Shown: positions 1 through 64,000 of the stretch, one piece after another
Position numbering within the stretch: position 1 is the stretch's first letter
Layout of the letters: each line of letters begins with the position of its first letter
Assembly: GCF_003112575.1 (NCBI RefSeq)
Contig: NZ_BEWC01000010.1
Coordinates: 372,001-436,000, forward strand
Reading direction: 5' to 3'
DNA length: 64,000 nucleotides
From: Streptomyces ardesiacus
Lineage (GTDB): Bacteria > Actinomycetota > Actinomycetes > Streptomycetales > Streptomycetaceae
Position numbers and translations under genes: made by a program
The notes under the pieces: generated by a model
Databases searched by the model: none
The model's input: the letters and a program-made list of their open reading frames with translations, nothing else
Told to the model about the DNA's origin: nothing

Positions 1-955
1 GACCCTCGGCGAAGCCCATGTACCAGTCGGGCTGGGCGCCGGTCGACACCTGGTCCGGACGGTAGGGGCCGATGGCCCAGATCGGGTTGACCGACACGAT
101 GCCGGCGATCGCCGCGATGACACCGAAGACCAGGAAGAAGAAGCCGCCCGCCTTCGCCATGTACACCGGCAGCAGCGGCATGCCGACGACGTTCTTGTTG
201 GTCTTGCCGGGACCCGCGAACTGGGTGTGCTTGTGGTAGAAGACCAGGATCAGGTGGCCGACCACGAGCCCGAGCATGATGCCCGGCAGCAGCAGGATGT
301 GGATCGAGTAGAACCGGGCGACGAAGTCGGTCCCGGGGAACTCCCCGCCGAACAGGAACATCGAGATGTACGTACCGACGATCGGCACGGACAGGATCGC
401 GCCCTGGGTGAAGCGGACACCGGTGCCGGAGAGCAGGTCGTCCGGGAGCGAGTAGCCGGTGAACCCGGTGAACATGCCGAGGACGAACAGCAGGAAGCCG
501 AACAGCCAGTTGATCTCACGCGGCTTGCGGAACGCGCCGGTGAAGAAGACGCGCATCATGTGCACGAACATGCCGGCGAGGAAGATGATCGCCGCCCAGT
601 GGTGGATCTGCCGGATCAGCAGACCGCCGCGCACGTCGAAGCTGATGTCGAGCGTCGACTTGTACGCCTCACTCATCAGCTGTCCCTGCATGGGGACGTA
701 CGAGCCGTGGTACGTGACCTCGTTCATCGACGGGTGGAAGAACAGCGTCAGGTACACACCCGTGAGGATGATGATGATGAAGCTGTAGAGGCAGACCTCA
801 CCCAGCATGAACGACCAGTGGTCGGGGAAGATCTTGCGCATGTTGGCCTTGGCCAGGGAGTAGATCCCCAGCCGGCCGTCGGCCCAGTCGGCGACCCGTT
901 CGCCGGCCGGTGCCTTCCCGCGAGAGCGGGGTGCGTCGTTGGCTGCAGTACTCAT
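1..955 (-). CDS. qcrB: Cytochrome bc1 complex cytochrome b subunit, 3' end cut by the window edge
   Basis: QcrB is the membrane cytochrome b of the bc1 complex, which passes electrons from menaquinol to QcrC and then to the cytochrome aa3 oxidase. The minus-strand frame is open from ATG at 955 to the window edge, about 318 codons, so the C-terminal part is missing. The visible protein begins MSTAANDAPRSRGK, is strongly hydrophobic and carries the RQIHHWAA and GYSLPDDLLSGTG segments typical of cytochrome b (heme-ligand helix and quinol region). Its ATG overlaps the TGA of qcrA (ATGA), indicating translational coupling in a qcrC-qcrA-qcrB transcript. Family assignment is secure. Confidence 0.95.
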   Translation of the reverse strand, partial: MSTAANDAPRSRGKAPAGERVADWADGRLGIYSLAKANMRKIFPDHWSFMLGEVCLYSFIIIILTGVYLTLFFHPSMNEVTYHGSYVPMQGQLMSEAYKSTLDISFDVRGGLLIRQIHHWAAIIFLAGMFVHMMRVFFTGAFRKPREINWLFGFLLFVLGMFTGFTGYSLPDDLLSGTGVRFTQGAILSVPIVGTYISMFLFGGEFPGTDFVARFYSIHILLLPGIMLGLVVGHLILVFYHKHTQFAGPGKTNKNVVGMPLLPVYMAKAGGFFFLVFGVIAAIAGIVSVNPIWAIGPYRPDQVSTGAQPDWYMGFAEG

Positions 956-2007
956 CCGCGCTCCCAGAATGCAGGACCGACGGGCTCCTCGAAGTCGCTG
1001 AGCGCCTCGAGGTACCCCTCGTCGTTCACACCGATGCGCAGCTGCGGCAGCGGGTGACCGGCGGGACCGAAGATGACCCGGGCGCCGTCGGCAAGGTCGA
1101 AGGTGGACTGGTGGCAGGGGCAGAGCGCGTGGTGCGTCTGCTGCTCGTACAGGGAGATCGGGCAACCGACGTGGGTGCAGATCTTCGAGTACGCCACGAT
1201 GCCCTCGTGCGACCACTCGAGCTCGCGCTTGTCCTTGATGGAGTCCGGCTCCAGCCGGATGATCATCAGGGCGGCCTTGGCGATCTCGTTCTGGAAGTCG
1301 TGGTCGTGCTCCTCCAGGCCCTCGGGCTTGGCGAAGGTGAGGGAACCGACCCCGATGTCCGACGGGCGCATCGGCTCGTTCGTGTTCATGTTGACGAGCA
1401 GCTTGCCCTTGGACCACAGCGTGTGGCGGAGCTTCGTCCCGGGCAGCGGGCCGAGGTCGCGCAGCAGGAAGACGCCGGAGAGCGGCATCAGCGTGAGCGC
1501 GCCCAGCATCGTGTTGCGGATCAGCTTGCGCCGCCCGATCACCGACTCCTTGGCGCCCTGCTTGAAGTCCGCGTGGACCTTCGCACGGGTCTCGGGGTCG
1601 GCCTCGATCGGGTGCCGCTCGTCGGCGACCTCCTCGTCGGACATCAGGGTGCGCGCCCAGTGGACGGCGCCCGCGCCGATGGTGAACAGCGCCACGCCCA
1701 GGGTCAGGCCCAGCGCGAAGTTCATCGCGTTGATGTGCCCGAGCGGGAAGACGTAGATCGACTTGTCGTGCGGGATCGCGACGAACGAGGCGATGAAGCC
1801 GAGGGTGGCCAGCATCGACACCGTGAACAGCAGGGCGACCGCGCGCTCGGACCGCTTGGCGGCCCGCTCGTCGATGTCCTGGATCCGGTGCTCGTGGGGC
1901 GGCAGCCCCGGGTCCGCGAACGGGTTCTTGTCGTCCGCGGGCTTCGGCACGTGCGTGCCGCCCTGCTCAGCCGGCAGGTTCTCTTCTGGAATGTCTTGGC
2001 TACTCAT
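952..2007 (-). CDS. qcrA: Rieske iron-sulfur subunit of cytochrome bc1 complex
   Basis: This is the Rieske 2Fe-2S subunit of the bc1 complex, 351 residues. Cluster ligands are visible as CTHVGC (C277, H279, C282) and CPCH (C296, C298, H299). Three hydrophobic segments precede the Rieske domain, and the last follows a twin-arginine stretch, GRRKLIRNT near residue 158. That is the actinobacterial three-helix Rieske architecture, in which the folded cluster domain is moved by Tat. The start chosen (ATG at 2007, MSSQDIPEEN) overlaps the qcrC stop as ATGA. An in-frame start 12 codons upstream would lie inside qcrC and is less likely. Confidence 0.96.
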   Translation of the reverse strand: MSSQDIPEENLPAEQGGTHVPKPADDKNPFADPGLPPHEHRIQDIDERAAKRSERAVALLFTVSMLATLGFIASFVAIPHDKSIYVFPLGHINAMNFALGLTLGVALFTIGAGAVHWARTLMSDEEVADERHPIEADPETRAKVHADFKQGAKESVIGRRKLIRNTMLGALTLMPLSGVFLLRDLGPLPGTKLRHTLWSKGKLLVNMNTNEPMRPSDIGVGSLTFAKPEGLEEHDHDFQNEIAKAALMIIRLEPDSIKDKRELEWSHEGIVAYSKICTHVGCPISLYEQQTHHALCPCHQSTFDLADGARVIFGPAGHPLPQLRIGVNDEGYLEALSDFEEPVGPAFWERG

Positions 2008-2813
2008 GACTTCTTGGCCTTTGCGGTCCGAGCGGCGACCCACACGGCGACGGCGATGCAGGCACCCAGGCCGAAGATCCAGCCGAACAGGCCCTCGCTG
2101 ACCGGCCCGAGGCCGCCGAGCGACAGACCGCCCGGGTCCACGGTCTCGTCACCGTTGACCGCGTCCAGGTAGGCGATGATGTCCTTCTTGTTCTGCTCCG
2201 ACAGCGTGGTGTCGGGGAAGGAGGGCATGTTCTGCGGGCCGGTCTGCATGGCCTCGTAGATGTGCTTCGGGTTGACACCCTCGAGGGTCGGCGCGAACTT
2301 GCCGTGCGTCAGGGCACCGCCCTTGCCGGTGAAGTTGTGGCACTGCGCGCAGTTGGTGCGGAACAGCTCACCGCCCTTGGCGATGTCCGCGCCCTCGGGG
2401 CCGTACTTCTCCTCCGAGGGGACGGCCGGACCGGCACCCAGCGAGGCGATGTACGCCGCGAGCTGGTCGATCTCCGCCTGGGAGTAGATGACCTTCTTCT
2501 TCGGGACCTGCGCGCCGGGCTGCTGGGCCGGCATACGGCCGGTGCCCACCTGGAAGTCGACGGCCGCGGCGCCCACGCCGACCAGGCTCGGACCGTCGGT
2601 GCTGCCCTGCCCTCCGGTGCCGTGGCAACTGGCACAGCCGACGGCGTAGAGCTTCTTGCCCTCGTCGATGGCGAGGGACTGGGCGGTTTCATCGGCCTGC
2701 GCCTTGCTCGCGGGTGCGAACGCGGCGTACAGCCCCCCTGTGCATGCCAGCGCGAGGAGTAGGACGACGAGTGCCGCCAGCGGATGGCGTCGTCGTGCGG
2801 AGAGCTTTTTCAC
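2004..2813 (-). CDS. qcrC: Diheme cytochrome c subunit of bc1 complex
   Basis: QcrC (269 residues, GTG start) is the membrane-bound diheme cytochrome c that hands electrons directly to the aa3 oxidase in actinobacteria, which generally lack a soluble cytochrome c. Two CXXCH heme sites are visible: CASCH (C60/C63/H64) and CAQCH (C155/C158/H159). An N-terminal signal-anchor (about residues 11-33) and a C-terminal membrane segment (about 240-262) frame two cytochrome c domains. Its stop overlaps the qcrA start. ctaE lies 65 bp upstream on the same strand and probably shares the transcript. Confidence 0.96.
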   Translation of the reverse strand: MKKLSARRRHPLAALVVLLLALACTGGLYAAFAPASKAQADETAQSLAIDEGKKLYAVGCASCHGTGGQGSTDGPSLVGVGAAAVDFQVGTGRMPAQQPGAQVPKKKVIYSQAEIDQLAAYIASLGAGPAVPSEEKYGPEGADIAKGGELFRTNCAQCHNFTGKGGALTHGKFAPTLEGVNPKHIYEAMQTGPQNMPSFPDTTLSEQNKKDIIAYLDAVNGDETVDPGGLSLGGLGPVSEGLFGWIFGLGACIAVAVWVAARTAKAKKS

Positions 2814-2878
2814 GGATTACCCCGGTGTCAGGATCTTCTGCGTCGATGCTTCTGGTATTGCGCGGGTGCGTGCCGCGA

Positions 2879-3499
2879 CTACTTGATCAGGTAGATCGTG
2901 GCGAACAGGCCGATCCAGACGACATCGACGAAGTGCCAGTAGTAGGACACGACGATGGCGGCGGTCGCCTGCTCGTGGGTGAACCTCCGGGCCGCGTAGG
3001 TGCGGCCGAGGACCAGCAGGAAGGCGATCAGTCCGCCCGTCACGTGCAGTCCGTGGAAGCCGGTGGTCAGGTAGAACGCCGAGCCGTACGGGTCCGACGA
3101 GAGCGAGATGCCCTCGTGCTTGACCAGCTCGGTGTACTCGAACACCTGACCGCCGATGAAGATCGCACCCATCACGAAGGTGACGATGAACCACATCCGG
3201 AGCTTCTTCACGTCCCCGCGCTCGGCCGCGAACACGCCGAGCTGGCAGGTGAGGGAGGAGAGCACCAGGATCGTGGTGTTCGTCGCGGAGAACGGGATGT
3301 TCAGCGCGTCGGCCTTCTCGGACCAGAAGTCCGGGCCGGTCACCGATCGCAGGGTGAAGTACATCGCGAAGAGGGCCGCGAAGAACATCAGCTCGGAACT
3401 CAACCAGATGATGGTTCCGACGCTGGTGAGGTTCGGCCGGTTGACCGACGGGTGCGCGTGCCCGGTTTCTACTGTCGTTGCTGTCGCCACGACCGACAT
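2879..3499 (-). CDS. ctaE: Cytochrome c oxidase subunit III
   Basis: Subunit III of the aa3-type cytochrome c oxidase, 206 residues, with five hydrophobic helices and family segments such as [26 protein letters not shown] and [15 protein letters not shown]. It is separated from ctaC-D-F but lies directly upstream of qcrC. This arrangement is usual in actinobacteria and fits the bc1-aa3 supercomplex. The ATG start at 3499 sits in the middle of a perfect 21-bp palindrome (3490-3510), and no strong Shine-Dalgarno is visible upstream, so initiation may be unusual or regulated. Confidence 0.95.
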
Positions 3500-3510
3500 T
3501 ATGTCGGTCG
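3490..3510. promoter_or_regulatory. Perfect palindrome spanning the ctaE start codon
   Basis: Arms CGACCGACAT (3490-3499) and ATGTCGGTCG (3501-3510) are perfectly complementary around a single base. The ctaE ATG (3499-3497, minus strand) lies inside it. The position suggests an operator or an RNA structure controlling the ctaE-qcrCAB transcript. No binding protein can be named from sequence. Confidence 0.5.
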
Positions 3511-3696
3511 CTTATCCCGCCCTCACCCCGGGGGGTGCCGTTCGGTGTGTTCCCCCTGTCTGCACTGCCCGGATGGCCCATCGAACGGCCCGTCGAAGCC
3601 CTGTCCGAACCAGTGCTGACGAGGCGTCCGAGGGGGTAGCATCCGGCCCAACGGGCTGCGACAGCCTCACCGGTCTCACCGCGTATCGGAGGAAGC

Positions 3697-4098
3697 ATGC
3701 AGGCGACCGCCACGGTGCTGGTCTACAGCGACGACTCCAACACCCGCGAACAGGTGCGGCTCGCGACCGGCCGCCGGCCGGCCCCCGACGTGCCCGTGGT
3801 CGAGTTCGTGGAGTGCGCGACCCCGGCCGCCGTGCTCAGGGAACTGGACAAGGGCGGCATCGACGTCTGCGTCCTGGACGGCGAGGCCGTGCCCGTGGGG
3901 GGCATGGGCATGTGCCGGCAGATCAAGGACGAGGTCTTCCGGTGCCCGCCGGTGCTGCTGCTCATCGCACGGCCGCAGGACGCCTGGCTGGCGACCTGGA
4001 GCCGGGCGGAGGCGGCGGTGGCGTTGCCGGTGGAGCCGGTCGAGTTCGCGGGCGCGCTGGCTTCGCTGCTGCGGGAGAAGAAGCTGCAGGGGGTCTAG
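3697..4098 (+). CDS. Small single-domain receiver-like protein
   Basis: 133-residue protein with the shape of a stand-alone response-regulator receiver. It starts TATVLVYSDDSN (acidic pair after beta1), has a candidate phospho-acceptor in DVCVLDGEAVP at about residue 56, and ends in a short helix. There is no DNA-binding or output domain. It is divergent from ctaE (197 bp gap) and convergent with the L,D-transpeptidase, sitting between the two blocks of cytochrome oxidase genes. A signalling role linked to respiration is inference from position only. The ATG at 3697 is preceded by GGAGGAAGC, a good ribosome binding site. Confidence 0.7.
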   Translation: MQATATVLVYSDDSNTREQVRLATGRRPAPDVPVVEFVECATPAAVLRELDKGGIDVCVLDGEAVPVGGMGMCRQIKDEVFRCPPVLLLIARPQDAWLATWSRAEAAVALPVEPVEFAGALASLLREKKLQGV

Positions 4099-4107
4099 AG
4101 CGCCCCG

Positions 4108-4143
4108 GGGGGCGGAGCCGCACAGTGCCGCGGCTCCGTGCCC
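4108..4143. terminator. Bidirectional terminator hairpin between convergent genes
   Basis: Stem GGAGCCGC (4114-4121) pairs with GCGGCTCC (4130-4137), extended by a G-run/C-run pairing with a small bulge. It lies between the stops of the receiver-like gene and the L,D-transpeptidase gene, so it can serve both strands. Confidence 0.7.
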
Positions 4144-4165
4144 CCGAGGTCTGCTGCCCGGGCCC

Positions 4166-5440
4166 CTAGGCGCTCTCCGGCCTGAGCCTGGCCCGCTCCC
4201 CCGTGCCCGCGGCGTTGTCCGTGCCGCCCGTCAGGGCGCTGCCCGTGCGCCACTTCGCCCAGTCCAGGTTCCAGTCGCCGTAGCCGTTGCCGAAGGGTTC
4301 CATCGTCTCGCCGCCCGAGTTGACGACCTCGACGAGGTCGCCCTCCTGGACGGTGTTGAAGAACCACTCGGCGTTGTCGGTGCTCATGCCGACGCAGCCG
4401 TGGCTGACGTTGGCGATGCCCTGGGAGCCGACGGACCAGGGGGCGGCGTGCACGTACTCGCCGCTCCAGGTCACGCGGGTGGCCCAGTAGACCGGCAGGT
4501 CATACGACTCCGAGGAGCCCTCGGCGATGCCGACGGTGCTGCTGCGCATGCGTACGAAGGATTCCTTGCCGAGGACGACCTTGACGCCGTCGCGGGTCTC
4601 GAAGCCGGGCTTGCCGGTGGTGACCGGGATCTCCCGGATCTCCTCGCCGTCCTGGAAGACCGTGAGCGTGTGCGCGGCGGCGTCGGTGACGGCCACGACG
4701 CGGTCGTCCGTGGTGATCGTCAGGGGCTTGGCCTTGCCGCCCCACATCCGGTCGCCGATCTTGATGCCCTCGAGGGTGCTGTGCACCTTGACGGTGGCGT
4801 GCGCGGGCCAGTACTCCTCGGGCCGGTAGTGGAGCTTCTTGTCGTCCACCCAGTACCAGGCGCCCTTCACCGCGGGCGTGGAGTCGACCTTCAGGGCGCG
4901 CTCCACTATGGCCCGCTGGGCGGGGTCCTGGACGGGCTGGCTCAGCTCCGCCGTGACGGGCTGGCCGACGCCGTACGCGCCCGCCTTGGGCCCGAAGGCG
5001 ACGTCCAGGGTCTTCTTGGCACCGGGCTTCCCGGTCTCGAAGGTGAGGACCTTGCGGCCGGGCGCCCCGTCCCCGTCCTCGGTGCTGACGCGCACCGTGT
5101 AGCTGGCGTTGGCGGCCAGGGGGGAGGTGCTGTGCCAGCGGGCTCCGTCGGCGGACAGCTCGCCCGCGACGTGGCGTCCGGTCGCATCGACGGCTGTGAC
5201 GTCCGTGATGCGCCCGTCGGCGCCCTCGGCGACCACCTCCAGGGGTTTGTCCGGGTCGGCCTTCTTCCCGGCGTCCTTGGGGCCGTTGAAGGAGATCTGG
5301 CCCGCCGCGTCGTAGGGGTTGGCGGACAACGGGTTGTCGTCGCCGCTGCAGGCGGTGACGCTCGCGCCGAGGGCGATCACCAGCAGGGTGCAGCCGACGA
5401 CCGTACGCCCCCGCGCCTGGAAGTGAACCGGGTTGCTCAT
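4166..5440 (-). CDS. L,D-transpeptidase lipoprotein (YkuD family) with Ig-like domains
   Basis: Secreted cell-wall enzyme of 424 residues that likely makes 3-3 peptidoglycan cross-links. An N-terminal lipoprotein signal ends at SVTAC (C31). Two beta-rich Ig-like segments (about residues 45-150 and 155-245) precede a YkuD domain at about 250-385. The catalytic motif is visible as HAAPW followed by SHGCVGM, with nucleophile C349 and its histidine. This is the actinobacterial Ldt layout known from mycobacteria. It is unrelated in function to the flanking oxidase genes. The start codon ATG at 5440 gives a normal lipoprotein signal. Confidence 0.93.
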   Translation of the reverse strand: MSNPVHFQARGRTVVGCTLLVIALGASVTACSGDDNPLSANPYDAAGQISFNGPKDAGKKADPDKPLEVVAEGADGRITDVTAVDATGRHVAGELSADGARWHSTSPLAANASYTVRVSTEDGDGAPGRKVLTFETGKPGAKKTLDVAFGPKAGAYGVGQPVTAELSQPVQDPAQRAIVERALKVDSTPAVKGAWYWVDDKKLHYRPEEYWPAHATVKVHSTLEGIKIGDRMWGGKAKPLTITTDDRVVAVTDAAAHTLTVFQDGEEIREIPVTTGKPGFETRDGVKVVLGKESFVRMRSSTVGIAEGSSESYDLPVYWATRVTWSGEYVHAAPWSVGSQGIANVSHGCVGMSTDNAEWFFNTVQEGDLVEVVNSGGETMEPFGNGYGDWNLDWAKWRTGSALTGGTDNAAGTGERARLRPESA

Positions 5441-5515
5441 GAGCCCACGCTAGGGAGAGACGTCAACGGCGGCACGGTGGATAAGCCGGACGGGTGAGCG
5501 GCGATAGGACAGACG

Positions 5516-5555
5516 AAGGGGCCCGGACGCTCCTGACGGAGTGTCCGGGCCCCTT
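5516..5555. terminator. Terminator hairpin downstream of ctaF
   Basis: Perfect 13-bp arms: AAGGGGCCCGGAC (5516-5528) and its complement at 5543-5555, with further pairing inside the loop. It sits 16 bp beyond the ctaF stop and most likely ends the ctaC-D-F transcript. Confidence 0.8.
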
Positions 5556-5570
5556 GGTGCGCGGCGCGTG

Positions 5571-5969
5571 CTACTGGGTGCGGTTCTCACCGCGGTAGTA
5601 CTCGAAGACCCAGCCGAACAGGCCGATCAGCAGGATCGGTGCCGAGAAGTACACCAGCCACCAGCCGAGGGCGATGCCCATGAAGGCGAAGGCGCCACCG
5701 ACGGCGAGCGCCAGCGGCTGCCAGCTGTGCGGGCTGAAGAACCCGACCTCACCGGCGTCGTCCGCGACGTCCGCCTCGGTGTTGTCCTGCGCGCCCACGT
5801 CGACCCGCCGCGCCGTGAAGGCGAGGTAGAAGCCGACCATGATGGCCAGGCCGAAGGCCAGGAAGAGCGCGGTGGTGCCCGCCGGCTCCTTCGACCAGTA
5901 GCCGTAGACGATCGCCACGGCGAGCAGGAAGACGCTCAGCCAGATGAAAATCTTGCCCTGGATCTTCAC
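5571..5969 (-). CDS. ctaF: Actinobacterial cytochrome c oxidase subunit IV
   Basis: Small fourth subunit of the aa3 oxidase, 132 residues. It starts at GTG 5969, whose bases overlap the ctaD stop (GTGA), showing coupling. The protein has an N-terminal pair of membrane helices (about residues 8-50) and a C-terminal pair (about 85-122), as in the actinobacteria-specific CtaF family. It is the last gene of ctaC-ctaD-ctaF and is followed by a strong hairpin. Confidence 0.93.
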
Positions 5970-7702
5970 TTCCCGGCCTCCTTGCCGCCGGCGAGGGCCT
6001 TCTCACCGTGGCCGACGTTCTCCAGCTGGTCGAGCGCGGAGATCTCGGGGTAGTGCAGGTCGAAGGCGGGGGATTCACTGCGGATGCGCGGCAGCGTGAG
6101 GAAGTTGTGCCGCGGCGGCGGGCAGGAGGTCGCCCACTCCAGCGAACGGCCGTAGCCCCACGGGTCGTCCACCTCGATCTTCTTGCCGTACTTGGCGGTC
6201 TTCCAGATGTTGTAGAAGAACGGCAGGATCGACATGCCGAGCAGGAACGAGCTGATCGTCGAGATCGTGTTCAGGGCGGTGAAGCCGTCCGCGGCCAGGT
6301 AGTCGGCGTAGCGGCGCGGCATGCCCTCGGCGCCCAGCCAGTGCTGGACCAGGAACGTGCCGTGGAAGCCGATGAACAGCGTCCAGAAGGTGATCTTGCC
6401 GAGGCGTTCGTCCAGCATCTTGCCGGTGAACTTCGGCCACCAGAAGTGGAAGCCGGCGAACATCGCGAACACCACGGTGCCGAACACCACGTAGTGGAAG
6501 TGCGCCACCACGAAGTACGAGTCCGAGACGTGGAAGTCCAGCGGCGGCGAGGCCAGGATGACACCGGTCAGACCACCGAAGAGGAAGGTGACCAGGAAGC
6601 CGGTGGACCACAGCATCGGTGTCTCGAAGGACAGCGACCCCTTCCACATGGTGCCGATCCAGTTGAAGAACTTCACACCGGTCGGGACCGCGATCAGGAA
6701 GGTCATGAAGGAGAAGAACGGCAGCAGCACGCCGCCCGTGACGTACATGTGGTGCGCCCACACCGTCACCGACAGACCCGCGATCGCGATCGTCGCGCCG
6801 ATCAGGCCCATGTAGCCGAAGATCGGCTTGCGGGAGAAGACCGGGATGATCTCACTGACGATGCCGAAGAACGGCAGCGCGATGATGTAGACCTCCGGAT
6901 GCCCGAAGAACCAGAACAGGTGCTGCCACAGCAGGGCCCCGCCGTTGGACGAGTCGAAGATGTGGGCACCGAACTTGCGGTCAGCCTCCAGCGCGAACAG
7001 GGCCGCGGCCAGCACCGGGAAGGCCAGCAGGACCAGAACACCGGTCAGCAGCACGTTCCAGGTGAAGATCGGCATGCGGAACATGGTCATGCCCGGCGCG
7101 CGCATGCAGATGATCGTGGTGATGAAGTTGACCGAGCCGAGGATGGTGCCGAAGCCGGAGAAGGCCAGACCCATGATCCACAGGTCACCGCCGATACCCG
7201 GCGAGTGCACCGCGTCCGACAGCGGCGAGTACGCGAACCAGCCGAAGTCGGCCGCGCCCTGCGGGGTCAGGAACCCGCCCACCGCGATGGTCGAGCCGAA
7301 CAGGTACAGCCAGTAGGCGAACATGTTCAGCCGCGGGAACGCCACGTCCGGCGCACCGATCTGCAGCGGCATGATCCAGTTCGCGAAGCCCGCGAACAGC
7401 GGCGTCGCGAACATCAGCAGCATGATCGTGCCGTGCATCGTGAACGCCTGGTTGAACTGCTCGTTCGACATGATCTGCAGACCGGGCCGGGCCAGCTCGG
7501 CGCGCATGAAGAGCGCCATCACCCCGCCGATCACGAAGAACGCGAACGACGTCACCAGGTACATCGTGCCGATCGTCTTGTGGTCGGTGGTCGTCAACCA
7601 CTTCACCACGACGTTGCCGGGCTGCTTGCGCCGTACCGGCAGCTCGTTCTCGTACGAGTCCTCCGCTGCCGAGGCACCCTGGGGTTCGTTGAGGATGCTC
7701 AC
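5966..7702 (-). CDS. ctaD: Cytochrome c oxidase subunit I
   Basis: Catalytic subunit I of the aa3-type heme-copper oxidase, 578 residues. It begins at GTG 7702 (VSILNEPQG), which overlaps the ctaC stop as GTGA. Visible family signatures include [11 protein letters not shown] (low-spin heme region), [15 protein letters not shown] (CuB ligands and the cross-linked His-Tyr pair), VWAHHMY and [11 protein letters not shown]. Twelve or so hydrophobic helices are present. A longer in-frame extension upstream would overlap ctaC extensively and is rejected. The gene has the length usual for Streptomyces CtaD. Confidence 0.97.
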
Positions 7703-8658
7703 AGGTTGTTCGTCTCCCGGTTCTTCTCGTGGCTCGTCTGAGCGATGCCCGCGGGAACGTAACCGGTCTGCCCCTTCTTCGCGAGGTCCTGGAGGTGCTG
7801 CTCGTAGCGCTCCGGGGAGACGACCTTGACGTTGAACAGCATCCGGGAGTGGTCCACGCCGCACAGCTCGGCGCACTTGCCCAGGAAGGTCCCCTCCTTG
7901 TTGGGGGTGACCTCGAAGGCGTTGGTGTGGCCCGGAATCACGTCCTGCTTCATGAGGAACGGCACCACCCAGAAGGAGTGGATGACGTCACGCGAGGTCA
8001 GGACGAAGCGGACCGTCTTGCCCTTGGGGAGCCAGAGGGTCGGGCCCGGGTTGTTGGTCTGCGGGTTCCGCGTGCCGGGGACACCGCAGTCGTAGACACC
8101 GCCGGCGTTGGCCGGGAAGTCCTCGACGAACCGGTCGGGGATGCCGGCCAGTTCCTTGGAGGTCTTGGCGTCGCCGGTGGAGCCCGGGACGTTCTCGATG
8201 TGGTTGAAGCACCAGCTCCACTGGAAGCCGACCACGTTGACCGTGAGGTCGGGCTTCTTGTTGAGGCTCATGAGATCGGACTCGTCACGCGCGGTGAAGT
8301 AGAACAGCACCGAGACGATGACGAGCGGAACCATGGTGTACAGCGCCTCGATGGGCAGGTTGTACCTGGTCTGCGGAGGGACCTCGACCTTGGTGCGGCT
8401 GCGCCGGTGGAAGAAGACACTCCACAGGATCAGGCCCCACACCAGCACGCCGGTGGCCAGCGCGGCAGCCCAGGAGCCCTGCCACAGGGAGAGGATCCGC
8501 GGAGCCTCTTCCGTGGTTGGGGTGGGCATGCCGAGGCGGGGGAAGTCCTCGTATGTGCAACCGGTGGCGGTCGCCAGGACCAGGCCCGCGGTCAGTGCCT
8601 GCAGCAGCTTCCGCCGCATCGGGCGCCGCGGCGAGCGGTCGGAGCCGTTGGGACTCAC
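7699..8658 (-). CDS. ctaC: Cytochrome c oxidase subunit II (CuA)
   Basis: Subunit II carries the CuA centre that accepts electrons from QcrC. With GTG at 8658 ([10 protein letters not shown]) the protein has 319 residues, and GGGAAGG upstream is a good ribosome binding site. The N-terminus has a lipoprotein-like signal ending at C34 (ATATGC), then two membrane helices (about 50-75 and 90-115) and a cupredoxin domain. The CuA motif is [12 protein letters not shown] near the C-terminus. It is the first gene of ctaC-ctaD-ctaF. A 50-codon longer frame exists but lacks a start supported by a ribosome binding site. Confidence 0.95.
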
Positions 8659-8984
8659 GTAGCGCCTTCCCGAGAGTCTCGCCCGCGCGGTTGGCTGCGG
8701 CCTGCCTTCTCGCTGGTCGGTCGCCGCCCTGCGTCGGGCAGGGGTTTGATGTTTATGCGGACCAAACCCTAGCCGACGCCCTCCGGGGGGTCGCGGGGAG
8801 GGTGGCATACGCGCCGGGGGTCACTCCCAAGGGTGCGGTCGGGCGCCTGCGGGGAGGGTGCCAGGGGTTGTTCGGCGGCTGACGGTTCGTCGTGGTCGTG
8901 CGCGCCCACGCGGCTGAGCCGCACGCGTCACGGCCCGGTGCCCCTGACGGGGCGCCGCCGCCCCGGGCGTTCTAGCGTTGCCGT
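8659..8984. other. Divergent intergenic region, ctaC / cysteine desulfurase
   Basis: A 326-bp region without a plausible gene. It must carry the promoters of the ctaC-D-F transcript (minus) and of the desulfurase gene (plus). An AT-richer patch near 8748-8770 is the most likely promoter area for ctaC. I see no convincing palindrome or riboswitch. Confidence 0.5.
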
Positions 8985-10367
8985 GTGGCCTACTTCGATG
9001 CTGCTTCCGCTGCTCCTCTTCATCCCGTCGCCCGGCAGGCGCTGTTGGCGTCCCTCGACGAGGGGTGGGCCGACCCCGCCCGGCTGTATCGCGAAGGGCG
9101 GCGGGCGCGGCTGCTGCTGGACGCCGCCCGCGAGGCGGCTGCCGAGGCCGTGGGGTGCCGGGCGGACGAGCTGGTGTTCACCCCTTCGGGGACGCGGGCG
9201 GTGCATGCGGGGGTGGCGGGGGCGCTGGCCGGACGACGGCGCGTCGGACGCCACCTGATCGTGTCAGCGGTCGAACACTCCTCCGTCCTGCACGCGGCCG
9301 AGGTGCACGAGACGGGCGGCGGGGCTCTCACCCAGGTCCCCGTGGCCCGGACGGGCGCGGTGGACCCGGCGGCGTACGCGGCGGCCCTGCGCGAGGACAC
9401 GGCACTGGCGTGTCTCCAGTCGGCCAACCACGAGGTGGGCACCGAACAGCCGGTGGCGGAGGTGGCGGCTCTCTGCCGGGCGGCGGGGGTGCCGCTGCTG
9501 GTGGACGCGGCGCAGTCACTGGGCTGGGGGCGGGTCGAGGGCGACTGGTCGCTGCTCGCGGGCAGTGCCCACAAGTGGGGCGGGCCCTCGGGCGTGGGGC
9601 TGCTCGTCGTGCGCAAGGGGGTGCGGTTCGCGCCGCAAGGGCCCGGGGACGAGCGGGAGTCGGGGCGGGCGCCCGGGTTCGAGAACCTGCCCGCGATCGT
9701 GGCCGCGGCGGCGTCGCTGCGGGCGGTGCGGGCCGAGGCCGCGGCGGAGGCGGCCAGGCTGCGGGAGCTGACGGAGCGGATCCGGGCCCGGGTGCCGGCC
9801 CTGGTGCCGGACGTGGAGGTGGTCGGTGATCCGGCGCGGCGGCTGCCCGGGATCGTCACCTTCTCGTGTCTCTATGTCGACGGGGAGACTCTGCTGCACG
9901 AACTGGACCGTGCCGGTTTCTCCGTGTCGTCCGGATCGTCCTGCACGAGCAGCACCCTGACGCCGAGCCACGTCCTGAAGGCGATGGGGGTCCTCACCGA
10001 GGGCAACGTCCGGGTGTCGCTGCCGCCGGGGACCCCGGCCGAGGCCGTCGAACGGTTCCTCGAGGTGCTGCCGGGCACGGTGGCCGCGGTGCGCGAGAGG
10101 CTCGGGGCGCCGGTCGCGACGGGGACCGTCCGCGCGGCCGGCCCCGACCTCGTCGTGGACGCGCTGGGCCGGCGCTGCCCCATTCCGGTGATCGAACTGG
10201 CCAAGGTCATCGACGACGTCCCCGTCGGCGGCACCGTGCGCGTCCTCTCGGACGACGAGGCGGCCCGCCTCGACATCCCGGCGTGGTGCGAGATGCGGGG
10301 GCAGGAGTACGTGGGCGAGGAGCCGGCGGAGAGGGGAACGGCCTACCTGGTCCGCCGGACCGGCTGA
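8985..10367 (+). CDS. Cysteine desulfurase fused to a TusA-like sulfur carrier domain
   Basis: 460-residue fusion. Residues 1 to about 370 form a class V aminotransferase of the NifS/IscS type: VEHSSVLHAAEVHETGG, the PLP region LLVDAAQSLG, the lysine motif GSAHKWGGPSGVG, and the active-site cysteine loop SSGSSCTSSTL. Residues about 385-460 form a TusA-like domain with the sulfur-carrying RRCPIPVIELAK motif. The protein could therefore pass persulfide from the desulfurase cysteine to a carrier cysteine in the same chain, supplying Fe-S assembly or thiolation. The GTG start at 8985 (VAYFDAASAAPL) fits the family N-terminus. Confidence 0.9.
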   Translation: MAYFDAASAAPLHPVARQALLASLDEGWADPARLYREGRRARLLLDAAREAAAEAVGCRADELVFTPSGTRAVHAGVAGALAGRRRVGRHLIVSAVEHSSVLHAAEVHETGGGALTQVPVARTGAVDPAAYAAALREDTALACLQSANHEVGTEQPVAEVAALCRAAGVPLLVDAAQSLGWGRVEGDWSLLAGSAHKWGGPSGVGLLVVRKGVRFAPQGPGDERESGRAPGFENLPAIVAAAASLRAVRAEAAAEAARLRELTERIRARVPALVPDVEVVGDPARRLPGIVTFSCLYVDGETLLHELDRAGFSVSSGSSCTSSTLTPSHVLKAMGVLTEGNVRVSLPPGTPAEAVERFLEVLPGTVAAVRERLGAPVATGTVRAAGPDLVVDALGRRCPIPVIELAKVIDDVPVGGTVRVLSDDEAARLDIPAWCEMRGQEYVGEEPAERGTAYLVRRTG

Positions 10368-10440
10368 CGCCGGGCAGGGGTGCGGGGCTGTGCGGGCCTG
10401 CGGCTCGGCCGCGGGCCGACCGGCCCCGCAGCCGCCCCCG

Positions 10441-10488
10441 CACCGGCACCGGCACCCGCACCCGCACCCGCACCCGCACCCGCACCCG
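10441..10488. repeat. Hexanucleotide tandem repeat, eight CACCSG units
   Basis: Two CACCGG units followed by six CACCCG units lie without interruption in the gap between two convergent genes. Such a perfect short array is prone to slippage. It does not lie in a supported reading frame. Confidence 0.9.
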
Positions 10489-10527
10489 GCGACGCTCCTC
10501 GCGAGGCGCCGGAACAGTCTCCCCGCT

Positions 10528-11502
10528 TCAGCCCAGGTGCTCCTGGACCTCCTCCGCGGCCTCTTCCCCGTACGCCTTCGTGAACCGCTCCATGAAGTGC
10601 CCGCGCCGCAGCTGGTACTCCTGCGTGCCCACCGTCTCGATGACGAGCGTCGCCAGCATGCAGCCGACCTGCGCCGCCCGCTCCAGCGGCACGCCCCAGG
10701 CCAGCCCGGACAGGAAGCCCGCGCGGAAGGCGTCGCCGACGCCCGTGGGGTCGGCCTTGCGCTCCTCGTCGGGGACGCCGACCTCGATGGTCTCCTCGCC
10801 GGCCCGCTCGATGCGCACGCCCCGCGCGCCGAGGGTGGTGACGCGGTGGCCGACGCGGCCGAGGATCTCCTCGTCCGTCCAGCCGGTCTTGGTCTCGATG
10901 AGCCCCTTCTCGTACTCGTTGGAGAAGAGGTAGGTCGCCCCGTCCAGCAGTATCCGGATCTCGTCGCCGTTCATCCGGGCGATCTGCTGGGAGAAGTCGG
11001 CGGCGAAGGGGATGGACCGGGTCCGGCACTCCTCGGTGTGCCGGAGCATCGCCTCCGGGTCGTCGGCGCCGATGGAGACCAGGTCGAGGCCGCCCACGCG
11101 GTCGGCGACGGTCTTCAGCTCGATGAGGCGGGCCTCGCTCATCGCTCCCGTGTAGAAGGAGCCGATCTGGTTGTGGTCGGCGTCGGTGGTGCAGACGAAG
11201 CGGGCGGTGTGCAGGGTCTCGGAGATGCGGACCGAGTCGGTGTCGACGCCGTGCCGGTCCAGCCAGGCCCGGTACTCGTCGAAGTCCGCGCCGGCCGCGC
11301 CGACGAGGATCGGCCGGGTGCCGAGCTGACCCATGCCGAAGGCGATGTTCGCGGCGACCCCGCCCCGGCGCACGTCGAGCTGGTCGACCAGGAAGGAGAG
11401 CGAGACCGTGTGCAGTTGGTCCGCGACGAGCTGGTCGGAGAAGCGGCCGGGGAAGGTCATGAGGTGGTCGGTGGCGATGGAGCCGGTGACTGCGATGCGC
11501 AC
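10528..11502 (-). CDS. PfkB-family carbohydrate/nucleoside kinase
   Basis: A 324-residue ribokinase-superfamily kinase that phosphorylates a sugar or nucleoside using ATP. The N-terminus VRIAVTGSIATDHLMTFPGRF and the glycine pair in VRRGGVAANIAFGMGQLG are the substrate-side PfkB signature. The second signature with the catalytic aspartate is KADPTGVGDAFRAGFLSG near residue 255. The substrate cannot be fixed from sequence; actinobacterial homologues are often called adenosine kinase. GTG at 11502 is chosen because the ATG of the longer frame has no ribosome binding site and would remove the divergent promoter region. Confidence 0.9.
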   Translation of the reverse strand: MRIAVTGSIATDHLMTFPGRFSDQLVADQLHTVSLSFLVDQLDVRRGGVAANIAFGMGQLGTRPILVGAAGADFDEYRAWLDRHGVDTDSVRISETLHTARFVCTTDADHNQIGSFYTGAMSEARLIELKTVADRVGGLDLVSIGADDPEAMLRHTEECRTRSIPFAADFSQQIARMNGDEIRILLDGATYLFSNEYEKGLIETKTGWTDEEILGRVGHRVTTLGARGVRIERAGEETIEVGVPDEERKADPTGVGDAFRAGFLSGLAWGVPLERAAQVGCMLATLVIETVGTQEYQLRRGHFMERFTKAYGEEAAEEVQEHLG

Positions 11503-11540
11503 GGCGTGGACTCTCTCCTGAGGGGAGGCGGGTTGACGGT

Positions 11541-11593
11541 TCACGCTACCCGGCGTGACCGCCAGGCTGAAGCAGGTGAAACTACCCGGTAGT
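11541..11593. promoter_or_regulatory. Two dyads sharing CTACCCGG upstream of the PfkB kinase
   Basis: Dyad 1 is TCACGC/GCGTGA (11541-11546, 11553-11558) and dyad 2 is ACTACC/GGTAGT (11581-11586, 11588-11593). The octamer CTACCCGG occurs in each (11546-11553 and 11582-11589), 36 bp apart. The pair sits in the divergent gap between the kinase and a small gene and could bind one regulator on both sites. Confidence 0.4.
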
Positions 11594-11634
11594 ACGACTT
11601 TCTTCGCACGACGGGACGTGCCTACGGTTCTGTT

Positions 11635-11844
11635 ATGACGAACCTGAGGACCGCCGACCCCGCCCCGGCCGACCTGGACGGCGACCTGGAGTCGCTGCGC
11701 GGCGACTGCGCCCGGATGACCCGGCGTTGGTCGGCCCCCGCCGACGCCGCCGCCCGGCCGGTGCCGCTCACCCTCATCCACGGCGTCCGGGTGCCGCCGG
11801 CGTCGGCCCGGCTGCTGGAGGCGATGTCGGACTACGGCGACTGA
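11635..11844 (+). CDS. Small conserved-looking hypothetical protein
   Basis: 69-residue soluble protein starting MTNLRTADPAPADL. It has an acidic N-terminal half, the arginine-containing stretch DCARMTRRWSAP, and a C-terminal half LTLIHGVRVPPASARLLEAM that looks folded. No known domain is recognised. The codon bias matches its neighbours. It is divergent from the PfkB kinase and 140 bp before the membrane-anchored protein gene on the same strand. Coding status is likely but unproven. Confidence 0.6.
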   Translation: MTNLRTADPAPADLDGDLESLRGDCARMTRRWSAPADAAARPVPLTLIHGVRVPPASARLLEAMSDYGD

Positions 11845-11984
11845 GCGCCTCGCCGCAGGGCCACTCGGAAGCCGTTCGGGGCGGTTCCCGGGGCCGTTCG
11901 GGCGACTGGCGCCGTCACCGGGAACCGGATCCCGGCCCACCGCGTCCCACCGCTGTCCCCAGGAACAGTCGAAGGAGCGATGCG

Positions 11985-13523
11985 GTGAACACCCAGCGAC
12001 CCGACAACGACGACGTCGACGCCGCCGACGAGGCCGGCACCGGGCGTCCCGCGCGGCGGCGGCCCCGGGCGGTCGCGGTCGCGTCGGTGGCCGCCGCCGT
12101 GCTGGTCATGGGGGGCGGCGGCGCCTACCTGGCCACGTCCGCCGCCGGGGACGACACGGACGGCGGTACGGCATCCGGCGCATCCGGCCCCTCCGGCGAC
12201 GGCACTCCCCCGCCCCTCACCCTCGACGACCACGCCGGGACGTCCGGCGAGGGCGGCCCGCCCGGCATCGCGCCCGGCGAGCCCGACCCGTACGGCGTCA
12301 CCTACCGCGCCGACGGGCCGCTCCCCGAGGGTCCCGGCTCGGCGCCCGTGTACCGGGCCGAGGGCGGCGTCACCGAGGCCGAGGTGGCGCGGCTGGCCCG
12401 GGCGCTGGGGCTGGAGGGCGCACCCCGGGTCCAGGGCGGGGCGTGGAGGGTCGGCAACGCGAAGGACGGTTCCGGGCCACTGCTCACGGTGGACCGGCAG
12501 GCGCCGGGCACGTGGACCTTCCACCGCTACGCGCCCCGCACGGACGACTGCGGGAAGGGCGCCGAGTGCAAGGCGCCGTCGGCCGACGGGACACCGGTGG
12601 GCGAGGCGGCCGCGAAGAAGGCGGCGGCGCCGGTGCTGAAGGCGCTGGGCCAGGACGACGCCAAGCTGGACGCGAGCCAGGTCATGGGCGCCCGCCGGGC
12701 CGTGAACGCGGCACCGGAGGTGGGCGGGCTGCCCACGTACGGCTGGACGACAGGGATCGTGGTCGACGCGTGGGGCGAGGTGGTCGGCGGCAGCGGCCGG
12801 GTGAAGGCGCCGGTCAAGGGAGACACGTATCCGGTCCTGGGCGCCGAGGAGACGCTGGCGCGGCTGAACGCGCCGGGGGCGGGAGCCGGGACCGGGCGCG
12901 CCGGGGGCATCGGCGGCTGTGCCCGCCCCGTACCGCATCAGGACGGGGCGGACATGCCCTGCGCGCTGCCGACCGGTGCGCCGGACTCACCCGGGACCCG
13001 AGGGAAGCGGACCGCCACGGTGGAGGACGCCGTGTTCGGGCTGGCCGCGCATCCGGTGCGGGGACGGCAGACGCTGGTGCCGTCCTGGCTGTTCGAGGTG
13101 CGGACGCCGGGCACGGACGACGCGGTGACGGTCACGTACCCGGCGGTCGACCCCGCGTTCCTGACGACGGCCCCGCCCGCCTCCCCCGCTCCCTCCGGCG
13201 AGCCGGACGCGAAGCCCGGGAAGCCGCGGGACGTGCGGGTGAGCGGCTACACGGCCGAGGGCGACGAGCTGACCGTGCACTTCACGGGCGGGGTGTGCTC
13301 CGACTACGACGCGAAGGCACGGGAGAGCGGCGGGAAGGTGACCGTCGAGGTGACCGAGACCCCGCATCCGGACAAGGTGTGCATCCTCATCGCCAAGGAG
13401 TACGAGCGGACGGTGCGGCTCGACAAGCCGCTGGGGGACCGGACGGTCGTGGATTCCCACGGCGAGAGCGTCCCGCTGCACAAGCCGGGCGCACGGCTGC
13501 CGGCTCCGTCCGGGGCCCGGTGA
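11985..13523 (+). CDS. Membrane-anchored secreted hypothetical protein
   Basis: A 512-residue protein with a short basic cytosolic N-terminus (RPARRRPRAVAVAS), one membrane segment at about residues 33-52, and a large extracytoplasmic part with a Gly/Ser/Asp-rich linker after the anchor. Cysteines that could form disulfides occur in pairs (DDCGKGAECKAP; CARPV and CALPTG; CSDYDAK and VCILIAKEY). No catalytic motif is recognised. The start is GTG 11985, preceded by GAAGGAG. It probably acts on the outer face of the membrane, function unknown. A terminator hairpin follows. Confidence 0.8.
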   Translation: MNTQRPDNDDVDAADEAGTGRPARRRPRAVAVASVAAAVLVMGGGGAYLATSAAGDDTDGGTASGASGPSGDGTPPPLTLDDHAGTSGEGGPPGIAPGEPDPYGVTYRADGPLPEGPGSAPVYRAEGGVTEAEVARLARALGLEGAPRVQGGAWRVGNAKDGSGPLLTVDRQAPGTWTFHRYAPRTDDCGKGAECKAPSADGTPVGEAAAKKAAAPVLKALGQDDAKLDASQVMGARRAVNAAPEVGGLPTYGWTTGIVVDAWGEVVGGSGRVKAPVKGDTYPVLGAEETLARLNAPGAGAGTGRAGGIGGCARPVPHQDGADMPCALPTGAPDSPGTRGKRTATVEDAVFGLAAHPVRGRQTLVPSWLFEVRTPGTDDAVTVTYPAVDPAFLTTAPPASPAPSGEPDAKPGKPRDVRVSGYTAEGDELTVHFTGGVCSDYDAKARESGGKVTVEVTETPHPDKVCILIAKEYERTVRLDKPLGDRTVVDSHGESVPLHKPGARLPAPSGAR

Positions 13524-13550
13524 CGCCGGCGACGGGCCCAGAAGCGGCGG

Positions 13551-13591
13551 AAGGGCGGTGGCCCGGGGTTCGTCCCCGGGCCACCGCCCTT
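13551..13591. terminator. Bidirectional terminator, 18-bp perfect stem
   Basis: AAGGGCGGTGGCCCGGGG (13551-13568) pairs perfectly with 13574-13591 around a 5-base loop. It lies between two convergent genes. Confidence 0.85.
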
Positions 13592-13623
13592 CTCGCGCTC
13601 GGCGCCGCGCGGCGCGCTGCTCC

Positions 13624-13980
13624 TCAGCTGAAGGAGTCGCCGCAGGCGCAGGAACCCGTCGCGTTCGGGTTGTCGATCGTGAAGCCCTGCTTCTCGATCG
13701 TGTCCACGAAGTCGATGGTGGCGCCGCCGAGGTAGGGGGCGCTCATGCGGTCGGTGGTGACCTTGACGCCGCCGAAGTCCTTCACCACGTCACCGTCGAG
13801 CGAGCGCTCGTCGAAGAAGAGCTGGTAACGCAGGCCGGAGCAGCCGCCGGGCTGGACGGCGACGCGCAGGGCCAGGTCGTCGCGGCCTTCCTGGTCGAGC
13901 AGGGCCTTGACCTTGGCCGCGGCGGCGTCGGTCAGGATGATGCCGTCGGTGACGGTGGTGGTCTCGTCCGATACGGACAT
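13624..13980 (-). CDS. erpA: A-type iron-sulfur cluster carrier/insertion protein
   Basis: 118-residue HesB/IscA/ErpA family protein that delivers Fe-S clusters to target enzymes. The three conserved cysteines are visible: one in QPGGCSGLRYQLFF and two in the C-terminal CACGDSFS. It is divergent from nadA, whose product needs a 4Fe-4S cluster, so ErpA may help mature it. The ATG start at 13980 is preceded on the minus strand by GGGAGAG. The symbol reflects the family; IscA-type function cannot be excluded. Confidence 0.93.
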   Translation of the reverse strand: MSVSDETTTVTDGIILTDAAAAKVKALLDQEGRDDLALRVAVQPGGCSGLRYQLFFDERSLDGDVVKDFGGVKVTTDRMSAPYLGGATIDFVDTIEKQGFTIDNPNATGSCACGDSFS

Positions 13981-14175
13981 CTACATCTCTCCCGGGTTGT
14001 ACGGAGACTGCTTGCCGACGGTGTCAACCGACGGAGCCGCGGATTCATTCCGGGCGGGACCGAGTCTTTGCCTCGGTGTCCCCCTCATGCTCGCACACGC
14101 GACCGCCTGCGGTCAGGGGCCGGGGACGGCGGCGGTGGACGACGGCCCCCGGACGGGCGGCCCGGGGCGCCGGGA

Positions 14176-14230
14176 TTCACGTCACACCGACACTATCGGC
14201 ATCGTCAAAGTGACGTGAACCGGCTATGAT
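14176..14230 (+). promoter_or_regulatory. nadA promoter with overlapping dyads
   Basis: A near-consensus -10 TATGAT (14225-14230) lies 17 bases after TCGTCA (14202-14207), a plausible -35. A short palindrome CGTCA-AAG-TGACG (14203-14215) covers the -35. A larger inverted repeat TTCACGTCA (14176-14184) / TGACGTGAA (14211-14219) spans the erpA-nadA gap. This layout suggests a repressor site responsive to NAD or Fe-S status; the regulator is unknown. Confidence 0.55.
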
Positions 14231-14285
14231 ATATAGCGTCAGTTCGACGAAAAGGGTCGACCGAAAAGTAGAAAGGGTGCGTGTC

Positions 14286-15470
14286 GTGACCACCGCCCAG
14301 CCCCAGGAGCTCGACGTTCAGCCGACGCCCCTCGCCCTGCTGCTGCTCGGCCGCGAGGCCGACCCGAGGAGCGAGCGGGGCGTGGAGTGCCCCGGCGACC
14401 TTCCCTCGCCCTCGGACCCGGACCTGGTCGCACGCGCCCGTGCGGCCAAGGAGAAGCTCGGCGACAAGGTCTTCGTCCTCGGTCACCACTACCAGCGCGA
14501 CGAGGTCATCCAGTTCGCCGACGTCACGGGCGACTCCTTCAAGCTGGCCCGGGACGCGGCGGCGCGCCCCGAGGCCGAGTACATCGTCTTCTGCGGTGTG
14601 CACTTCATGGCGGAGTCGGCCGACATCCTGACCTCGGACGACCAGAAGGTGGTCCTGCCCGACCTGGCGGCAGGCTGCTCCATGGCGGACATGGCCACCG
14701 CCGAACAGGTCGCCGAGTGCTGGGACGTGCTGACCGAGGCCGGGATCGCCGAGCAGGTCGTGCCCGTGTCGTACATGAACTCCTCCGCGGACATCAAGGC
14801 GTTCACCGGCAAGCACGGCGGCACCATCTGCACCTCCTCCAACGCCGAGCGCGCCCTGAACTGGGCGTTCGAGCAGGGGGAGAAGGTCCTCTTCCTGCCC
14901 GACCAGCACCTGGGCCGCAACACCGCGGTGCGGGACCTGGGCATGTCGCTGGAGGACTGCGTCGTCTACAACCCGCACCGGCCGAACGGCGGGCTGACCA
15001 CGGAGGAGCTGCGCGCCGCGAAGATGATCCTGTGGCGGGGCCACTGCTCGGTGCACGGCCGCTTCAGCCTCGACTCGGTCAACGACGTGCGCGAGCGCAT
15101 ACCGGGCGTGAACGTCCTGGTGCACCCCGAGTGCAAGCACGAGGTCGTGGCGGCGGCGGACTACGTCGGCTCGACCGAGTACATCATCAAGGCCCTGGAG
15201 GCGGCCCCGGCCGGTTCCAAGTGGGCCATCGGCACCGAACTGAATCTCGTCCGCCGCCTGGCGAACCGTTTCGCCTCCGAGGACAAGGAGATCGTCTTCC
15301 TCGACAAGACGGTCTGCTTCTGCTCGACCATGAACCGCATCGACCTCCCGCACCTGGTCTGGGCCCTGGAGTCGCTGGCCGAGGGCACCCTGGTCAACCG
15401 CATCGAGGTCGACAAGGAGACGGAGGCCTTCGCGAAGCTGGCCCTGGAACGGATGCTGGCGCTGCCGTAG
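14286..15470 (+). CDS. nadA: Quinolinate synthase A
   Basis: NadA condenses iminoaspartate with dihydroxyacetone phosphate to quinolinate in de novo NAD synthesis, using an oxygen-sensitive 4Fe-4S cluster. The 394-residue protein shows VLGHHYQRDEV, FCGVHFMAESADIL, the cluster cysteine region LAAGCSMADMA, and further cysteines in VHPECKHEV and KTVCFCSTMN. It belongs to the longer actinobacterial type with an N-terminal extension of about 55 residues. GTG at 14286 follows AGAAAGGG and is preferred to starts further upstream. nadB and nadC are not adjacent in this window. Confidence 0.96.
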   Translation: MTTAQPQELDVQPTPLALLLLGREADPRSERGVECPGDLPSPSDPDLVARARAAKEKLGDKVFVLGHHYQRDEVIQFADVTGDSFKLARDAAARPEAEYIVFCGVHFMAESADILTSDDQKVVLPDLAAGCSMADMATAEQVAECWDVLTEAGIAEQVVPVSYMNSSADIKAFTGKHGGTICTSSNAERALNWAFEQGEKVLFLPDQHLGRNTAVRDLGMSLEDCVVYNPHRPNGGLTTEELRAAKMILWRGHCSVHGRFSLDSVNDVRERIPGVNVLVHPECKHEVVAAADYVGSTEYIIKALEAAPAGSKWAIGTELNLVRRLANRFASEDKEIVFLDKTVCFCSTMNRIDLPHLVWALESLAEGTLVNRIEVDKETEAFAKLALERMLALP

Positions 15471-15508
15471 GGGCGCCGACGGGGTTCCCCCGACCCGCGG
15501 CGGCTCGC

Positions 15509-15560
15509 ACGGCTGGGGCCCTGCCCGACCACCATCGGTGTCGGGCAGGGCCCCAGCCGT
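15509..15560. terminator. Terminator, 21-bp perfect stem
   Basis: ACGGCTGGGGCCCTGCCCGAC (15509-15529) pairs with 15540-15560. It lies between convergent nadA and the RND transporter gene and can serve both. Confidence 0.85.
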
Positions 15561-15571
15561 TCCCGGGTGCC

Positions 15572-18500
15572 TCAGACCTTCGCCGGCTCCGGCTCGTCCG
15601 ACGCCTTTGCCTGCGGCGCCGCCCCGCCGCCCTTCTTCGCCGCCCGCTTCTTCGCGCGCCGCTCCTTGCGGAGCTCCAGCATCGCGTAGAGGGTCGGGAC
15701 CAGGAGCAGGGTCAGCAGGGTCGACGTGATCAGGCCGCCGATGACGACCACCGCGAGCGGCTGGGCGATGAAGCCGCCCTCGCCGGTGACGCCCAGCGCC
15801 ATCGGGAGGAGGGCGAAGATCGTCGCCAGGGCCGTCATGAGGATGGGACGCAGCCGGTGGCGGCCGCCCTCGACGACGGCTTCGACGACGCCGTAGCCCT
15901 GCTTGCGGTACTGGTTGATCAGGTCGATCAGCACGATGGCGTTGGTGACCACGATGCCGATCAGCATCAGCATGCCGATCATCGCCGGGACGCCCATCGG
16001 GGTGCCCGTGGCGATCAGCAGGCCGATCGCACCGGTCGCCGCGAACGGGATGGACACCAGCAGGATCAGCGGCTGGGCCAGCGACCGGAAGGTGCCGACC
16101 AGCAGCATGAACACGATGGCGATGGCCGCGAGCATGGCCAGGCCCAGGTTGACGAAGGCCTCGTCCTGGTCCGCCGTGACGCCGCCGATCTCGGCCGTGG
16201 CGCCGGCCGGCAGGTCCAGTCCGTTGATCTTCGACTGGAGGTCCGCGCTGACCGCGCCGGTGTTGTCGCCGGTCGGCTTGGCGGTGATGGTCGCCGAGCG
16301 CTGGCCGTCGATGCGGGTCATCGAGACCGGGCCGTCCACCATCTGCACGGTGGCGATGTCGCCCAGCTTCGCCGCGCCCAGGTTCAGGGCCTTCAGCTCG
16401 GCCATCGTGGTGGCGGGCTGCGCCGACTTGATGACGACGTCGCGCTCGGTGTCGTCCAGCGTCGCCTTGGCCGCCGGGGTGCCGCGCACCGCCTGGGCGA
16501 CGGCCGCGCCGAGGGTCTGGTCGGTGAAACCGGCCTCCGCGGCCTTCGCGTTGGCCTTGACCGAGATGCGCGGCACGCTCTGCGCCAGGTCGCTGGTGAC
16601 GTCGGTGACGTCGTCGAGGCCGGCGACCGCCTTGCGGACCTGCTCGGAGGCCTCGCGGAGCACCTGCGCGTCGGCCGCCTTCACGACGACGCTGAGGTCC
16701 TGGCTGCCGAAGCCGTCGCCGCCGGCGACCGTGGTGGTGCCGATGCCGTCGAGCTCGGCCAGCCCGTCCTCGATGTGGTCCTGGACGTCCGTGTACGAGG
16801 CCGAGTCCTCCAGCATGACCTGGTAGGAGGCCTGGTTGGTGTCCGTGCCGCCGCCGAAGGCGGCCATGAAGCCGGACGAGCCGATGGTGACCTGGTAGTC
16901 CTTGACGCCCTTGGTGTCGCCGAGCAGCTTCTCGACCTTCTTGGCCTGCTCGTCGGTCGAAGCGAGGCTGGTGCCGGGCTTCAGCTCCTGCTGGATGCTG
17001 AGGACCTTCTGCTCGCCCTGGTCGAAGAAGTTGGTCTTCAGCAGCGGCGCCATGCCGAAGGTGCCGACCAGCACGACGACCGCGATGGCCACACTGACCA
17101 GGCGGCGGCGGGTGGCGAAGCGCAGGACGGGGACGTAGAAGCGCTGCAGGCGACTCCTGGCCTCCTTCTCCTCGGCGAGACGACGGGCCTCGGCCGCGTC
17201 CTCCGGGGTGCCCTTCGGGGGCCGCAGGAACCAGTACGACAGGACCGGCACGACCGTCAGCGACACCAGCAGGGACGCCAGCAGCGCCGCGGTGACGGTG
17301 AGGCTGAAGGAGCCGAACAGCTCGCCGACCATGCCGCCGACCAGCCCGATCGGCAGGAACACGGCGACCGTGGTGAGCGTGGACGAGGTGACCGCCCCGG
17401 CGACCTCGCGGACGGCGCCCAGGATGGCGTCCTTGCGCTCCTCGCCGTAGCCGAGGTGGCGCTTGATGTTCTCCAGGACCACGATCGAGTCGTCGACGAC
17501 GCGGCCGATCGCGATGGTCAGCGCACCCAGCGTCAGCATGTTGAGCGACAGGTCGCGCGTCCACAGGACGATCAGCGCCAGCACCACCGACAGCGGGATG
17601 GAGACCGCGGTGACCAGGGTGGAGCGGATCGACGCCAGGAAGACCAGGATGACCAGGACGGCGAAGAGCAGCCCGAGCCCGCCCTCCGTGGTCAGGCCGG
17701 AGATGGCCTTGGAGACGGCCGGGCCCTGGTCGCTGACGACCGTGAGGGTCGCGCCGGAGCCGAGCTGCTCGCGCAGGCCGGGCAGCTTGTCCTCGACGGC
17801 GTTCGAGATGGAGACCGCGCTGCCGTCGTGGTCCATGGTCACGACGACCGCGAGGGACGGCTTGCCGTTGGTGCGGGTGAGGGAGTCGGCCTTGGCCTCC
17901 TCCTCCTTGACGGTGGCGACGTCGCCGAGGCGCACCGGCTTGTCGACGCCCTCGCCGGTGACCATGAGGTCCTGGATCTGCTTCACCGAGGTGTAGCCGC
18001 CGCCGACCTGGACGGTGCGGTTGGCGCCCGCCTCGTCGAAGGAACCGGCCGGGACGGTCGCGCCGCCCGCCTGGAGGGACTGGGCCAGCGCCTGCGGGCT
18101 CACCTTGGCCGCGGCCAGCTTCGCCGGGTCGGGCGTGACGGTGACCTGGACGTCGCGCACGCCGTCGACCATGACCTGGGCGACGCCGTCGATGTTCTTC
18201 AGCTCCGAGACGACCGTCTTGTCGAGCTGGTCGGCCAGCGCCTGCTGGTCCTTGTCCGAGGTGACGGCGAGGACGACGGTCGGGATGTCGTCCGTCGAAC
18301 CGGAGATGACCTGCGGGTCCACGCCGTCCGGGAGCTGGGCGCGGGCCCGGTTCACGGCCTGCTGGACGTCGGCGACGAGCTGCTGGGTGTTCGGGCCGTA
18401 GTCGAAGGACGCCATGATGACGGCGTTGCCCTCACTGGCCGTGGAGGTGACGCCCGAGATCCCGTCGACGGCCTCGAGGTTGTCCTCGATCGGCTCGACG

Positions 18501-18691
18501 ACCTGCTTCTCGACCACGTCGGGCGAGGCACCCTGGTACGGGGCCAGGACCGACACCATGGGCAGTTCGATGGTGGGCAGCAGCTGCTGCTTGAGCTGGG
18601 GTATCGCGATCGCCCCGAAGACGAGCGCGACGATCGACATCAGCCCTATCAGGGCCCGTTGCGCGAGGCTGAATCTCGACAGCCAGGACAT
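15572..18691 (-). CDS. RND-family multidrug/solute exporter (HAE1/SwrC-like)
   Basis: A 1039-residue proton-driven RND permease. It begins MSWLSRFSLAQRAL and has a first membrane helix, a large periplasmic-type loop (about 35-330), helices including the acidic pair in IAIGRVVDDSIVVLENI (TM4 proton relay), a second loop, and a final helix block before a lysine-rich tail (KKRAAKKGGG). It resembles SwrC/YerP-type RND proteins of Gram-positive bacteria, which work without an outer-membrane channel. Substrate unknown. The two-component system upstream on the same strand, 179 bp away, may control it. Confidence 0.92.
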   Translation of the reverse strand: MSWLSRFSLAQRALIGLMSIVALVFGAIAIPQLKQQLLPTIELPMVSVLAPYQGASPDVVEKQVVEPIEDNLEAVDGISGVTSTASEGNAVIMASFDYGPNTQQLVADVQQAVNRARAQLPDGVDPQVISGSTDDIPTVVLAVTSDKDQQALADQLDKTVVSELKNIDGVAQVMVDGVRDVQVTVTPDPAKLAAAKVSPQALAQSLQAGGATVPAGSFDEAGANRTVQVGGGYTSVKQIQDLMVTGEGVDKPVRLGDVATVKEEEAKADSLTRTNGKPSLAVVVTMDHDGSAVSISNAVEDKLPGLREQLGSGATLTVVSDQGPAVSKAISGLTTEGGLGLLFAVLVILVFLASIRSTLVTAVSIPLSVVLALIVLWTRDLSLNMLTLGALTIAIGRVVDDSIVVLENIKRHLGYGEERKDAILGAVREVAGAVTSSTLTTVAVFLPIGLVGGMVGELFGSFSLTVTAALLASLLVSLTVVPVLSYWFLRPPKGTPEDAAEARRLAEEKEARSRLQRFYVPVLRFATRRRLVSVAIAVVVLVGTFGMAPLLKTNFFDQGEQKVLSIQQELKPGTSLASTDEQAKKVEKLLGDTKGVKDYQVTIGSSGFMAAFGGGTDTNQASYQVMLEDSASYTDVQDHIEDGLAELDGIGTTTVAGGDGFGSQDLSVVVKAADAQVLREASEQVRKAVAGLDDVTDVTSDLAQSVPRISVKANAKAAEAGFTDQTLGAAVAQAVRGTPAAKATLDDTERDVVIKSAQPATTMAELKALNLGAAKLGDIATVQMVDGPVSMTRIDGQRSATITAKPTGDNTGAVSADLQSKINGLDLPAGATAEIGGVTADQDEAFVNLGLAMLAAIAIVFMLLVGTFRSLAQPLILLVSIPFAATGAIGLLIATGTPMGVPAMIGMLMLIGIVVTNAIVLIDLINQYRKQGYGVVEAVVEGGRHRLRPILMTALATIFALLPMALGVTGEGGFIAQPLAVVVIGGLITSTLLTLLLVPTLYAMLELRKERRAKKRAAKKGGGAAPQAKASDEPEPAKV

Positions 18692-18870
18692 GGGTCAGGG
18701 TCTCTCTTCTGTGGCCGAGCAGGGACGGGGCACATGGCAGCGCCGGGCGCGGGCGGCACACGTGAGCGCCCACCCCACCACCCTGGGCCATGGCGGACCC
18801 CGCATCCCTAGGCCCCAGGTCCATTTCCTTATCCCGCGCCTACTCCCTCCGCAGTACACGCGGGCCGCGC

Positions 18871-19554
18871 TCACTCCACCCTTGGACGTACCAGCCCGGA
18901 TTCGTAGGCGGTGACGACCAGTTGGGCGCGGTCGCGGGCGCCCAGCTTGGCCATGGCCCGGTTGACGTGCGTCTTCACGGTGAGCGGGCTGACCTGGAGG
19001 CGCTCGGCGATCTCGTCGTTGGAATGCCCGCCGGCGACCTGGACCAGCACCTCGCGCTCCCGCACGGTCAGCGACTCCAGACGCTCGGCGCGCGCCGGGT
19101 CGCGGTCCTCGCCGGCGGTGTCCTGCTGGGCGAGGAAGCGGGCGATCAGCCCCTTGGTGGCGGCCGGCGACAGCAGCGCCTCGCCGCCGGCCGCGACGCG
19201 GATCGCGCTGAGCAGCTCGTCGGGCTCCGAGCCCTTGCCGAGGAAGCCGGAGGCCCCGGCCCGCAGCGACTGCACCACGTAGTCGTCGACCTCGAAGGTG
19301 GTCAGTATGACCACGCGGACGTGGGCGAGGGACGGGTCGGTGCTGATCATGCGGGTGGCGGCGAGCCCGTCCGTGCCGGGCATCCGGATGTCCATCAGCA
19401 CCACGTCGGGCCGGTGTTCGGCGGCCAGCCGGGCCGCCTCCGCGCCGTCGGACGCCTCCCCCACCACCTCCATGTCGGGCTCCGAGTCGACCAGCACCCT
19501 GAAGGCACTGCGCAGCAGCGCCTGGTCGTCGGCGAGCAGGACACGGATCGTCAT
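18871..19554 (-). CDS. NarL/LuxR-type response regulator
   Basis: A 227-residue response regulator. The receiver domain (1-120) has the acidic pair LLADDQ, phospho-acceptor in DVVLMDIRMPG at about residue 52, and the switch threonine in VVILTTFEV. The C-terminal LuxR helix-turn-helix (about 155-215) contains LTVREREVLVQVAGGHSNDEI and VSPLTVKTHVNRAMAKL. Its ATG overlaps the histidine kinase stop (ATGA), so the two are cotranscribed, kinase first. Candidate targets are the RND exporter downstream and the palindrome at 20807-20833. Confidence 0.95.
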   Translation of the reverse strand: MTIRVLLADDQALLRSAFRVLVDSEPDMEVVGEASDGAEAARLAAEHRPDVVLMDIRMPGTDGLAATRMISTDPSLAHVRVVILTTFEVDDYVVQSLRAGASGFLGKGSEPDELLSAIRVAAGGEALLSPAATKGLIARFLAQQDTAGEDRDPARAERLESLTVREREVLVQVAGGHSNDEIAERLQVSPLTVKTHVNRAMAKLGARDRAQLVVTAYESGLVRPRVE

Positions 19555-20780
19555 ACGGGCCCCTTGGTGGCGTCGGTGCGGTTCCTGACCGGAAGGATCG
19601 CATGCACGCGGAAACCGCCCCCGTAGCGGGGACCGGTGGTGAGAGTGCCGCGCACCGCGGTGACGCGTTCGCGCATGCCGAGCAGACCGTGCCCGCCGCC
19701 CCCGACGGCGGGGTCGGGGGCCTCGCCGTCGCCGGTGCCGTCGTCGAGCACGGTCACCTCGATGTTCGGCCCGACCCGTACGACGCTGACCTCGGCCTTC
19801 GCCTGCCGCCCCGCGTGCTTCTGCACATTGGTCAGCGCCTCCTGGATGATGCGGTACGCGGCCAGGTCGACGGCGGCGGGCAGCTCCGTGCCGTGGTCGG
19901 TGCGGGCGACCTCGACCCGCAGTCCGGCGTGGTGGAAGGTGCCGACGAGTTCGTCGAGGCGGGCGAGGCCCGGGGCGGGCTCGGTCGGTGCCTCGGGGTC
20001 GCCGGACTGGCGCAGCAGCCCGACGGTGGCCCGCAGCTCGTCCAGCGCGCTCCGGCTGGCCTCGCGTACGTGGGCGAGCGCCTCCTTGGCCTGGTCGGGC
20101 CGCCGGTCCATGACGTGCGAGGCGACCCCGGCCTGCACGTTGACCAGGGCGATGTGGTGGGCGACGACGTCGTGCAGGTCGCGGGCGATGCGCAGCCGCT
20201 CCTCGGCGACGCGGCGGCGCGCCTCCTCCTCGCGGGTGCGTTCGGCCTTCTCCGCCCGGTCCCGGATGGCCTGCACGAAGGCCCGGCGGCTGCGGACGGC
20301 GTCCCCGGCGGTGGCGCCGATGCCGGTCCAGGCGAAGACGGCGAGGTTCTCCTGCGCGTACCAGGGCAGCGGCCCGGCCAGCATGGCGGCGCCGGTGAGC
20401 ACGGTCATGGTGAGCAGGCCGACCCGCCAGGTGGTGGGGCGGTCGGTGGAGGCGGCGACGGTGTAGAGGGCGACGACGGCGGACATGACGACCGGGGCGC
20501 GCGGGTCGCCGGTGACGCTCTCGACGACGGAGACGCAGCCGGTGACGACGAGGACGGTCATCGGCTCCCGGCGGCGGAAGGCGAGCGCGGCGGCGCCGGC
20601 GGTCATGAGGGCGAGACTGAGCGCGTCGGGGGTGCGCAGGCCCCAGCTCACGCCCTCGGGGCCGTGCGGGTCCACGAAGGAGCCCGCGACCATGCAGATC
20701 AGGACGGCCGCGGCGAGGGCGGTGTCCAGGGCGGAGGGGTGGGCGCCGATGGTGCAGCGGGCTCTCGCGAGGGTGCTCAC
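19551..20780 (-). CDS. Sensor histidine kinase, HisKA_3 type
   Basis: A 409-residue membrane histidine kinase that partners the NarL-type regulator. The N-terminal half has about five hydrophobic segments (about 20-150) and no large extracellular loop, so it probably senses a membrane or intramembrane signal. The phospho-acceptor is in RIARDLHDVVAHHIALV. The HATPase part shows EALTNVQKHAG (N box) and GGGGHGLLGMRERV (G box). The GTG start at 20780 has no Shine-Dalgarno but lies 8 bases after TACCGT (20794-20789), consistent with a leaderless mRNA. Confidence 0.93.
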   Translation of the reverse strand: MSTLARARCTIGAHPSALDTALAAAVLICMVAGSFVDPHGPEGVSWGLRTPDALSLALMTAGAAALAFRRREPMTVLVVTGCVSVVESVTGDPRAPVVMSAVVALYTVAASTDRPTTWRVGLLTMTVLTGAAMLAGPLPWYAQENLAVFAWTGIGATAGDAVRSRRAFVQAIRDRAEKAERTREEEARRRVAEERLRIARDLHDVVAHHIALVNVQAGVASHVMDRRPDQAKEALAHVREASRSALDELRATVGLLRQSGDPEAPTEPAPGLARLDELVGTFHHAGLRVEVARTDHGTELPAAVDLAAYRIIQEALTNVQKHAGRQAKAEVSVVRVGPNIEVTVLDDGTGDGEAPDPAVGGGGHGLLGMRERVTAVRGTLTTGPRYGGGFRVHAILPVRNRTDATKGPV

Positions 20781-20806
20781 GGTTTTTTACGGTAGCCGGA
20801 GTGGGG

Positions 20807-20833
20807 TGCCGTACGAGGGCCCCTCGTACGGCA
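20807..20833. promoter_or_regulatory. Perfect 27-bp palindrome upstream of the histidine kinase
   Basis: Arms TGCCGTACGAGGG (20807-20819) and CCCTCGTACGGCA (20821-20833) surround one base. It is centred 40 bp upstream of the kinase GTG, overlapping the expected -35 of a leaderless promoter. It could be an autoregulatory site for the response regulator, or alternatively a terminator of the pspA-pspAA transcript that arrives from the right on the same strand. Confidence 0.5.
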
Positions 20834-20840
20834 AACGCCC

Positions 20841-20909
20841 TGCCCGGGGGCTGCGCCTCCGGCAGCCCCCACTGCGGCCCTCAACGGGCCTCGTCCTCAA
20901 GCGCCGGAG
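20841..20909 (-). repeat. Short dispersed intergenic repeat, family B, minus-orientation copy
   Basis: On the minus strand this reads CTCCGGCGCTTGAGGACGAG followed by GGCCCG and G-rich/C-rich arms. It is related to the plus-strand copy at 50539-50602 (core TCCGGCGYTTGRGGACGRGG). It fills the gap between the kinase promoter and pspAA. From memory, similar units are frequent in Streptomyces genomes. Confidence 0.7.
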
Positions 20910-20931
20910 GGGCCGGGTGGGCCGGCCCGGG

Positions 20932-21216
20932 TCACGCGCCGTCCGGGATCAGGCCGTCGTCGCTCAGCAGCTCCCGTACCTCCTCCAGGGTCGCGTCCGG
21001 GGACGGGAGGATGAGGTCCGAGGGCTCCAGGGAGTCTTCGGGGAGCGGCTCGCCCAGTTCGCGGACCTTGGCCAGGAGGGCCTGGAGGGTCGCGCGGAAG
21101 CCCGGGCCGTCGCCGTTCTCCATCTCGGCCAGGAGTTCGTCGTCCAGCTCGTTGAGCTGCGTGAGCCGGCCGTCGGCCAGTCTCAGCTGTCCCTCCCCCA
21201 TGATCCGTACGATCAT
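20932..21216 (-). CDS. pspAA: PspA-associated protein PspAA
   Basis: 94-residue PspAA-domain protein (MIVRIMGEGQLRLADGRLTQLNELDDELL), a small partner found next to PspA in actinobacteria and archaea. It starts with a compact beta-rich part and ends in an acidic tail. It lies 21 bp downstream of pspA on the same strand, so the two are cotranscribed. Its exact role is unclear; association with PspA in the envelope-stress response is inferred from family context. Confidence 0.88.
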   Translation of the reverse strand: MIVRIMGEGQLRLADGRLTQLNELDDELLAEMENGDGPGFRATLQALLAKVRELGEPLPEDSLEPSDLILPSPDATLEEVRELLSDDGLIPDGA

Positions 21217-21237
21217 GTCGGCCCTCCTAGGCGTGGG

Positions 21238-22047
21238 CTACTGCTTGTCGAAGCGCGGGGTGTCCTGCGGCTGCTGCTGGGACTGCGAGGAGGTCTGGCC
21301 CTGCCCCTGGCCGCCCTCGATGGCCTGGCGGTCGGAGCTGCTGCCCCCGGCCAGCTCGGCCTTCATGCGCTGCAGTTCCAGCTCTACATCCGTACCACCG
21401 GAGAGGCGGTCCAGCTCGGCCTGGATGTCGTCCTTGTGCATGCCGGACTGGTCGTCGAGGGCGCCGGAGGCGAGCAGTTCGTCGATGGCGCCGGCCCGGG
21501 CCTGGAGCTGGGCGGTCTTGTCCTCGGCCCGCTGGATGGCCAGGCCGACGTCGCCCATCTCCTCGGAGATGCCGGAGAACGCCTCGCCGATGCGGGTCTG
21601 CGCCTGGGCCGCCGTGTAGGTGGCCTTGATGGTCTCCTTCTTGGTGCGGAAGGCGTCCACCTTGGCCTGGAGGCGTTGGGCCGCGAGGGTGAGCTTCTCC
21701 TCCTCGCCCTGCAGCGTGGAGTGCTGGGTCTCCAGGTCGGTGACCTGCTGCTGGAGCGCGGCGCGCCGGGAGAGCGCCTCGCGGGCCAGGTCCTCGCGGC
21801 CCAGCGCGAGCGCCTTGCGGCCCTGGTCCTCCAGCTTGCCGGACTGGGACTGGAGCTGGTTGAGCTGGAGCTCCAGGCGCTTGCGGCTGGTGGCCACGTC
21901 GGCGACGCCGCGGCGCACCTTCTGGAGCAGCTCCAGCTGTTTCTGGTACGAGTAATCGAGGGTCTCGCGCGGGTCCTCGGCCCGGTCAAGGGCCTTGTTG
22001 GCCTTCGCGCGGAAGATCATCCCCATACGCTTCATGACACCGCTCAT
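21238..22047 (-). CDS. pspA: Phage-shock protein A / IM30 family membrane-stress protein
   Basis: PspA binds and stabilises stressed cytoplasmic membranes. The 269-residue protein has an N-terminal amphipathic helix (GMIFRAKANKALDRAEDPRE), a long charged coiled-coil through about residue 225, and a Gly/Gln-rich tail. ATG at 22047 (MSGVMKRMGM) is chosen because AGAAGGGGG lies 12 bases upstream; MKRMG at 22035 is the alternative. A 26-codon longer frame lacks support. It is followed by pspAA. The partner genes htpX and pspAB lie about 35 kb away in this window. Confidence 0.94.
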   Translation of the reverse strand: MSGVMKRMGMIFRAKANKALDRAEDPRETLDYSYQKQLELLQKVRRGVADVATSRKRLELQLNQLQSQSGKLEDQGRKALALGREDLAREALSRRAALQQQVTDLETQHSTLQGEEEKLTLAAQRLQAKVDAFRTKKETIKATYTAAQAQTRIGEAFSGISEEMGDVGLAIQRAEDKTAQLQARAGAIDELLASGALDDQSGMHKDDIQAELDRLSGGTDVELELQRMKAELAGGSSSDRQAIEGGQGQGQTSSQSQQQPQDTPRFDKQ

Positions 22048-22358
22048 GGGCTTCGCGCGCCCCCTTCTGACCGACTCCAGCTCCAGCGACTGCAACAGAA
22101 CCCACAGTACGGGCCCTACCTCCATTACCGCACTGTTCGGGGACGGATGCGCTCATCCCCAAGGACGACTGTGCGCGTTCCCCGTCCGGCGCAGGGAGTA
22201 GGTGCTTCCCGGGGTTGTCCGGAAATTACCGGTGTCCGGGCCCCTGCCCACCGACCGCTCCGTACTTCCGCTCTGTCCCCTTACAGACGTCCGGCGTTGC
22301 CGGATCGTTCCCCACCGGGCTGGGGTCCACACCCCGGTACCCCGTACCCTTGGGTTTT

Positions 22359-22958
22359 GTGTTCCGTAGCCGTGCCAAGGATGAGAAGGCCCAGAGCGCC
22401 GTCAGTGCGCAGGTGACCGACTCCAAGCAGCCCCGTGACCCGCAGGCCCCCAAGGGCAGGCCCACACCGAAGCGCAGTGTGGCCCAGTCCCAGCGCCGCA
22501 GCGTCGCCCATACGCCGATGACGCGCAAGGACGCCGCCAAGCGGCAGCGCGAGGAGCGGCGGATCGCGATGGCGCGGCAGCGCGAGGCGCTGGCGAAGGG
22601 CGACGAGCGGTACCTGCCGGCCCGCGACAAGGGCCCGGTCCGCAGGTTCGCGCGCGACTTCATCGACTCGCGGTTCAACATCGCGGAGTACTTCCTGCCG
22701 ATGGCCGTGGTCATCCTCGTGCTGAGCATGATCCGGGTGGCCTCGCTGCAGAACATCGCACTGCTGCTGTGGCTGGTCGTGATCGTGCTGATCGTGCTGG
22801 ACTCGATCGTCACCGGCTTCCGGCTCAGGAAGCGGCTCGCCGAGCGCTTCCCGGACGAGCGCAGGCGCGGCGCGGTCGCCTACGCGCTGATGCGTTCGCT
22901 GCAGATGCGCCGCCTCCGGCTGCCGAAGCCCCAGGTCAAGCGCGGGGAGCGGCCCTGA
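22359..22958 (+). CDS. DUF3043 membrane protein
   Basis: A 199-residue actinobacterial DUF3043 protein. The long basic cytosolic N-terminus (to about residue 105; TPMTRKDAAKRQREERRIA) precedes two close membrane helices (about 110-150) and a basic C-terminal tail. Function unknown. The GTG start at 22359 has no Shine-Dalgarno but follows TACCCT by 8 bases, so it may be translated from a leaderless mRNA. It is divergent from pspA, and its stop overlaps the start of the next gene. Confidence 0.85.
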   Translation: MFRSRAKDEKAQSAVSAQVTDSKQPRDPQAPKGRPTPKRSVAQSQRRSVAHTPMTRKDAAKRQREERRIAMARQREALAKGDERYLPARDKGPVRRFARDFIDSRFNIAEYFLPMAVVILVLSMIRVASLQNIALLLWLVVIVLIVLDSIVTGFRLRKRLAERFPDERRRGAVAYALMRSLQMRRLRLPKPQVKRGERP

Positions 22959-23743
22959 GCACGACGCCGTTCACCGGGGACGCGGCCGAGGCCCGGACGG
23001 CAGCACTGTCCGGGCTTCGCAACGTCGTACGGCAGGAGCTGGTGGCCCGGCAGTTGGACGAGCAGATAGCCGGGCGCTTCGCCGTGGGCAGGCGGCTGCG
23101 CGTGCTCGACGTCGGGATGGGCCAGGGCACCCAGGCGCTGCGGCTGGCCCGGGCCGGGCACCAGGTGACCGGCGTGGAGCGGGACCCCGCGGTGATCGCG
23201 GTCGCGCGTGAGGCGCTGGCCGGCCAGCCGGAGGGCATCCGGGAGCGGATGCGGATCGTGGAGGGCGACGGCCGGGACACCGGCGTGCACTTCCTGCCGG
23301 GCAGCTTCGACGTGGTGCTGTGCCACGGGGTGCTGATGTACGTCGAGGAGCCCGACCCGCTGCTCGCGGGGCTGGCGCGGATGCTGGCGCCCGGCGGCCT
23401 GCTGTCGCTGGTGGTGCGCAACGGCGACGCGCTCGCGCTGCGCCCCGCTCTGCACGGCGACTGGGCGGGCGCGCTGGCCGCCTTCGACACCACCGACTAC
23501 CGCAACCGCCTGGGCCTCGACGTCCGCGCGGACCGGCTGTCGACGCTGACGGCGAAGCTCGCGGGCATCGGCGCCCCGCTGCACACCTGGTACGGCGTGC
23601 GGGTCTTCACGGACACGGCCCCCGACGGCACCACGCCGCCCGACGACCTCGAGACCCTGCTGGCCGCCGAGGAACGGGCCGGCCGGACCGACCCGTACCG
23701 CTCGGTGGCGGCGCTGCTCCACCTGTGCGGGGTGCGCGGCTGA
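22955..23743 (+). CDS. Class I SAM-dependent methyltransferase, probable CTG start
   Basis: About 262 residues. An N-terminal helix (LSGLRNVVRQELVARQLDEQ) precedes the Rossmann SAM-binding motif VLDVGMGQGTQAL, the acidic residue in VTGVERDP, and post-motifs VEGDGRD and VVLCHGVLMYVEEPDPLL. The substrate is unknown. The best start is CTG at 22955, whose last two bases overlap the TGA of the DUF3043 gene, 5 bases after GGGAG. There is no ATG, GTG or TTG near it in frame. A shorter start at GTG near 23042 would remove a helix that belongs to the fold. Confidence 0.8.
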   Translation: MSTTPFTGDAAEARTAALSGLRNVVRQELVARQLDEQIAGRFAVGRRLRVLDVGMGQGTQALRLARAGHQVTGVERDPAVIAVAREALAGQPEGIRERMRIVEGDGRDTGVHFLPGSFDVVLCHGVLMYVEEPDPLLAGLARMLAPGGLLSLVVRNGDALALRPALHGDWAGALAAFDTTDYRNRLGLDVRADRLSTLTAKLAGIGAPLHTWYGVRVFTDTAPDGTTPPDDLETLLAAEERAGRTDPYRSVAALLHLCGVRG

Positions 23744-23818
23744 CGGGCGCCGTGCGGGCCTCGCCCGTCCGGGTGTTCACGAGGGGCCGGTTGCCCGGGG
23801 CGCGGTGAGACTCGGGGC

Positions 23819-24907
23819 ATGGACACTTCCCGCGCCCGTCTGCCCCGGCTGCTCGCTCCGCTCGCCGTCCTGACCTGCTCCCTGCTGCTGCTCGGCGGCT
23901 GTTCCGACGCCGGTTCGGGGACCGGCCGGGCCTCGGGGAGCGCGCGGGAGGGCGACACCGCGCAGGCCGCGGCGCCGCGCGCGGCCGGCGATCTGCAGGC
24001 CGACTACGAACGGGTGATCAAGGACGTCCTGCCGTCGGTGGTCCAGATCCAGGCGGGCGACTCGCTGGGGTCGGGGGTCGTGTACGACGACCAGGGCCAT
24101 GTCGTGACCAACGCGCACGTCGTCGGGAAGAGCAAGTCCTTCCGCGTGACGACGGCCCGCAACGAGGGCGTCCTGGGTGCGAAGCTCGTCTCCTCCTACC
24201 CGGAGCAGGACCTGGCCGTGATCAAGCTGGACCGGGTGCCCGACGGGACGAAGGCGGCCCGCTTCGGGGATTCCGCGAAGGTCGAGGTCGGCCAGATCGT
24301 GCTGGCGATGGGGTCGCCGCTCGGCCTGTCCTCCAGCGTGACGCAGGGCATCGTGTCGGCGACGGGGCGGACCGTCACGGAGGGCAGCAGCGGGGGCGGC
24401 ACGGGCGCGACCATCGCCAACATGGTGCAGACGTCGGCGGCCATCAACCCCGGCAACAGCGGGGGCGCCCTGGTGAACCTGGACGGGCAGGTGATCGGCA
24501 TCCCGACGCTGGCGGCGACCGACCCGGGCCTCGGCGACAGCGCGGCGCCCGGCATCGGGTTCGCGATCCCGGCGTCGATGGTGACGACGGTGGCCGGTCA
24601 GATCGTCAGGGACGGCAAGGTCACCGACTCGGGCCGGGCCGCGCTGGGCATCACCGCCCGGACGGTCGTCGACGAGACGTACCGGCCGGCCGGTGTGGCC
24701 GTCGTCGAGGTGCGCAAGGGCGGGCCCGCCGCCGACGCGGGACTGCGCGCCGGGGACATCGTGGTGAGGCTCGGGGACACCGACATCACCACCGTCACCT
24801 CACTGTCCGAGGCCCTGGCGTCGATGCGGCCGGGCGACCGGACGAAGGTGACCTACACCCGCAACGGCGCCGAGCACACCGCCGAGGTGACGCTGGGCGA
24901 GCAGTGA
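23819..24907 (+). CDS. HtrA/DegP-like serine protease lipoprotein with PDZ domain
   Basis: A 362-residue secreted quality-control protease. The lipoprotein signal ends in LLLLGGC (C28), so it is anchored to the outer face of the membrane. The trypsin-like domain carries His in VVTNAHVVG, Asp in QDLAVIKLD and Ser in NPGNSGGAL. A PDZ domain follows at about residues 265-355 (GPAADAGLRAGDIVVRLG). Cytosolic-side sensor segments seen in some HtrA proteins are absent. Plausible roles are degradation of misfolded exported proteins and envelope stress. Confidence 0.93.
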   Translation: MDTSRARLPRLLAPLAVLTCSLLLLGGCSDAGSGTGRASGSAREGDTAQAAAPRAAGDLQADYERVIKDVLPSVVQIQAGDSLGSGVVYDDQGHVVTNAHVVGKSKSFRVTTARNEGVLGAKLVSSYPEQDLAVIKLDRVPDGTKAARFGDSAKVEVGQIVLAMGSPLGLSSSVTQGIVSATGRTVTEGSSGGGTGATIANMVQTSAAINPGNSGGALVNLDGQVIGIPTLAATDPGLGDSAAPGIGFAIPASMVTTVAGQIVRDGKVTDSGRAALGITARTVVDETYRPAGVAVVEVRKGGPAADAGLRAGDIVVRLGDTDITTVTSLSEALASMRPGDRTKVTYTRNGAEHTAEVTLGEQ

Positions 24908-24944
24908 CGGGGAACCGACCGCCCCCGCCCGCCCGGCCCCCGCG

Positions 24945-25175
24945 TCAGGCCTCGGCCTCGGCCTCCGCCTCCTCGGCGTGCAGGCTCATCGGGCCGTAGA
25001 TCTCCGTGGTGTCCTCGAAGAGCCGCACCTGGTCGGCGCCGCCCGCCCGGAGGTCCTTCCAGTGCTCCCCGATCCAGGACTCGGCGTCCCCCTGCGTGGT
25101 GAACTCCTCGGGCTGCACCGCGGGCTGGACCTCCGTCCCGCCGGCCGTCTCGAACCGCCACGTCCATGCCGCCAT
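24945..25175 (-). CDS. Small acidic hypothetical protein
   Basis: 76-residue protein starting MAAWTWRFETAGG. It has a globular aromatic N-terminal half (SWIGEHWKDLRAGG, VRLFEDTTEIYGPM) and an acidic Ala/Glu tail. GGGAGG seven bases upstream of ATG 25175 supports the start. No domain is assigned. Genes of this size and style are common in Streptomyces. It is convergent with the protease gene and divergent from the MBL-CobU fusion gene. Confidence 0.75.
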   Translation of the reverse strand: MAAWTWRFETAGGTEVQPAVQPEEFTTQGDAESWIGEHWKDLRAGGADQVRLFEDTTEIYGPMSLHAEEAEAEAEA

Positions 25176-25349
25176 GTACGCCTCCCAGATGTGAGCACAT
25201 GCAGAGCGGAAGCCGGATTCCTGGTCCGGCCCCCGCCCGCAGCCTATGCGCTGAAGCGGGCCCGCCGTAGAAGGTCCCCGGACGCGCGGGGTGCGCTCGT
25301 GTGGGGGCTCGGGCGCGCACGTCGCCGGGCGACCGGTGAAAATCGGTGC

Positions 25350-26549
25350 GTGGACGTGACTCTGCTCGGCACCGGTGCCCCCGCGGGACTGCCCCGCCCC
25401 GACTGTCCCTGCGCGGCCTGTGCCGCGGCTCAGGGCGAGGACACGCGCGCGGCGACCGCGCTGCTGGTGGACGGGGCGCTGCTGCTCGACCTGACGCCGG
25501 GCGCGGCGTTCGCCGCCGCCCGGGCCGGGCACTCCCTGGCCGGGGTGCGGCAGGTGCTGCTCTCGCACCCGCACGACGGTCCCGCCGTGGAGGTGCCGGC
25601 CGGGCTGCCGCAGCCGGGCCGGGTGCCGGACGGGCGGGAACTGGCGCTGCTGACCGGGCACCGGGTGCGCGCGGTGGCGCTGGACGCGCCGGGCACCGGG
25701 TACGCGGTGACGGGCCCGGACGGCGGGCGGCTGCTGTACGTGCCGCCGGGCGGCGCCCCGGCCGGTCTGGAAGCGCCCGCGGAGCCCTACGACCTGGTCC
25801 TCGCGGACGTCGTGGGGCGGCCGGACGCGCTGGCGAGGCTGCGGGCGGTGGGCGCGGCGGGACCGACGACGGACGTCGTCGCCGTCCACCTGGACCACGA
25901 CGTGCCGCCCGGCCGGGAGCTGGCGCGGCGGCTCGCGGCGGCCGGGGCGCGGGCGGTGCCGGACGGGACGACGCTGGCGGTGGGCTCGTACGAGGACGTG
26001 CCCGACGTACCCCGGCGCACCCTCGTGCTGGGCGGCGCCCGGTCGGGCAAGTCGGTGGAGGCGGAACGCCGGCTGGAGTCCTTCCCCGACGTCCTCTACG
26101 TCGCCACCGGCGGCTCCCGCGGCGGCGACACCGAATGGGCGGCCCGGGTCGGTGCGCACCGGGAACGCCGCCCCGGCACCTGGCGGACCGCCGAGACCTG
26201 CGACCTGGTCCCCCTCCTGAAGGACGAGGGCCCGCCCCTCCTGATCGACTGCCTGTCCCTGTGGCTGACGGACGCGATGGACGCGGTCGGGGCGTGGGAC
26301 GACGCGGAGTGGGCGGACGGCGGCGAACGGGCGCTCAGGGACCGGGTGCGGGAGCTGACGGAGGCGGTCCGCACCACCCGGCGCACGCTGGTGGCGGTGT
26401 CGAACGAGGTCGGCTCGGGCATCGTCCCGGCCACCGCGTCCGGCCGCCGCTACCGCGACGAACTCGGCCGCCTGAACGCGGCGTTCGCCGCCGAGTGCGA
26501 GCAGGTGCTGCTCGTGGTGGCGGGCCAGGCGCTGGTGCTACGCGGCTGA
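25350..26549 (+). CDS. cobU: CobU (adenosylcobinamide kinase/guanylyltransferase) with an N-terminal MBL-like domain
   Basis: 399 residues. The C-terminal part (about 225-399) is a complete CobU: P-loop LGGARSGKSVEAE, LYVATGG, RRPGTWRT, LIDCLSLWLTD, SNEVGSGIVP and YRDELGRLNAAFA. It phosphorylates adenosylcobinamide and makes adenosylcobinamide-GDP. The N-terminal part (1-220) resembles a PhnP-type metallo-beta-lactamase fold: VTLLGTGAPAGLPRP, then a cysteine cluster PDCPCAAC. The usual HxHxDH motif reads SHPHDGPA, losing the last Asp-His. The domain may be structural or regulatory. GTG 25350 is chosen as the start. Confidence 0.9.
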   Translation: MDVTLLGTGAPAGLPRPDCPCAACAAAQGEDTRAATALLVDGALLLDLTPGAAFAAARAGHSLAGVRQVLLSHPHDGPAVEVPAGLPQPGRVPDGRELALLTGHRVRAVALDAPGTGYAVTGPDGGRLLYVPPGGAPAGLEAPAEPYDLVLADVVGRPDALARLRAVGAAGPTTDVVAVHLDHDVPPGRELARRLAAAGARAVPDGTTLAVGSYEDVPDVPRRTLVLGGARSGKSVEAERRLESFPDVLYVATGGSRGGDTEWAARVGAHRERRPGTWRTAETCDLVPLLKDEGPPLLIDCLSLWLTDAMDAVGAWDDAEWADGGERALRDRVRELTEAVRTTRRTLVAVSNEVGSGIVPATASGRRYRDELGRLNAAFAAECEQVLLVVAGQALVLRG

Positions 26550-27302
26550 GGCGTCCTTGCGGGCGACGACGCGGTGGGCGCGGGTGCCGGTGAGCACGGT
26601 GCAGCCCTGGGCCACGAGTTCGGCGTTCAGTCCGACGGGATGGACGGGGAACAGGCGACGCGGGTCGGCCACGTCGATGAGCAGGTACCCGCCGGGCCGC
26701 AGCACCCGCAGCGCGCCCCGCAGTTCGGCGCGCGGGTCCGCGACCTGCTCCAGGTATTCGAAGAGGCTGACGACGTCGTAGCGCTCCCGCAGCCGCGCGA
26801 TGATGTGATGATCCGTCAGCCGCCCGACGAACGCCTCCTCCACCCGTTCCCCGGCGCGGGCCCGCAGCACGCGGTGGGTGGGGTCGAGGCCGTCGAAGGA
26901 GGTGTACGGGAAGTGCGCCCGGGCGGCCAGCGGGAAGTCGGCGTCCCCGGTGCCGACGTCCAGCCAGCTCTCGGGGTCGGGACAGCGGCGGAGCATCGCA
27001 CGGGCGGCCAGCCCGTGCCTGAGCCGGACACCGGCCCGGACCACGGGGTGCCGGGCGGCGGACGTGAGCGGCGGGTTGCGGAAGACGTGCCGGCAGTCCG
27101 CACACCGTTCGATCGACGACCGGCGGGGCGCGCCCTGGCGCGGCCCGTCACCACGCGGCCGCGCACGCAGCCGCCGCGAGCCGCACCAGGGGCAGTCCTG
27201 GCGGTACGGCCCGTACGGCGGGACGGGAGGCACCGAGGGGGCGGAGGGTCCGGACACGGGCGGCTCCCGACACGAGACGAGGGTGTACGAGGGGACGTAC
27301 AC
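26538..27302 (-). CDS. Class I methyltransferase with an N-terminal zinc ribbon
   Basis: 254 residues. A possible zinc ribbon is formed by CPWCGSRRL and CADCRHVFRNPP (about residues 38-93). A SAM-binding domain follows: WLDVGTGDADFP, FDGLDPT, YDVVSLFEYLEQVADP, LRPGGYLLIDVADP. This resembles family 11/23-type methyltransferases that act on large or surface-linked substrates. Its stop overlaps the cobU stop by 12 bp (convergent). Whether it has a part in cobalamin metabolism is unknown. Start ATG 27302 is a best guess; later starts are possible. Confidence 0.8.
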   Translation of the reverse strand: MYVPSYTLVSCREPPVSGPSAPSVPPVPPYGPYRQDCPWCGSRRLRARPRGDGPRQGAPRRSSIERCADCRHVFRNPPLTSAARHPVVRAGVRLRHGLAARAMLRRCPDPESWLDVGTGDADFPLAARAHFPYTSFDGLDPTHRVLRARAGERVEEAFVGRLTDHHIIARLRERYDVVSLFEYLEQVADPRAELRGALRVLRPGGYLLIDVADPRRLFPVHPVGLNAELVAQGCTVLTGTRAHRVVARKDASAA

Positions 27303-27430
27303 GAGGGACCTACGACAATCCAGTCAAAACGTTACGTAGGTGATCGCCGTACCGGGCGCAACGACGCAGCCCGGGCGCGCTGCTCACGGGCCCTCCTTCG
27401 GGTTCGGCCGGGGCCGGTACTGTTCGGCGA

Positions 27431-28489
27431 ATGAGCTCGCTGAATCTCGACGACTTCACCGACCTGATCGAGCGCCCCGACGGCGGGGTCCGCCGCGACG
27501 CGGAGGCGCGCCGGGAGCGTCAGGCCGTCCCGCCCGGGACCCTGGGCCGCCTGGACGACCTGGGCGAGTGGCTGGCGGCGGCCCAGTCCGCCGTACCGGT
27601 ACGGCCCGTCGTACGGCCCCGGGTGGTGCTCTTCGCCGGTGACCACAAGGTCGCCGAGCTGGGAGTCTCGGCGCGGCCCGCGGGCGGCGCCGGCGAGCTG
27701 GTGCGCGAGGTGCTGGCGGGGAACCGGCCGGTGTCGGTGCTCGCCGGGCGCCTGGACGTGCCCGTACGCGTCGTCGACATGGCCCTGGACTGCGACCCGG
27801 AGTCCCTGCCGGCCGAGGTGGCGGGGCACCGGGTGCGGCGCGGCGGCGGACGCATCGACGTCGAGGACGCGCTGACGCCGGAGGAGGCGGAGGCCGCCTT
27901 CCGGGCCGGGATGGCGGTGGCCGACGAGGAGGCCGACTCGGGCACGGACCTGGTGGTGCTCGGCGACCTGAGCGTGGGCGGTACCACGGCGGCGGGCGTC
28001 CTGGTCGCGGCCCTGTGCGGAACGGACGCGTCGGTCGTCACCGGCCGGGGCGGGCTGCCGATCGACGACCTGGCGTGGATGCGCAAGTGCGCGGCGATCC
28101 GCGACGCGTTGCGGCGCGCGCGGCCGGTCCTCGGCGACCAGTTGCAGCTCCTCGCCACGGTCGGCGGCGCGGACCTCACCGCAATGACGGGCTTCCTGCT
28201 GCAGAGCGCGGTGCGCAAGACGCCGGTGATCCTGGACGGCGTCGTGACGGCCGCGTGCGCGCTGGTCGGGCAGCGGGTCGCCTTCCGGGCGCCGGACTGG
28301 TGGCTGGCCGCGCACGACAGCGGGGAGCCGGGGCAGGCGAAGGCGCTGGACCGGATGGCGCTGGAGCCGCTGCTGACGCAGGGCGTGAAGGTGGGCGAGG
28401 GGGTGGGCGGACTGCTGGCCCTGCCCCTGGTGCAGGCGGCGGCGTCGCTGGCGGCGGAGCTGCCGGAGGTCTCCGACGGGAGCGAGTGA
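27431..28489 (+). CDS. cobT: CobT-family nicotinate-nucleotide:dimethylbenzimidazole phosphoribosyltransferase
   Basis: A 352-residue CobT-like enzyme, expected to activate the lower ligand of cobalamin as alpha-ribazole phosphate. Family landmarks are PPGTLGRLDDLGEWLA near the N-terminus, VVLFAGDHKVAELGVSA, GDLSVGGTTAAGVLVAAL and the C-terminal glutamate region VKVGEGVGGLLALPLV. Several positions differ from the textbook motifs (DHGV is DHKV, and EMGIGNTT is DLSVGGTT), so substrate preference may differ. It lies in a loose cobalamin cluster with cobU and cobS. ATG 27431 starts 8 residues before the family core. Confidence 0.85.
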   Translation: MSSLNLDDFTDLIERPDGGVRRDAEARRERQAVPPGTLGRLDDLGEWLAAAQSAVPVRPVVRPRVVLFAGDHKVAELGVSARPAGGAGELVREVLAGNRPVSVLAGRLDVPVRVVDMALDCDPESLPAEVAGHRVRRGGGRIDVEDALTPEEAEAAFRAGMAVADEEADSGTDLVVLGDLSVGGTTAAGVLVAALCGTDASVVTGRGGLPIDDLAWMRKCAAIRDALRRARPVLGDQLQLLATVGGADLTAMTGFLLQSAVRKTPVILDGVVTAACALVGQRVAFRAPDWWLAAHDSGEPGQAKALDRMALEPLLTQGVKVGEGVGGLLALPLVQAAASLAAELPEVSDGSE

Positions 28490-28563
28490 ACCCCGGTTCA
28501 GGTGAACGGGGTTCGGTGAACCGGGGATTCTTGGTTGCCCGGGGGTGGGCCACGGGGCCCGGC

Positions 28564-28953
28564 GTTGACCGGTGCCCGGGGGGTGTGCGGGCGCGGGGTC
28601 GGATCGCGAGCCCGGCGCAGCGGGGTGCCGCTGCGCCCACCCGTGCCGCCCCAGCGGCACGACTGCCCGCAGCTGGGGGGGGCGTGGCGACTGCCCGCAG
28701 CTGGGGGGGCTACGGTCGGCAGCCGCGTACGGCGAGAAGGGGACGTGTCGGGGGGTGTCCGCCCGCAGCGGTTGGCGCGTCAACGGAGTCCACTTCTGTG
28801 GCCGACCGATTCCGCGCCGTTCCGAGGACGGACACCCCCCGACGCGGCCCCGACCCACAACGCACCCCACCGCGCACCGCGCACCCCCACCGAACCCGCA
28901 CAGGCGCCGCAGGCACCCGCACCCCCACCCACCCCGCACAGGCGCCGCAGGCA
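28564..28953 (+). repeat. Large dispersed intergenic repeat, family A, copy 1 (390 bp)
   Basis: Nearly identical in sequence and orientation to 41750-42063. It begins GTTGACCGGTGCCCGGGGGG and ends ACCCCGCACAGGCGCCGCAG. Inside is a perfect 15-bp inverted repeat, GTCGGGGGGTGTCCG (28747-28761) / CGGACACCCCCCGAC (28829-28843), enclosing a 67-bp conserved AT-richer core. This copy has two internal tandem duplications: one of a unit ending GCAGCTGGGGGG, the other of a unit ending CAGGCGCCGCAGGCA. The 467-bp gap between cobT and the next gene holds no plausible gene. Confidence 0.9.
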
Positions 28954-28956
28954 TCG

Positions 28957-29697
28957 TCACCGCGGATCCGGACGACCGCCGATCCAGTCCTGGACGATGC
29001 GGCGCGGGCCGGACCAGCGGCGGTCGTGGCGGTAGGCGCGCAGGCGGGCCTTCGCGCGGGCGCGCGGGCGGTGGGCGTAGAAGCGGCGGGCCCACGGGGA
29101 GCCCGGCCGGGCCAGGCGGACCGCTCCGATCAGGGCGATCACGGGCACGATCACCCCGAAGACCGCCAGCCGCGCCTTGCCCTTGGCCAGGGCGAGGAGG
29201 GAGAAAAGGAAGTTGCCCGCGACCGTCAGGATGACGTTTATGCGGTCCTGCGACTCGCCCTGGGACACGCCGTCCACACCGAAGGGCGTGAAGCCGGCGA
29301 GAACCAGCCCGACCAGGGCCGCGGTGAGCACCACGACCTCCACGCTCTGGCGCCCCGCCTCGGACCAGTAGACGTCGTCGAGGTGCAGGATCAGCGCGAA
29401 CTCGTCGAGGACGAGCCCCGCCCCGATGCCGAAGACCACCGCCGCGAGCGCCGGCCCGAACCCCTGCCGGCCTCCCGCGACCGCGGCGAAGCCGCCGATG
29501 ACGGTGAGCACCACGCCGGGGACCACGTGATGGATGTGCACCCCGCCCGCCTCGACGTTCCCGAAGGGCCCCTTCCCCGCCCGGATCAGACGGGTGACGA
29601 CCCGGGTGACCACGAACGTCAGCACGAACGCCGTCAGCGCGAGGAGCAGCGGCAGCTTGCCCGGTTCCACGATGTTGCGCTGCCACCACTCTCCCAT
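28957..29697 (-). CDS. Integral membrane protein, function unknown
   Basis: 246 residues with about six to seven hydrophobic helices (first at about 14-36, last at about 185-205), a conserved-looking VHIHHVVPGVVL segment and an acidic patch LDEFALILHLDDVYW between helices. The C-terminal 45 residues are very basic and cytosolic. The His and Asp residues in membrane-adjacent loops could bind metal, but this is inference. It is divergent from cobS, with the start codons 60 bp apart. Copy 1 of the large repeat lies immediately beyond its stop. Confidence 0.8.
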   Translation of the reverse strand: MGEWWQRNIVEPGKLPLLLALTAFVLTFVVTRVVTRLIRAGKGPFGNVEAGGVHIHHVVPGVVLTVIGGFAAVAGGRQGFGPALAAVVFGIGAGLVLDEFALILHLDDVYWSEAGRQSVEVVVLTAALVGLVLAGFTPFGVDGVSQGESQDRINVILTVAGNFLFSLLALAKGKARLAVFGVIVPVIALIGAVRLARPGSPWARRFYAHRPRARAKARLRAYRHDRRWSGPRRIVQDWIGGRPDPR

Positions 29698-29757
29698 ATG
29701 CGCACTTTATCCCCGGGGCCCGTCAACGCCCCGGCGTCCGCCGGGTAGTCTGCGCCG

Positions 29758-30543
29758 GTGTTCAGGACCCCCTCCCCCGACGGCCTCCGTTTCGCCTTCG
29801 GCACCCTCACCGTGCTCCCGGTCAAGGTGACCCGCTGGGACCGGGCCGCCGCGCGCGGCGGCATGCTGTGCGCGCCGCTGGCCGGGCTGACCGTGGGGGT
29901 CCTCGCCGCGTGCGCCGGGCTGCTGCTGCTCGCGCTGGGCGCCGGGGGCCTGCTCGCCGCGGTCGCCACCGCCGCCGTACCCGCCGTACTCACGCGGGGA
30001 CTGCACCTGGACGGGCTCGCCGACACCGCCGACGGACTGGGCAGCGGCAAGCCCGCCGAGGACGCCCTGCGGATCATGAAGCAGTCGGACATCGGGCCGT
30101 TCGGCGTGCTCGCCCTCCTGTTCACGCTCCTGGCCCAGGTGGCCGCCCTCGCCCAGGCCTACGACGCTTCGTGGACGCGCGGCGCGCTCGCCGCCGTGGT
30201 GTCGGCGACCGCCGCCCGGCTGGCGCTGACGACGGCGGCCCGGGCCGGAGTGCCCGCCGCCCGCCCGGAGGGACTGGGCGCGGCGGTCGCCGGGGTCGTC
30301 CCGGCCGGCCGGGCGTCGGCCGTGGCGGCGACGGTCGTCGTCCTGGCCGCGGCGGTGGCGGGTGCGTGCCTGGGCCCCTACGACGCCCTGCGCACGGCGC
30401 TCGCCGTCGTGGGCGCGGTCGCCCTCGCCGAACTGCTGCTGCGGCACTGTGTCCGCCGCTTCGGCGGCGTCACGGGCGACGTCTTCGGCGGGGTGGCGGA
30501 GACGGCGGCCACGACCGCGCTGGTGATCCTGGCTCTGGCCTGA
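29758..30543 (+). CDS. cobS: Adenosylcobinamide-GDP ribazoletransferase (cobalamin synthase)
   Basis: A 261-residue polytopic membrane enzyme that joins adenosylcobinamide-GDP with alpha-ribazole (phosphate) in the last step of cobalamin assembly. The family core is clear: an N-terminal FAFGTLTVLPV, then LTRGLHLDGLADTADGLGS (catalytic aspartates), IMKQSDIGPFG, and several hydrophobic helices. With CobU and CobT it completes the nucleotide-loop assembly pathway. GTG start at 29758. Also called CobV in the aerobic nomenclature. Confidence 0.93.
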   Translation: MFRTPSPDGLRFAFGTLTVLPVKVTRWDRAAARGGMLCAPLAGLTVGVLAACAGLLLLALGAGGLLAAVATAAVPAVLTRGLHLDGLADTADGLGSGKPAEDALRIMKQSDIGPFGVLALLFTLLAQVAALAQAYDASWTRGALAAVVSATAARLALTTAARAGVPAARPEGLGAAVAGVVPAGRASAVAATVVVLAAAVAGACLGPYDALRTALAVVGAVALAELLLRHCVRRFGGVTGDVFGGVAETAATTALVILALA

Positions 30544-30592
30544 CGAGCGGCGACGCCCGGGGCCCGCCGTCCGGGGGCCGCCGGGGCGCCGC

Positions 30593-31414
30593 TCAACAGG
30601 CCTCGCGCCACGCGTCCAGTTCGTACTTCTTCAGCATCGAACTGAGCCGCAGCTCACGGGAGTCGGCGCAGAAGCGTTCCGTCGGCAGTTCGTACTCGAC
30701 GTGGAAGACGGCCTTGTCCGCGTCGACGAACGGCCGGTTGTCGGCGCACTCGCCGTACTGGGCGCACTGCTCGTTGACGGCGAAGTCGAAGTCGTCCACC
30801 AGCTCCGGTATCTGGTCCAGGTCGTTCTTCAGGCCGACGGCCATCCCGCGGTCGTGGGCGAGCTTCGCGACCAACCGGTTGTAGCGGAGCTGGTCGTCGG
30901 CGGTGAGCGGGAAGCCGGTGTCGTTCTTGTAGCCGTCCATGTTGTCCGGCTCGACGGCGTCGAAGCCCTTGTCGCGGCACATGTCGAGGCGCTCGGCCAT
31001 CAGCGGCTCCAGGACGTCCGTGGCACGGATGTCCAGCCACCGCTCGCCCTCCCAGCCGTTGCCCTTGCCCAGCACCTCGGCCGGGAAGTCGTCGGCGTCG
31101 GGCCGGAAGTCCTCCCAGGCGCCGGTGGAGACGTAGCAGATGACCTTGCGCCCGTCCTCGTGCAGACCGGCGACCGTCGCCTTGTCGTGGTCGAAGCCGT
31201 CGATGTCGTAGACCGGTACGTCCACGGACGTGTCCAGTTTGCCGCTGAGCTGCCACTGCCAGGCGGTGCCCGGCGTGGGCCGCCAGCGCCCGCCGGCCCC
31301 GCCGTCGGCGCTGTCGGCAACGTCGGCGCTGTCGGCACCGCTGTCGCCGGGTGCCGAGGTGCACCCCGCGAGCAGCAGCAGGAGGAGGGCTGTCGACAGG
31401 ACCGGGCGTCTCAC
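30593..31414 (-). CDS. Secreted lipoprotein, GH114-like (endo-alpha-1,4-polygalactosaminidase family)
   Basis: A 273-residue lipoprotein with signal LLLLLLAGC (C18), followed by a linker rich in Asp/Ser/Ala and a GH114-like TIM-barrel domain: WQWQLSGKLDTS, VYDIDGFDHDK, VICYVSTGAWEDFRPD, WLDIRATDVLEPLM, GFDAVEPDNMDGYKNDTGF, GLKNDLDQIPEL. Acidic residues in EPDN and YDIDG are candidate catalytic residues. It probably acts on an extracellular aminosugar polymer; the substrate is not proven. GTG 31414 has GGAG eight bases upstream. A longer frame to 31573 lacks a signal peptide at its start. Confidence 0.88.
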   Translation of the reverse strand: MRRPVLSTALLLLLLAGCTSAPGDSGADSADVADSADGGAGGRWRPTPGTAWQWQLSGKLDTSVDVPVYDIDGFDHDKATVAGLHEDGRKVICYVSTGAWEDFRPDADDFPAEVLGKGNGWEGERWLDIRATDVLEPLMAERLDMCRDKGFDAVEPDNMDGYKNDTGFPLTADDQLRYNRLVAKLAHDRGMAVGLKNDLDQIPELVDDFDFAVNEQCAQYGECADNRPFVDADKAVFHVEYELPTERFCADSRELRLSSMLKKYELDAWREAC

Positions 31415-31665
31415 GGGGGGTGCTCCAGAGTGCGGTTGGGGTGGGCGGCGTGCCCCCGCAATGATCTCCCATCCGCGGTCCGGCGCGGAAACCGCGGCCC
31501 CGCGGGAGGGAGCGCGGCCGGGGTCGAGCGTAGGCTCGTGCCGAGTGTTCGCCTGCCCAGGCGAGGACCGCAACGCAGGAGGGATCTAGGGTCGGATGTC
31601 GGGCCCGGTCGACCCACCCGCATTCGGCCACACCAGACTTCATACGGAAGCGAGATTTCACCACC

Positions 31666-33207
31666 GTGACTGCTCTCACTCTCTCCACCGCCGCGGCGCC
31701 CGGCCTCCGGGCCGACGCGATCGTGATCGGTGTCGCCAAGGGCTCGAACGGCCCGTCCGTCGCACCGGGCGCCGAGGCCGTGGACAAGGCGTACGACGGC
31801 CGGCTCGCCGGCGTCCTGGAGACCCTCGGTGCCTCGGGCGCCGAGGGCGAGGTGACGAAGCTGCCCGCGCCGTCCGGCTTCAAGGCGCCCGTCGTCGTGG
31901 CGGTGGGCCTCGGTGCCGAGCCCGACAAGGACGCCGGCTTCGACGGGGAGGCGCTGCGGCGGGCCGCCGGCGCGGCCGCCCGTGCCCTGGCCGGCGCCAA
32001 GAAGGCCGCCTTCGCCCTGCCGCTCGCCGAGGCCGCCGACGCCGGCGCCGTCGCCGAGGGCGTGCTGCTCGGCGCGTACGCCTTCGACGCGTACAAGGAG
32101 TCCGCGAAGGAGACCAAGGGTGCCAAGGGCGCCAAGGGCAACGGCAAGGCCCCGCTGGCGGAGGCCGCGCTGCTCGGCGGCAAGCCCCGCGACAAGGCGT
32201 ACAAGGCCGCGATCGAGCGTGCGGCGGCCGTCTCCGAGGAGCTGAACCGCGCCCGCGACCTGGTCAACACCCCGCCGAACGACCTCGACCCGGAGGCGTT
32301 CGCGGCGGTGGCGCAGACCGCCGCCAAGGAGCACGGCATCAAGGTGCAGGTGCTCGACGAGAAGGCGCTCACCAAGGGCGGCTACGGCGGCATCCTCGGC
32401 GTCGGCGCCGGTTCGGCGTCGGGTCCGCGGCTGGTGAAGCTGTCGTACACCTCGCCCAAGGCCAAGAAGTCCCTCGCCTTCGTCGGCAAGGGCATCACCT
32501 ACGACTCGGGCGGCATCTCGCTGAAGCCGGCCGGCCACAACGAGACGATGAAGTGCGACATGGCCGGCGCCGCCGCCGTGTTCGCCGCGGTCGTCGCCGC
32601 CGCGCGGCTCGGCCTGGAGGTCAACGTGACCGGCTGGCTGGCGCTGGCCGAGAACATGCCGTCCGGTTCCGCGACGCGTCCGGGCGACGTGCTGCGCATG
32701 TACAGCGGCAAGACGGTGGAGGTGCTCAACACCGACGCCGAGGGCCGGCTCGTGCTCGCCGACGCGCTGTGGGCGGCCTCGCAGGAGAAGCCGGACGCGA
32801 TCATCGACGTGGCGACCCTGACCGGCGCGATGATGCTGGCGCTGGGCAGCCGGACGTACGGCGTCATGGCGAACGACGACGCGTTCCGCTCCGCGGTGTA
32901 CGAGGCGGCCGAGGAGGTCGGCGAGCCGGCGTGGCCGATGCCGATGCCGGAGCACCTGCGCAAGGGCCTCGACTCGGCGACCGCCGACATGGCGAACATG
33001 GGTGAGCGGATGGGCGGCGGTCTGGTGGCCGGTCTGTTCCTGCGGGAGTTCGTCGGCGAGGGCATCGCCTGGGCCCACCTGGACATCGCGGGTCCGGCCT
33101 TCAACGAGGGCGCGCCGTTCGGGTACACGCCGAAGGGCGGTACGGGAACGGCGGTGCGGACGCTGGTGCGGGTTGCCGAGCTGGCGGCCGCGGGTGAGCT
33201 GGGCTAA
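31666..33207 (+). CDS. pepA: Leucyl aminopeptidase (M17)
   Basis: 513-residue cytosolic M17 aminopeptidase that removes N-terminal residues from peptides using two metal ions. The N-terminal macro-like domain (about 1-180) is followed by the catalytic domain with VGKGITYDSGGISLKP (lysine and aspartate ligands), KCDMAGAAAVFA and the signature NTDAEGRLVLADAL. It belongs to the hexameric PepA group. It is divergent from the GH114-like lipoprotein gene and faces the long repeat-filled gap before lpdA. Confidence 0.96.
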   Translation: MTALTLSTAAAPGLRADAIVIGVAKGSNGPSVAPGAEAVDKAYDGRLAGVLETLGASGAEGEVTKLPAPSGFKAPVVVAVGLGAEPDKDAGFDGEALRRAAGAAARALAGAKKAAFALPLAEAADAGAVAEGVLLGAYAFDAYKESAKETKGAKGAKGNGKAPLAEAALLGGKPRDKAYKAAIERAAAVSEELNRARDLVNTPPNDLDPEAFAAVAQTAAKEHGIKVQVLDEKALTKGGYGGILGVGAGSASGPRLVKLSYTSPKAKKSLAFVGKGITYDSGGISLKPAGHNETMKCDMAGAAAVFAAVVAAARLGLEVNVTGWLALAENMPSGSATRPGDVLRMYSGKTVEVLNTDAEGRLVLADALWAASQEKPDAIIDVATLTGAMMLALGSRTYGVMANDDAFRSAVYEAAEEVGEPAWPMPMPEHLRKGLDSATADMANMGERMGGGLVAGLFLREFVGEGIAWAHLDIAGPAFNEGAPFGYTPKGGTGTAVRTLVRVAELAAAGELG

Positions 33208-33276
33208 GGACGCCTGAGGGGTGCCGGGCGCGGGCGACTGCGCGGCTGCGGGTCCGTCGTGGCCGGTCGCGCAGTT

Positions 33277-33457
33277 CCCCGCGCCCCTTTGGCCGGTCCT
33301 CCGGGCACCGCCCGCGGAGGCACCGCACGCCACCGCGCCCACGCGCCCCAGCCGCAGATCGACACAGCCCCGCGCCCCTCGGCCGGCCCTCCGGGCACCG
33401 GCCGCAAAGGCACCGCACACCGCAGCGGCCACCCTGCCCAGCCGCAGATCAGCACAG
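33277..33457 (+). repeat. Two imperfect tandem 91-bp units in the pepA-lpdA gap
   Basis: Each unit starts CCCCGCGCCCCT (33277 and 33368), then GGCCGGYCCTCCGGGCACCG, and ends CAGCCGCAGATC followed by ACACAG or GCACAG. A third start (TCCCGCGCGCCC) begins at about 33459. The first unit is preceded by GCGCAGTTCCCCGCGCCCCT, a string I recognise as recurrent in Streptomyces intergenic DNA. Function unknown. The whole gap (33208-33695, 488 bp) holds no supported gene. Confidence 0.8.
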
Positions 33458-33528
33458 TCCCGCGCGCCCGGCGGGGTCGTGCCGCCCTCGGTGGCACGTT
33501 CCGCCCGCTGCTCCGCTCACATGAACGT

Positions 33529-33545
33529 GGGGTGTCTCACACCCC
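33529..33545. promoter_or_regulatory. Short dyad in the lpdA upstream region
   Basis: GGGGTGT-CTC-ACACCCC is a perfect 17-bp dyad 150 bp upstream of lpdA. It could be an operator or a small hairpin. The context gives no regulator. Confidence 0.35.
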
Positions 33546-33695
33546 GGCCCGGCGTCTCGTTCGGCTCTCACAAGTGCGAAGATGGAGCCCGGCAGGACAG
33601 GGCCCACCCAAGGGCCGAGAACAAAGAGCGGCCGGACACCAGCCGCCGACCGGTCACTGGAGACCGGCGTGGCGCACATGCATGGAGGACGTGAC

Positions 33696-35084
33696 GTGGC
33701 GAACGACGCCAGCACCGTTTTCGACCTAGTGATCCTCGGCGGTGGCAGCGGTGGTTACGCCGCGGCCCTGCGCGGGGCTCAGCTGGGCCTGGACGTCGCC
33801 CTGATCGAGAAGAACAAGCTTGGCGGCACCTGCCTGCACAACGGCTGCATCCCCACCAAGGCCCTGCTCCACGCGGGCGAGGTCGCCGACCAGTCCCGCG
33901 AGAGCGAGCAGTTCGGCGTCAAGACGTCCTTCGAGGGCGTCGACATGGCGGGCGTGCACAAGTACAAGGACGAGGTGATCGCCGGTCTGTACAAGGGCCT
34001 GCAGGGTCTGGTCGCCTCCCGCAAGATCACCTACATCGAGGGCGAGGGCCGGCTCTCCTCCCCCACCTCCGTCGATGTCAACGGTCAGCGCGTCGAGGGC
34101 CGCCACGTCCTGCTCGCCACCGGCTCCGTGCCGAAGACGCTGCCGGGCCTGGAGATCGACGGCAACCGGATCATCTCCTCGGACCACGCCCTCACGCTCG
34201 ACCGCGTGCCGAAGTCCGCGATCGTGCTGGGCGGCGGCGTCATCGGCGTCGAGTTCGCCTCCGCGTGGAAGTCCTTCGGTTCCGAGGTCACCGTCATCGA
34301 GGGCCTCAAGCACCTGGTCCCGGTCGAGGACGAGAACAGCTCCAAGCTCCTGGAGCGCGCCTTCCGCAAGCGGGGCATCAAGTTCAACCTGGGCACCTTC
34401 TTCCAGAAGGCCGAGTACACCCAGGACGGCGTCAAGGTCACCCTCGCCGACGGCAAGGAGTTCGAGGCCGAGGTCCTGCTCGTCGCCATCGGCCGCGGAC
34501 CGGTCTCGCAGGGCCTGGGCTACGAGGAGAACGGCGTCGCGATGGACCGCGGCTTCGTCCTCGTCGACGAGTACATGCGGACCAACGTCCCGACCATCTC
34601 CGCCGTCGGTGACCTCGTCCCCACCCTCCAGCTCGCGCACGTCGGCTTCGCCGAGGGCATCCTGGTGGCGGAGCGGCTCGCCGGTCTGAAGACCGTTCCG
34701 GTCGACTACGACGGCGTGCCGCGGGTGACGTACTGCCACCCGGAGGTCGCCTCCGTCGGTCTCACCGAGGCCAAGGCGAAGGAGGTCTACGGCGCGGACA
34801 AGGTCGTCTCGATCAAGTTCCCGCTCGGTGGCAACGGCAAGAGCCGCATCCTGAAGACCGCGGGCGAGATCAAGCTCGTCCAGGTCAAGGACGGCGCCGT
34901 GGTCGGCGTCCACATGGTCGGTGACCGCATGGGCGAGCAGGTCGGCGAGGCGCAGCTCATCTACAACTGGGAGGCGCTGCCGGCCGAGGTGGCCCAGCTC
35001 ATCCACGCCCACCCGACGCAGAACGAGGCGCTCGGCGAGGCCCACCTGGCGCTGGCCGGCAAGCCGCTCCACATGCACGACTGA
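33696..35084 (+). CDS. lpdA: Dihydrolipoamide dehydrogenase (E3)
   Basis: 462-residue FAD disulfide oxidoreductase that reoxidises the lipoyl groups of 2-oxoacid dehydrogenase complexes and makes NADH. FAD site LVILGGGSGGYAAA, redox disulfide GGTCLHNGC (C46/C51), NAD site VLGGGVIGVEFASAW, and the C-terminal His-Glu dyad HAHPTQNEAL are all present. GTG 33696 follows GGAGG by 9 bases. It is followed after 63 bp by the E2 gene, and aceE (E1) lies 3 kb downstream, so it very probably serves both pyruvate and 2-oxoglutarate dehydrogenase. Confidence 0.96.
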   Translation: MANDASTVFDLVILGGGSGGYAAALRGAQLGLDVALIEKNKLGGTCLHNGCIPTKALLHAGEVADQSRESEQFGVKTSFEGVDMAGVHKYKDEVIAGLYKGLQGLVASRKITYIEGEGRLSSPTSVDVNGQRVEGRHVLLATGSVPKTLPGLEIDGNRIISSDHALTLDRVPKSAIVLGGGVIGVEFASAWKSFGSEVTVIEGLKHLVPVEDENSSKLLERAFRKRGIKFNLGTFFQKAEYTQDGVKVTLADGKEFEAEVLLVAIGRGPVSQGLGYEENGVAMDRGFVLVDEYMRTNVPTISAVGDLVPTLQLAHVGFAEGILVAERLAGLKTVPVDYDGVPRVTYCHPEVASVGLTEAKAKEVYGADKVVSIKFPLGGNGKSRILKTAGEIKLVQVKDGAVVGVHMVGDRMGEQVGEAQLIYNWEALPAEVAQLIHAHPTQNEALGEAHLALAGKPLHMHD

Positions 35085-35147
35085 CCGCATCGGTCTTCGG
35101 GCGCGACGACACAGACTTCCGCACTTTCGTAAGGAGCAACCGAAACC

Positions 35148-36890
35148 ATGGCGGTTTCCGTAACCCTTCCGGCGCTCGGCGAGAGCGTCACCGAGGGCAC
35201 CGTCACCCGTTGGCTGAAGGCCGAGGGTGAGCGCGTCGAGGCCGACGAGCCGTTGCTCGAGGTCTCGACGGACAAGGTCGACACCGAGATCCCGGCGCCC
35301 GCCTCCGGCGTGCTGTCCTCCATCAAGGTCGCCGAGGACGAGACCGTCGAGGTCGGTGCCGAGCTGGCGCTGATCGACGACGGCAGCGGCGCCCCCGCCG
35401 CCGCCCCGGCCCCGCAGGCCGAGCCGGTCGCCGAGCCGGCCCCGGAGCCCGCTCCGGCCGCCCCCTCCACCGAGCAGGCCGCCCCGGCTCCCGCTCCCAC
35501 GGCCGACGCCTCCGCCGGTGGCGGTTCCGCCGAGGGCACGGACGTCGTCCTGCCCGCGCTCGGCGAGTCCGTCACCGAGGGCACCGTCACCCGCTGGCTG
35601 AAGTCGGTCGGTGACAGCGTCGAGGAGGACGAGCCGCTGCTGGAGGTCTCGACCGACAAGGTCGACACCGAGATCCCGGCGCCCGCCTCCGGCACCCTGC
35701 TGGAGATCGTGGTCGGCGAGGACGAGACCGCGGAGGTCGGCGCCAAGCTCGCCGTCATCGGTGCGGCGGGTGCCGCTCCGGCCGCGGCCCCGGCGGCCCC
35801 CGCCGCCCCGGCGCAGCCCGAGCCCACCCCGGCTCCCGCCCCGGCGGCTCCGGCCGCTCCGGCTCCCGCCCCGCAGGCTCCGGCGGCTCCCGCCCCGGCC
35901 CCTGCCGCGGCTCCGGCCCCGGCCGCACCGGCCGCACCGGCCGCCGCGCAGCCGGTGGACGACGGCGCCTACGTCACCCCGCTGGTGCGCAAGCTCGCCG
36001 CCGAGAACGGCGTCGACCTGTCCACCGTCAAGGGCACCGGCGTCGGCGGCCGTATCCGCAAGCAGGACGTGGTCGCCGCCGCCGAGGCCGCGAAGGCTGC
36101 CCCGGCTCCGGCTGCCGCCGCCCCCGCCGCGCCCGCCGCGAAGAAGGCCCCCGTCCTGGAGGCCTCCCCGCTGCGTGGCCAGACCGTCAAGATGCCGCGC
36201 ATCCGCAAGGTCATCGGCGACAACATGGTCAAGGCGCTGCACGAGCAGGCCCAGCTGTCGTCGGTCGTCGAGGTCGACGTCACCCGCCTGATGAAGCTGC
36301 GCGCCCGTGCCAAGGACGCGTTCGCCGCGCGTGAGGGCGTCAAGCTCTCGCCGATGCCGTTCTTCGTCAAGGCCGCGGCCCAGGCGCTGAAGGCGCACGC
36401 GCCGATCAACGCCAAGATCAACGAGGCCGAGGGGACCATCACCTACTTCGACACCGAGAACATCGGTATCGCGGTGGACTCCGAGAAGGGCCTGATGACC
36501 CCGGTCATCAAGAACGCCGGTGACCTCAACCTGGCCGGCATCGCCAAGGCGACCGCCGACCTGGCGGGCAAGGTGCGGGCCAGCAAGATCAGCCCGGACG
36601 AGCTGGCCGGTGCGACCTTCACCATCTCCAACACCGGTTCGCGCGGCGCGCTGTTCGACACGATCATCGTGCCGCCGGGCCAGGTCGCCATCCTCGGCAT
36701 CGGTGCCACGGTCAAGCGTCCGGCCGTCATCGAGACGGAGGAGGGCACGGTCATCGGCGTCCGCGACATGACGTACCTGACCCTGTCCTACGACCACCGT
36801 CTGGTGGACGGCGCCGACGCCGCCCGCTACCTGACGGCGGTCAAGGCGATCCTGGAGGCGGGCGAGTTCGAGGTCGAGCTCGGCCTGTAG
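35148..36890 (+). CDS. sucB: Dihydrolipoamide acyltransferase E2 with two lipoyl domains
   Basis: 580 residues. Two nearly identical lipoyl domains (1-78 and 130-205) carry lipoyl lysines K43 and K171 in [16 protein letters not shown] long Ala/Pro linker (about 205-270) leads to the E3-binding domain (about 275-312, [21 protein letters not shown]). The acyltransferase domain ends with [14 protein letters not shown] (catalytic H550, D554). It is usually annotated as succinyltransferase. In actinobacteria such a protein can be the E2 core shared by pyruvate and 2-oxoglutarate dehydrogenases, and the nearby aceE supports that. Confidence 0.94.
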
Positions 36891-36913
36891 TCCTCCCCCG
36901 CCAGTGGGCCCGT

Positions 36914-36954
36914 ACGGAGCCCCCGCCCGGAACCTTCCGGGACGGGGGCTCCGT
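36914..36954. terminator. Terminator hairpin after the E2 gene
   Basis: ACGGAGCCCCCG (36914-36925) pairs with CGGGGGCTCCGT (36943-36954), and the loop contains a further CCGGAA/TTCCGG stem. It ends the lpdA-sucB transcript before the GntR gene. Confidence 0.8.
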
Positions 36955-37101
36955 CGTGTTCCGGGCGTGGCACGCTGTGTAAGTCTCGTCTCACCTGCGT
37001 AAAAGCGCGCCCATGCGCCCTTCCCGCCCGCCGTGACGGCCGTATTGTCTAAACGTCAGCCGCCCCAGGGTCCGAAAGGGGACCCTCTCGAAGGAGCTCC
37101 C

Positions 37102-37725
37102 ATGACCGCGCCCGTCGTCCACTCGCTGCGCGAACAGATCCGCGAGCACATCCTGGAAGGGATCATCAGCGGACGCTGGCAGCCGGGCGAGCGGATCGTG
37201 GAGCGCAGGATCGCCACCGAGCTGGAGGTCAGCCAGACGCCGGTGCGGGAGGCGCTGCGGGAGCTGGAGTCGCTGCGGCTGATCGAGTCGGCGCCGAACA
37301 AGGGCGTACGGGTGCGGAACCTGACCGCCGCCGACCTGGAGGAGAGCTACCCGGTCCGGGCCGGCCTGGAGGCCATCGCGGCGGAGCTGGCGGCGGACCG
37401 GCTCGCCGTGGACTGCTCGGCCCTGGAGCCGCACGTCGCCGCGCTGTACGAGGCCGACCGCGTCTCCGACGGCACGGGCCAGGTGCGGCACACGGTGGGC
37501 TTCCACCGCGAGCTGGTGCGGGCCGCGGGGAACTCGGTGCTGCTGCACACGTGGGAGGGGCTGGGGATCGAGGTGTTCACGGCGCTGTCGATACGGTGGC
37601 TGGGGACGGTGCAGCAGTCGTACGCGGAGGAGCACGAGGAACTGGTGGCGGCCTTCCGGCGCCGGGACCCGCGGATCGCGGAGATCGTCAAGTCCCATGT
37701 CCTGGGCTGCGCCCCGCGCCCCTGA
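37102..37725 (+). CDS. GntR-family regulator (FadR/FCD subfamily)
   Basis: 207-residue transcription factor with an N-terminal winged helix (about 5-70; ILEGIISGRWQPGERIVERR, VSQTPVREALRELESLRLI) and an all-helical FCD ligand domain with candidate metal ligands at GFHRELVRAAGN and the C-terminal EEHEELVAAF. AAGGAG precedes ATG 37102. It lies immediately upstream of aceE, like pdhR before aceEF in E. coli, so regulation of pyruvate dehydrogenase in response to a small acid is a reasonable hypothesis. The palindrome at 37846-37862 is the candidate target. Confidence 0.9.
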   Translation: MTAPVVHSLREQIREHILEGIISGRWQPGERIVERRIATELEVSQTPVREALRELESLRLIESAPNKGVRVRNLTAADLEESYPVRAGLEAIAAELAADRLAVDCSALEPHVAALYEADRVSDGTGQVRHTVGFHRELVRAAGNSVLLHTWEGLGIEVFTALSIRWLGTVQQSYAEEHEELVAAFRRRDPRIAEIVKSHVLGCAPRP

Positions 37726-37844
37726 CGAACGAGCCGCACCCCGCTCACCTGCAGAAACCTCCGTGAACAAGGTCACCCCGTGCCACCGCCGGAGGCACCC
37801 CGTGCCGACTTTCTCGTGATCAAGAGGTTTTGCTTCTCAACCCT

Positions 37845-37874
37845 TTGATCGATCATCGATCAGGGAGTTACAGT
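37845..37874 (+). promoter_or_regulatory. aceE promoter with an operator-like palindrome
   Basis: TTGATC (37845-37850) and TACAGT (37869-37874), 18 bases apart, form a plausible sigma70-type promoter. A perfect 17-bp palindrome TGATCGAT-C-ATCGATCA (37846-37862) covers the -35, as expected for a repressor site. An extra TGATCA occurs at 37817-37822. The adjacent GntR-family gene is the likeliest source of the binding protein. The start codon lies about 100 bp downstream, leaving a sizeable leader. Confidence 0.6.
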
Positions 37875-37979
37875 CACGCTTGGACTCCCACCGGAGCCCA
37901 GCCCTGTCCTGCCAAAGACCTAGGGCACCCCGAACCCTTGCCGATGAGGGAACCCCCTTCGACTGAGGAAGGCGGCGAC

Positions 37980-40679
37980 ATGACGACCGACCCGAAAGCC
38001 ATCCAGCCGAGCGAGCTCGACCAGCTCCCGGACCGCGACCCCGAGGAGACCGCCGAGTGGCAGGCCTCCCTGGACGCCGTCACCAAGGCGGCCGGGCCGC
38101 ACCGTGCCGCGTACCTGATGCGCCGCACGCTGGAGCGCGCCGAGGGCGCCGGCCTCGCGCTGCCCAAGCTGCTGGAGACGGACTACGTCAACACCATCCC
38201 CACCTCCGCCGAGCCCACCGTGGACGGCGACGAGGCGATGGAGCAGCGGATCACCGCCTGGAACCGCTGGAACGCGGCGGCGATGGTGACGCGCGGCAGC
38301 AAGTACGGCGTCGGCGGCCACATCGCCACCTTCGCCTCCGCCGCCTGGCTCTACGAGACCGGCTTCAACCACTTCTTCAAGGGCAAGGAGGGGGACGGCT
38401 CCGGCGACCAGCTCTACGTCCAGGGCCACGCCTCCCCCGGCATCTACGCCCGGGCCTTCCTCGACGGCCGCCTGTCCGAGGAGCACCTGGACAACTTCCG
38501 CCGCGAGGCCGGCGGCAACGGCCTGCCGTCCTACCCGCACCCGCGCCGGCTGCCCTGGCTGTGGGAGTTCCCCACCGTCTCCATGGGGCTCGGCCCGATC
38601 TCCGCGATCTACCAGGCGCGGTTCAACCGCTACCTGACCAGCCGCGGCATCAAGGACCTCACCAACTCCCACGTGTGGGCGTTCCTCGGTGACGGCGAGA
38701 TGGACGAGCCGGAGTCCACCACCGCGCTCACCCTCGCCTCCCGCGAGGGCCTGGACAACCTGACCTTCGTCATCAACTGCAACCTGCAGCGCCTCGACGG
38801 TCCGGTCCGCGCCAACTTCAAGATCGTGCAGGAGCTGGAGGCCCAGTTCCGCGGCGCCGGCTGGAACGTCATCAAGTCGCTGTGGGGCACGGCCTGGGAC
38901 GAGCTGTTCCAGCTCGACACCACCGGCGCGCTCGTACGCCGGCTGCGCGAGGTACCGGACGCGCAGGTGCAGACGTACCAGACGCGCGACGCCGCCTACA
39001 TCCGCGAGGACTTCTTCGGCAAGGACCCGCAGCTCGCCGAGATGGCGAAGCTCCTGTCCGACGACAAGATCCTCGAGTGCTTCCACTTCTCGCGCGGCGG
39101 CCACGAGTCCCGCAAGGTGTACGCCGCGTACAAGGCCGCGCTCGCCCACAAGGGCGCGCCGACCGTGATCCTGGCCCAGACGGTCAAGGGGCACACCCTC
39201 GGCACCGGCTTCGCGTCGAAGAACGCCAACCACCAGATGAAGAAGCTCTCGGTGGACGAGTTCAAGGACATGCGCGACCTGCTCGGCCTGCCGATCGCGG
39301 ACAGCGCCTTCGTCGACGGCGTGGTCCCCTACGCCCACCCGGGCGCCGACTCCCCCGAGGTCCGCTACCTCCAGGAGCGCCGCGCGGCCCTCGGCGGTCC
39401 GGCCCCGGCCCGCCGCGTGCACCCGCTGGCTCCGCTGCCCGCGCCCGCCGACAAGGCGTTCGCGGCCTTCGACAAGGGTTCCGGCTCGCAGAGCGTGGCC
39501 ACCACGATGGCCTTCGTCCGCCTGGTCAAGGACCTGGTCCGCGACAAGGAGACCGGCAAGCGCTGGGTGCCGATCGTCCCGGACGAGGCGCGCACCTTCG
39601 GCATGGAGAGCCTCTTCCCGTCCCTGGGCATCTACTCGCCCAAGGGCCAGACGTACGAGCCGGTCGACCGCGACCAGCTGATGTACTACAAGGAAGCCAA
39701 GAACGGCCAGATCCTCAACGAGGGCATCACCGAGGCCGGTTCGATGGCCGACTTCATCGCCGCGTCCACCGCGTACGCGACGCACGGCGAGGCGATGATC
39801 CCGTTCTACATCTTCTACTCGATGTTCGGCTGGCAGCGCACGGCCGACCAGATGTGGCAGCTCGGCGACCAGCTCGGCCGCGGCTTCCTGGTCGGCGCGA
39901 CGGCCGGCCGCACCACCCTGACCGGTGAGGGCCTCCAGCACGCCGACGGCCACTCCCCGGCCATCGCGGCGACCAACCCCGCCGCCGTCACCTACGACCC
40001 GGCGTTCGCGTACGAGATCGCGGCGATCGTCAAGGACGGCCTGCGCCGCATGTACGGCGAGGCGGCCCCGGGCGAGGACCCGAACGTCTTCTACTACCTG
40101 ACGGTCTACAACGAGCCGATGCCGCAGCCGGCCAAGCCGTCCGGCGTGGACGAGGGCATCGTCAAGGGCCTGTACCGCTTCAACACGGCGGAGACGGCGG
40201 GCCTGACCCCGGCCGCGAACGCCCCGCGCATCCAGCTCCTGGGCTCCGGCACGGCGATCCACTGGACGCTCAAGGCACAGCGGCTGCTCGCCGAGGAGTG
40301 GGGCGTGGCCGCCGACGTGTGGTCCGCGACCTCCTGGACGGAGCTGCGCCGGGACGCCATGGACGCCGACGCGGCGCTGCTGCGCGGCGAGGAGCGGGTG
40401 CCGTACCTCCGCCGGGCGCTCCAGGGCGCCGAGGGTCCGGTCCTGGCGGTCTCCGACTACATGCGTCAGGTCCCGGACCAGATCGCGCAGTGGGTCGAGC
40501 AGGACTACTCGTCGCTCGGTGCCGACGGCTTCGGCCTGTCGGACACCCGGGACGCCGCCCGCCGCCACTTCGGCGTGGACGCGGAGTCCATCGTGGTCGC
40601 GGCCCTGGCCCAGCTCGCCAAGCGCGGCGAGGTCAAGGCGACGGCCGTGAAGGAGGCGCGCGAGCGCTACGGCCTGTAG
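37980..40679 (+). CDS. aceE: Pyruvate dehydrogenase E1 component, homodimeric
   Basis: An 899-residue thiamine-diphosphate enzyme that decarboxylates pyruvate and acetylates the lipoyl groups of E2. Landmarks include MVTRGSKYGVGGHIATFAS, GDGEMDEPESTTALTLAS (ThDP/Mg motif beginning GDG and ending with NCNLQRLDGPVR), GHESRKVYAAYKAAL and LLGSGTAIHW. It is of the single-chain E. coli AceE type, which actinobacteria combine with a shared E2/E3. ATG 37980 (MTTDPKAIQPSELD) is preceded by GAGGAAGG; an upstream in-frame ATG at 37944 is weaker. A strong hairpin follows the stop. Confidence 0.97.
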   Translation: MTTDPKAIQPSELDQLPDRDPEETAEWQASLDAVTKAAGPHRAAYLMRRTLERAEGAGLALPKLLETDYVNTIPTSAEPTVDGDEAMEQRITAWNRWNAAAMVTRGSKYGVGGHIATFASAAWLYETGFNHFFKGKEGDGSGDQLYVQGHASPGIYARAFLDGRLSEEHLDNFRREAGGNGLPSYPHPRRLPWLWEFPTVSMGLGPISAIYQARFNRYLTSRGIKDLTNSHVWAFLGDGEMDEPESTTALTLASREGLDNLTFVINCNLQRLDGPVRANFKIVQELEAQFRGAGWNVIKSLWGTAWDELFQLDTTGALVRRLREVPDAQVQTYQTRDAAYIREDFFGKDPQLAEMAKLLSDDKILECFHFSRGGHESRKVYAAYKAALAHKGAPTVILAQTVKGHTLGTGFASKNANHQMKKLSVDEFKDMRDLLGLPIADSAFVDGVVPYAHPGADSPEVRYLQERRAALGGPAPARRVHPLAPLPAPADKAFAAFDKGSGSQSVATTMAFVRLVKDLVRDKETGKRWVPIVPDEARTFGMESLFPSLGIYSPKGQTYEPVDRDQLMYYKEAKNGQILNEGITEAGSMADFIAASTAYATHGEAMIPFYIFYSMFGWQRTADQMWQLGDQLGRGFLVGATAGRTTLTGEGLQHADGHSPAIAATNPAAVTYDPAFAYEIAAIVKDGLRRMYGEAAPGEDPNVFYYLTVYNEPMPQPAKPSGVDEGIVKGLYRFNTAETAGLTPAANAPRIQLLGSGTAIHWTLKAQRLLAEEWGVAADVWSATSWTELRRDAMDADAALLRGEERVPYLRRALQGAEGPVLAVSDYMRQVPDQIAQWVEQDYSSLGADGFGLSDTRDAARRHFGVDAESIVVAALAQLAKRGEVKATAVKEARERYGL

Positions 40680-40689
40680 TCCCAGTGAG

Positions 40690-40719
40690 AGGAGGCCCCC
40701 GCCGCGGCGGGGGCCTCCT
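40690..40719. terminator. Terminator downstream of aceE
   Basis: Perfect 30-bp palindrome beginning AGGAGGCCCCCGCCG, followed by a T pair, 11 bases after the aceE stop. Confidence 0.85.
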
Positions 40720-40743
40720 TGCGTTCTCCTGCATGATGTGGGG

Positions 40744-41754
40744 ATGCGTGCTGCCCGCCTGATCAAGATGGTGCTGCTCCTCCAGTCCCGCCCGGCCATG
40801 ACCGCCGCGGAGCTGGCCCGGGAGCTGGAGGTGTCGGAGCGGACCGTGACGCGGGACGCGCAGGCGCTGTCGGAGGCGGGCGTGCCGGTGTACGCGGAGC
40901 GGGGCCGGGTCGGCGGGTACCGCCTCGTCGGCGGCTACCGCACCCGGCTGACCGGGCTGGCGCGGGGCGAGGCGGAGGCGCTGTTCCTGTCCGGGGTCCC
41001 CGGGGCGCTGCGGGAGATGGGCCTGGAGGACGCGGCCTCGGCGGCCCGCCTGAAGGTGTCGGCGGCCCTGCTCCCCTCCCTGCGGGACGCCTCGCGTACG
41101 GCGGCCCAGCGGTTCCACCTGGACGCGCCGAGCTGGTTCCGCGAGCCCGAGACGCCCGAGCTGCTGCCCGCGGTGGCGGACGCGGTCTGGGACGACCGGC
41201 GGGTCGCCGCGCGGTACCGGCGCGGGGAGGAGGAGGTCGTACGGGAGCTGGAGCCGTACGGGCTCGTGCTGAAGGCCGGCGTCTGGTACCTGTGCGCGAG
41301 GGTCGCGGGGACGTCGGACGGGCCGTTCCGCGTCTACCGCGTCGACCGTTTCACGGCGGTGGAGGCGGGCGGGGAGCGCTTCGGCCGGGACGAGGACTTC
41401 GACCTGCCCGCGTTCTGGGCGGAGCGGGCGGAGCAGTTCGCGCGGTCGATCCTGCGGGCCGAGGTCGTGGTGCGGCTGTCGCCCCGGGGCGTACGGGAGC
41501 TGCCCCGCGCCGTCGACGCGCCGACCGCCCGGGAGGCGCTGGAGGGGGCGGGGGCGGCGGACGCGGACGGGTGGGTGACGGTGACGCTGCCGGTGGAGTC
41601 GGAGGAGGTCGCGCACGCGCAGCTCAGGGGTCTCGGGCCGGAGGTGGAGGTGTTGTCCCCGGCACCCCTGCGGGAGCGCTTCGCTCGGGATGCGCGGAGG
41701 TTGGCCGAGCTGTACGGGGGTGACGGTTCGGCCGGGGGTACGGCCCCGCGTTGA
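40744..41754 (+). CDS. WYL-domain transcriptional regulator with a DeoR-type helix-turn-helix
   Basis: 336 residues. The N-terminal winged helix (RLIKMVLLLQSRPAMTAAELARELEVSERTVTRD) is followed by a helical linker and a WYL domain (about 150-225; LEPYGLVLKAGVWYLCARV, FRVYRVDRFTAV) and a C-terminal WCX-like extension. Such proteins sense nucleotides or nucleic-acid ligands and regulate stress or defence genes, but no defence genes lie beside it here. ATG 40744 is used; GTG 40738 is equally possible. Copy 2 of the large repeat starts inside its stop codon region. Confidence 0.9.
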   Translation: MRAARLIKMVLLLQSRPAMTAAELARELEVSERTVTRDAQALSEAGVPVYAERGRVGGYRLVGGYRTRLTGLARGEAEALFLSGVPGALREMGLEDAASAARLKVSAALLPSLRDASRTAAQRFHLDAPSWFREPETPELLPAVADAVWDDRRVAARYRRGEEEVVRELEPYGLVLKAGVWYLCARVAGTSDGPFRVYRVDRFTAVEAGGERFGRDEDFDLPAFWAERAEQFARSILRAEVVVRLSPRGVRELPRAVDAPTAREALEGAGAADADGWVTVTLPVESEEVAHAQLRGLGPEVEVLSPAPLRERFARDARRLAELYGGDGSAGGTAPR

Positions 41755-42063
41755 CCGGTGCCCGGGGGGCGCGGGGTCGGATCGCGAGCCCGGCGTAGCG
41801 GGGTGCCGCTGCGCCCACCCGTGCCGCCCCAGCGGCACGACTGCCCGCAGCTGGGGGGGGGCGACGCGGCGGGGCAGCCGCGTACGGCGAGAAGGGGACG
41901 TGTCGGGGGGTGTCCGCCCGCAGCGGTTGGCGCGTCAACGGAGTCCACTTCTGTGGCCCACCGATTCCGCGCCGTTCCGAGGACGGACACCCCCCGACGC
42001 GGCCCCGACCCACAACGCACCCCACCGCGCACCCCCACCCACCCCGCACAGGCGCCGCAGGCA
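41750..42063 (+). repeat. Large dispersed intergenic repeat, family A, copy 2 (314 bp)
   Basis: Same orientation as copy 1 at 28564-28953, with only scattered differences and without the internal duplications. The 15-bp inverted repeat is at 41902-41916 and 41984-41998, enclosing the same 67-bp core, whose only difference seen is one C/G change. The left end, GTTGACCGG, contains the TGA stop of the WYL regulator (41752-41754). The 371-bp gap to the next gene holds no supported gene. Confidence 0.9.
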
Positions 42064-42125
42064 AACGCACCCCGGCCCCCACTCCACGTGCGCCGCCCGC
42101 GTGCAGGGACGATGCTGGAGCCGTG

Positions 42126-42647
42126 ATGGACGAGACGGAGTTCTGGGAGCTGATCGACGCCACCCGGGAGGGTGCGGACGGGGACGCCGAGGAGCAGGCC
42201 GACCTGCTCGTGGAGCGGCTGCTCGGCATGGACCCGGACCTCGTGCTCGACTTCGCCCGTCACTTCGAGGCCCGCTACAACCGCGCCTGCGCCTGGGACC
42301 TGTGGGCCGCCGCGTGGGTACTGCTCGGCGGGGCCAGTGACGACGCCTTCGACTTCTTCCGCTGCTGGCTGATCGGCCAGGGCCGCGAGGTGTACGAGGG
42401 CGCGGTGCACGACCCCGACTCGCTCGCCGAGCTGCTCGACGACTTCGACGACGAGCTGGACGGCGACGGCGAGGAGCTGGGCTACGCGGCCGACGAGGCC
42501 TACGAGCAGCTCACCGGCACGGTCGCCCCGGACCTGGGCATCGCGCCCGCCCCCGCGGAGCCGCTCGGCACCCCGGTCGACCTGGAGGACGACCGCGCCT
42601 TGGCCGAGCGCCTGCCCCGCCTGTGGGCCAGGTTCGGACCGGAGTGA
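42126..42647 (+). CDS. DUF4240 domain protein
   Basis: 173-residue acidic, mostly helical protein matching the DUF4240 pattern: MDETEFWELIDATREGADGD at the start, VLDFARHFEARYNRACAWDLW, and the DDAFDFFRCWLIGQGREVYE segment. Function is unknown, though the domain is widespread in actinobacteria and often found as a single domain. ATG 42126 overlaps an adjacent in-frame GTG (42123). It has no obvious operon partner; the next gene is convergent. Confidence 0.85.
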   Translation: MDETEFWELIDATREGADGDAEEQADLLVERLLGMDPDLVLDFARHFEARYNRACAWDLWAAAWVLLGGASDDAFDFFRCWLIGQGREVYEGAVHDPDSLAELLDDFDDELDGDGEELGYAADEAYEQLTGTVAPDLGIAPAPAEPLGTPVDLEDDRALAERLPRLWARFGPE

Positions 42648-42670
42648 CGCGCACCGCCCGCCCCCGGCGG

Positions 42671-43489
42671 TCAGGCGCGCCCCTGGAGACGGGCCGCCGT
42701 CTCCCTGATGTCCCCGAGGCGGGCCGCGAGGGCCGCTCCCGGGCAGCTCGTCGCGTAGCCGTCGTCGTGCCCCGCGACGGCGGGCAGCATGGCGGTGGCG
42801 CCCGCGGCGAACCGGCTGAGCCCGTTGCTGGAGACCAGCGCGACCTTCGCGCGCGGGTCGGTGCCGCTCTCGCCGAGTTTCCAGGCGGCCACGGCGGCGA
42901 TCGCGTCGGTCAGCTCGTCGGGCACGGGCACGCCCGCGGTGTAGGTGCCCAGGGCCGCGATCCCGGTGGTGCGGTGGTTGAAGCCCTGGGTGTGGGCGCC
43001 GGTCACCGCGCGGTCGATGCCGCCGGCGCGGCCCTCGTAGACGGTGCCGCAGCGGTCGATGACGAAGTTGTAGCCGATGTCGTCCCAGTCCCGGGCGCCG
43101 GTCTGCCCCTGGTACACGCCGCGCAGGATGGCCGGCACGTCGGCGCAGTCGTAGCCGTTGGGCGTGTCCGTGTGGTGGACGAAGACGGCGACGACCTCGT
43201 CGTCGTAGCGGGGCGCGGGCTGGGCGCGGGCGGCGCCGCCCAGCCAGACCGACCGGGGCACGATGTCGGGCCGGGGCGCGGTGTGCCGGCCGGTGGCGGC
43301 GGCCGGAGCGGCGGACTGCTCGTCGGCCGCCCGTTCCACGCCGCCCGCGCACAGGAAGAGCGCGGCGACGGCGGCCAGCCCGGGCAGGGCGCCGAGCAGC
43401 GCCCGTGCCGCAGCCGGCAGGTGCGCGGCGCCGGGTATGCGGGAGGTACGGCGCTCCCGGGCCCGGCGCGGTCCTCGCAAGACTGGCAT
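42671..43489 (-). CDS. PGRP-type N-acetylmuramoyl-L-alanine amidase, exported
   Basis: 272 residues. A basic N-terminus and one hydrophobic segment (about 28-50) form a signal or anchor. The PGRP/amidase_2 domain (about 75-265) has zinc ligands in VFVHHTDTPNGYDC and in GHDDGYATSCPG, plus DIGYNFVIDRCGTVYEGR. It should cleave the amide between N-acetylmuramic acid and the stem peptide in peptidoglycan. ATG 43489 (MPVLRGPRR) gives a sensible signal sequence. It is divergent from a MarP-like protease gene, starts 128 bp apart. Confidence 0.92.
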   Translation of the reverse strand: MPVLRGPRRARERRTSRIPGAAHLPAAARALLGALPGLAAVAALFLCAGGVERAADEQSAAPAAATGRHTAPRPDIVPRSVWLGGAARAQPAPRYDDEVVAVFVHHTDTPNGYDCADVPAILRGVYQGQTGARDWDDIGYNFVIDRCGTVYEGRAGGIDRAVTGAHTQGFNHRTTGIAALGTYTAGVPVPDELTDAIAAVAAWKLGESGTDPRAKVALVSSNGLSRFAAGATAMLPAVAGHDDGYATSCPGAALAARLGDIRETAARLQGRA

Positions 43490-43617
43490 GGTCCTACTGT
43501 CCGGCGGATCCGGTCTGTCCGCGATGTGTGGTGTGCCACCCGGTGGAACCATCGTCCCGGTGCACGACGTTTTCACGGTTGACCGCACACGTGCGCTCCG
43601 GCAGAAAGGCGGTTCGC

Positions 43618-44802
43618 GTGGACCTGCTCGACCTCGTGCTGGCGCTGGTGGTGCTGGCCTACGCGGCGTCCGGATACCGGCGCGGGCTGGTGGCCGGCTG
43701 TGTGTCGCTGGCCGGCTTCGTCGGCGGCGCGGTGCTCGGCGTGTGGCTGCTGCCGTGGGTGACGGACCAGGTGGAGCGCGGCTCGACCGGGGCGACGGTG
43801 GCCGCAGTGGTCACGGTGCTGCTGCCGGCGATGGTGGGACACGAACTCGCGGGACGCCTCGCGCTGCGGCTGCGCAGGGAGCTGGACGCCGGCCCGCTCC
43901 GGGTGGCCGACGGCGTCGGCGGGGCGGTGGCGAACGCGGCGGCGGCGCTGATCGTGGCGTGGGTGGCGGCGAGCGTGCTGGCGGCCTCCTCGTCCACGCT
44001 GCTCACCTCGGCGATCCGGGAGTCGAGCGTGCTGGGCGCGGTGCACCGGGCGATGCCGGCCACCACCCCCGCGTGGTTCTCCCGGGCGACGACCGCGCTG
44101 GCCGACGCCGGCTTCCCGCAGGTCTTCAACCCGTTCGAGCAGGAATCGGCCGCCGAGGTGGCCGAGCCCTCCGGCGACAGCGTCACGCCCGCGGCCACCC
44201 GGGCGGCCAAGCGCAGCACGGTGAAGGTGGAGGGCGTGACCGGCACCCAGGGCCGGGAGGGCAGCGGCTTCGTGTACGCGCCGGAGCACGTGATGACCAA
44301 CGCCCACGTGGTGGCCGGCATCGACGCCCCGAGCGTCCGGGTCGGCGGTGTGGGCCCGGCGTACGAGGCGCGGGTGGTGCTGTTCGACCCGGACAAGGAC
44401 GTGGCGGTGCTGTACGTCCCCGGTCTGAAGGCGCCGGTGCTGCGGTTCGACGAGGACGCCGCGCGCGGCGACGCGGCGGTGGTCGCGGGCTATCCGCAGG
44501 ACGGCGCCCTGGACCTGCGGGCGGCGACGGTGGCGAACCGGATCCGTGCCACCGGCCAGAACATCTACAACGACGCGAGCGTGACCCGGGAGATCTACTC
44601 GGTCCGTTCCACGGTCCGCCCCGGCAACTCGGGCGGACCGCTGCTGACCACGGACGGCCGGGTGTACGGCGTGGTGTTCGCCCGTTCCACCTCCGACCCG
44701 GAGACCGGCTACGTGCTGACGGCCGCCGAGGTGGCCCCGCAGGCGCGCGAGGCGGCGGACGCCACGCGGGCGGTGGACACCGGCGCGCCGGTCACGTCGT
44801 GA
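43618..44802 (+). CDS. MarP-like membrane serine protease (CvpA + trypsin domains)
   Basis: 394 residues. The N-terminal CvpA-like part has four hydrophobic helices (about 1-150). The extracytoplasmic protease domain has His in VMTNAHVVAG, Asp in PDKDVAVLYV and Ser in RPGNSGGPLL. This matches MarP of mycobacteria, which supports acid resistance by activating a peptidoglycan hydrolase. The divergent amidase gene makes a protease-hydrolase pair plausible here. GTG 43618 starts VDLLDLVLALVVLA, in keeping with the family. The end overlaps the acetyltransferase gene by 11 bp. Confidence 0.93.
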   Translation: MDLLDLVLALVVLAYAASGYRRGLVAGCVSLAGFVGGAVLGVWLLPWVTDQVERGSTGATVAAVVTVLLPAMVGHELAGRLALRLRRELDAGPLRVADGVGGAVANAAAALIVAWVAASVLAASSSTLLTSAIRESSVLGAVHRAMPATTPAWFSRATTALADAGFPQVFNPFEQESAAEVAEPSGDSVTPAATRAAKRSTVKVEGVTGTQGREGSGFVYAPEHVMTNAHVVAGIDAPSVRVGGVGPAYEARVVLFDPDKDVAVLYVPGLKAPVLRFDEDAARGDAAVVAGYPQDGALDLRAATVANRIRATGQNIYNDASVTREIYSVRSTVRPGNSGGPLLTTDGRVYGVVFARSTSDPETGYVLTAAEVAPQAREAADATRAVDTGAPVTS

Positions 44803-45325
44803 GCGCGGCCCCGGCCGGACCGTCCGGCCCGCCCGGACCGGTCAGCATCCTTCCCATCAGCACGTCGTCGACGTACCGCCCGTCGAGGTGGAACTCCTCG
44901 GGCTGCACGCCCTCGACGACGAAGCCCTCCGACTCGTAGAGCTTCCGGGCGGCCGTGTTGTGGCCGAGGACCCGCAGGGTGATGCGGCGGAAGCCCTTGT
45001 GCCGGGCGTCTTCGACGGCGGCCCGGACCAGGGCCCGCCCCACGCCGTGGCCGCGGGCGGCGCCGGAGACGGCGAGGCCGCGGATCTGGCGGACGTGGGT
45101 GTTGGAGGCCAACGGGGTGGGGAAGCCGAGGCGGACGTAGCCGACGACGGCGCCGTCGAGTTCGGCGACCAGGTGGGCGTCGGGTCCGCAGGTGTCGCGG
45201 AAGAAGGGGTCGTCCGGCGCCGGCGGGGGCGAGACGGCGTGCAGGTAGGACCAGGTCTCGAGGTCGATCGCGTGCAGCGGCTGCTCGTCCTCGGGCCTGG
45301 CGGGGCGTATGTACGGCGCTGGCAT
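44792..45325 (-). CDS. GNAT-family N-acetyltransferase
   Basis: 177 residues. The acetyl-CoA site is visible in IRGLAVSGAARGHGVGRALV, preceded by VAELDGAVVGYVRLG and followed by ITLRVLGHNTAARKLYESEGF, a full GNAT core. The acceptor is unknown. ATG 45325 (MPAPYIRPARPEDEQ) is chosen; GTG three codons upstream is possible. It is convergent with the MarP-like gene and divergent from the epimerase gene. Confidence 0.9.
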   Translation of the reverse strand: MPAPYIRPARPEDEQPLHAIDLETWSYLHAVSPPPAPDDPFFRDTCGPDAHLVAELDGAVVGYVRLGFPTPLASNTHVRQIRGLAVSGAARGHGVGRALVRAAVEDARHKGFRRITLRVLGHNTAARKLYESEGFVVEGVQPEEFHLDGRYVDDVLMGRMLTGPGGPDGPAGAALTT

Positions 45326-45397
45326 GACGGTCACTGTACGACGCGGTGCCGGGGACCGTTCCGTGGTTTTCGCCCGCCCACCCGGCAGGATGGGCCC

Positions 45398-46342
45398 ATG
45401 AACGACGTACGCGTGGACGGCTGGCACGAGGACGGACGCTCCGGCACGGGACGTTCCCGCATCGCGGTGGCCGGCGCGTCCGGTCTCATCGGCGGGGCGC
45501 TGGCGCGGTCCCTGACCGCCGACGGGCACGAGGTGGTGCGCCTGGTGCGGCACGCGCCCGGCGGCCCGCACGAGGTCCGCTGGGACCCCGAGAACGGGCG
45601 GGTGGACGCGGCCGGGCTCGACGGCTGCGACGCCGTGGTCAATCTGGCCGGGGCCGGGGTGGGCGACCGCCGCTGGACCGACGCGTACAAGACCCGCATC
45701 CGCAGCAGCCGGGTGCACGGCACGACGGCGCTCGCGGAGGCCGTGGCCGCGATGGAACGGCCGCCGCGGGTCTTCGTCAACGGCAGCGCGATCGGCTTCT
45801 ACGGCGAGACCGGCGACCGGCCCGTGGACGAGAGCGCGCCCGCCGGAGAGGGCTTCCTGCCGGGCCTGTGCGTGGAGTGGGAGGCCGCGGCGGCCCCGGC
45901 CCGGGAGGCGGGCGTGCGGACGGTGCTCGTCCGTACCGGGCTGGTCGTGGCCCGCGGGGGCGGTGCCTGGGGGCGGCTGTTCCCGCTCTTCCGGGCGGGG
46001 CTCGGCGGGAAGCTGGGCGACGGGTCGCAGTACTGGTCCTTCGTGGCGCTGCACGACGAGGTGGCGGCGATCCGGCACCTCCTGGACCGGGAGGACCTGT
46101 CCGGCCCGTTCAACCTGACCGCCCCTCAGCCGGTGACCAACCGTGCGGTGACGGTGGCCATGGGCCGGGTGCTGCACCGCCCGGCGCCGTTCGCGGTGCC
46201 CGCGCCGGTGCTGCGGGCGGTGCTCGGCGAGATGGCGGGCGACGTGCTGGGCAGCGCCCGGGTACTGCCGGCCCGCCTGCTGGAGTCGGGCTTCCGCTTC
46301 GCGTTCCCGGAGATCGACGGGGCGATCCGGGCGGCGCTGTAG
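45398..46342 (+). CDS. TIGR01777-family epimerase/dehydratase-like protein
   Basis: 314-residue SDR-type protein. NAD(P)-binding IAVAGASGLIGGALARSL, DAVVNLAGAGVGDRRW, the active-site region FVNGSAIGFYGETGD and the C-terminal DUF1731-like part (AVPAPVLRAVLGEMAGDVL) mark the YfcH/SulA (cell-division inhibitor) group of TIGR01777. The substrate is unknown. The start codon is ATG at 45398, preceded by GGCAGGATGGG. Confidence 0.9.
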   Translation: MNDVRVDGWHEDGRSGTGRSRIAVAGASGLIGGALARSLTADGHEVVRLVRHAPGGPHEVRWDPENGRVDAAGLDGCDAVVNLAGAGVGDRRWTDAYKTRIRSSRVHGTTALAEAVAAMERPPRVFVNGSAIGFYGETGDRPVDESAPAGEGFLPGLCVEWEAAAAPAREAGVRTVLVRTGLVVARGGGAWGRLFPLFRAGLGGKLGDGSQYWSFVALHDEVAAIRHLLDREDLSGPFNLTAPQPVTNRAVTVAMGRVLHRPAPFAVPAPVLRAVLGEMAGDVLGSARVLPARLLESGFRFAFPEIDGAIRAAL

Positions 46343-46557
46343 GCGCCCCCGGTGGCGTACCGGACCAGCACCGGGGCAGTACGGCCACCGCACCGGACCG
46401 GATCACAGCCGTATGCGACCGGTGTGCGACCGTGTACCGCCTCCGTGCGACTCCCCTTGACCGTTCCCGACCTTAACCTCGTGTCGAACTCGGGTATTCC
46501 TCAAGCCTGTTGGGGGCATGACGTTCCCAGCGGCCGCGCAACCTCGAGGAGGGGCAC

Positions 46558-47961
46558 GTGCTTGAGCCCGCGTACCAGGCGGACGTCGTCGTCGTGGGGG
46601 CCGGGATCGCCGGACTCGCCGCGGCGGAACGGCTGACCAGCGCAGGAGTGACGACCACGGTCCTGGAGGCCGCCCATGCGGTGGGCGGCCGGATGGCCAC
46701 CGAGAAGGTCGACGGTTTCCGGCTCGACAGAATCGGACAGCTGCTGTCCACGGCCTGTCCCGAACTGCGCCGCACCCCCGGGCTCGACGGCCTCGCGCTG
46801 CTGCCGTTCGCCCCCGGGGTCCTGCTGCACAGCGAGGGGCGGCACCATCGCGCGGGCGCTCCGGCGGGCGTACGAAGCGCGCGGGGCGCACTCCACGCGG
46901 TGCGCGCCCTCGCGAGCGCCCCCCGCTCGATGCCGGCGCCCCGGCGGGCGGGACACACGCCCGGAGCTCCCGGCGGGCCCGCCGCCGCGCCCCGCACCCG
47001 CGCGGGCGCCCCGCTCGGCACCGCCGTCGACCAGGCCCGGCTCGGCGCCGCGCTGGCCCGGCTCGCGCACACCCCGGCCGAACGGCTGCTGGCCCGCCCG
47101 GAGCTGCCCGCCGCACGGGCCCTGGCCGCCCGCGGGCTGCCGGGCCGCACGATCGAGGGCTTCCTGCGGCCGCTGCTCGCCGCCCTGCTGTACGACCCGG
47201 ACCTCACGACCTCCAGCCGGTGCGCGGACCTGGCGCTGCGCGCCTTCGCGGGCGGGCGGCTGGCGCTGCCGGAGGGCGGCGCGGAGGCCCTCCCGGAGCA
47301 CCTGGCGCGGTCGCTGCCGCCGGGCACCGTGCACACGGGGGTGCGGGTGACCTCGGTGGCGACCAACGCCGTGACCACCGCGGAGCACGGGGTCATCCGC
47401 TGCCGGGCCGTCCTGGTGGCGACCGACGCCCGCGCGGCGGCCGAGCTGCTGCCGGGCCTGAGGGTGCCGGACTTCCACCCGGTGACGGTGGTCCACCACA
47501 CGACCGACGAGCCGCCGGCGACCGGCGCGTCCCTGCTGCTCGACGCCGATCGCGGCGGCCCGGTCGCGCACACGGCGCAGATCAGCCGGGTGGACCCGTC
47601 GCGCGCCCCCGCCGGCCGCGTCCTGGTCTCGTCGACGGTCCTCGGCGCTCCCCCGCCCGACCTCGACACCGCCGTACGCATCCACCTGTCCCGCCTCTAC
47701 GGCACCCCGACCGCCCGCTGGGAGACCCTCGCCGTGCACCACACGCCCGAGGCGGTGCCCGCGATGCGCCCGCCGCACGACCCGCGCAGGCCGGTACGGC
47801 TGCTGGCCGGGCTGTACGTGTGCGGCGACCACCGCGACACCAGCAGCGTCCAGGGGGCCCTGCACTCGGGCCACCGGGCCTCGGCGGCGATCCTGTCCGA
47901 CCTGGGCGCGGACCGGCCGATGCACTCGGCGGAGGCCCTGGGCCCGGCTCGGGCGGCCTGA
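46558..47961 (+). CDS. FAD-dependent amine-oxidase-like oxidoreductase
   Basis: 467 residues with N-terminal FAD site VVVVGAGIAGLAAAERLTSAG, the HAVGGRM motif, and the C-terminal FAD motif CGDHRDTSSVQGALHSG, typical of the flavin amine oxidase / protoporphyrinogen oxidase fold. The middle region (about 95-180) is rich in Ala, Pro and Arg and may be a loop insertion. Substrate unknown. The GTG start at 46558 follows GAGGAGGGG. The 215-bp gap upstream contains TTGACC (46458-46463), a possible -35, without a clear -10. Confidence 0.88.
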   Translation: MLEPAYQADVVVVGAGIAGLAAAERLTSAGVTTTVLEAAHAVGGRMATEKVDGFRLDRIGQLLSTACPELRRTPGLDGLALLPFAPGVLLHSEGRHHRAGAPAGVRSARGALHAVRALASAPRSMPAPRRAGHTPGAPGGPAAAPRTRAGAPLGTAVDQARLGAALARLAHTPAERLLARPELPAARALAARGLPGRTIEGFLRPLLAALLYDPDLTTSSRCADLALRAFAGGRLALPEGGAEALPEHLARSLPPGTVHTGVRVTSVATNAVTTAEHGVIRCRAVLVATDARAAAELLPGLRVPDFHPVTVVHHTTDEPPATGASLLLDADRGGPVAHTAQISRVDPSRAPAGRVLVSSTVLGAPPPDLDTAVRIHLSRLYGTPTARWETLAVHHTPEAVPAMRPPHDPRRPVRLLAGLYVCGDHRDTSSVQGALHSGHRASAAILSDLGADRPMHSAEALGPARAA

Positions 47962-47991
47962 CGGCGTCCCGGGACGGCCCGCGCGGCCCGT

Positions 47992-49458
47992 CTACCCGAG
48001 GGCGGCCACCTTGTCCCGGTACCCCCGCACGGGTGCCGCGTCCCGGTACGGCTCCAGGCGGCGTTCGAAGTCGCGGACGTACTCCGTGGCGCGCACGGAG
48101 CGCATCTCGGCCGCCTGGCCCGCCGCCTCGGCGGCGAGCTGGCAGGCCTGGTCGAGTTCGCCGAGGCCGAGCCGGGCGGTGGCGAGCACGACCCGGCTGA
48201 AGAGGCGGCTGCGGGCGTAGACGGGGGAGCGCAGTTGCAGCGAGCGCTCCGCGTGCTGGGCGGCGGCGCGGAACTGCTGCAGGTCGCGGTGGCAGTGCCC
48301 GAACTCGTCGGCGAGCTGTGCCTCGTCGAAGAAGCGCGCCCAGTGCGGCACCTCGTCGCCGGGCCGGGCGGCCTCCAGCGCGCGCTCGGCCCGCACCAGG
48401 GCCGCGGTGCAGGCCCGCACCTCGCCGAGGACGGCATGCGCCCGCGCCTCCGCGGCGTGCAGCAGCGTCTGCACGACGGGCGGCGCCGAGGTCCCCACCC
48501 CCTGCTGCGCCACCCGCGTGAGCTGCACGGCCTCCCGCCCGTGCCCCAGGTAGACGGCCTGCCGGCTCATGGTGACCAGCACGTACGAGCCGTACGCCCG
48601 GTCCGCCGCCGCCTGGGACAGCCGCAGCGCCTGCACGAAGTAGCGCTGGGCGAGTCCGTGCGCGGCGATGTCGTACGACGTCCAGCCGGCCAGCCGGGTC
48701 AGGTCGGCGGCGGCGGCGAAGAGGCGCCGGCCGGTCTGCTCGCCGTAGGTGCCGCGCAGCATGGGCTCCAGCTCGTGCTCCAGGTAGCGCACGAGGGCCT
48801 GGCGGGCGTGTCCGCCGCCGTACCGGTCGTCGAGGCTGCGGAACAGCTCGCCGACCGAGCGCAGCGCGGACAGGTCGCCGCCGCCGACCCGCTGTCCCGG
48901 GCCGCGTTCGGCCTGGGCGGCCCGGCGTCTGGAGGGGTCGAGCGGGACGGCGGGCCTCGGGGTCGCGGGGCGGCCCTGGGCTGGGATGCGGACGGGCACC
49001 TCGGCGCGGGCCACCTTCTCGTCGGCGCGGCCGATCAGCCAGTCGCGGCTGGGCACGACGAGCCCGGCCGGGGTGAAGGCGATCTTCCGCAGCTCGGCGT
49101 GACTGCCGGAGTCCTTGCGCCACAGCCCGCCGACGATGTCGACCGCCTCTTCGGGGCTCCCGGCGAACTCCAGGCCCGCGTAGACGGGCGCGCACGCGTC
49201 CAGGCCGAGGTCCTGGGCGCTCAGGCGGCGGCCCAGGCGCCGGGTGAAGACCTCGGCGATCAGGGCCGGGGTGGTGCCGCGGGGCTGCTGGCCGCGCAGC
49301 CACCGGGTGACGGACGTCTTGTCATATCTCAGGTCCAGGCCGTGTTCGAGGCCGAGCTGGTCGACGCGACGCGCGAGACCCGCGTTCGAGAAGCCCGCTT
49401 CGGCGATGAGCGCGGCGAGCTGGCGGTTGGGGGTGCGCTGCGCGGGTCGTTCCGTCAT
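47992..49458 (-). CDS. NsdA-like transcriptional regulator with TPR-type C-terminal region
   Basis: 488-residue protein of the type annotated in Streptomyces as NsdA-like regulators. The N-terminus (RQLAALIAEAGFSNAGLARRV, TSVTRWLRGQQPRG) resembles a helix-turn-helix. The rest (about 200-480) is helical and repeat-rich like TPRs (AHGLAQRYFVQALRLSQAAAD, YLGHGREAVQLTRVAQ, HCHRDLQQFRAAAQHAERSL). Members influence antibiotic production and differentiation; the target here is unknown. The ATG start is at 49458. It is divergent from lipB (234-bp gap). Confidence 0.82.
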   Translation of the reverse strand: MTERPAQRTPNRQLAALIAEAGFSNAGLARRVDQLGLEHGLDLRYDKTSVTRWLRGQQPRGTTPALIAEVFTRRLGRRLSAQDLGLDACAPVYAGLEFAGSPEEAVDIVGGLWRKDSGSHAELRKIAFTPAGLVVPSRDWLIGRADEKVARAEVPVRIPAQGRPATPRPAVPLDPSRRRAAQAERGPGQRVGGGDLSALRSVGELFRSLDDRYGGGHARQALVRYLEHELEPMLRGTYGEQTGRRLFAAAADLTRLAGWTSYDIAAHGLAQRYFVQALRLSQAAADRAYGSYVLVTMSRQAVYLGHGREAVQLTRVAQQGVGTSAPPVVQTLLHAAEARAHAVLGEVRACTAALVRAERALEAARPGDEVPHWARFFDEAQLADEFGHCHRDLQQFRAAAQHAERSLQLRSPVYARSRLFSRVVLATARLGLGELDQACQLAAEAAGQAAEMRSVRATEYVRDFERRLEPYRDAAPVRGYRDKVAALG

Positions 49459-49692
49459 GGTGCGGTGCGGTCTCCTGCCTTCCGGGCGTTCGATTGCCCG
49501 GAGCGCCTGTGAGCAGCCCTTATGGCCTCGTGAACGGCGTGAATGTAGCGGAGAGTAAGCACCCGATCGCACAATTCGCCCGGCATTCATCCGATCGTGT
49601 GAGGATTGCCCGCCCGGCTGACGACGCGCGGACGGTCGTACAGTGGCGTGGGCACGCTTCGTGCCTTACGACCTTGCAGGGAGGCACGTGCC

Positions 49693-50493
49693 GTGAGTGA
49701 GCTGCGCTTCGTCCGGATGGGGTTCGGTGCCGAGCGCGTCGAGTACCAGGAGGCGTGGGACGAACAGCGCCGGGTGCACGCCGCGCGGTTCGCCGACGAG
49801 GTCCCCGACACCGTGCTGCTCCTCGAACACCCGCCGGTCTACACCGCCGGCCGGCGCACCGCGGACAGCGAACGGCCCCTGGACGGCACCCCGGTCGTCG
49901 ACGTGGATCGCGGCGGCAAGATCACCTGGCACGGCCCGGGCCAGCTCGTGGGCTACCCGATCCAGAAGCTCCCGCGCCCGGTCGACGTGGTGGCCCACGT
50001 CCGGCGCCTGGAGGAGGCCCTGATCCGCACCTGTGCGGAGTTCGGTCTGGAGACCACCCGCGTCGAGGGCCGCAGCGGCGTCTGGGTCCTCGGCGACCCG
50101 GTCGAGCAGCGCCCGGCGCTCGGCGGGCTCTCCCTGGACTTCGACCCCCGGCTGACCGACGAGGAGTTCGACCCCCGGCTCAACGGCCCCGAGTACGCCC
50201 CGTCCAACGCGGGCCAGCGCCGGGAGGACCGCAAGATCGCCGCCATCGGCATCCGGGTCGCCAAGGGCGTCACGATGCACGGCTTCGCGCTGAACGTGAA
50301 CCCCGACAACAAGTGGTTCGACAAGATCATCCCCTGCGGCATCCGCGACGCGGGCGTCGCCTCCCTGGCGAACGAACTGGGCCGCGACGTCACCATCGAG
50401 GAGGTCCTCCCGGTGGTGGAGCGCCACCTGCGGGACATCCTGGAGAACGCGGAACTCAAGCCCCGGGTGATCGAGAAGGCACCGGCGGCATGA
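49693..50493 (+). CDS. lipB: Octanoyltransferase
   Basis: 266-residue enzyme that moves octanoyl groups from acyl carrier protein to lipoyl domains, the first step of lipoate synthesis. Landmarks: [32 protein letters not shown], catalytic lysine in [12 protein letters not shown] and catalytic cysteine in [11 protein letters not shown]. An insert (about residues 142-180, [16 protein letters not shown]) lengthens the protein relative to E. coli LipB. GTG 49693 follows GGGAGG. It precedes lipA and serves the E2 protein at 35.1-36.9 kb. Confidence 0.96.
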
Positions 50494-50538
50494 ATACGGC
50501 CCGGCGCGCACCCGGCGCCGAGGGCATAAATCCACCCC

Positions 50539-50602
50539 GTCCGGCGTTTGGGGACGGGGCCCGTCAGGGCCGGAGCGGGGGCCTGGGGGCGGCAGCCCCC
50601 AG
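50539..50602 (+). repeat. Short dispersed intergenic repeat, family B, plus-orientation copy
   Basis: Core TCCGGCGTTTGGGGACGGGG, then GCCCGTCAGGGCC and a G-rich/C-rich stem (GGGGGC...GCCCCC). It is related to the minus-strand copy at 20841-20909. It lies in the 191-bp gap between lipB and lipA, where the stem could modulate read-through from lipB into lipA. Confidence 0.7.
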
Positions 50603-50684
50603 CAAGGCCAGCACCACCGCCGACCAACAAATCAACGGGCGTACCCTGAAGAACGCCGAAGAATCAATCGCTAGGGAGCCGGTC

Positions 50685-51638
50685 GTGTCCGCAGTCGCAC
50701 CCGACGGACGCAAGATGCTGCGCCTGGAGGTCCGCAACAGCCAGACCCCCATCGAGCGCAAGCCCGAGTGGATCAAGACCCGGGCGAAAATGGGTCCCGA
50801 GTACACCAAGATGCAGAACCTGGTGAAGAGCGAGGGCCTGCACACGGTCTGCCAGGAAGCCGGCTGTCCCAACATCTACGAGTGCTGGGAGGACCGCGAG
50901 GCGACCTTCCTCATCGGCGGCGACCAGTGCACCCGGCGCTGCGACTTCTGCCAGATCGACACCGGCAAGCCCGAGGCACTCGACCGCGACGAGCCGCGCC
51001 GCGTGGGCGAGTCCGTGGTCACGATGGACCTGAACTACGCCACCATCACCGGCGTCGCCCGCGACGACCTCCCCGACGGCGGCGCCTGGCTGTACGCGGA
51101 GACCGTGCGCCAGATCCACCAGCAGACCGCCGGCCGCGAGGCCGGCCGCACCAAGGTCGAGCTGCTGGCCCCCGACTTCAACGCGGTGCCGGAACTGCTC
51201 CGCGAGGTCTTCGACTCCCGCCCCGAGGTCTTCGCGCACAACGTCGAGACGGTCCCGCGGATCTTCAAGCGCATCCGCCCCGGCTTCCGCTACGAGCGCT
51301 CCCTGAAGGTCATCACGGACGCCCGCGACTACGGCCTGGTCACCAAGTCGAACCTGATCCTCGGCATGGGCGAGACCCGCGAGGAGATCAGCGAGGCGCT
51401 GAAGGAACTGCACGAGGCCGGCTGCGAACTGATCACCATCACCCAGTACCTGCGCCCGTCCGTGCGCCACCACCCCGTGGAGCGCTGGGTCAAGCCGCAG
51501 GAGTTCGTGGAGCTGAAGGAGGAGGCCGAGCAGATCGGTTTCTCCGGCGTGATGTCGGGCCCGCTGGTGCGGTCCTCGTACCGGGCGGGACGGCTCTACG
51601 GCATGGCCATGGAGCAGCGCCGGTCCGCCACCGTGTGA
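50685..51638 (+). CDS. lipA: Lipoyl synthase
   Basis: 317-residue radical-SAM enzyme that inserts two sulfur atoms into octanoyl-protein. Auxiliary-cluster cysteines are in [12 protein letters not shown] (CX4CX5C), the radical-SAM cluster in CTRRCDFC (CX3CX2C), and the C-terminal serine ligand in VRSSYRAG. It needs Fe-S clusters and sulfur, linking it to the desulfurase and ErpA genes in this window. GTG 50685 lies 8 bases after GGGAG. A far longer frame running back into lipB is an artefact. Confidence 0.97.
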
Positions 51639-51681
51639 ATTCCCGCACAAGCGCCTACTCGCCAGTAATGGCCGAGACGCC

Positions 51682-51726
51682 GCGGCCCCGACCGTCCTCG
51701 CTGATGAGGGCACCGGTCGGGGCCGC
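51682..51726. terminator. Terminator hairpin after lipA
   Basis: GCGGCCCCGACCG (51682-51694) pairs perfectly with 51714-51726; inside the loop CCTC and GAGG can also pair. Confidence 0.8.
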
Positions 51727-51882
51727 GCTCCCGTTCCGGGGCCCGGCGACGCGGATTCATGTCCGTTTGACCGGCGGGTCACGCCCTGGTAACACCAATC
51801 AGTGACCCTGGAATCACAGCACGTACACCACCGCGTACACCCGTCTCCGTACCCGGAGCCGTACCGAGGGGGGACCTTCACC

Positions 51883-52098
51883 ATGCAGGCCGCGCCCGTT
51901 CGCGTCACCGCAGTCCGTGCCACCGCCATCCCGTCGTTCACCACCGCCCTGCGGGCCGTCGAGTCGCTGCTGATGAGCGGCGGCCAGCGCACCGCCCGGC
52001 GCAACGCGTGGAACTCCGTTCTGGAGGACCGCCGCCGCGCCAAGGACCGGATCGAGACGGAGCGCGCGATGCGGCAGTCCGTCGTCGGCCGCCCCTGA
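51883..52098 (+). CDS. Small basic hypothetical protein
   Basis: 71 residues: an N-terminal half of apolar residues (VRVTAVRATAIPSFTTALRAVESLL) and a strongly basic helical second half (QRTARRNAWNSVLEDRRRAKDRIET). It may bind nucleic acid, but no domain is recognised. GAGGGGGG upstream supports ATG 51883; a GTG at 51802 would add 27 residues. The codon pattern matches real genes. Confidence 0.7.
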   Translation: MQAAPVRVTAVRATAIPSFTTALRAVESLLMSGGQRTARRNAWNSVLEDRRRAKDRIETERAMRQSVVGRP

Positions 52099-52180
52099 GC
52101 CCTGGATCCGGCCCTCCCGCCCTCCCGCCCGCCGGGCACTGCCGTCGTCGGCGCTTTCGGGGGCACGTAGACTTCGTGCC

Positions 52181-52885
52181 ATGGCGAGGAAGGAACCTGC
52201 AGCGGACGCTGCGAATCCCGGGCGACTGAAGCAGATCGCTCTGACCTACAAGATGACCCGCAAGGCCGACAAGAAGATCGGTCTTGTGCTCGCGGGTGTC
52301 GGCATCGTCGTCTTCGGTGTCCTCCTCGGGATCGGTTTCTTGATCGGTCACCCCATCTATCTCGGCATCCTGGGCCTGCTGCTCGCCTTCCTCGCGACGG
52401 CGATCGTCTTCGGGCGCCGGGCCGAGCGGGCGGCCTTCGGGCAGATGGAGGGACAGCCGGGCGCCGCGGCGGCCGTACTGGACAACATCGGCCGGGGCTG
52501 GACGACCACCCCCGCGGTCGCGATGAACCGCAACCAGGACGTGGTGCACCGCGCGGTCGGCAAGGCCGGCATCGTGCTGGTCGCGGAGGGCAACCCGAAC
52601 CGGGTGAAGTCCCTGCTCGCCGCCGAGAAGAAGAAGATGAACCGCATCGTCGCCGACGTCCCCGTGCACGACCTGATCGTGGGCACCGGCGAGGGCCAGG
52701 TCGAGCTGAAGAAGCTGCGCACGACCATGCTCAAGCTCCCCCGCGTCCTGAGCGGCCCGCAGGTCACCGTGACCAACGACCGGCTGCGCGCCCTGGGCGA
52801 CCTGATGAGCAACATGCCGCTGCCCAAGGGCCCGATGCCCAAGGGCATGCGGATGCCCCGGGGCGGCAACCCCAGGCAGCGCTGA
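52181..52885 (+). CDS. DUF4191 membrane protein
   Basis: 234-residue actinobacterial DUF4191 protein. A basic N-terminus (GRLKQIALTYKMTRKADKKI) is followed by two membrane helices (about 35-85) and a cytosolic part with VVHRAVGKAGIVLVAEGN, ending in a Pro/Met/Lys-rich tail (LPKGPMPKGMRMPRGG). Function unknown; it is conserved near lipA and glnA in this group by my recollection. ATG 52181. It converges on the RDD gene through an exceptionally strong hairpin. Confidence 0.88.
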   Translation: MARKEPAADAANPGRLKQIALTYKMTRKADKKIGLVLAGVGIVVFGVLLGIGFLIGHPIYLGILGLLLAFLATAIVFGRRAERAAFGQMEGQPGAAAAVLDNIGRGWTTTPAVAMNRNQDVVHRAVGKAGIVLVAEGNPNRVKSLLAAEKKKMNRIVADVPVHDLIVGTGEGQVELKKLRTTMLKLPRVLSGPQVTVTNDRLRALGDLMSNMPLPKGPMPKGMRMPRGGNPRQR

Positions 52886-52900
52886 CCCGCGGCACTCCGA

Positions 52901-52964
52901 GACGCCGGTACGGCGAGGGGGGCGGCCCGATCACCCGGGCCGCCCCCCTCGCCGTACCGGCGTC
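52901..52964. terminator. Bidirectional terminator with a perfect 29-bp stem
   Basis: The arm at 52901-52929 (GACGCCGGTACGGCGAGGGG...) is the exact complement of 52936-52964, with a 6-base loop ATCACC. It separates convergent genes. This is the longest perfect hairpin I found in the window. Confidence 0.9.
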
Positions 52965-53010
52965 CTCGCATGCGTGGCGCGTGCCGGAGTCGGACGGTGG
53001 ATCTCCGCGC

Positions 53011-53478
53011 TCAGACGCGGATCTCCACGGTGCGCGCCAGCCGGTCGTGCAGGCCCCGGCCGTCGCGGTCCCAGATCAGCGCCGGGAGGGCGAGGCACAG
53101 CAGGACCGAGCGCAGCAGGGCGCGCGGCGGGCTGGGCCGGCCGGTCGTGAGGTCCACGACCCGCAGGCCGAAGAGGCGCTTGCCCGGTGTGGAGCCGATC
53201 GTGCCGACGGTCAGCACGCTCAGCACGAAGAAGATCAACAGGGTCCAGTTGCTCGCCGTCTGCCCGTAGCTGCCCGTGATGAGGCCGTATGCGATCAGGG
53301 CGCACAGGGCCCAGTCGACGGCCAGCGCGCCGATCCGCCTGCCCGGGCGGGCGAGGGAACCCGGTCCCTCCTCGGGCAGACCGAGCTGCTCGCCGCGGTG
53401 TCCCAGATCGGCACCGGCCTCTTCGATGGCGGCGCGGGGGCCGGAGAGCCACGAGCCGATTGCTTGCCTGTTGTCCAC
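53011..53478 (-). CDS. RDD-family membrane protein
   Basis: 155 residues with an RDD domain: RPGRRIGALAVDWALCALIAYG (first helix with Arg and Asp), a second helix LLIFFVLSVLTVGTIGSTPGKRLFGLRVVDL, and a third near LLCLALPALIWDRDGRGLHDRLA. The N-terminal 45 residues are soluble. RDD proteins are small membrane proteins, some linked to ion transport; the role here is unknown. It is divergent from glnA, whose GlnR boxes lie in the shared gap. Confidence 0.9.
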   Translation of the reverse strand: MDNRQAIGSWLSGPRAAIEEAGADLGHRGEQLGLPEEGPGSLARPGRRIGALAVDWALCALIAYGLITGSYGQTASNWTLLIFFVLSVLTVGTIGSTPGKRLFGLRVVDLTTGRPSPPRALLRSVLLCLALPALIWDRDGRGLHDRLARTVEIRV

Positions 53479-53564
53479 CCGACCACGGTACTGCGCCCGT
53501 ATACAGGCCCGGAACGGTGGGGTGTGACCGTTCCCGAAACGGCCTAGGCTGGGGAGGCGGCCGG

Positions 53565-53602
53565 TTAACTTCTGCGAAACAAACGGGTCACGCCCGAGAA
53601 AT
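53565..53602 (+). promoter_or_regulatory. GlnR-type binding region upstream of glnA
   Basis: Four half-sites with exact 6-base spacing: TTAAC (53565), GAAAC (53576), GTCAC (53587), GAAAT (53598). This fits the known gTnAc-n6-GaAAc repeat bound by GlnR, the nitrogen regulator of Streptomyces. It lies about 97 bp before the glnA ATG, as expected for nitrogen-controlled transcription. Confidence 0.85.
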
Positions 53603-53698
53603 CACCCGTCCCTAGGGTCGAGGAAGCGTGTGCCACCCGCACTGGCCGCACGAACGATCTACCAACCCGGCGGGACGGTCGGGAGTAGGAGGAGCTGG

Positions 53699-55108
53699 AT
53701 GTTCCAGAACGCCGACGACGTCAAGAAGTTCATCGCGGACGAGGACGTCAAGTTCGTCGATGTCCGGTTCTGCGACCTGCCGGGCGTCATGCAGCACTTC
53801 ACGTTGCCCGCCGAGGCGTTCGACCCCGACGACGAGCAGGCCTTCGACGGATCCTCGATCCGCGGTTTCCAGGCCATCCACGAGTCGGACATGTCCCTGC
53901 GCCCCGACCTGTCCACCGCGCGTGTCGACCCGTTCCGCCGGGACAAGACACTCAACATCAACTTCTTCATCCACGACCCGATCACGGGCGAGCAGTACTC
54001 CCGCGACCCGCGGAACGTGGCGAAGAAGGCCGAGGCGTACCTGGCCTCCACGGGCATCGCCGACACGGCGTACTTCGGCCCGGAGGCGGAGTTCTACGTC
54101 TTCGACTCGGTGCGCTTCAAGACCGCCGAGAACGAGTCCTTCTACCACATCGACTCCGAGGCCGGCGCCTGGAACACCGGTGCCCTGGAGGACAACCGCG
54201 GCTACAAGGTCCGCTACAAGGGCGGCTACTTCCCGGTCCCGCCGGTCGACCACTTCGCCGACCTGCGTGCCGAGATGTCGCTGGAGCTGCAGCGGTCCGG
54301 CCTCCAGCTGGAGCGCCTGCACCACGAGGTGGGCACCGCCGGCCAGGCCGAGATCAACTACAAGTTCAACACGCTGCTGGCCGCCGCCGACGACCTGATG
54401 CTGTTCAAGTACATCGTCAAGAACGTGGCCTGGCGCAACGGCAAGACGGCGACCTTCATGCCGAAGCCGATCTTCGGTGACAACGGCTCGGGCATGCACG
54501 TCCACCAGTCGCTGTGGACGGGCGGCGAACCGCTCTTCTACGACGAGCAGGGCTACGCCGGCCTCTCCGACACCGCCCGCTACTACATCGGCGGCATCCT
54601 CAAGCACGCCCCGTCGCTGCTGGCCTTCACCAACCCGACGGTGAACTCCTACCACCGCCTGGTGCCGGGCTTCGAGGCCCCGGTGAACCTGGTGTACTCG
54701 CAGCGCAACCGCTCCGCCGCGATGCGCATCCCGATCACGGGCTCGAACCCGAAGGCCAAGCGCGTCGAGTTCCGTGCCCCGGACGCCTCCGGCAACCCGT
54801 ACCTGGCGTTCTCCGCGCTGCTGCTCGCCGGCCTGGACGGCATCAAGAACAAGATCGAGCCGGCCGAGCCGATCGACAAGGACCTCTACGAGCTGGCTCC
54901 CGAGGAGCACGCCAACGTGGCGCAGGTGCCGACCTCCCTCGGCGCGGTCCTCGACCGCCTGGAGGCCGACCACGAGTTCCTCCTCCAGGGCGACGTGTTC
55001 ACGCCGGACCTGATCGAGACGTGGATCGACTTCAAGCGCGCCAACGAGATCGCCCCGCTGCAGCTCCGTCCGCACCCGCACGAGTTCGAGATGTACTTCG
55101 ACGTGTGA
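53699..55108 (+). CDS. glnA: Glutamine synthetase type I
   Basis: 469-residue dodecameric GSI that makes glutamine from glutamate, ammonia and ATP. Signatures: [48 protein letters not shown], and the tyrosine for adenylylation, Y397 in [10 protein letters not shown], so activity is probably also controlled post-translationally by GlnE. Start ATG 53699 follows GGAGGAG. A GlnR-type site precedes it and a hairpin follows. An antisense RNA to glnA is known in S. coelicolor; I cannot see one by sequence here. Confidence 0.98.
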
Positions 55109-55147
55109 CCGGCCGGGCCCGGGTCCGGGCCCGACGTCGTGCCGTCC

Positions 55148-55186
55148 GGCGCCCCCGTTCCCTCTCCCGGAGGGTGCGGGGGCGCC
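55148..55186. terminator. Terminator after glnA
   Basis: GGCGCCCCCG (55148-55157) pairs with CGGGGGCGCC (55177-55186), with extra CTCCC/GGGTG-type pairing in the loop. Confidence 0.75.
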
Positions 55187-55284
55187 GTCGTGCGCGGCCG
55201 GCCTGGCCGAAAACCCTTCACAGGGTGCGGACGGGCCGGGATCATGTCTCTTGGACGACAGTTCGAGTCAGGGGGACGGGGAGA

Positions 55285-55554
55285 GTGCCGGAGATGCCGG
55301 AACGCGACGACGAGGAGCGCGAGTACGACCTGAGGTGGGCGGACGGCGCCGACCACAAGGAGCCCTCGGCGCGGGCCCGGATGCTCGCCGCGCGCTGGAA
55401 GGAGAACCCTCCCGGCCCGGTCCCCTTCCGTGCCGACCCCGACCACGTGGGCTCCGGCCGCCGGTCGTCGTGGGTGTCCACCGCCGTTGTCCTCGGCTGC
55501 GTGGCGGCGGTGATCGTGCTGCTCGGTTACCTCAATTTCAGGGCGCCCTACTGA
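55285..55554 (+). CDS. Small single-pass membrane protein
   Basis: 89 residues. An acidic soluble N-terminus (PERDDEEREYDLRWADGADHKEPS) and a short basic stretch lead to one C-terminal membrane helix (STAVVLGCVAAVIVLLGYL), so the protein is probably tail-anchored with the N-terminus inside. GTG 55285 is preferred because of the upstream GGGGGACGGGG; ATG 55294 is an alternative. No family is recognised. Confidence 0.75.
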   Translation: MPEMPERDDEEREYDLRWADGADHKEPSARARMLAARWKENPPGPVPFRADPDHVGSGRRSSWVSTAVVLGCVAAVIVLLGYLNFRAPY

Positions 55555-55631
55555 GGACGCACGGACCGGGGCTCCTTACGCATGACGCACGGACCAGGGC
55601 GCGCCGACGCCGCCGCCCGGTCCCCGCGGTC

Positions 55632-56471
55632 TCAGCGGAAGGCGCCGACGTTGCGGGCGGCCCAGTCGGCGAAGGGGCGCGGGGCGCGGCCGAGGACGCG
55701 CTCGACGTCCGGGCCGACGCGCTGCTCGGCCGGGCTCGGGGAGCCCAGGATGTCGAGGGTGTCGTCGGCGAGTTCCGCCGGCATGCTGCGGGCCATGGCG
55801 GCCCGGGCCTCCTCCCGGGTCAGTTCCTGGAACGCCACGGGCGCGCCCAGCGCGGCGGCGAGGGCCTCGGTCTGCCCGCGCGGAGTGATCACCTCCGGAC
55901 CGGTCAGCTCGTAGGCGGCGCCGGTGTGCCGGTCCTCCAGCAGGCAGGCCGCCGCCACCGCGGCGATGTCCGCCGGGTCGACGACCGGCACGCCGACGTC
56001 GCCGAAGGGCGCGGCGACGACCCGCCGCGCCCGGACGGACTCGGCCCACCACAGGGCGTTGGAGGCGAAGCCGCCCGGCCGCAGGACCGCCCAGTCCAGG
56101 CCGGACTCCCGCACCGCGTCCTCCAGCGCGCGCATCGCGATCCGCGTCGTCCCGAAGGGCCGGGTCACGACGCCGAGCGTGGAGAGCAGGACGACGCGGC
56201 GGACCCCGCTCTCCACGGCCTCGCCGACGATGTCGGCGGGGTTGGCCCCGGTGGCGTGCAGGTCCCCGGACAGCAGCAGGAACAGCGACTCTGCTCCGGT
56301 CAGCACGGGCCGCAGCCCGGCCGGCTCGGCGAGGTCGGCCACCACGTGGCGGGCTCCGTCCGGCACCGCAGCTGGATGCCGTGACACCGCCGTCACCTCC
56401 TCGCCCGCCGCTGCCAGCGCCCGCGTCAGCGGCCGTCCGATGTTCCCGGTGGCTCCGGTCACCACGATCAT
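55632..56471 (-). CDS. NmrA/atypical SDR NAD(P)-binding protein
   Basis: 279 residues with the N-terminal dinucleotide site IVVTGATGNIGRPLTRAL, then VVLLSTLGV, WAVLRPGGFASNAL and a C-terminal AYELTGPEVITPRGQ, as in NmrA-like or quinone-oxidoreductase-2-like atypical SDRs. Such proteins reduce quinones or sense the NADP redox state. It is divergent from an HxlR-family gene (93-bp gap), a classic arrangement in which the regulator controls an oxidoreductase in response to electrophiles. Confidence 0.9.
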   Translation of the reverse strand: MIVVTGATGNIGRPLTRALAAAGEEVTAVSRHPAAVPDGARHVVADLAEPAGLRPVLTGAESLFLLLSGDLHATGANPADIVGEAVESGVRRVVLLSTLGVVTRPFGTTRIAMRALEDAVRESGLDWAVLRPGGFASNALWWAESVRARRVVAAPFGDVGVPVVDPADIAAVAAACLLEDRHTGAAYELTGPEVITPRGQTEALAAALGAPVAFQELTREEARAAMARSMPAELADDTLDILGSPSPAEQRVGPDVERVLGRAPRPFADWAARNVGAFR

Positions 56472-56564
56472 GAGCAGCTCCTTGTCGGATCTCCTGTGTG
56501 GATCTTCACGCTAGGAGCAGCGGCTAACTTCTGGTAAGGACGTACCTCTGGGTAAGCTCAGGAC

Positions 56565-56933
56565 ATGACGGAAGGCCTGCAGCACAGGGACGCCGGGACC
56601 GGTGAGCGGTATGACGTGTTTCACACCGACTGCCTGGCGCGCGACGTGGTGGACCACGTGACCAGCAGATGGGGCGTCTGGGTGCTGATCGCCCTGCGAC
56701 GCAGCGACCTCCGGTTCTACGAGCTGCGGGAGAGCATTCAGGGCATCAGCGAGAAGATGCTCGCCCAGACACTGCGCCTGTTGGTCGGGGACGGCCTGGT
56801 CTGGCGGGAGGTCGAGCCGACGACGCCGCCCCGGGTCACGTACGGGCTGACCGCGTTCGGCCGGGACGTCGGGGAGCCGCTGACGGAGCTGTTCGACCGC
56901 GTCACCCGGCGGCTGTCGCCCGGGGAGCAGTAG
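56565..56933 (+). CDS. HxlR-family transcriptional regulator
   Basis: 122-residue winged-helix protein of the HxlR/YodB type: VFHTDCLARDVVDHVTSRWG, WVLIALRRSDLRFYELRESI, GISEKMLAQTLRLLVGDGLV. The cysteine near the N-terminus (TDCLAR, about residue 22) is at the position used by redox-sensing members. It probably represses the divergent NmrA-like gene. In the gap, GGTA-AGGACG-TACC (56533-56546) is a possible operator core. Confidence 0.9.
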   Translation: MTEGLQHRDAGTGERYDVFHTDCLARDVVDHVTSRWGVWVLIALRRSDLRFYELRESIQGISEKMLAQTLRLLVGDGLVWREVEPTTPPRVTYGLTAFGRDVGEPLTELFDRVTRRLSPGEQ

Positions 56934-56999
56934 CGTTCCGGGGTCCTTCCGGGTGCACACTGGACATCGGGACGAGTGCCCGACTGCGAGGTGATGCAG

Positions 57000-57914
57000 A
57001 TGCAGAGCCGCTTCCAGAGTGACCGGCGGTTGACCGTGCGCATGGGGATCACACTGTTCCTGCTCGGTCTGTTGTATGTGGGCTTCGTGGCCGCGCTGGT
57101 CGCGGTGCTGAAGTCCTTGGTGCTGGTCGTGGTGATCGTGGCGCTGGTGTTGGCGGCGCAGTACTGGTTCTCCGACCGGATCGCGCTGTTCGCCATGCAC
57201 GGCAGGGTCGTGGAGCGGGACGAGTATCCGGAGCTGCACGGGGTGGTGGACCGGCTGGCGGCGATGGCCGACATGCCGAAGCCCGTGGTCGCGGTGTCGG
57301 GGATCGACATGCCGAACGCCTTCGCGACCGGCCGCAATCCGGACAACGCGGTCATCTGCGTCACCTCCGGCCTGTTGCGGCGGCTGGAGCCCGCGGAGCT
57401 GGAGGGCGTGCTCGCGCACGAGCTGTCCCACGTGGCGCACAAGGACGTCGCGGTGATCACGGTGGCGTCGTTCCTCGGCGTGCTCGCGGGACTGATCGTG
57501 CGGTTCGCCTTCTACTCCCAGCTCTTCGGGGGACGCCGGGACCAGAACACGATGGCCGCACTGGCCGTGATCATGGGTGTCTCCATCGCGGTGTACACGA
57601 TCAGCTTCCTGCTGATCCGGGCCCTGTCCCGGTACCGGGAGCTGGCGGCGGACCGCGCCGCGGCCCTGCTCACCGGGCGCCCCTCGGCCCTGGCGGCGGC
57701 CCTCACCAAGGTCACCGGCGACATCGCGCGCATCCCGACCAAGGATCTGCGCACGGCCCAGGCCTTCAACGCCTTCTACTTCACCCCGGCCTTCGGTGCC
57801 GAGCCCGGCCTGAGCCGGTTCTTCGCCACCCACCCGAGCCTGGAGCAGCGGCTGGAGCAGCTGGGCCGGATCTCCACCGAGCTGGGCGAGGCGACGGCAC
57901 CGGGCAAGGCCTGA
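57000..57914 (+). CDS. htpX: HtpX-family membrane metalloprotease
   Basis: 304-residue zinc metalloprotease for membrane-protein quality control. Two N-terminal helices (about 18-55), zinc site HELSH in LEGVLAHELSHVAHKD, two further helices, and the third ligand region YRELAADRAAALLTG. ATG 57000 is preferred to ATG 56994 because GAGG then lies 8 bases upstream. It is followed after 37 bp by pspAB, the conserved actinobacterial and archaeal pairing that links HtpX with the Psp response. Confidence 0.94.
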   Translation: MQSRFQSDRRLTVRMGITLFLLGLLYVGFVAALVAVLKSLVLVVVIVALVLAAQYWFSDRIALFAMHGRVVERDEYPELHGVVDRLAAMADMPKPVVAVSGIDMPNAFATGRNPDNAVICVTSGLLRRLEPAELEGVLAHELSHVAHKDVAVITVASFLGVLAGLIVRFAFYSQLFGGRRDQNTMAALAVIMGVSIAVYTISFLLIRALSRYRELAADRAAALLTGRPSALAAALTKVTGDIARIPTKDLRTAQAFNAFYFTPAFGAEPGLSRFFATHPSLEQRLEQLGRISTELGEATAPGKA

Positions 57915-57951
57915 GACGCGGGCGGCCGCGGAAAGGACGGACGACACGGGC

Positions 57952-58530
57952 ATGCGACTGCTGGACATCCTGCTCGGGCGCTCCCGGGCGGTGGCGCCCG
58001 ATCTGGACCGGCTCTTCGCACTGCCCTCGGCCGCGGTGGGCCTGGAGGCCGCGGCCGGCTTCCGGCCGACCGGGCAGGGGGCGGTGTGCTTCGCGACGGT
58101 CGAGGGCGCCGCCTTCGAGCGCACGCACCGCGAGATCCGCGACCTGCTGGACGCGGACGCCGGCCGGGTCCCGGTGGAGCTGACCCACGACGACTACGGC
58201 TACTCCTGGCTCGTCTCGCAGCGCTCCCCGGGCGAGCTGCCGCTGCTGGTGAACGACCTGCACGCGGTGAACAGCACCCTGGAGGCGGGCGGTTTCGGGC
58301 CGCGGCTGCTGTGTTCCCTGGCCGGTTTCGTGGACGACGCCGACCGGCGGCTCGCCCTCGTCTACCTCTACAAGCGGGGCACCTTCTACCCCTTCGCTCC
58401 CCTGCCCGGCGAACGGCAGCGGCGGGACAACGCGCTGGAGCTGCGCGTCCGGGCGGCGCTCGCCGACGAGTTGCCGGTGGAGGACGACCTGGGCCGCTGG
58501 TTCCCCGTGTGGGGGGCGCCCGGGCTGTGA
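57952..58530 (+). CDS. pspAB: PspA-associated protein PspAB
   Basis: 192-residue soluble protein of the PspAB family (MRLLDILLGRSRAVAPDLDR, DYGYSWLVSQRSPGELPLLV, LVYLYKRGTFYPFAPLPGER). It is cotranscribed with htpX. With pspA-pspAA at 21-22 kb it makes a split Psp module in this window. A biochemical role has not been worked out; the link to envelope stress is by family context. Confidence 0.85.
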   Translation: MRLLDILLGRSRAVAPDLDRLFALPSAAVGLEAAAGFRPTGQGAVCFATVEGAAFERTHREIRDLLDADAGRVPVELTHDDYGYSWLVSQRSPGELPLLVNDLHAVNSTLEAGGFGPRLLCSLAGFVDDADRRLALVYLYKRGTFYPFAPLPGERQRRDNALELRVRAALADELPVEDDLGRWFPVWGAPGL

Positions 58531-58600
58531 CCCGGACCGCCCCCCGGTTCCGGACGCGGGCGCCGGGCGCCGCCGAAGGGCACGGCACCCGGCGCCCCGC

Positions 58601-58921
58601 TCACCGCGAGTACCGCATCAACGCCCGCACCATGTGGCAGGTCGTGTCCGACGGCGGGTGGACCCCGATGGCCAGCGCGGCGCTGCGTATCCGCTCGTTG
58701 CGCGCCTGACGGGGGAGGTAGACGCCGGAGTCCAGCAGGGCGATGGCGAGCCGCATCGCCTTGAGCCGGCGGTTGTGCGTGATGTACCACTCGCGGGGAC
58801 GGCCCGCCGGCAGCGGACGCTTCTCCACGGGTTCGTACGGCAGGTCGAGCAGGACGGGCCGCTTGGCGGTGGACTGGGTCGGCAACGGCTTCGGCTTCAG
58901 TGCGGCAGCGGGCACGGGCAT
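58601..58921 (-). CDS. Small basic hypothetical protein
   Basis: 106 residues, basic (VEKRPLPAGRPREWYITHNRRLKAMRLAIALLDSGVYLP) with Pro-rich N-terminus and a helical second half. The segment EWYITHNRRLKAMRLAIAL looks like a nucleic-acid- or protein-binding helix, but no domain is recognised. AGGAGG directly abuts ATG 58921 (spacing 0), while GTG 58915, two codons in, has the ideal spacing of 6. The true start may therefore be 58915. Confidence 0.7.
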   Translation of the reverse strand: MPVPAAALKPKPLPTQSTAKRPVLLDLPYEPVEKRPLPAGRPREWYITHNRRLKAMRLAIALLDSGVYLPRQARNERIRSAALAIGVHPPSDTTCHMVRALMRYSR

Positions 58922-59089
58922 CCTCCTGTCGCGGTCGGGGCGCCGTCCGGACTTCCCGGCGACACCCTCGAACACTGCTTCTATTTTACTGCCCACCACT
59001 GACAAAAGCCCCTGCCCACAAGGGCTTTCGGGGCCGCTGGGGCGCGCGTGGCGAACGGGTTCCGGCGCCCTCCGGCTACCGTGTGCGCC

Positions 59090-59449
59090 ATGGAGATCTG
59101 GATCAATCCGGCCTGTTCGAAGTGCCGCAGCGCGCTCAGCCTGCTCGACGCGGAAGGGGCCGACTACACCGTCCGCCGCTACCTGGAGGACGTGCCGAGC
59201 GCGGACGAGATCCGCGAGGTGCTCACCCGGCTCGGCCTCGAACCGTGGGACATCACCCGCACCCAGGAGGCGGCCGCCAAGGAACTGGGCCTGAAGGACT
59301 GGCCCCGGGACGAAGCGGCACGCGACCGCTGGATCGCCGCACTCGCCGAACACCCCAGGCTGATCCAGCGCCCGATCATCACGGCGGACGACGGTACGGC
59401 CGTGGTGGGCCGCACCGACGAGGCGGTCCGCGACGCCCTGTCCCGCTAG
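59090..59449 (+). CDS. ArsC/Spx-family thioredoxin-fold protein
   Basis: 119 residues. The N-terminal NPACSKCRSALSLLDAEG provides the active-site cysteine region. Conserved family segments follow: YTVRRYLEDVPSADEI, then AALAEHPRLIQRPIITADD, close to the RPI motif of ArsC proteins. It could be an arsenate reductase (glutaredoxin- or mycothiol-linked), but no arsenic genes lie nearby, so a general redox role is as likely. ATG 59090. Confidence 0.88.
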   Translation: MEIWINPACSKCRSALSLLDAEGADYTVRRYLEDVPSADEIREVLTRLGLEPWDITRTQEAAAKELGLKDWPRDEAARDRWIAALAEHPRLIQRPIITADDGTAVVGRTDEAVRDALSR

Positions 59450-59477
59450 GCGGGGCAGGGCGGGCGGGGCGTGGCGC

Positions 59478-60350
59478 TCAGCCGGCCGGGGCGGCGAGGA
59501 AGTCGCCGAGGCGGCGGCCCAGCCCGGGCGGGGCGGAGTGCGGGAGCGCGTGGTGGGACACGTCCGGCACGACGTCCACCTCCGCGTGCGGCAGCGACGT
59601 CCGCGCCCGGGCCGCCACTTGGGCGGGGTCGTGCGTCCTGCTGTCCCCGGCCAGGAGCAGCAGGACCGGCGTGTCCAGGGCGCGCAGCGCCTCCGGGGCC
59701 GGGCGCGGTCCGGTCACCGGCCTGCGCTCGGGGAAGCCGGCGGCGGCCTCCTGGAGGGCGAGCCAGTCGGCGTCGAGCGGGACCCCGCCGGTCTCCCAGT
59801 CCAGGAAGGCCCGGACCCGGCGGGGCGTGGGCCGCAGCAGCATCGGCAGCGCCCGCAGCAGGTAGGCCGCCCTGAACCCGGCGAAGCACTGGGTCGGGTC
59901 GAGGAGGAACAGGCGGCGCACCCGGCCGGGCGCGTGCACGGCGTAGTGCAGGGCGGTCCAGGCGCCGTAGGAGTGGCCGCCCAGGTCCGTCTCCGTGATG
60001 CCGAGGCCGTCGAGGAGCGCGTCCAGCCAGGTGGTGAGGTCGGCGACGGTCCGCAGGGGACGGTCGCCGGACGGCGTGCTGCGGCCGGGGGCGCCGATCA
60101 GGTCGACGGCGTGGACGCGGTGGGTGCGGGACAGGTCGGCGGCCTGGGCGTACCAGGACGCGGAGGTCGCGGCACCACCGCCCGGGAGCAGGACGAGGGG
60201 GCGGGCGCCGGCCGGTCCGCTCACGTGGACGTGCGTCTCGCCGAAGGGGGTGGGCACGGTCACCGACCCGGTCCCGGCGGGCCACTTGGCCATGACCTTG
60301 TCGTAGGCGTCGTGGAAACGTCCGGCGTCGTACGGACCGCGTGCGCTCAT
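59478..60350 (-). CDS. Alpha/beta hydrolase
   Basis: 290 residues with an alpha/beta-hydrolase fold: oxyanion region LVLLPGGGAATSASW, HAVDLIGAPGRS, nucleophile elbow LGGHSYGAWTALHY (Ser), acid in LLLLAGDSRTHDPAQV and C-terminal VSHHALP histidine. The substrate is unknown. ATG 60350 (MSARGPYDAGRFHD). It is divergent from a MarR gene, with a perfect palindrome between them, so it is probably controlled by that regulator. Confidence 0.92.
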   Translation of the reverse strand: MSARGPYDAGRFHDAYDKVMAKWPAGTGSVTVPTPFGETHVHVSGPAGARPLVLLPGGGAATSASWYAQAADLSRTHRVHAVDLIGAPGRSTPSGDRPLRTVADLTTWLDALLDGLGITETDLGGHSYGAWTALHYAVHAPGRVRRLFLLDPTQCFAGFRAAYLLRALPMLLRPTPRRVRAFLDWETGGVPLDADWLALQEAAAGFPERRPVTGPRPAPEALRALDTPVLLLLAGDSRTHDPAQVAARARTSLPHAEVDVVPDVSHHALPHSAPPGLGRRLGDFLAAPAG

Positions 60351-60402
60351 GAGCGGTGCCCCCTGTCTCGATTGCTCCCTGTTCCTGCCCTGCCCACCCG
60401 GT

Positions 60403-60425
60403 AGTATCTCGCCCAGCGAGATACT
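60403..60425. promoter_or_regulatory. Perfect palindrome between the hydrolase and MarR genes
   Basis: AGTATCTCG (60403-60411) and CGAGATACT (60417-60425) around CCCAG. GATACT at each end could be the -10 of divergent promoters. This is the expected architecture for a MarR repressor controlling itself and the hydrolase. Confidence 0.65.
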
Positions 60426-60459
60426 TGTCGAGCGAGACGAAGCCGGAGGAGGGGTTCGC

Positions 60460-60936
60460 ATGCCCGACCAGGGGCCGGAGATGGAGATCGTCCACCTGCT
60501 GCGGGCGGTCACCGTCGAACTGGGCGCCCACAGCGGGCGGTTCGCGCAGCGCAACGGGATGCACCCCACCGACGTACGCGCGCTCGTCGTGCTCATGGAC
60601 GCCGCTCGCGCTGGCGAGGCGATGACCGCCGGCCGCCTGGGCGGCGCGCTCGGGCTGAACTCCGCGGGGACGACGGCACTGGTCGACCGCCTGGAGCGGG
60701 CCGGACACGTACGGCGGGTGCGGGACGAACGGGACCGGCGCAGGGTGACCGTCGAGGTCGACGAGCGGGCCGTCGCGCTGGGCTGGTCCCACTTCGGACC
60801 GCTCATCGGGCGAGCGGTGGAGCTGCTGCGCGGATACGACGAGCGGGAGCTGGCCGCGATCAGGGACTTCCTGGCCGGCGTGCGGGAGGCGGCCGAGGGC
60901 GACACGGGTGAGCCCGGCCACAACGGCTCCGGGTAA
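60460..60936 (+). CDS. MarR-family transcriptional regulator
   Basis: 158-residue winged-helix regulator: HPTDVRALVVLMDAARAGEAMTAGRL, GLNSAGTTALVDRLERAGHVRRVRDERDRRR (recognition helix and wing), then a C-terminal dimerisation helix. AGGAGGGG supports ATG 60460. It probably binds the palindrome in its own promoter. The stop codon (60934-60936) overlaps the first half-site of the GlnR-type box that drives the next gene, glnII. Confidence 0.92.
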   Translation: MPDQGPEMEIVHLLRAVTVELGAHSGRFAQRNGMHPTDVRALVVLMDAARAGEAMTAGRLGGALGLNSAGTTALVDRLERAGHVRRVRDERDRRRVTVEVDERAVALGWSHFGPLIGRAVELLRGYDERELAAIRDFLAGVREAAEGDTGEPGHNGSG

Positions 60937-60970
60937 CACGGGGTTCACACCCGGGCAACGGTCGGGAAAT
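60933..60970 (+). promoter_or_regulatory. GlnR-type binding region upstream of glnII
   Basis: Half-sites with 6-base spacing: GTAAC (60933), TTCAC (60944), GCAAC (60955), GAAAT (60966). GTAAC is a perfect a-site and GAAAT a good b-site; the middle two are weaker. It lies about 100 bp before glnII and overlaps the marR stop codon. Confidence 0.7.
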
Positions 60971-61068
60971 CGCCCGTTGACACGCTGCACGGCAGGAGAC
61001 GCGGCGCCCCGCCGCCCCAGCGCCGCAGCACCCGCGAGTGCGCCCAGACCCCGAAGGATGTGGCCCCC

Positions 61069-62100
61069 GTGACCTTCAAGGCCGAGTACATCTGGATCGA
61101 CGGCACCGAGCCGACGGCCAAGCTCCGTTCCAAGACGAAGATCATCACGGACGCCCCCGCCGGCCTGGACGCCCTGCCCCTGTGGGGCTTCGACGGGTCC
61201 TCCACCAACCAGGCCGAGGGCAACTCCTCGGACTGCGTGCTCAAGCCGGTCTTCTCCTGCCCCGACCCGATCCGCGGCGGCGACGACGTCCTGGTGCTGT
61301 GCGAGGTCCTCGACACGGACCTGACCCCGCACCCGAGCAACACCCGCGCCGAACTGGCCGAGGTCGCCGAGCGCTTCGCCGCGCAGGAGCCGGTCTTCGG
61401 CATCGAGCAGGAGTACACCTTCTTCAAGGGCTCCCGTCCGCTCGGCTTCCCCGAGGGCGGCTTCCCGGCCGCGCAGGGCGGCTACTACTGCGGTGTCGGC
61501 GCGGACGAGATCTTCGGCCGCGACGTCGTCGAGGCGCACCTGGAGAACTGCCTCAAGGCCGGTCTCGGCATCTCCGGCATCAACGCCGAGGTCATGCCGG
61601 GCCAGTGGGAGTTCCAGGTCGGCCCGCTGTCCCCGCTGGAGGTCTCCGACCAGCTGTGGGTCGCCCGCTGGCTGCTCTACCGCACCGCCGAGGACTTCGA
61701 GGTCTCCGCCACCCTCGACCCCAAGCCGGTCAAGGGCGACTGGAACGGCGCGGGCGCGCACACCAACTTCTCCACCCGGGCGATGCGCGAGGGGTACGAC
61801 GCGATCGTCACCGCCTGCGAGTCGCTCGGCGAGGGCACCAAGCCCCTGGACCACGTCAAGCACTACGGCGCCGGCATCGACGACCGCCTCACCGGCCTGC
61901 ACGAGACCGCCCCGTGGAACGAGTACTCCTACGGCGTCTCCGACCGCGGCGCCTCGGTGCGCATCCCGTGGCAGGTCGAGAAGGACGGCAAGGGCTACAT
62001 CGAGGACCGCCGTCCCAACGCCAACGTCGACCCGTACGTCGTCACGCGCCTGCTCGTCGACACCTGCTGCACGGCGCTGGAGAAGGCCGGCCAGGTCTGA
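61069..62100 (+). CDS. glnII: Glutamine synthetase type II (eukaryote-like)
   Basis: 343-residue GSII, a heat-labile second glutamine synthetase found in Streptomyces and rhizobia. Landmarks: LPLWGFDGSSTNQAEGNSSD, FGIEQEYTFFKG, EVMPGQWEFQVGP, GAGAHTNFSTRAMR, DRGASVRIPWQVE. It has no GSI adenylylation loop, so control is chiefly transcriptional through GlnR. GTG 61069 (VTFKAEYIWIDG) matches the family N-terminus; an in-frame GTG at 61060 would add three residues. Confidence 0.97.
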   Translation: MTFKAEYIWIDGTEPTAKLRSKTKIITDAPAGLDALPLWGFDGSSTNQAEGNSSDCVLKPVFSCPDPIRGGDDVLVLCEVLDTDLTPHPSNTRAELAEVAERFAAQEPVFGIEQEYTFFKGSRPLGFPEGGFPAAQGGYYCGVGADEIFGRDVVEAHLENCLKAGLGISGINAEVMPGQWEFQVGPLSPLEVSDQLWVARWLLYRTAEDFEVSATLDPKPVKGDWNGAGAHTNFSTRAMREGYDAIVTACESLGEGTKPLDHVKHYGAGIDDRLTGLHETAPWNEYSYGVSDRGASVRIPWQVEKDGKGYIEDRRPNANVDPYVVTRLLVDTCCTALEKAGQV

Positions 62101-62171
62101 GCCCGGGCCGCCCGCTCCCGGCCGCCCCGCCCCCGGGCCGCGTTGTCGGTGGCGCGTGCCAGGGTGGGGGC

Positions 62172-63113
62172 ATGGAGATCGACGGGTCCCTCGCCATCAA
62201 GGTCGAGACGGAGAGCGGGCGGACGCACGCCCGGGTCCGGGCCGCGGAGCTGCGGGAGCTGGTGACGCGCATCGGCCGCGCCGGCGACCGCTTCCTGGTC
62301 GTGCAGCGGATACCGGACATCCCCGACGTGTTCGCGCAGGTGTGGCACGAGGCGGGCGGGGAGTACCGGCTGGAGCACCGGGCCGCCGCGGACGCGTTCT
62401 TCGGTGCCGGCCTGGGCGATCCCGGCCGTGTGGCGGACCTCCTGACCGGCTGGGCGCGCCGGGAGCCCGGCTGGGACGAGGGCGTCGCCTGGGAACCGGT
62501 CGACCTGGGGCCCGAGGAGGACGTCCCGGAGCTGCCGGAGGAGGTCCGGCAGGAGGTCGAGCCGCTGCTCCGGAAGCTGCTGCGCTGCGGCTACGACGGC
62601 CGCGGGACGCTCGCCGAGGCGGCGCGGGACTACCGGGACCCGGACGCCGCCGACGGTGCACTGCCGGTGTCCGGCGCCCAGGCCCGGCGGCTGGTGGACC
62701 GGCTGTGGCTGGAGCGGCTGGCCGAGCAGGAGACCTGGGGCGCGGAGACCACCGACCCGGAAAGGCTCACCCGGGTCTTCCGCGCCCTGGACGCGGCCGG
62801 CATCACCGCCCGGGAGAACTTCGCCTGCTGCCGGGGCTGCGGCACGGCGGAGATCGGCGCGGAACGCGAGGGGGCCCGGGGCTTCGTCTTCTTCCACCGG
62901 CAGAGCACCGAGGCCGCCGCCGAGGGGTACGGACTCGTGCTGCACTACGGCAGCTTCGAGGGCTCCGACGGCTCCGAGGAGACGACGACGGCCGTCGGGC
63001 ACGAGGTCGTGGCGGCGTTCGCGGGATCCGGGCTGTCCACGGAGTGGGACGGCGATCCGGGCCGGGCGATCGCCGTCACCCCGCTGAACTGGCGCAAACG
63101 ACTGGAGGGATGA
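62172..63113 (+). CDS. DUF6891-type hypothetical protein
   Basis: 313 residues. The N-terminal part (about 1-115) has a beta-rich module (MEIDGSLAIKVETESGRTHA, FLVVQRIPDIPDVFAQVWHE). The C-terminal part (about 200-313) contains CCRGCGTAEIG, possibly a metal site, and GFVFFHRQSTEAAAEGYGLVLHYGSF, which matches my recollection of the DUF6891 pattern. Function unknown. ATG 62172 is preceded by GGTGGGGG. It lies 71 bp after glnII and could be partly cotranscribed. Confidence 0.82.
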   Translation: MEIDGSLAIKVETESGRTHARVRAAELRELVTRIGRAGDRFLVVQRIPDIPDVFAQVWHEAGGEYRLEHRAAADAFFGAGLGDPGRVADLLTGWARREPGWDEGVAWEPVDLGPEEDVPELPEEVRQEVEPLLRKLLRCGYDGRGTLAEAARDYRDPDAADGALPVSGAQARRLVDRLWLERLAEQETWGAETTDPERLTRVFRALDAAGITARENFACCRGCGTAEIGAEREGARGFVFFHRQSTEAAAEGYGLVLHYGSFEGSDGSEETTTAVGHEVVAAFAGSGLSTEWDGDPGRAIAVTPLNWRKRLEG

Positions 63114-63200
63114 GTGGACGGCCGTCCGCTTCCGGCCAGGCGGCGTCCACACACTGAGAGGACCCTCCTCTCCCCCGCCGCCGTCTGCTTCAATGAGCCC

Positions 63201-63332
63201 ATGGCCAGCTTCCGGAAGTACGCAGCGACGGGTCGCCATGACCTCGAGCCCTTCTGGCCTTCCCGTCAGCACGACGACTTCGACCGGGTGTGTTGCCGCG
63301 CGACGACCGCGCCGGCCCTCCAGAAGCCGTAA
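63201..63332 (+). CDS. Small 43-residue protein, possible leader peptide
   Basis: MASFRKYAATGRHDLEPFWP and DFDRVCCRATTAPAL: a short protein with vicinal cysteines. It resembles small Streptomyces peptides that precede regulated genes, though this is inference. It sits 121 bp before a winged-helix regulator gene. A perfect dyad, GAGAGGA-CCC-TCCTCTC (63156-63172), lies just upstream. The start could instead be ATG 63193 in another frame, which gives an unconvincing product. Confidence 0.5.
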   Translation: MASFRKYAATGRHDLEPFWPSRQHDDFDRVCCRATTAPALQKP

Positions 63333-63453
63333 TCCCCCAGGCCTCTGCGCCTGCCGCCGGTGCGCACGACGTACGTCCCGCGACGCGCCCGACCACGAAC
63401 TCGCGCCCGTCGCACCTCCCGACGAACCTCTCGCGCGAAAGAGCTGACGTCTC

Positions 63454-64000
63454 ATGGCGACCACCCGTTCCCTGTCCACCGTCACCCTCGACTCCCCCAC
63501 CGTCCTCCCCGACTCCGGCGGACCCCGGCACCGGTTGCGCGCCGTCGCCCCGGACGAGGTGCCGGACGTCGCGGACCTGCTGCCACCGGGCGCCACCTGG
63601 CTGCCCGCGCCCCCGCACACCCTGCCGGCGCTGCCGGGCCACCCGCCGATGGTCGGCTACCTCGTCCTGGTCCCGGCCGACCAGCAGCCGCCGTTCCAGG
63701 GCCCGGTGCCCGCCCGGGCGCAGGGCCCGGGCCGGGGCCGGGGGGAGGACCCGCTCGTCCGGATCGATCCCGCACGGCGCACCGCCGCCGTGGACGGGCG
63801 CGAACTCGACCTGACGTACCTGGAGTTCGAACTGCTCGCCCACCTCGTCACCCACCCGAACCGGGTGCACACCCGCGACCAGCTGGTCACGACGGTGTGG
63901 GGTTACGGACACGTGGGCGACGGCCGCACCGTCGACGTGCACGTGGCGCGGCTGCGCCGCAAGCTCGGCGCGGAACACCGGCAGACGATCCAGACCGTGC
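63454..64000 (+). CDS. OmpR/PhoB-type winged-helix regulator, 3' end cut by the window edge
   Basis: The first 182 codons are visible. The N-terminal region (about 1-100) is Pro-rich and lacks a receiver domain. From about residue 105 a winged-helix domain follows: VDGRELDLTYLEFELLAHLV, NRVHTRDQLVTTVWGYGH, GRTVDVHVARLRRKLGAE, the classical Trans_reg_C signature. It is therefore a regulator without phosphorylation input, a type common in Streptomyces. ATG 63454 (MATTRSLSTVTLD). Confidence 0.88.
   Translation, partial: MATTRSLSTVTLDSPTVLPDSGGPRHRLRAVAPDEVPDVADLLPPGATWLPAPPHTLPALPGHPPMVGYLVLVPADQQPPFQGPVPARAQGPGRGRGEDPLVRIDPARRTAAVDGRELDLTYLEFELLAHLVTHPNRVHTRDQLVTTVWGYGHVGDGRTVDVHVARLRRKLGAEHRQTIQTV

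Follow-up and report, generated by a model that had tools for sequence, protein, structure and literature searches.

Mosaics of palindromic modules located 3′ of genes are known from E. coli as BIMEs, and for BIME-type repeats gene conversion was reportedly proposed by Higgins in 1988. The hairpin described here, which we call D, shares these three traits with BIMEs, but differs from them in sequence, length and genus, and in that the loss of site memory has been measured for it. REPINs, as described in the accessible part of PMC3116915, combine two conserved arms, a less conserved spacer and compensatory changes, are extragenic and are associated with RAYT transposases. D resembles them as a family of dispersed extragenic hairpins with conserved arms, a less conserved spacer and compensatory changes, but it occurs in 12–31 copies in the four genomes counted, has a conserved asymmetric inner loop, forms a composite with a further module (A) and exchanges its loops among fixed sites. 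According to the available portion of PMC3733652, tagged REPs have been reported mainly from Proteobacteria, the GTAG kind together with RAYT transposases, and CGTC-tagged REPs are palindromic repeats of 20–40 bp reported without a dedicated transposase. The D of copy 1 has a GACG close to its 5′ foot, and CGTC or GACG occurs three more times within it, a count of the bare words that makes a kinship with CGTC-tagged REPs no more than possible. Like them, D is a palindromic repeat, but it is longer at 113 nt.

“Streptomyces” is not mentioned in the main text of PMC3733652, PMC2267715 or PMC12306157 and appears once in PMC1590033, in the reference list. Two surveys of Streptomyces RNA (PMC3765725 and PMC4681348) report, in the portions available, convergent overlapping transcripts and short transcripts at palindromic sequences, many of them in 3′ UTRs; “repeat” and “palindrom” are absent from the main text of the former, and no D-like family is described in the available portion of the latter. 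Literature searches, whose reach stopped short of most subscription papers, returned no description of the D family, and four literal 15–17-mers of the D stem had no occurrence in the paper texts searched. D is a REP-like family of a kind for which we found no description in Streptomyces.

The window, the whole stretch of 64,000 nucleotides analysed here, comes from Streptomyces ardesiacus (G000:C10:372001-436000), the genome of which (G000, 7.85 Mb) is referred to below as the home genome. An earlier note, made from the letters of the window, had claimed that 28564–28953 recurs in the same orientation at 41750–42063. Both copies are present, offset by 13,148–13,186 bp depending on the segment, and alignment of 12 home copies with those of relatives showed that the unit is a mosaic of module A (a pair of small hairpins plus a variable insert), the tandem module C, the D hairpin and a C-rich tail, with the following features.

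28542–28955, + strand: entire mosaic unit of copy 1, with approximate ends (from the 12-copy alignment and open reading frames)
28589–28682, + strand: modules A and B and the start of C, a separate dispersed repeat with two short hairpins
28661–28709, + strand: module C, tandem GACTGCCCGCAGCTGGGG units, their number varying among copies
28739–28851, + strand: D hairpin of copy 1 (from the fold z-score and consensus structure)
28747–28761, + strand: left perfect 15-bp arm of copy 1
28778–28812, + strand: variable apical loop segment of copy 1 (type T1), exchanged between sites
28829–28843, + strand: right perfect 15-bp arm of copy 1
28852–28955, + strand: C-rich 3′ tail with two CACAGGCGCCGCAGGCA units
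41742–42063, + strand: entire mosaic unit of copy 2, with approximate ends, flanked by co-directional genes
41767–41860, + strand: module A/B of copy 2
41894–42006, + strand: D hairpin of copy 2
41902–41916 and 41984–41998: 15-bp arms of copy 2

The further details of the note were borne out by the sequence: perfect 15-bp arms around 67 bp are seen in copy 1 and copy 2 alike, the core differs at one base only (28804, G in copy 1 versus C in copy 2), and copy 1 holds tandem duplications of GACTGCCCGCAGCTGGGG at ~28661 and ~28689 and of CACAGGCGCCGCAGGCA at ~28899 and ~28938. Exact 15-bp inverted repeats within 120 bp start at 30 positions in the window, overlapping ones included, versus none in 19 and one in the remaining one of 20 first-order Markov resamples. 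D is laid out as an outer stem, an inner asymmetric loop (CCCGCAG opposite AGGA), an inner stem and an apical loop. Copy 1 occupies the gap in which two genes converge with their 3′ ends, 27431–28489 (+), cobT-like by our reading of its translation, and 28957–29697 (−), read in the same way as a membrane protein. The gene before copy 2 has seemingly lost its native stop and now ends at a TGA inside the unit (41752–41754). The counterpart of 28490–28956 in G026, G009, G001 and G017 is a gap of ~830–915 bp with an apparent small membrane-protein gene, which the home genome lacks. Elsewhere in the window, 33285–33464 holds a 90-bp tandem duplication (82% identical) that is separate from the D/A unit.

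Module A, whose hairpins in copy 1 are GCAGCGG..CCGCTGC and GTGCCGC..GCGGCAC, was matched at 23 places in the home genome, of which 12 adjoin D and 11 stand without it, and at least 29 and 36 times in the relatives G142 and G269, respectively; it is a dispersed repeat independent of D. The second of its hairpins is closed by a short CCCA loop or by longer nested palindromes. A plasmid search with the unit gave a single 65-bp match, 17% of the query, inside module A, and a phage search gave none. Other repeats were noticed in relatives: GGGGCGCGGGGAACTGCGCG or its reverse complement occurs in the G027 gap L242 and beside D in G014, and L189 of Streptomyces sp. uw30 (9–315) holds one D with partial left-flank repeats around it on both strands.

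The home genome contains 12 copies of D on five contigs, 89–100% identical, ten of which match a 161-base query over at least 157 bases and two over 141. Fuller counts gave 31 copies in G026, taken to be S. djakartensis, and 13 each in G142 and G269; all 13 of G269 lie within 2.36–6.69 Mb of its 8.63 Mb. A covariance model, the seed of which kept 26 of 29 picked rows (L056, L057 and L069 were left out), detected D in 94 of 295 Streptomyces genomes at an E value of 1e-4, the home genome included, with no more than 11 matches counted for any one genome; weak matches in G006, G010 and G040 were not kept as D. In a class-wide sample, eight of 296 genomes were positive at 1e-3, again including the home genome, and all were Streptomyces, one of 114 genera. 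A pattern scan returned at least 119 named stretches, and among the matches listed 115 were from Streptomyces, three from Actinobacteria bacterium OK074 and one from Kitasatospora aureofaciens. With 12 copies in the genome and further ones across the genus, a local duplication limited to two sites, which the earlier note had named as an outcome that would overturn its reading, is excluded.

The segment 28738–28850 folds with a z-score of −5.96 against shuffles, and z is about −6 on either strand, as would be the case for any inverted repeat. We therefore relied on the alignment, in which 169 near-complete copies were reduced to 37 representatives and then to 35 rows after L066 and L201, which have odd indels, were left out. 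RNAalifold predicted 29 pairs, 12 of them with compensatory changes; 97.1% of the paired cells can pair versus 90.7% in shuffled alignments, and the covariation score is 0.193 versus 0.073, a value reached by none of 500 shuffles, with slid structures at no more than 0.050, a control tilted in favour of the structure, which was derived from the same rows. None of the 35 rows departs from CCCGCAG in the inner segment, and the opposite AGGA is almost as constant; the apical loop is not conserved. Compensation is also visible within sites and genomes: at the copy-1 site, G238 has changed TCCG/CGGA to TTCG/CGAA in situ, and in G223, taken to be S. parvulus, the outer stem is changed yet paired in five of the six copies read (10 are listed). 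The stem and the asymmetric inner loop of D thus appear to be under selection. G-T cells number 52 in 11 pairs versus four A-C cells in four pairs, a tally in which related rows count more than once; as the two would swap on the other strand, this excess indicates that the + strand is the one kept foldable. Covariation and strand asymmetry together support the earlier suggestion of a structured element.

Open frames do cross the repeat, but two-base indels in relatives and the hypervariable loop cross these frames, which disfavours the unrecognised coding region also named in the earlier note, and D looks non-coding. Rfam had no match in the window at the gathering threshold. Reading the inner loop as kink-turn-like was set aside, since just one of the two G-A pairs expected of a kink-turn is present.

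To describe the gene context, we grouped 267 copies by single linkage into 101 site clusters, seven of which are inconsistent, and called the neighbouring genes with a home-made gene caller. The clusters comprise 33 convergent gaps, tandem gaps with D in sense (26) or antisense (11) orientation, 10 divergent gaps, two positions inside a predicted gene and 19 unscored ones. Against a background of 24 convergent, 171 tandem and 114 divergent gaps without D in the 119 named loci listed, the convergent-to-divergent ratio of the clusters gave P = 1.5e-12, with the convergent background undercounted by its restriction to gaps of at least 100 bp. The excess of sense over antisense orientation in tandem gaps is significant (P = 0.02) but modest. 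The 12 home copies are distributed in the same four classes as four convergent, four sense, three antisense and one divergent (L036). D prefers the ends of genes, lying mostly 3′ of them, and avoids divergent promoter gaps. Its neighbours, which by our reading of translations include proS-, murB-, radA-, folP- and cobT-like genes, have no theme in common. No U-tract follows D in the window, which counts against the reading favoured below.

Comparison with other genomes revealed both unoccupied and long-occupied sites. D was not found in the copy-2 gap of any of 13 distant relatives, three of which (G017, G022 and G027) have at least 150 bp of other DNA there, nor in 15 stretches of the copy-1 site, some of which span only part of the gap. 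D is present at the copy-2 site in L202 (Streptomyces sp. MH60), G142 and G269. In G007 and G011, the empty gap reads ...TGTACGGG|ACATAAC..., and the unit of L202 stands between those words; no target duplication is visible at this junction, the exact left end of which is ambiguous. Eleven of the 12 home sites are occupied in each of two related species, G142 and G269, so that within the clade these sites are old. The search for the unit at the copy-1 site covered nine close relatives, of which seven were aligned: G238, G269, G223 and G142 have both A and D, G160 has A but not D, G306 has D but not A, and G300 has neither, although a short piece resembling the tail is left in G300, which may represent a deletion. 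The copy-1 locus of G252, too long to align, contains no D and no listed match to the unit, and no match is listed at the site in G283. Since G160 lacks D at this site, the D of copy 1 is not indispensable.

We then compared the apical loops of 55 copies from the home genome, G142, G269, G160 (all nine listed copies), G223 (six of the 10 listed), G238 and G306 (one site each). On either side of the loop, 52 of the 55 copies share one and the same stem segment; L341 has an uncompensated change there, and each genome has few loop types. The mean edit distance between loops is 8.67 for the same site in two genomes (n = 88), 9.03 for other sites (n = 1124) and 7.32 within a genome (n = 273), and pairs no more than two edits apart make up 6.8%, 7.5% and 27.5%, respectively. 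At the 13 sites shared by G142 and G269, where the flanks are 94.6–99.3% identical, the loops differ by 2, 2, 3, 4, 5, 7, 9, 9, 10, 10, 12, 13 and 13 edits, a mean of 7.6 versus 8.2 under random matching (P = 0.30). The pairs G160–G269 (6.6 versus 8.7, n = 9) and G142–G160 (7.9 versus 9.0, n = 9) lean toward some site memory of the loop. Variants typical of a genome recur among its copies: GAGGAGGGGG is present in 10 of 13 copies in G269 and in none of 13 in G142, TTTTCAAG loops are typical of G269 and spread over many unlinked sites, and L329 and L331 carry hybrid loops. Collapsed short-read repeats are an unlikely cause of this pattern, since the assemblies of G142 and G269 each consist of a single contig. 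Loops retain no memory of the site at which they lie but pass between the copies of one genome, and together with the genome-typical variants this constitutes concerted evolution at fixed sites.

Several mechanisms could be considered for such a family. A classical MITE, which derives by deletion from a DDE insertion sequence and relies on the transposase of the latter to move it in trans, is matched by a short, dispersed, non-coding unit with inverted arms inside and by the coexistence of occupied and unoccupied sites. Unlike a MITE, however, the whole unit has ragged ends in the 12-copy alignment, inverted no better than chance (163 of 300 shuffles reach the score of copy 1 and 174 of 300 that of copy 2), the copy-2 junction, with its ambiguous left end, shows no visible target duplication, and sites are conserved between species while the sequence is homogenised, making a MITE-like unit in the strict sense of the term used in the earlier note very unlikely. 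The broader proposal of a mobile or functional element holds in outline, given the dispersed family, the occupied and unoccupied sites and the apparently selected structure, except that the copies keep their sites rather than move. Mobilisation as a REP/REPIN by a RAYT (Y1 HuH) transposase has in its favour that D follows the REPIN plan outlined above and that a Y1 protein is present in G011, G022 and G033, each with few copies of D. In a search for Y1_Tnp (PF01797), nine of 61 genomes, a set to which G142, G269, G160 and G223 did not belong, had a match, but neither the home genome nor the D-rich G007, G009, G014, G026 and G027 were among them, and no GTAG or CTAC occurs in the D of copy 1 or within 10 bases on either side, again in contrast to REPIN/RAYT systems; there is little chance that RAYTs account for D. 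An RNA hairpin with exchanged loops would also fit retro-copying through an RNA intermediate, and RVT_1 was found in G007, G011, G020 and G022, but not in the home genome, G009, G014, G026 or G027 (G142, G269, G160 and G223 again lay outside the search), and the spread of loops by a reverse transcriptase is scarcely credible. Y1 and RVT_1 are thus both absent from the home genome, G009, G014, G026 and G027, G007 has one RVT_1 and no Y1, and some genomes with few copies of D have Y1, RVT_1 or both.

The loops themselves bear on three further readings. Streptomyces undergo recombination and the flanks of D are conserved, so that homologous recombination in the flanks might bring in foreign alleles from other strains, with no exchange inside a genome. 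The hybrid loops speak against this, and the sharing of genome-typical variants, such as GAGGAGGGGG and the TTTTCAAG loops of G269, by unlinked sites disfavours import driven by flanks; we regard it as unlikely to be the whole explanation, though copying between strains could be responsible for part of the exchange pattern. An invariant scaffold with a swappable apical loop is what a family of trans-acting small RNAs with loops as guides would look like, yet the 18-mer of the T1 loop, with up to two mismatches, occurs in the home genome only in its own six copies of D, and CCTC, which resembles the anti-Shine-Dalgarno sequence, is present in 10 of 31 parsed loops versus a mean of 9.4 in shuffled loops, as expected by chance, leaving guide RNAs highly improbable. 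D might instead be a site-anchored replicator that rarely takes new sites and actively overwrites its sisters, with a putative enzyme of host or element recognising the stem and inner loop and with loops circulating as cassettes, a possibility we hold to be doubtful. Cutting of the hairpin as the driver of conversion was set aside by reasoning, since uncut alleles would replace cut ones. By the same token, if all that the hairpin did were to attract breaks, uncut alleles would replace it through conversion; that the stem has been kept speaks for a use.

Taking these observations together, we consider it fairly probable that D is a REPIN-like non-autonomous repeat without a RAYT, acting as a 3′-UTR RNA hairpin and 3′-end barrier and homogenised by ectopic gene conversion. 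A 3′-UTR RNA hairpin would be the reading that agrees best with the position of D 3′ of genes and with its strand asymmetry. D would have spread long ago into gaps downstream of genes and would now be mostly anchored there. The + strand would fold into a stable 113-nt hairpin, very probably at the RNA level within the 3′ UTR of the left-hand gene, and this hairpin may serve as a 3′-end barrier through mRNA protection or termination. Copies of one genome would overwrite one another by ectopic gene conversion, which would make the stems uniform and reshuffle the apical loops and neighbouring modules among fixed sites. Ordinary ectopic gene conversion would be the simplest route, the pattern we see being the one expected from it.

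The D family raises the question of whether its hairpin has a role at the 3′ end of core genes in Streptomyces. With sites kept across species and loop memory lost between two genomes at 95–99% flank identity, it would also make gene conversion between unlinked short repeats measurable.
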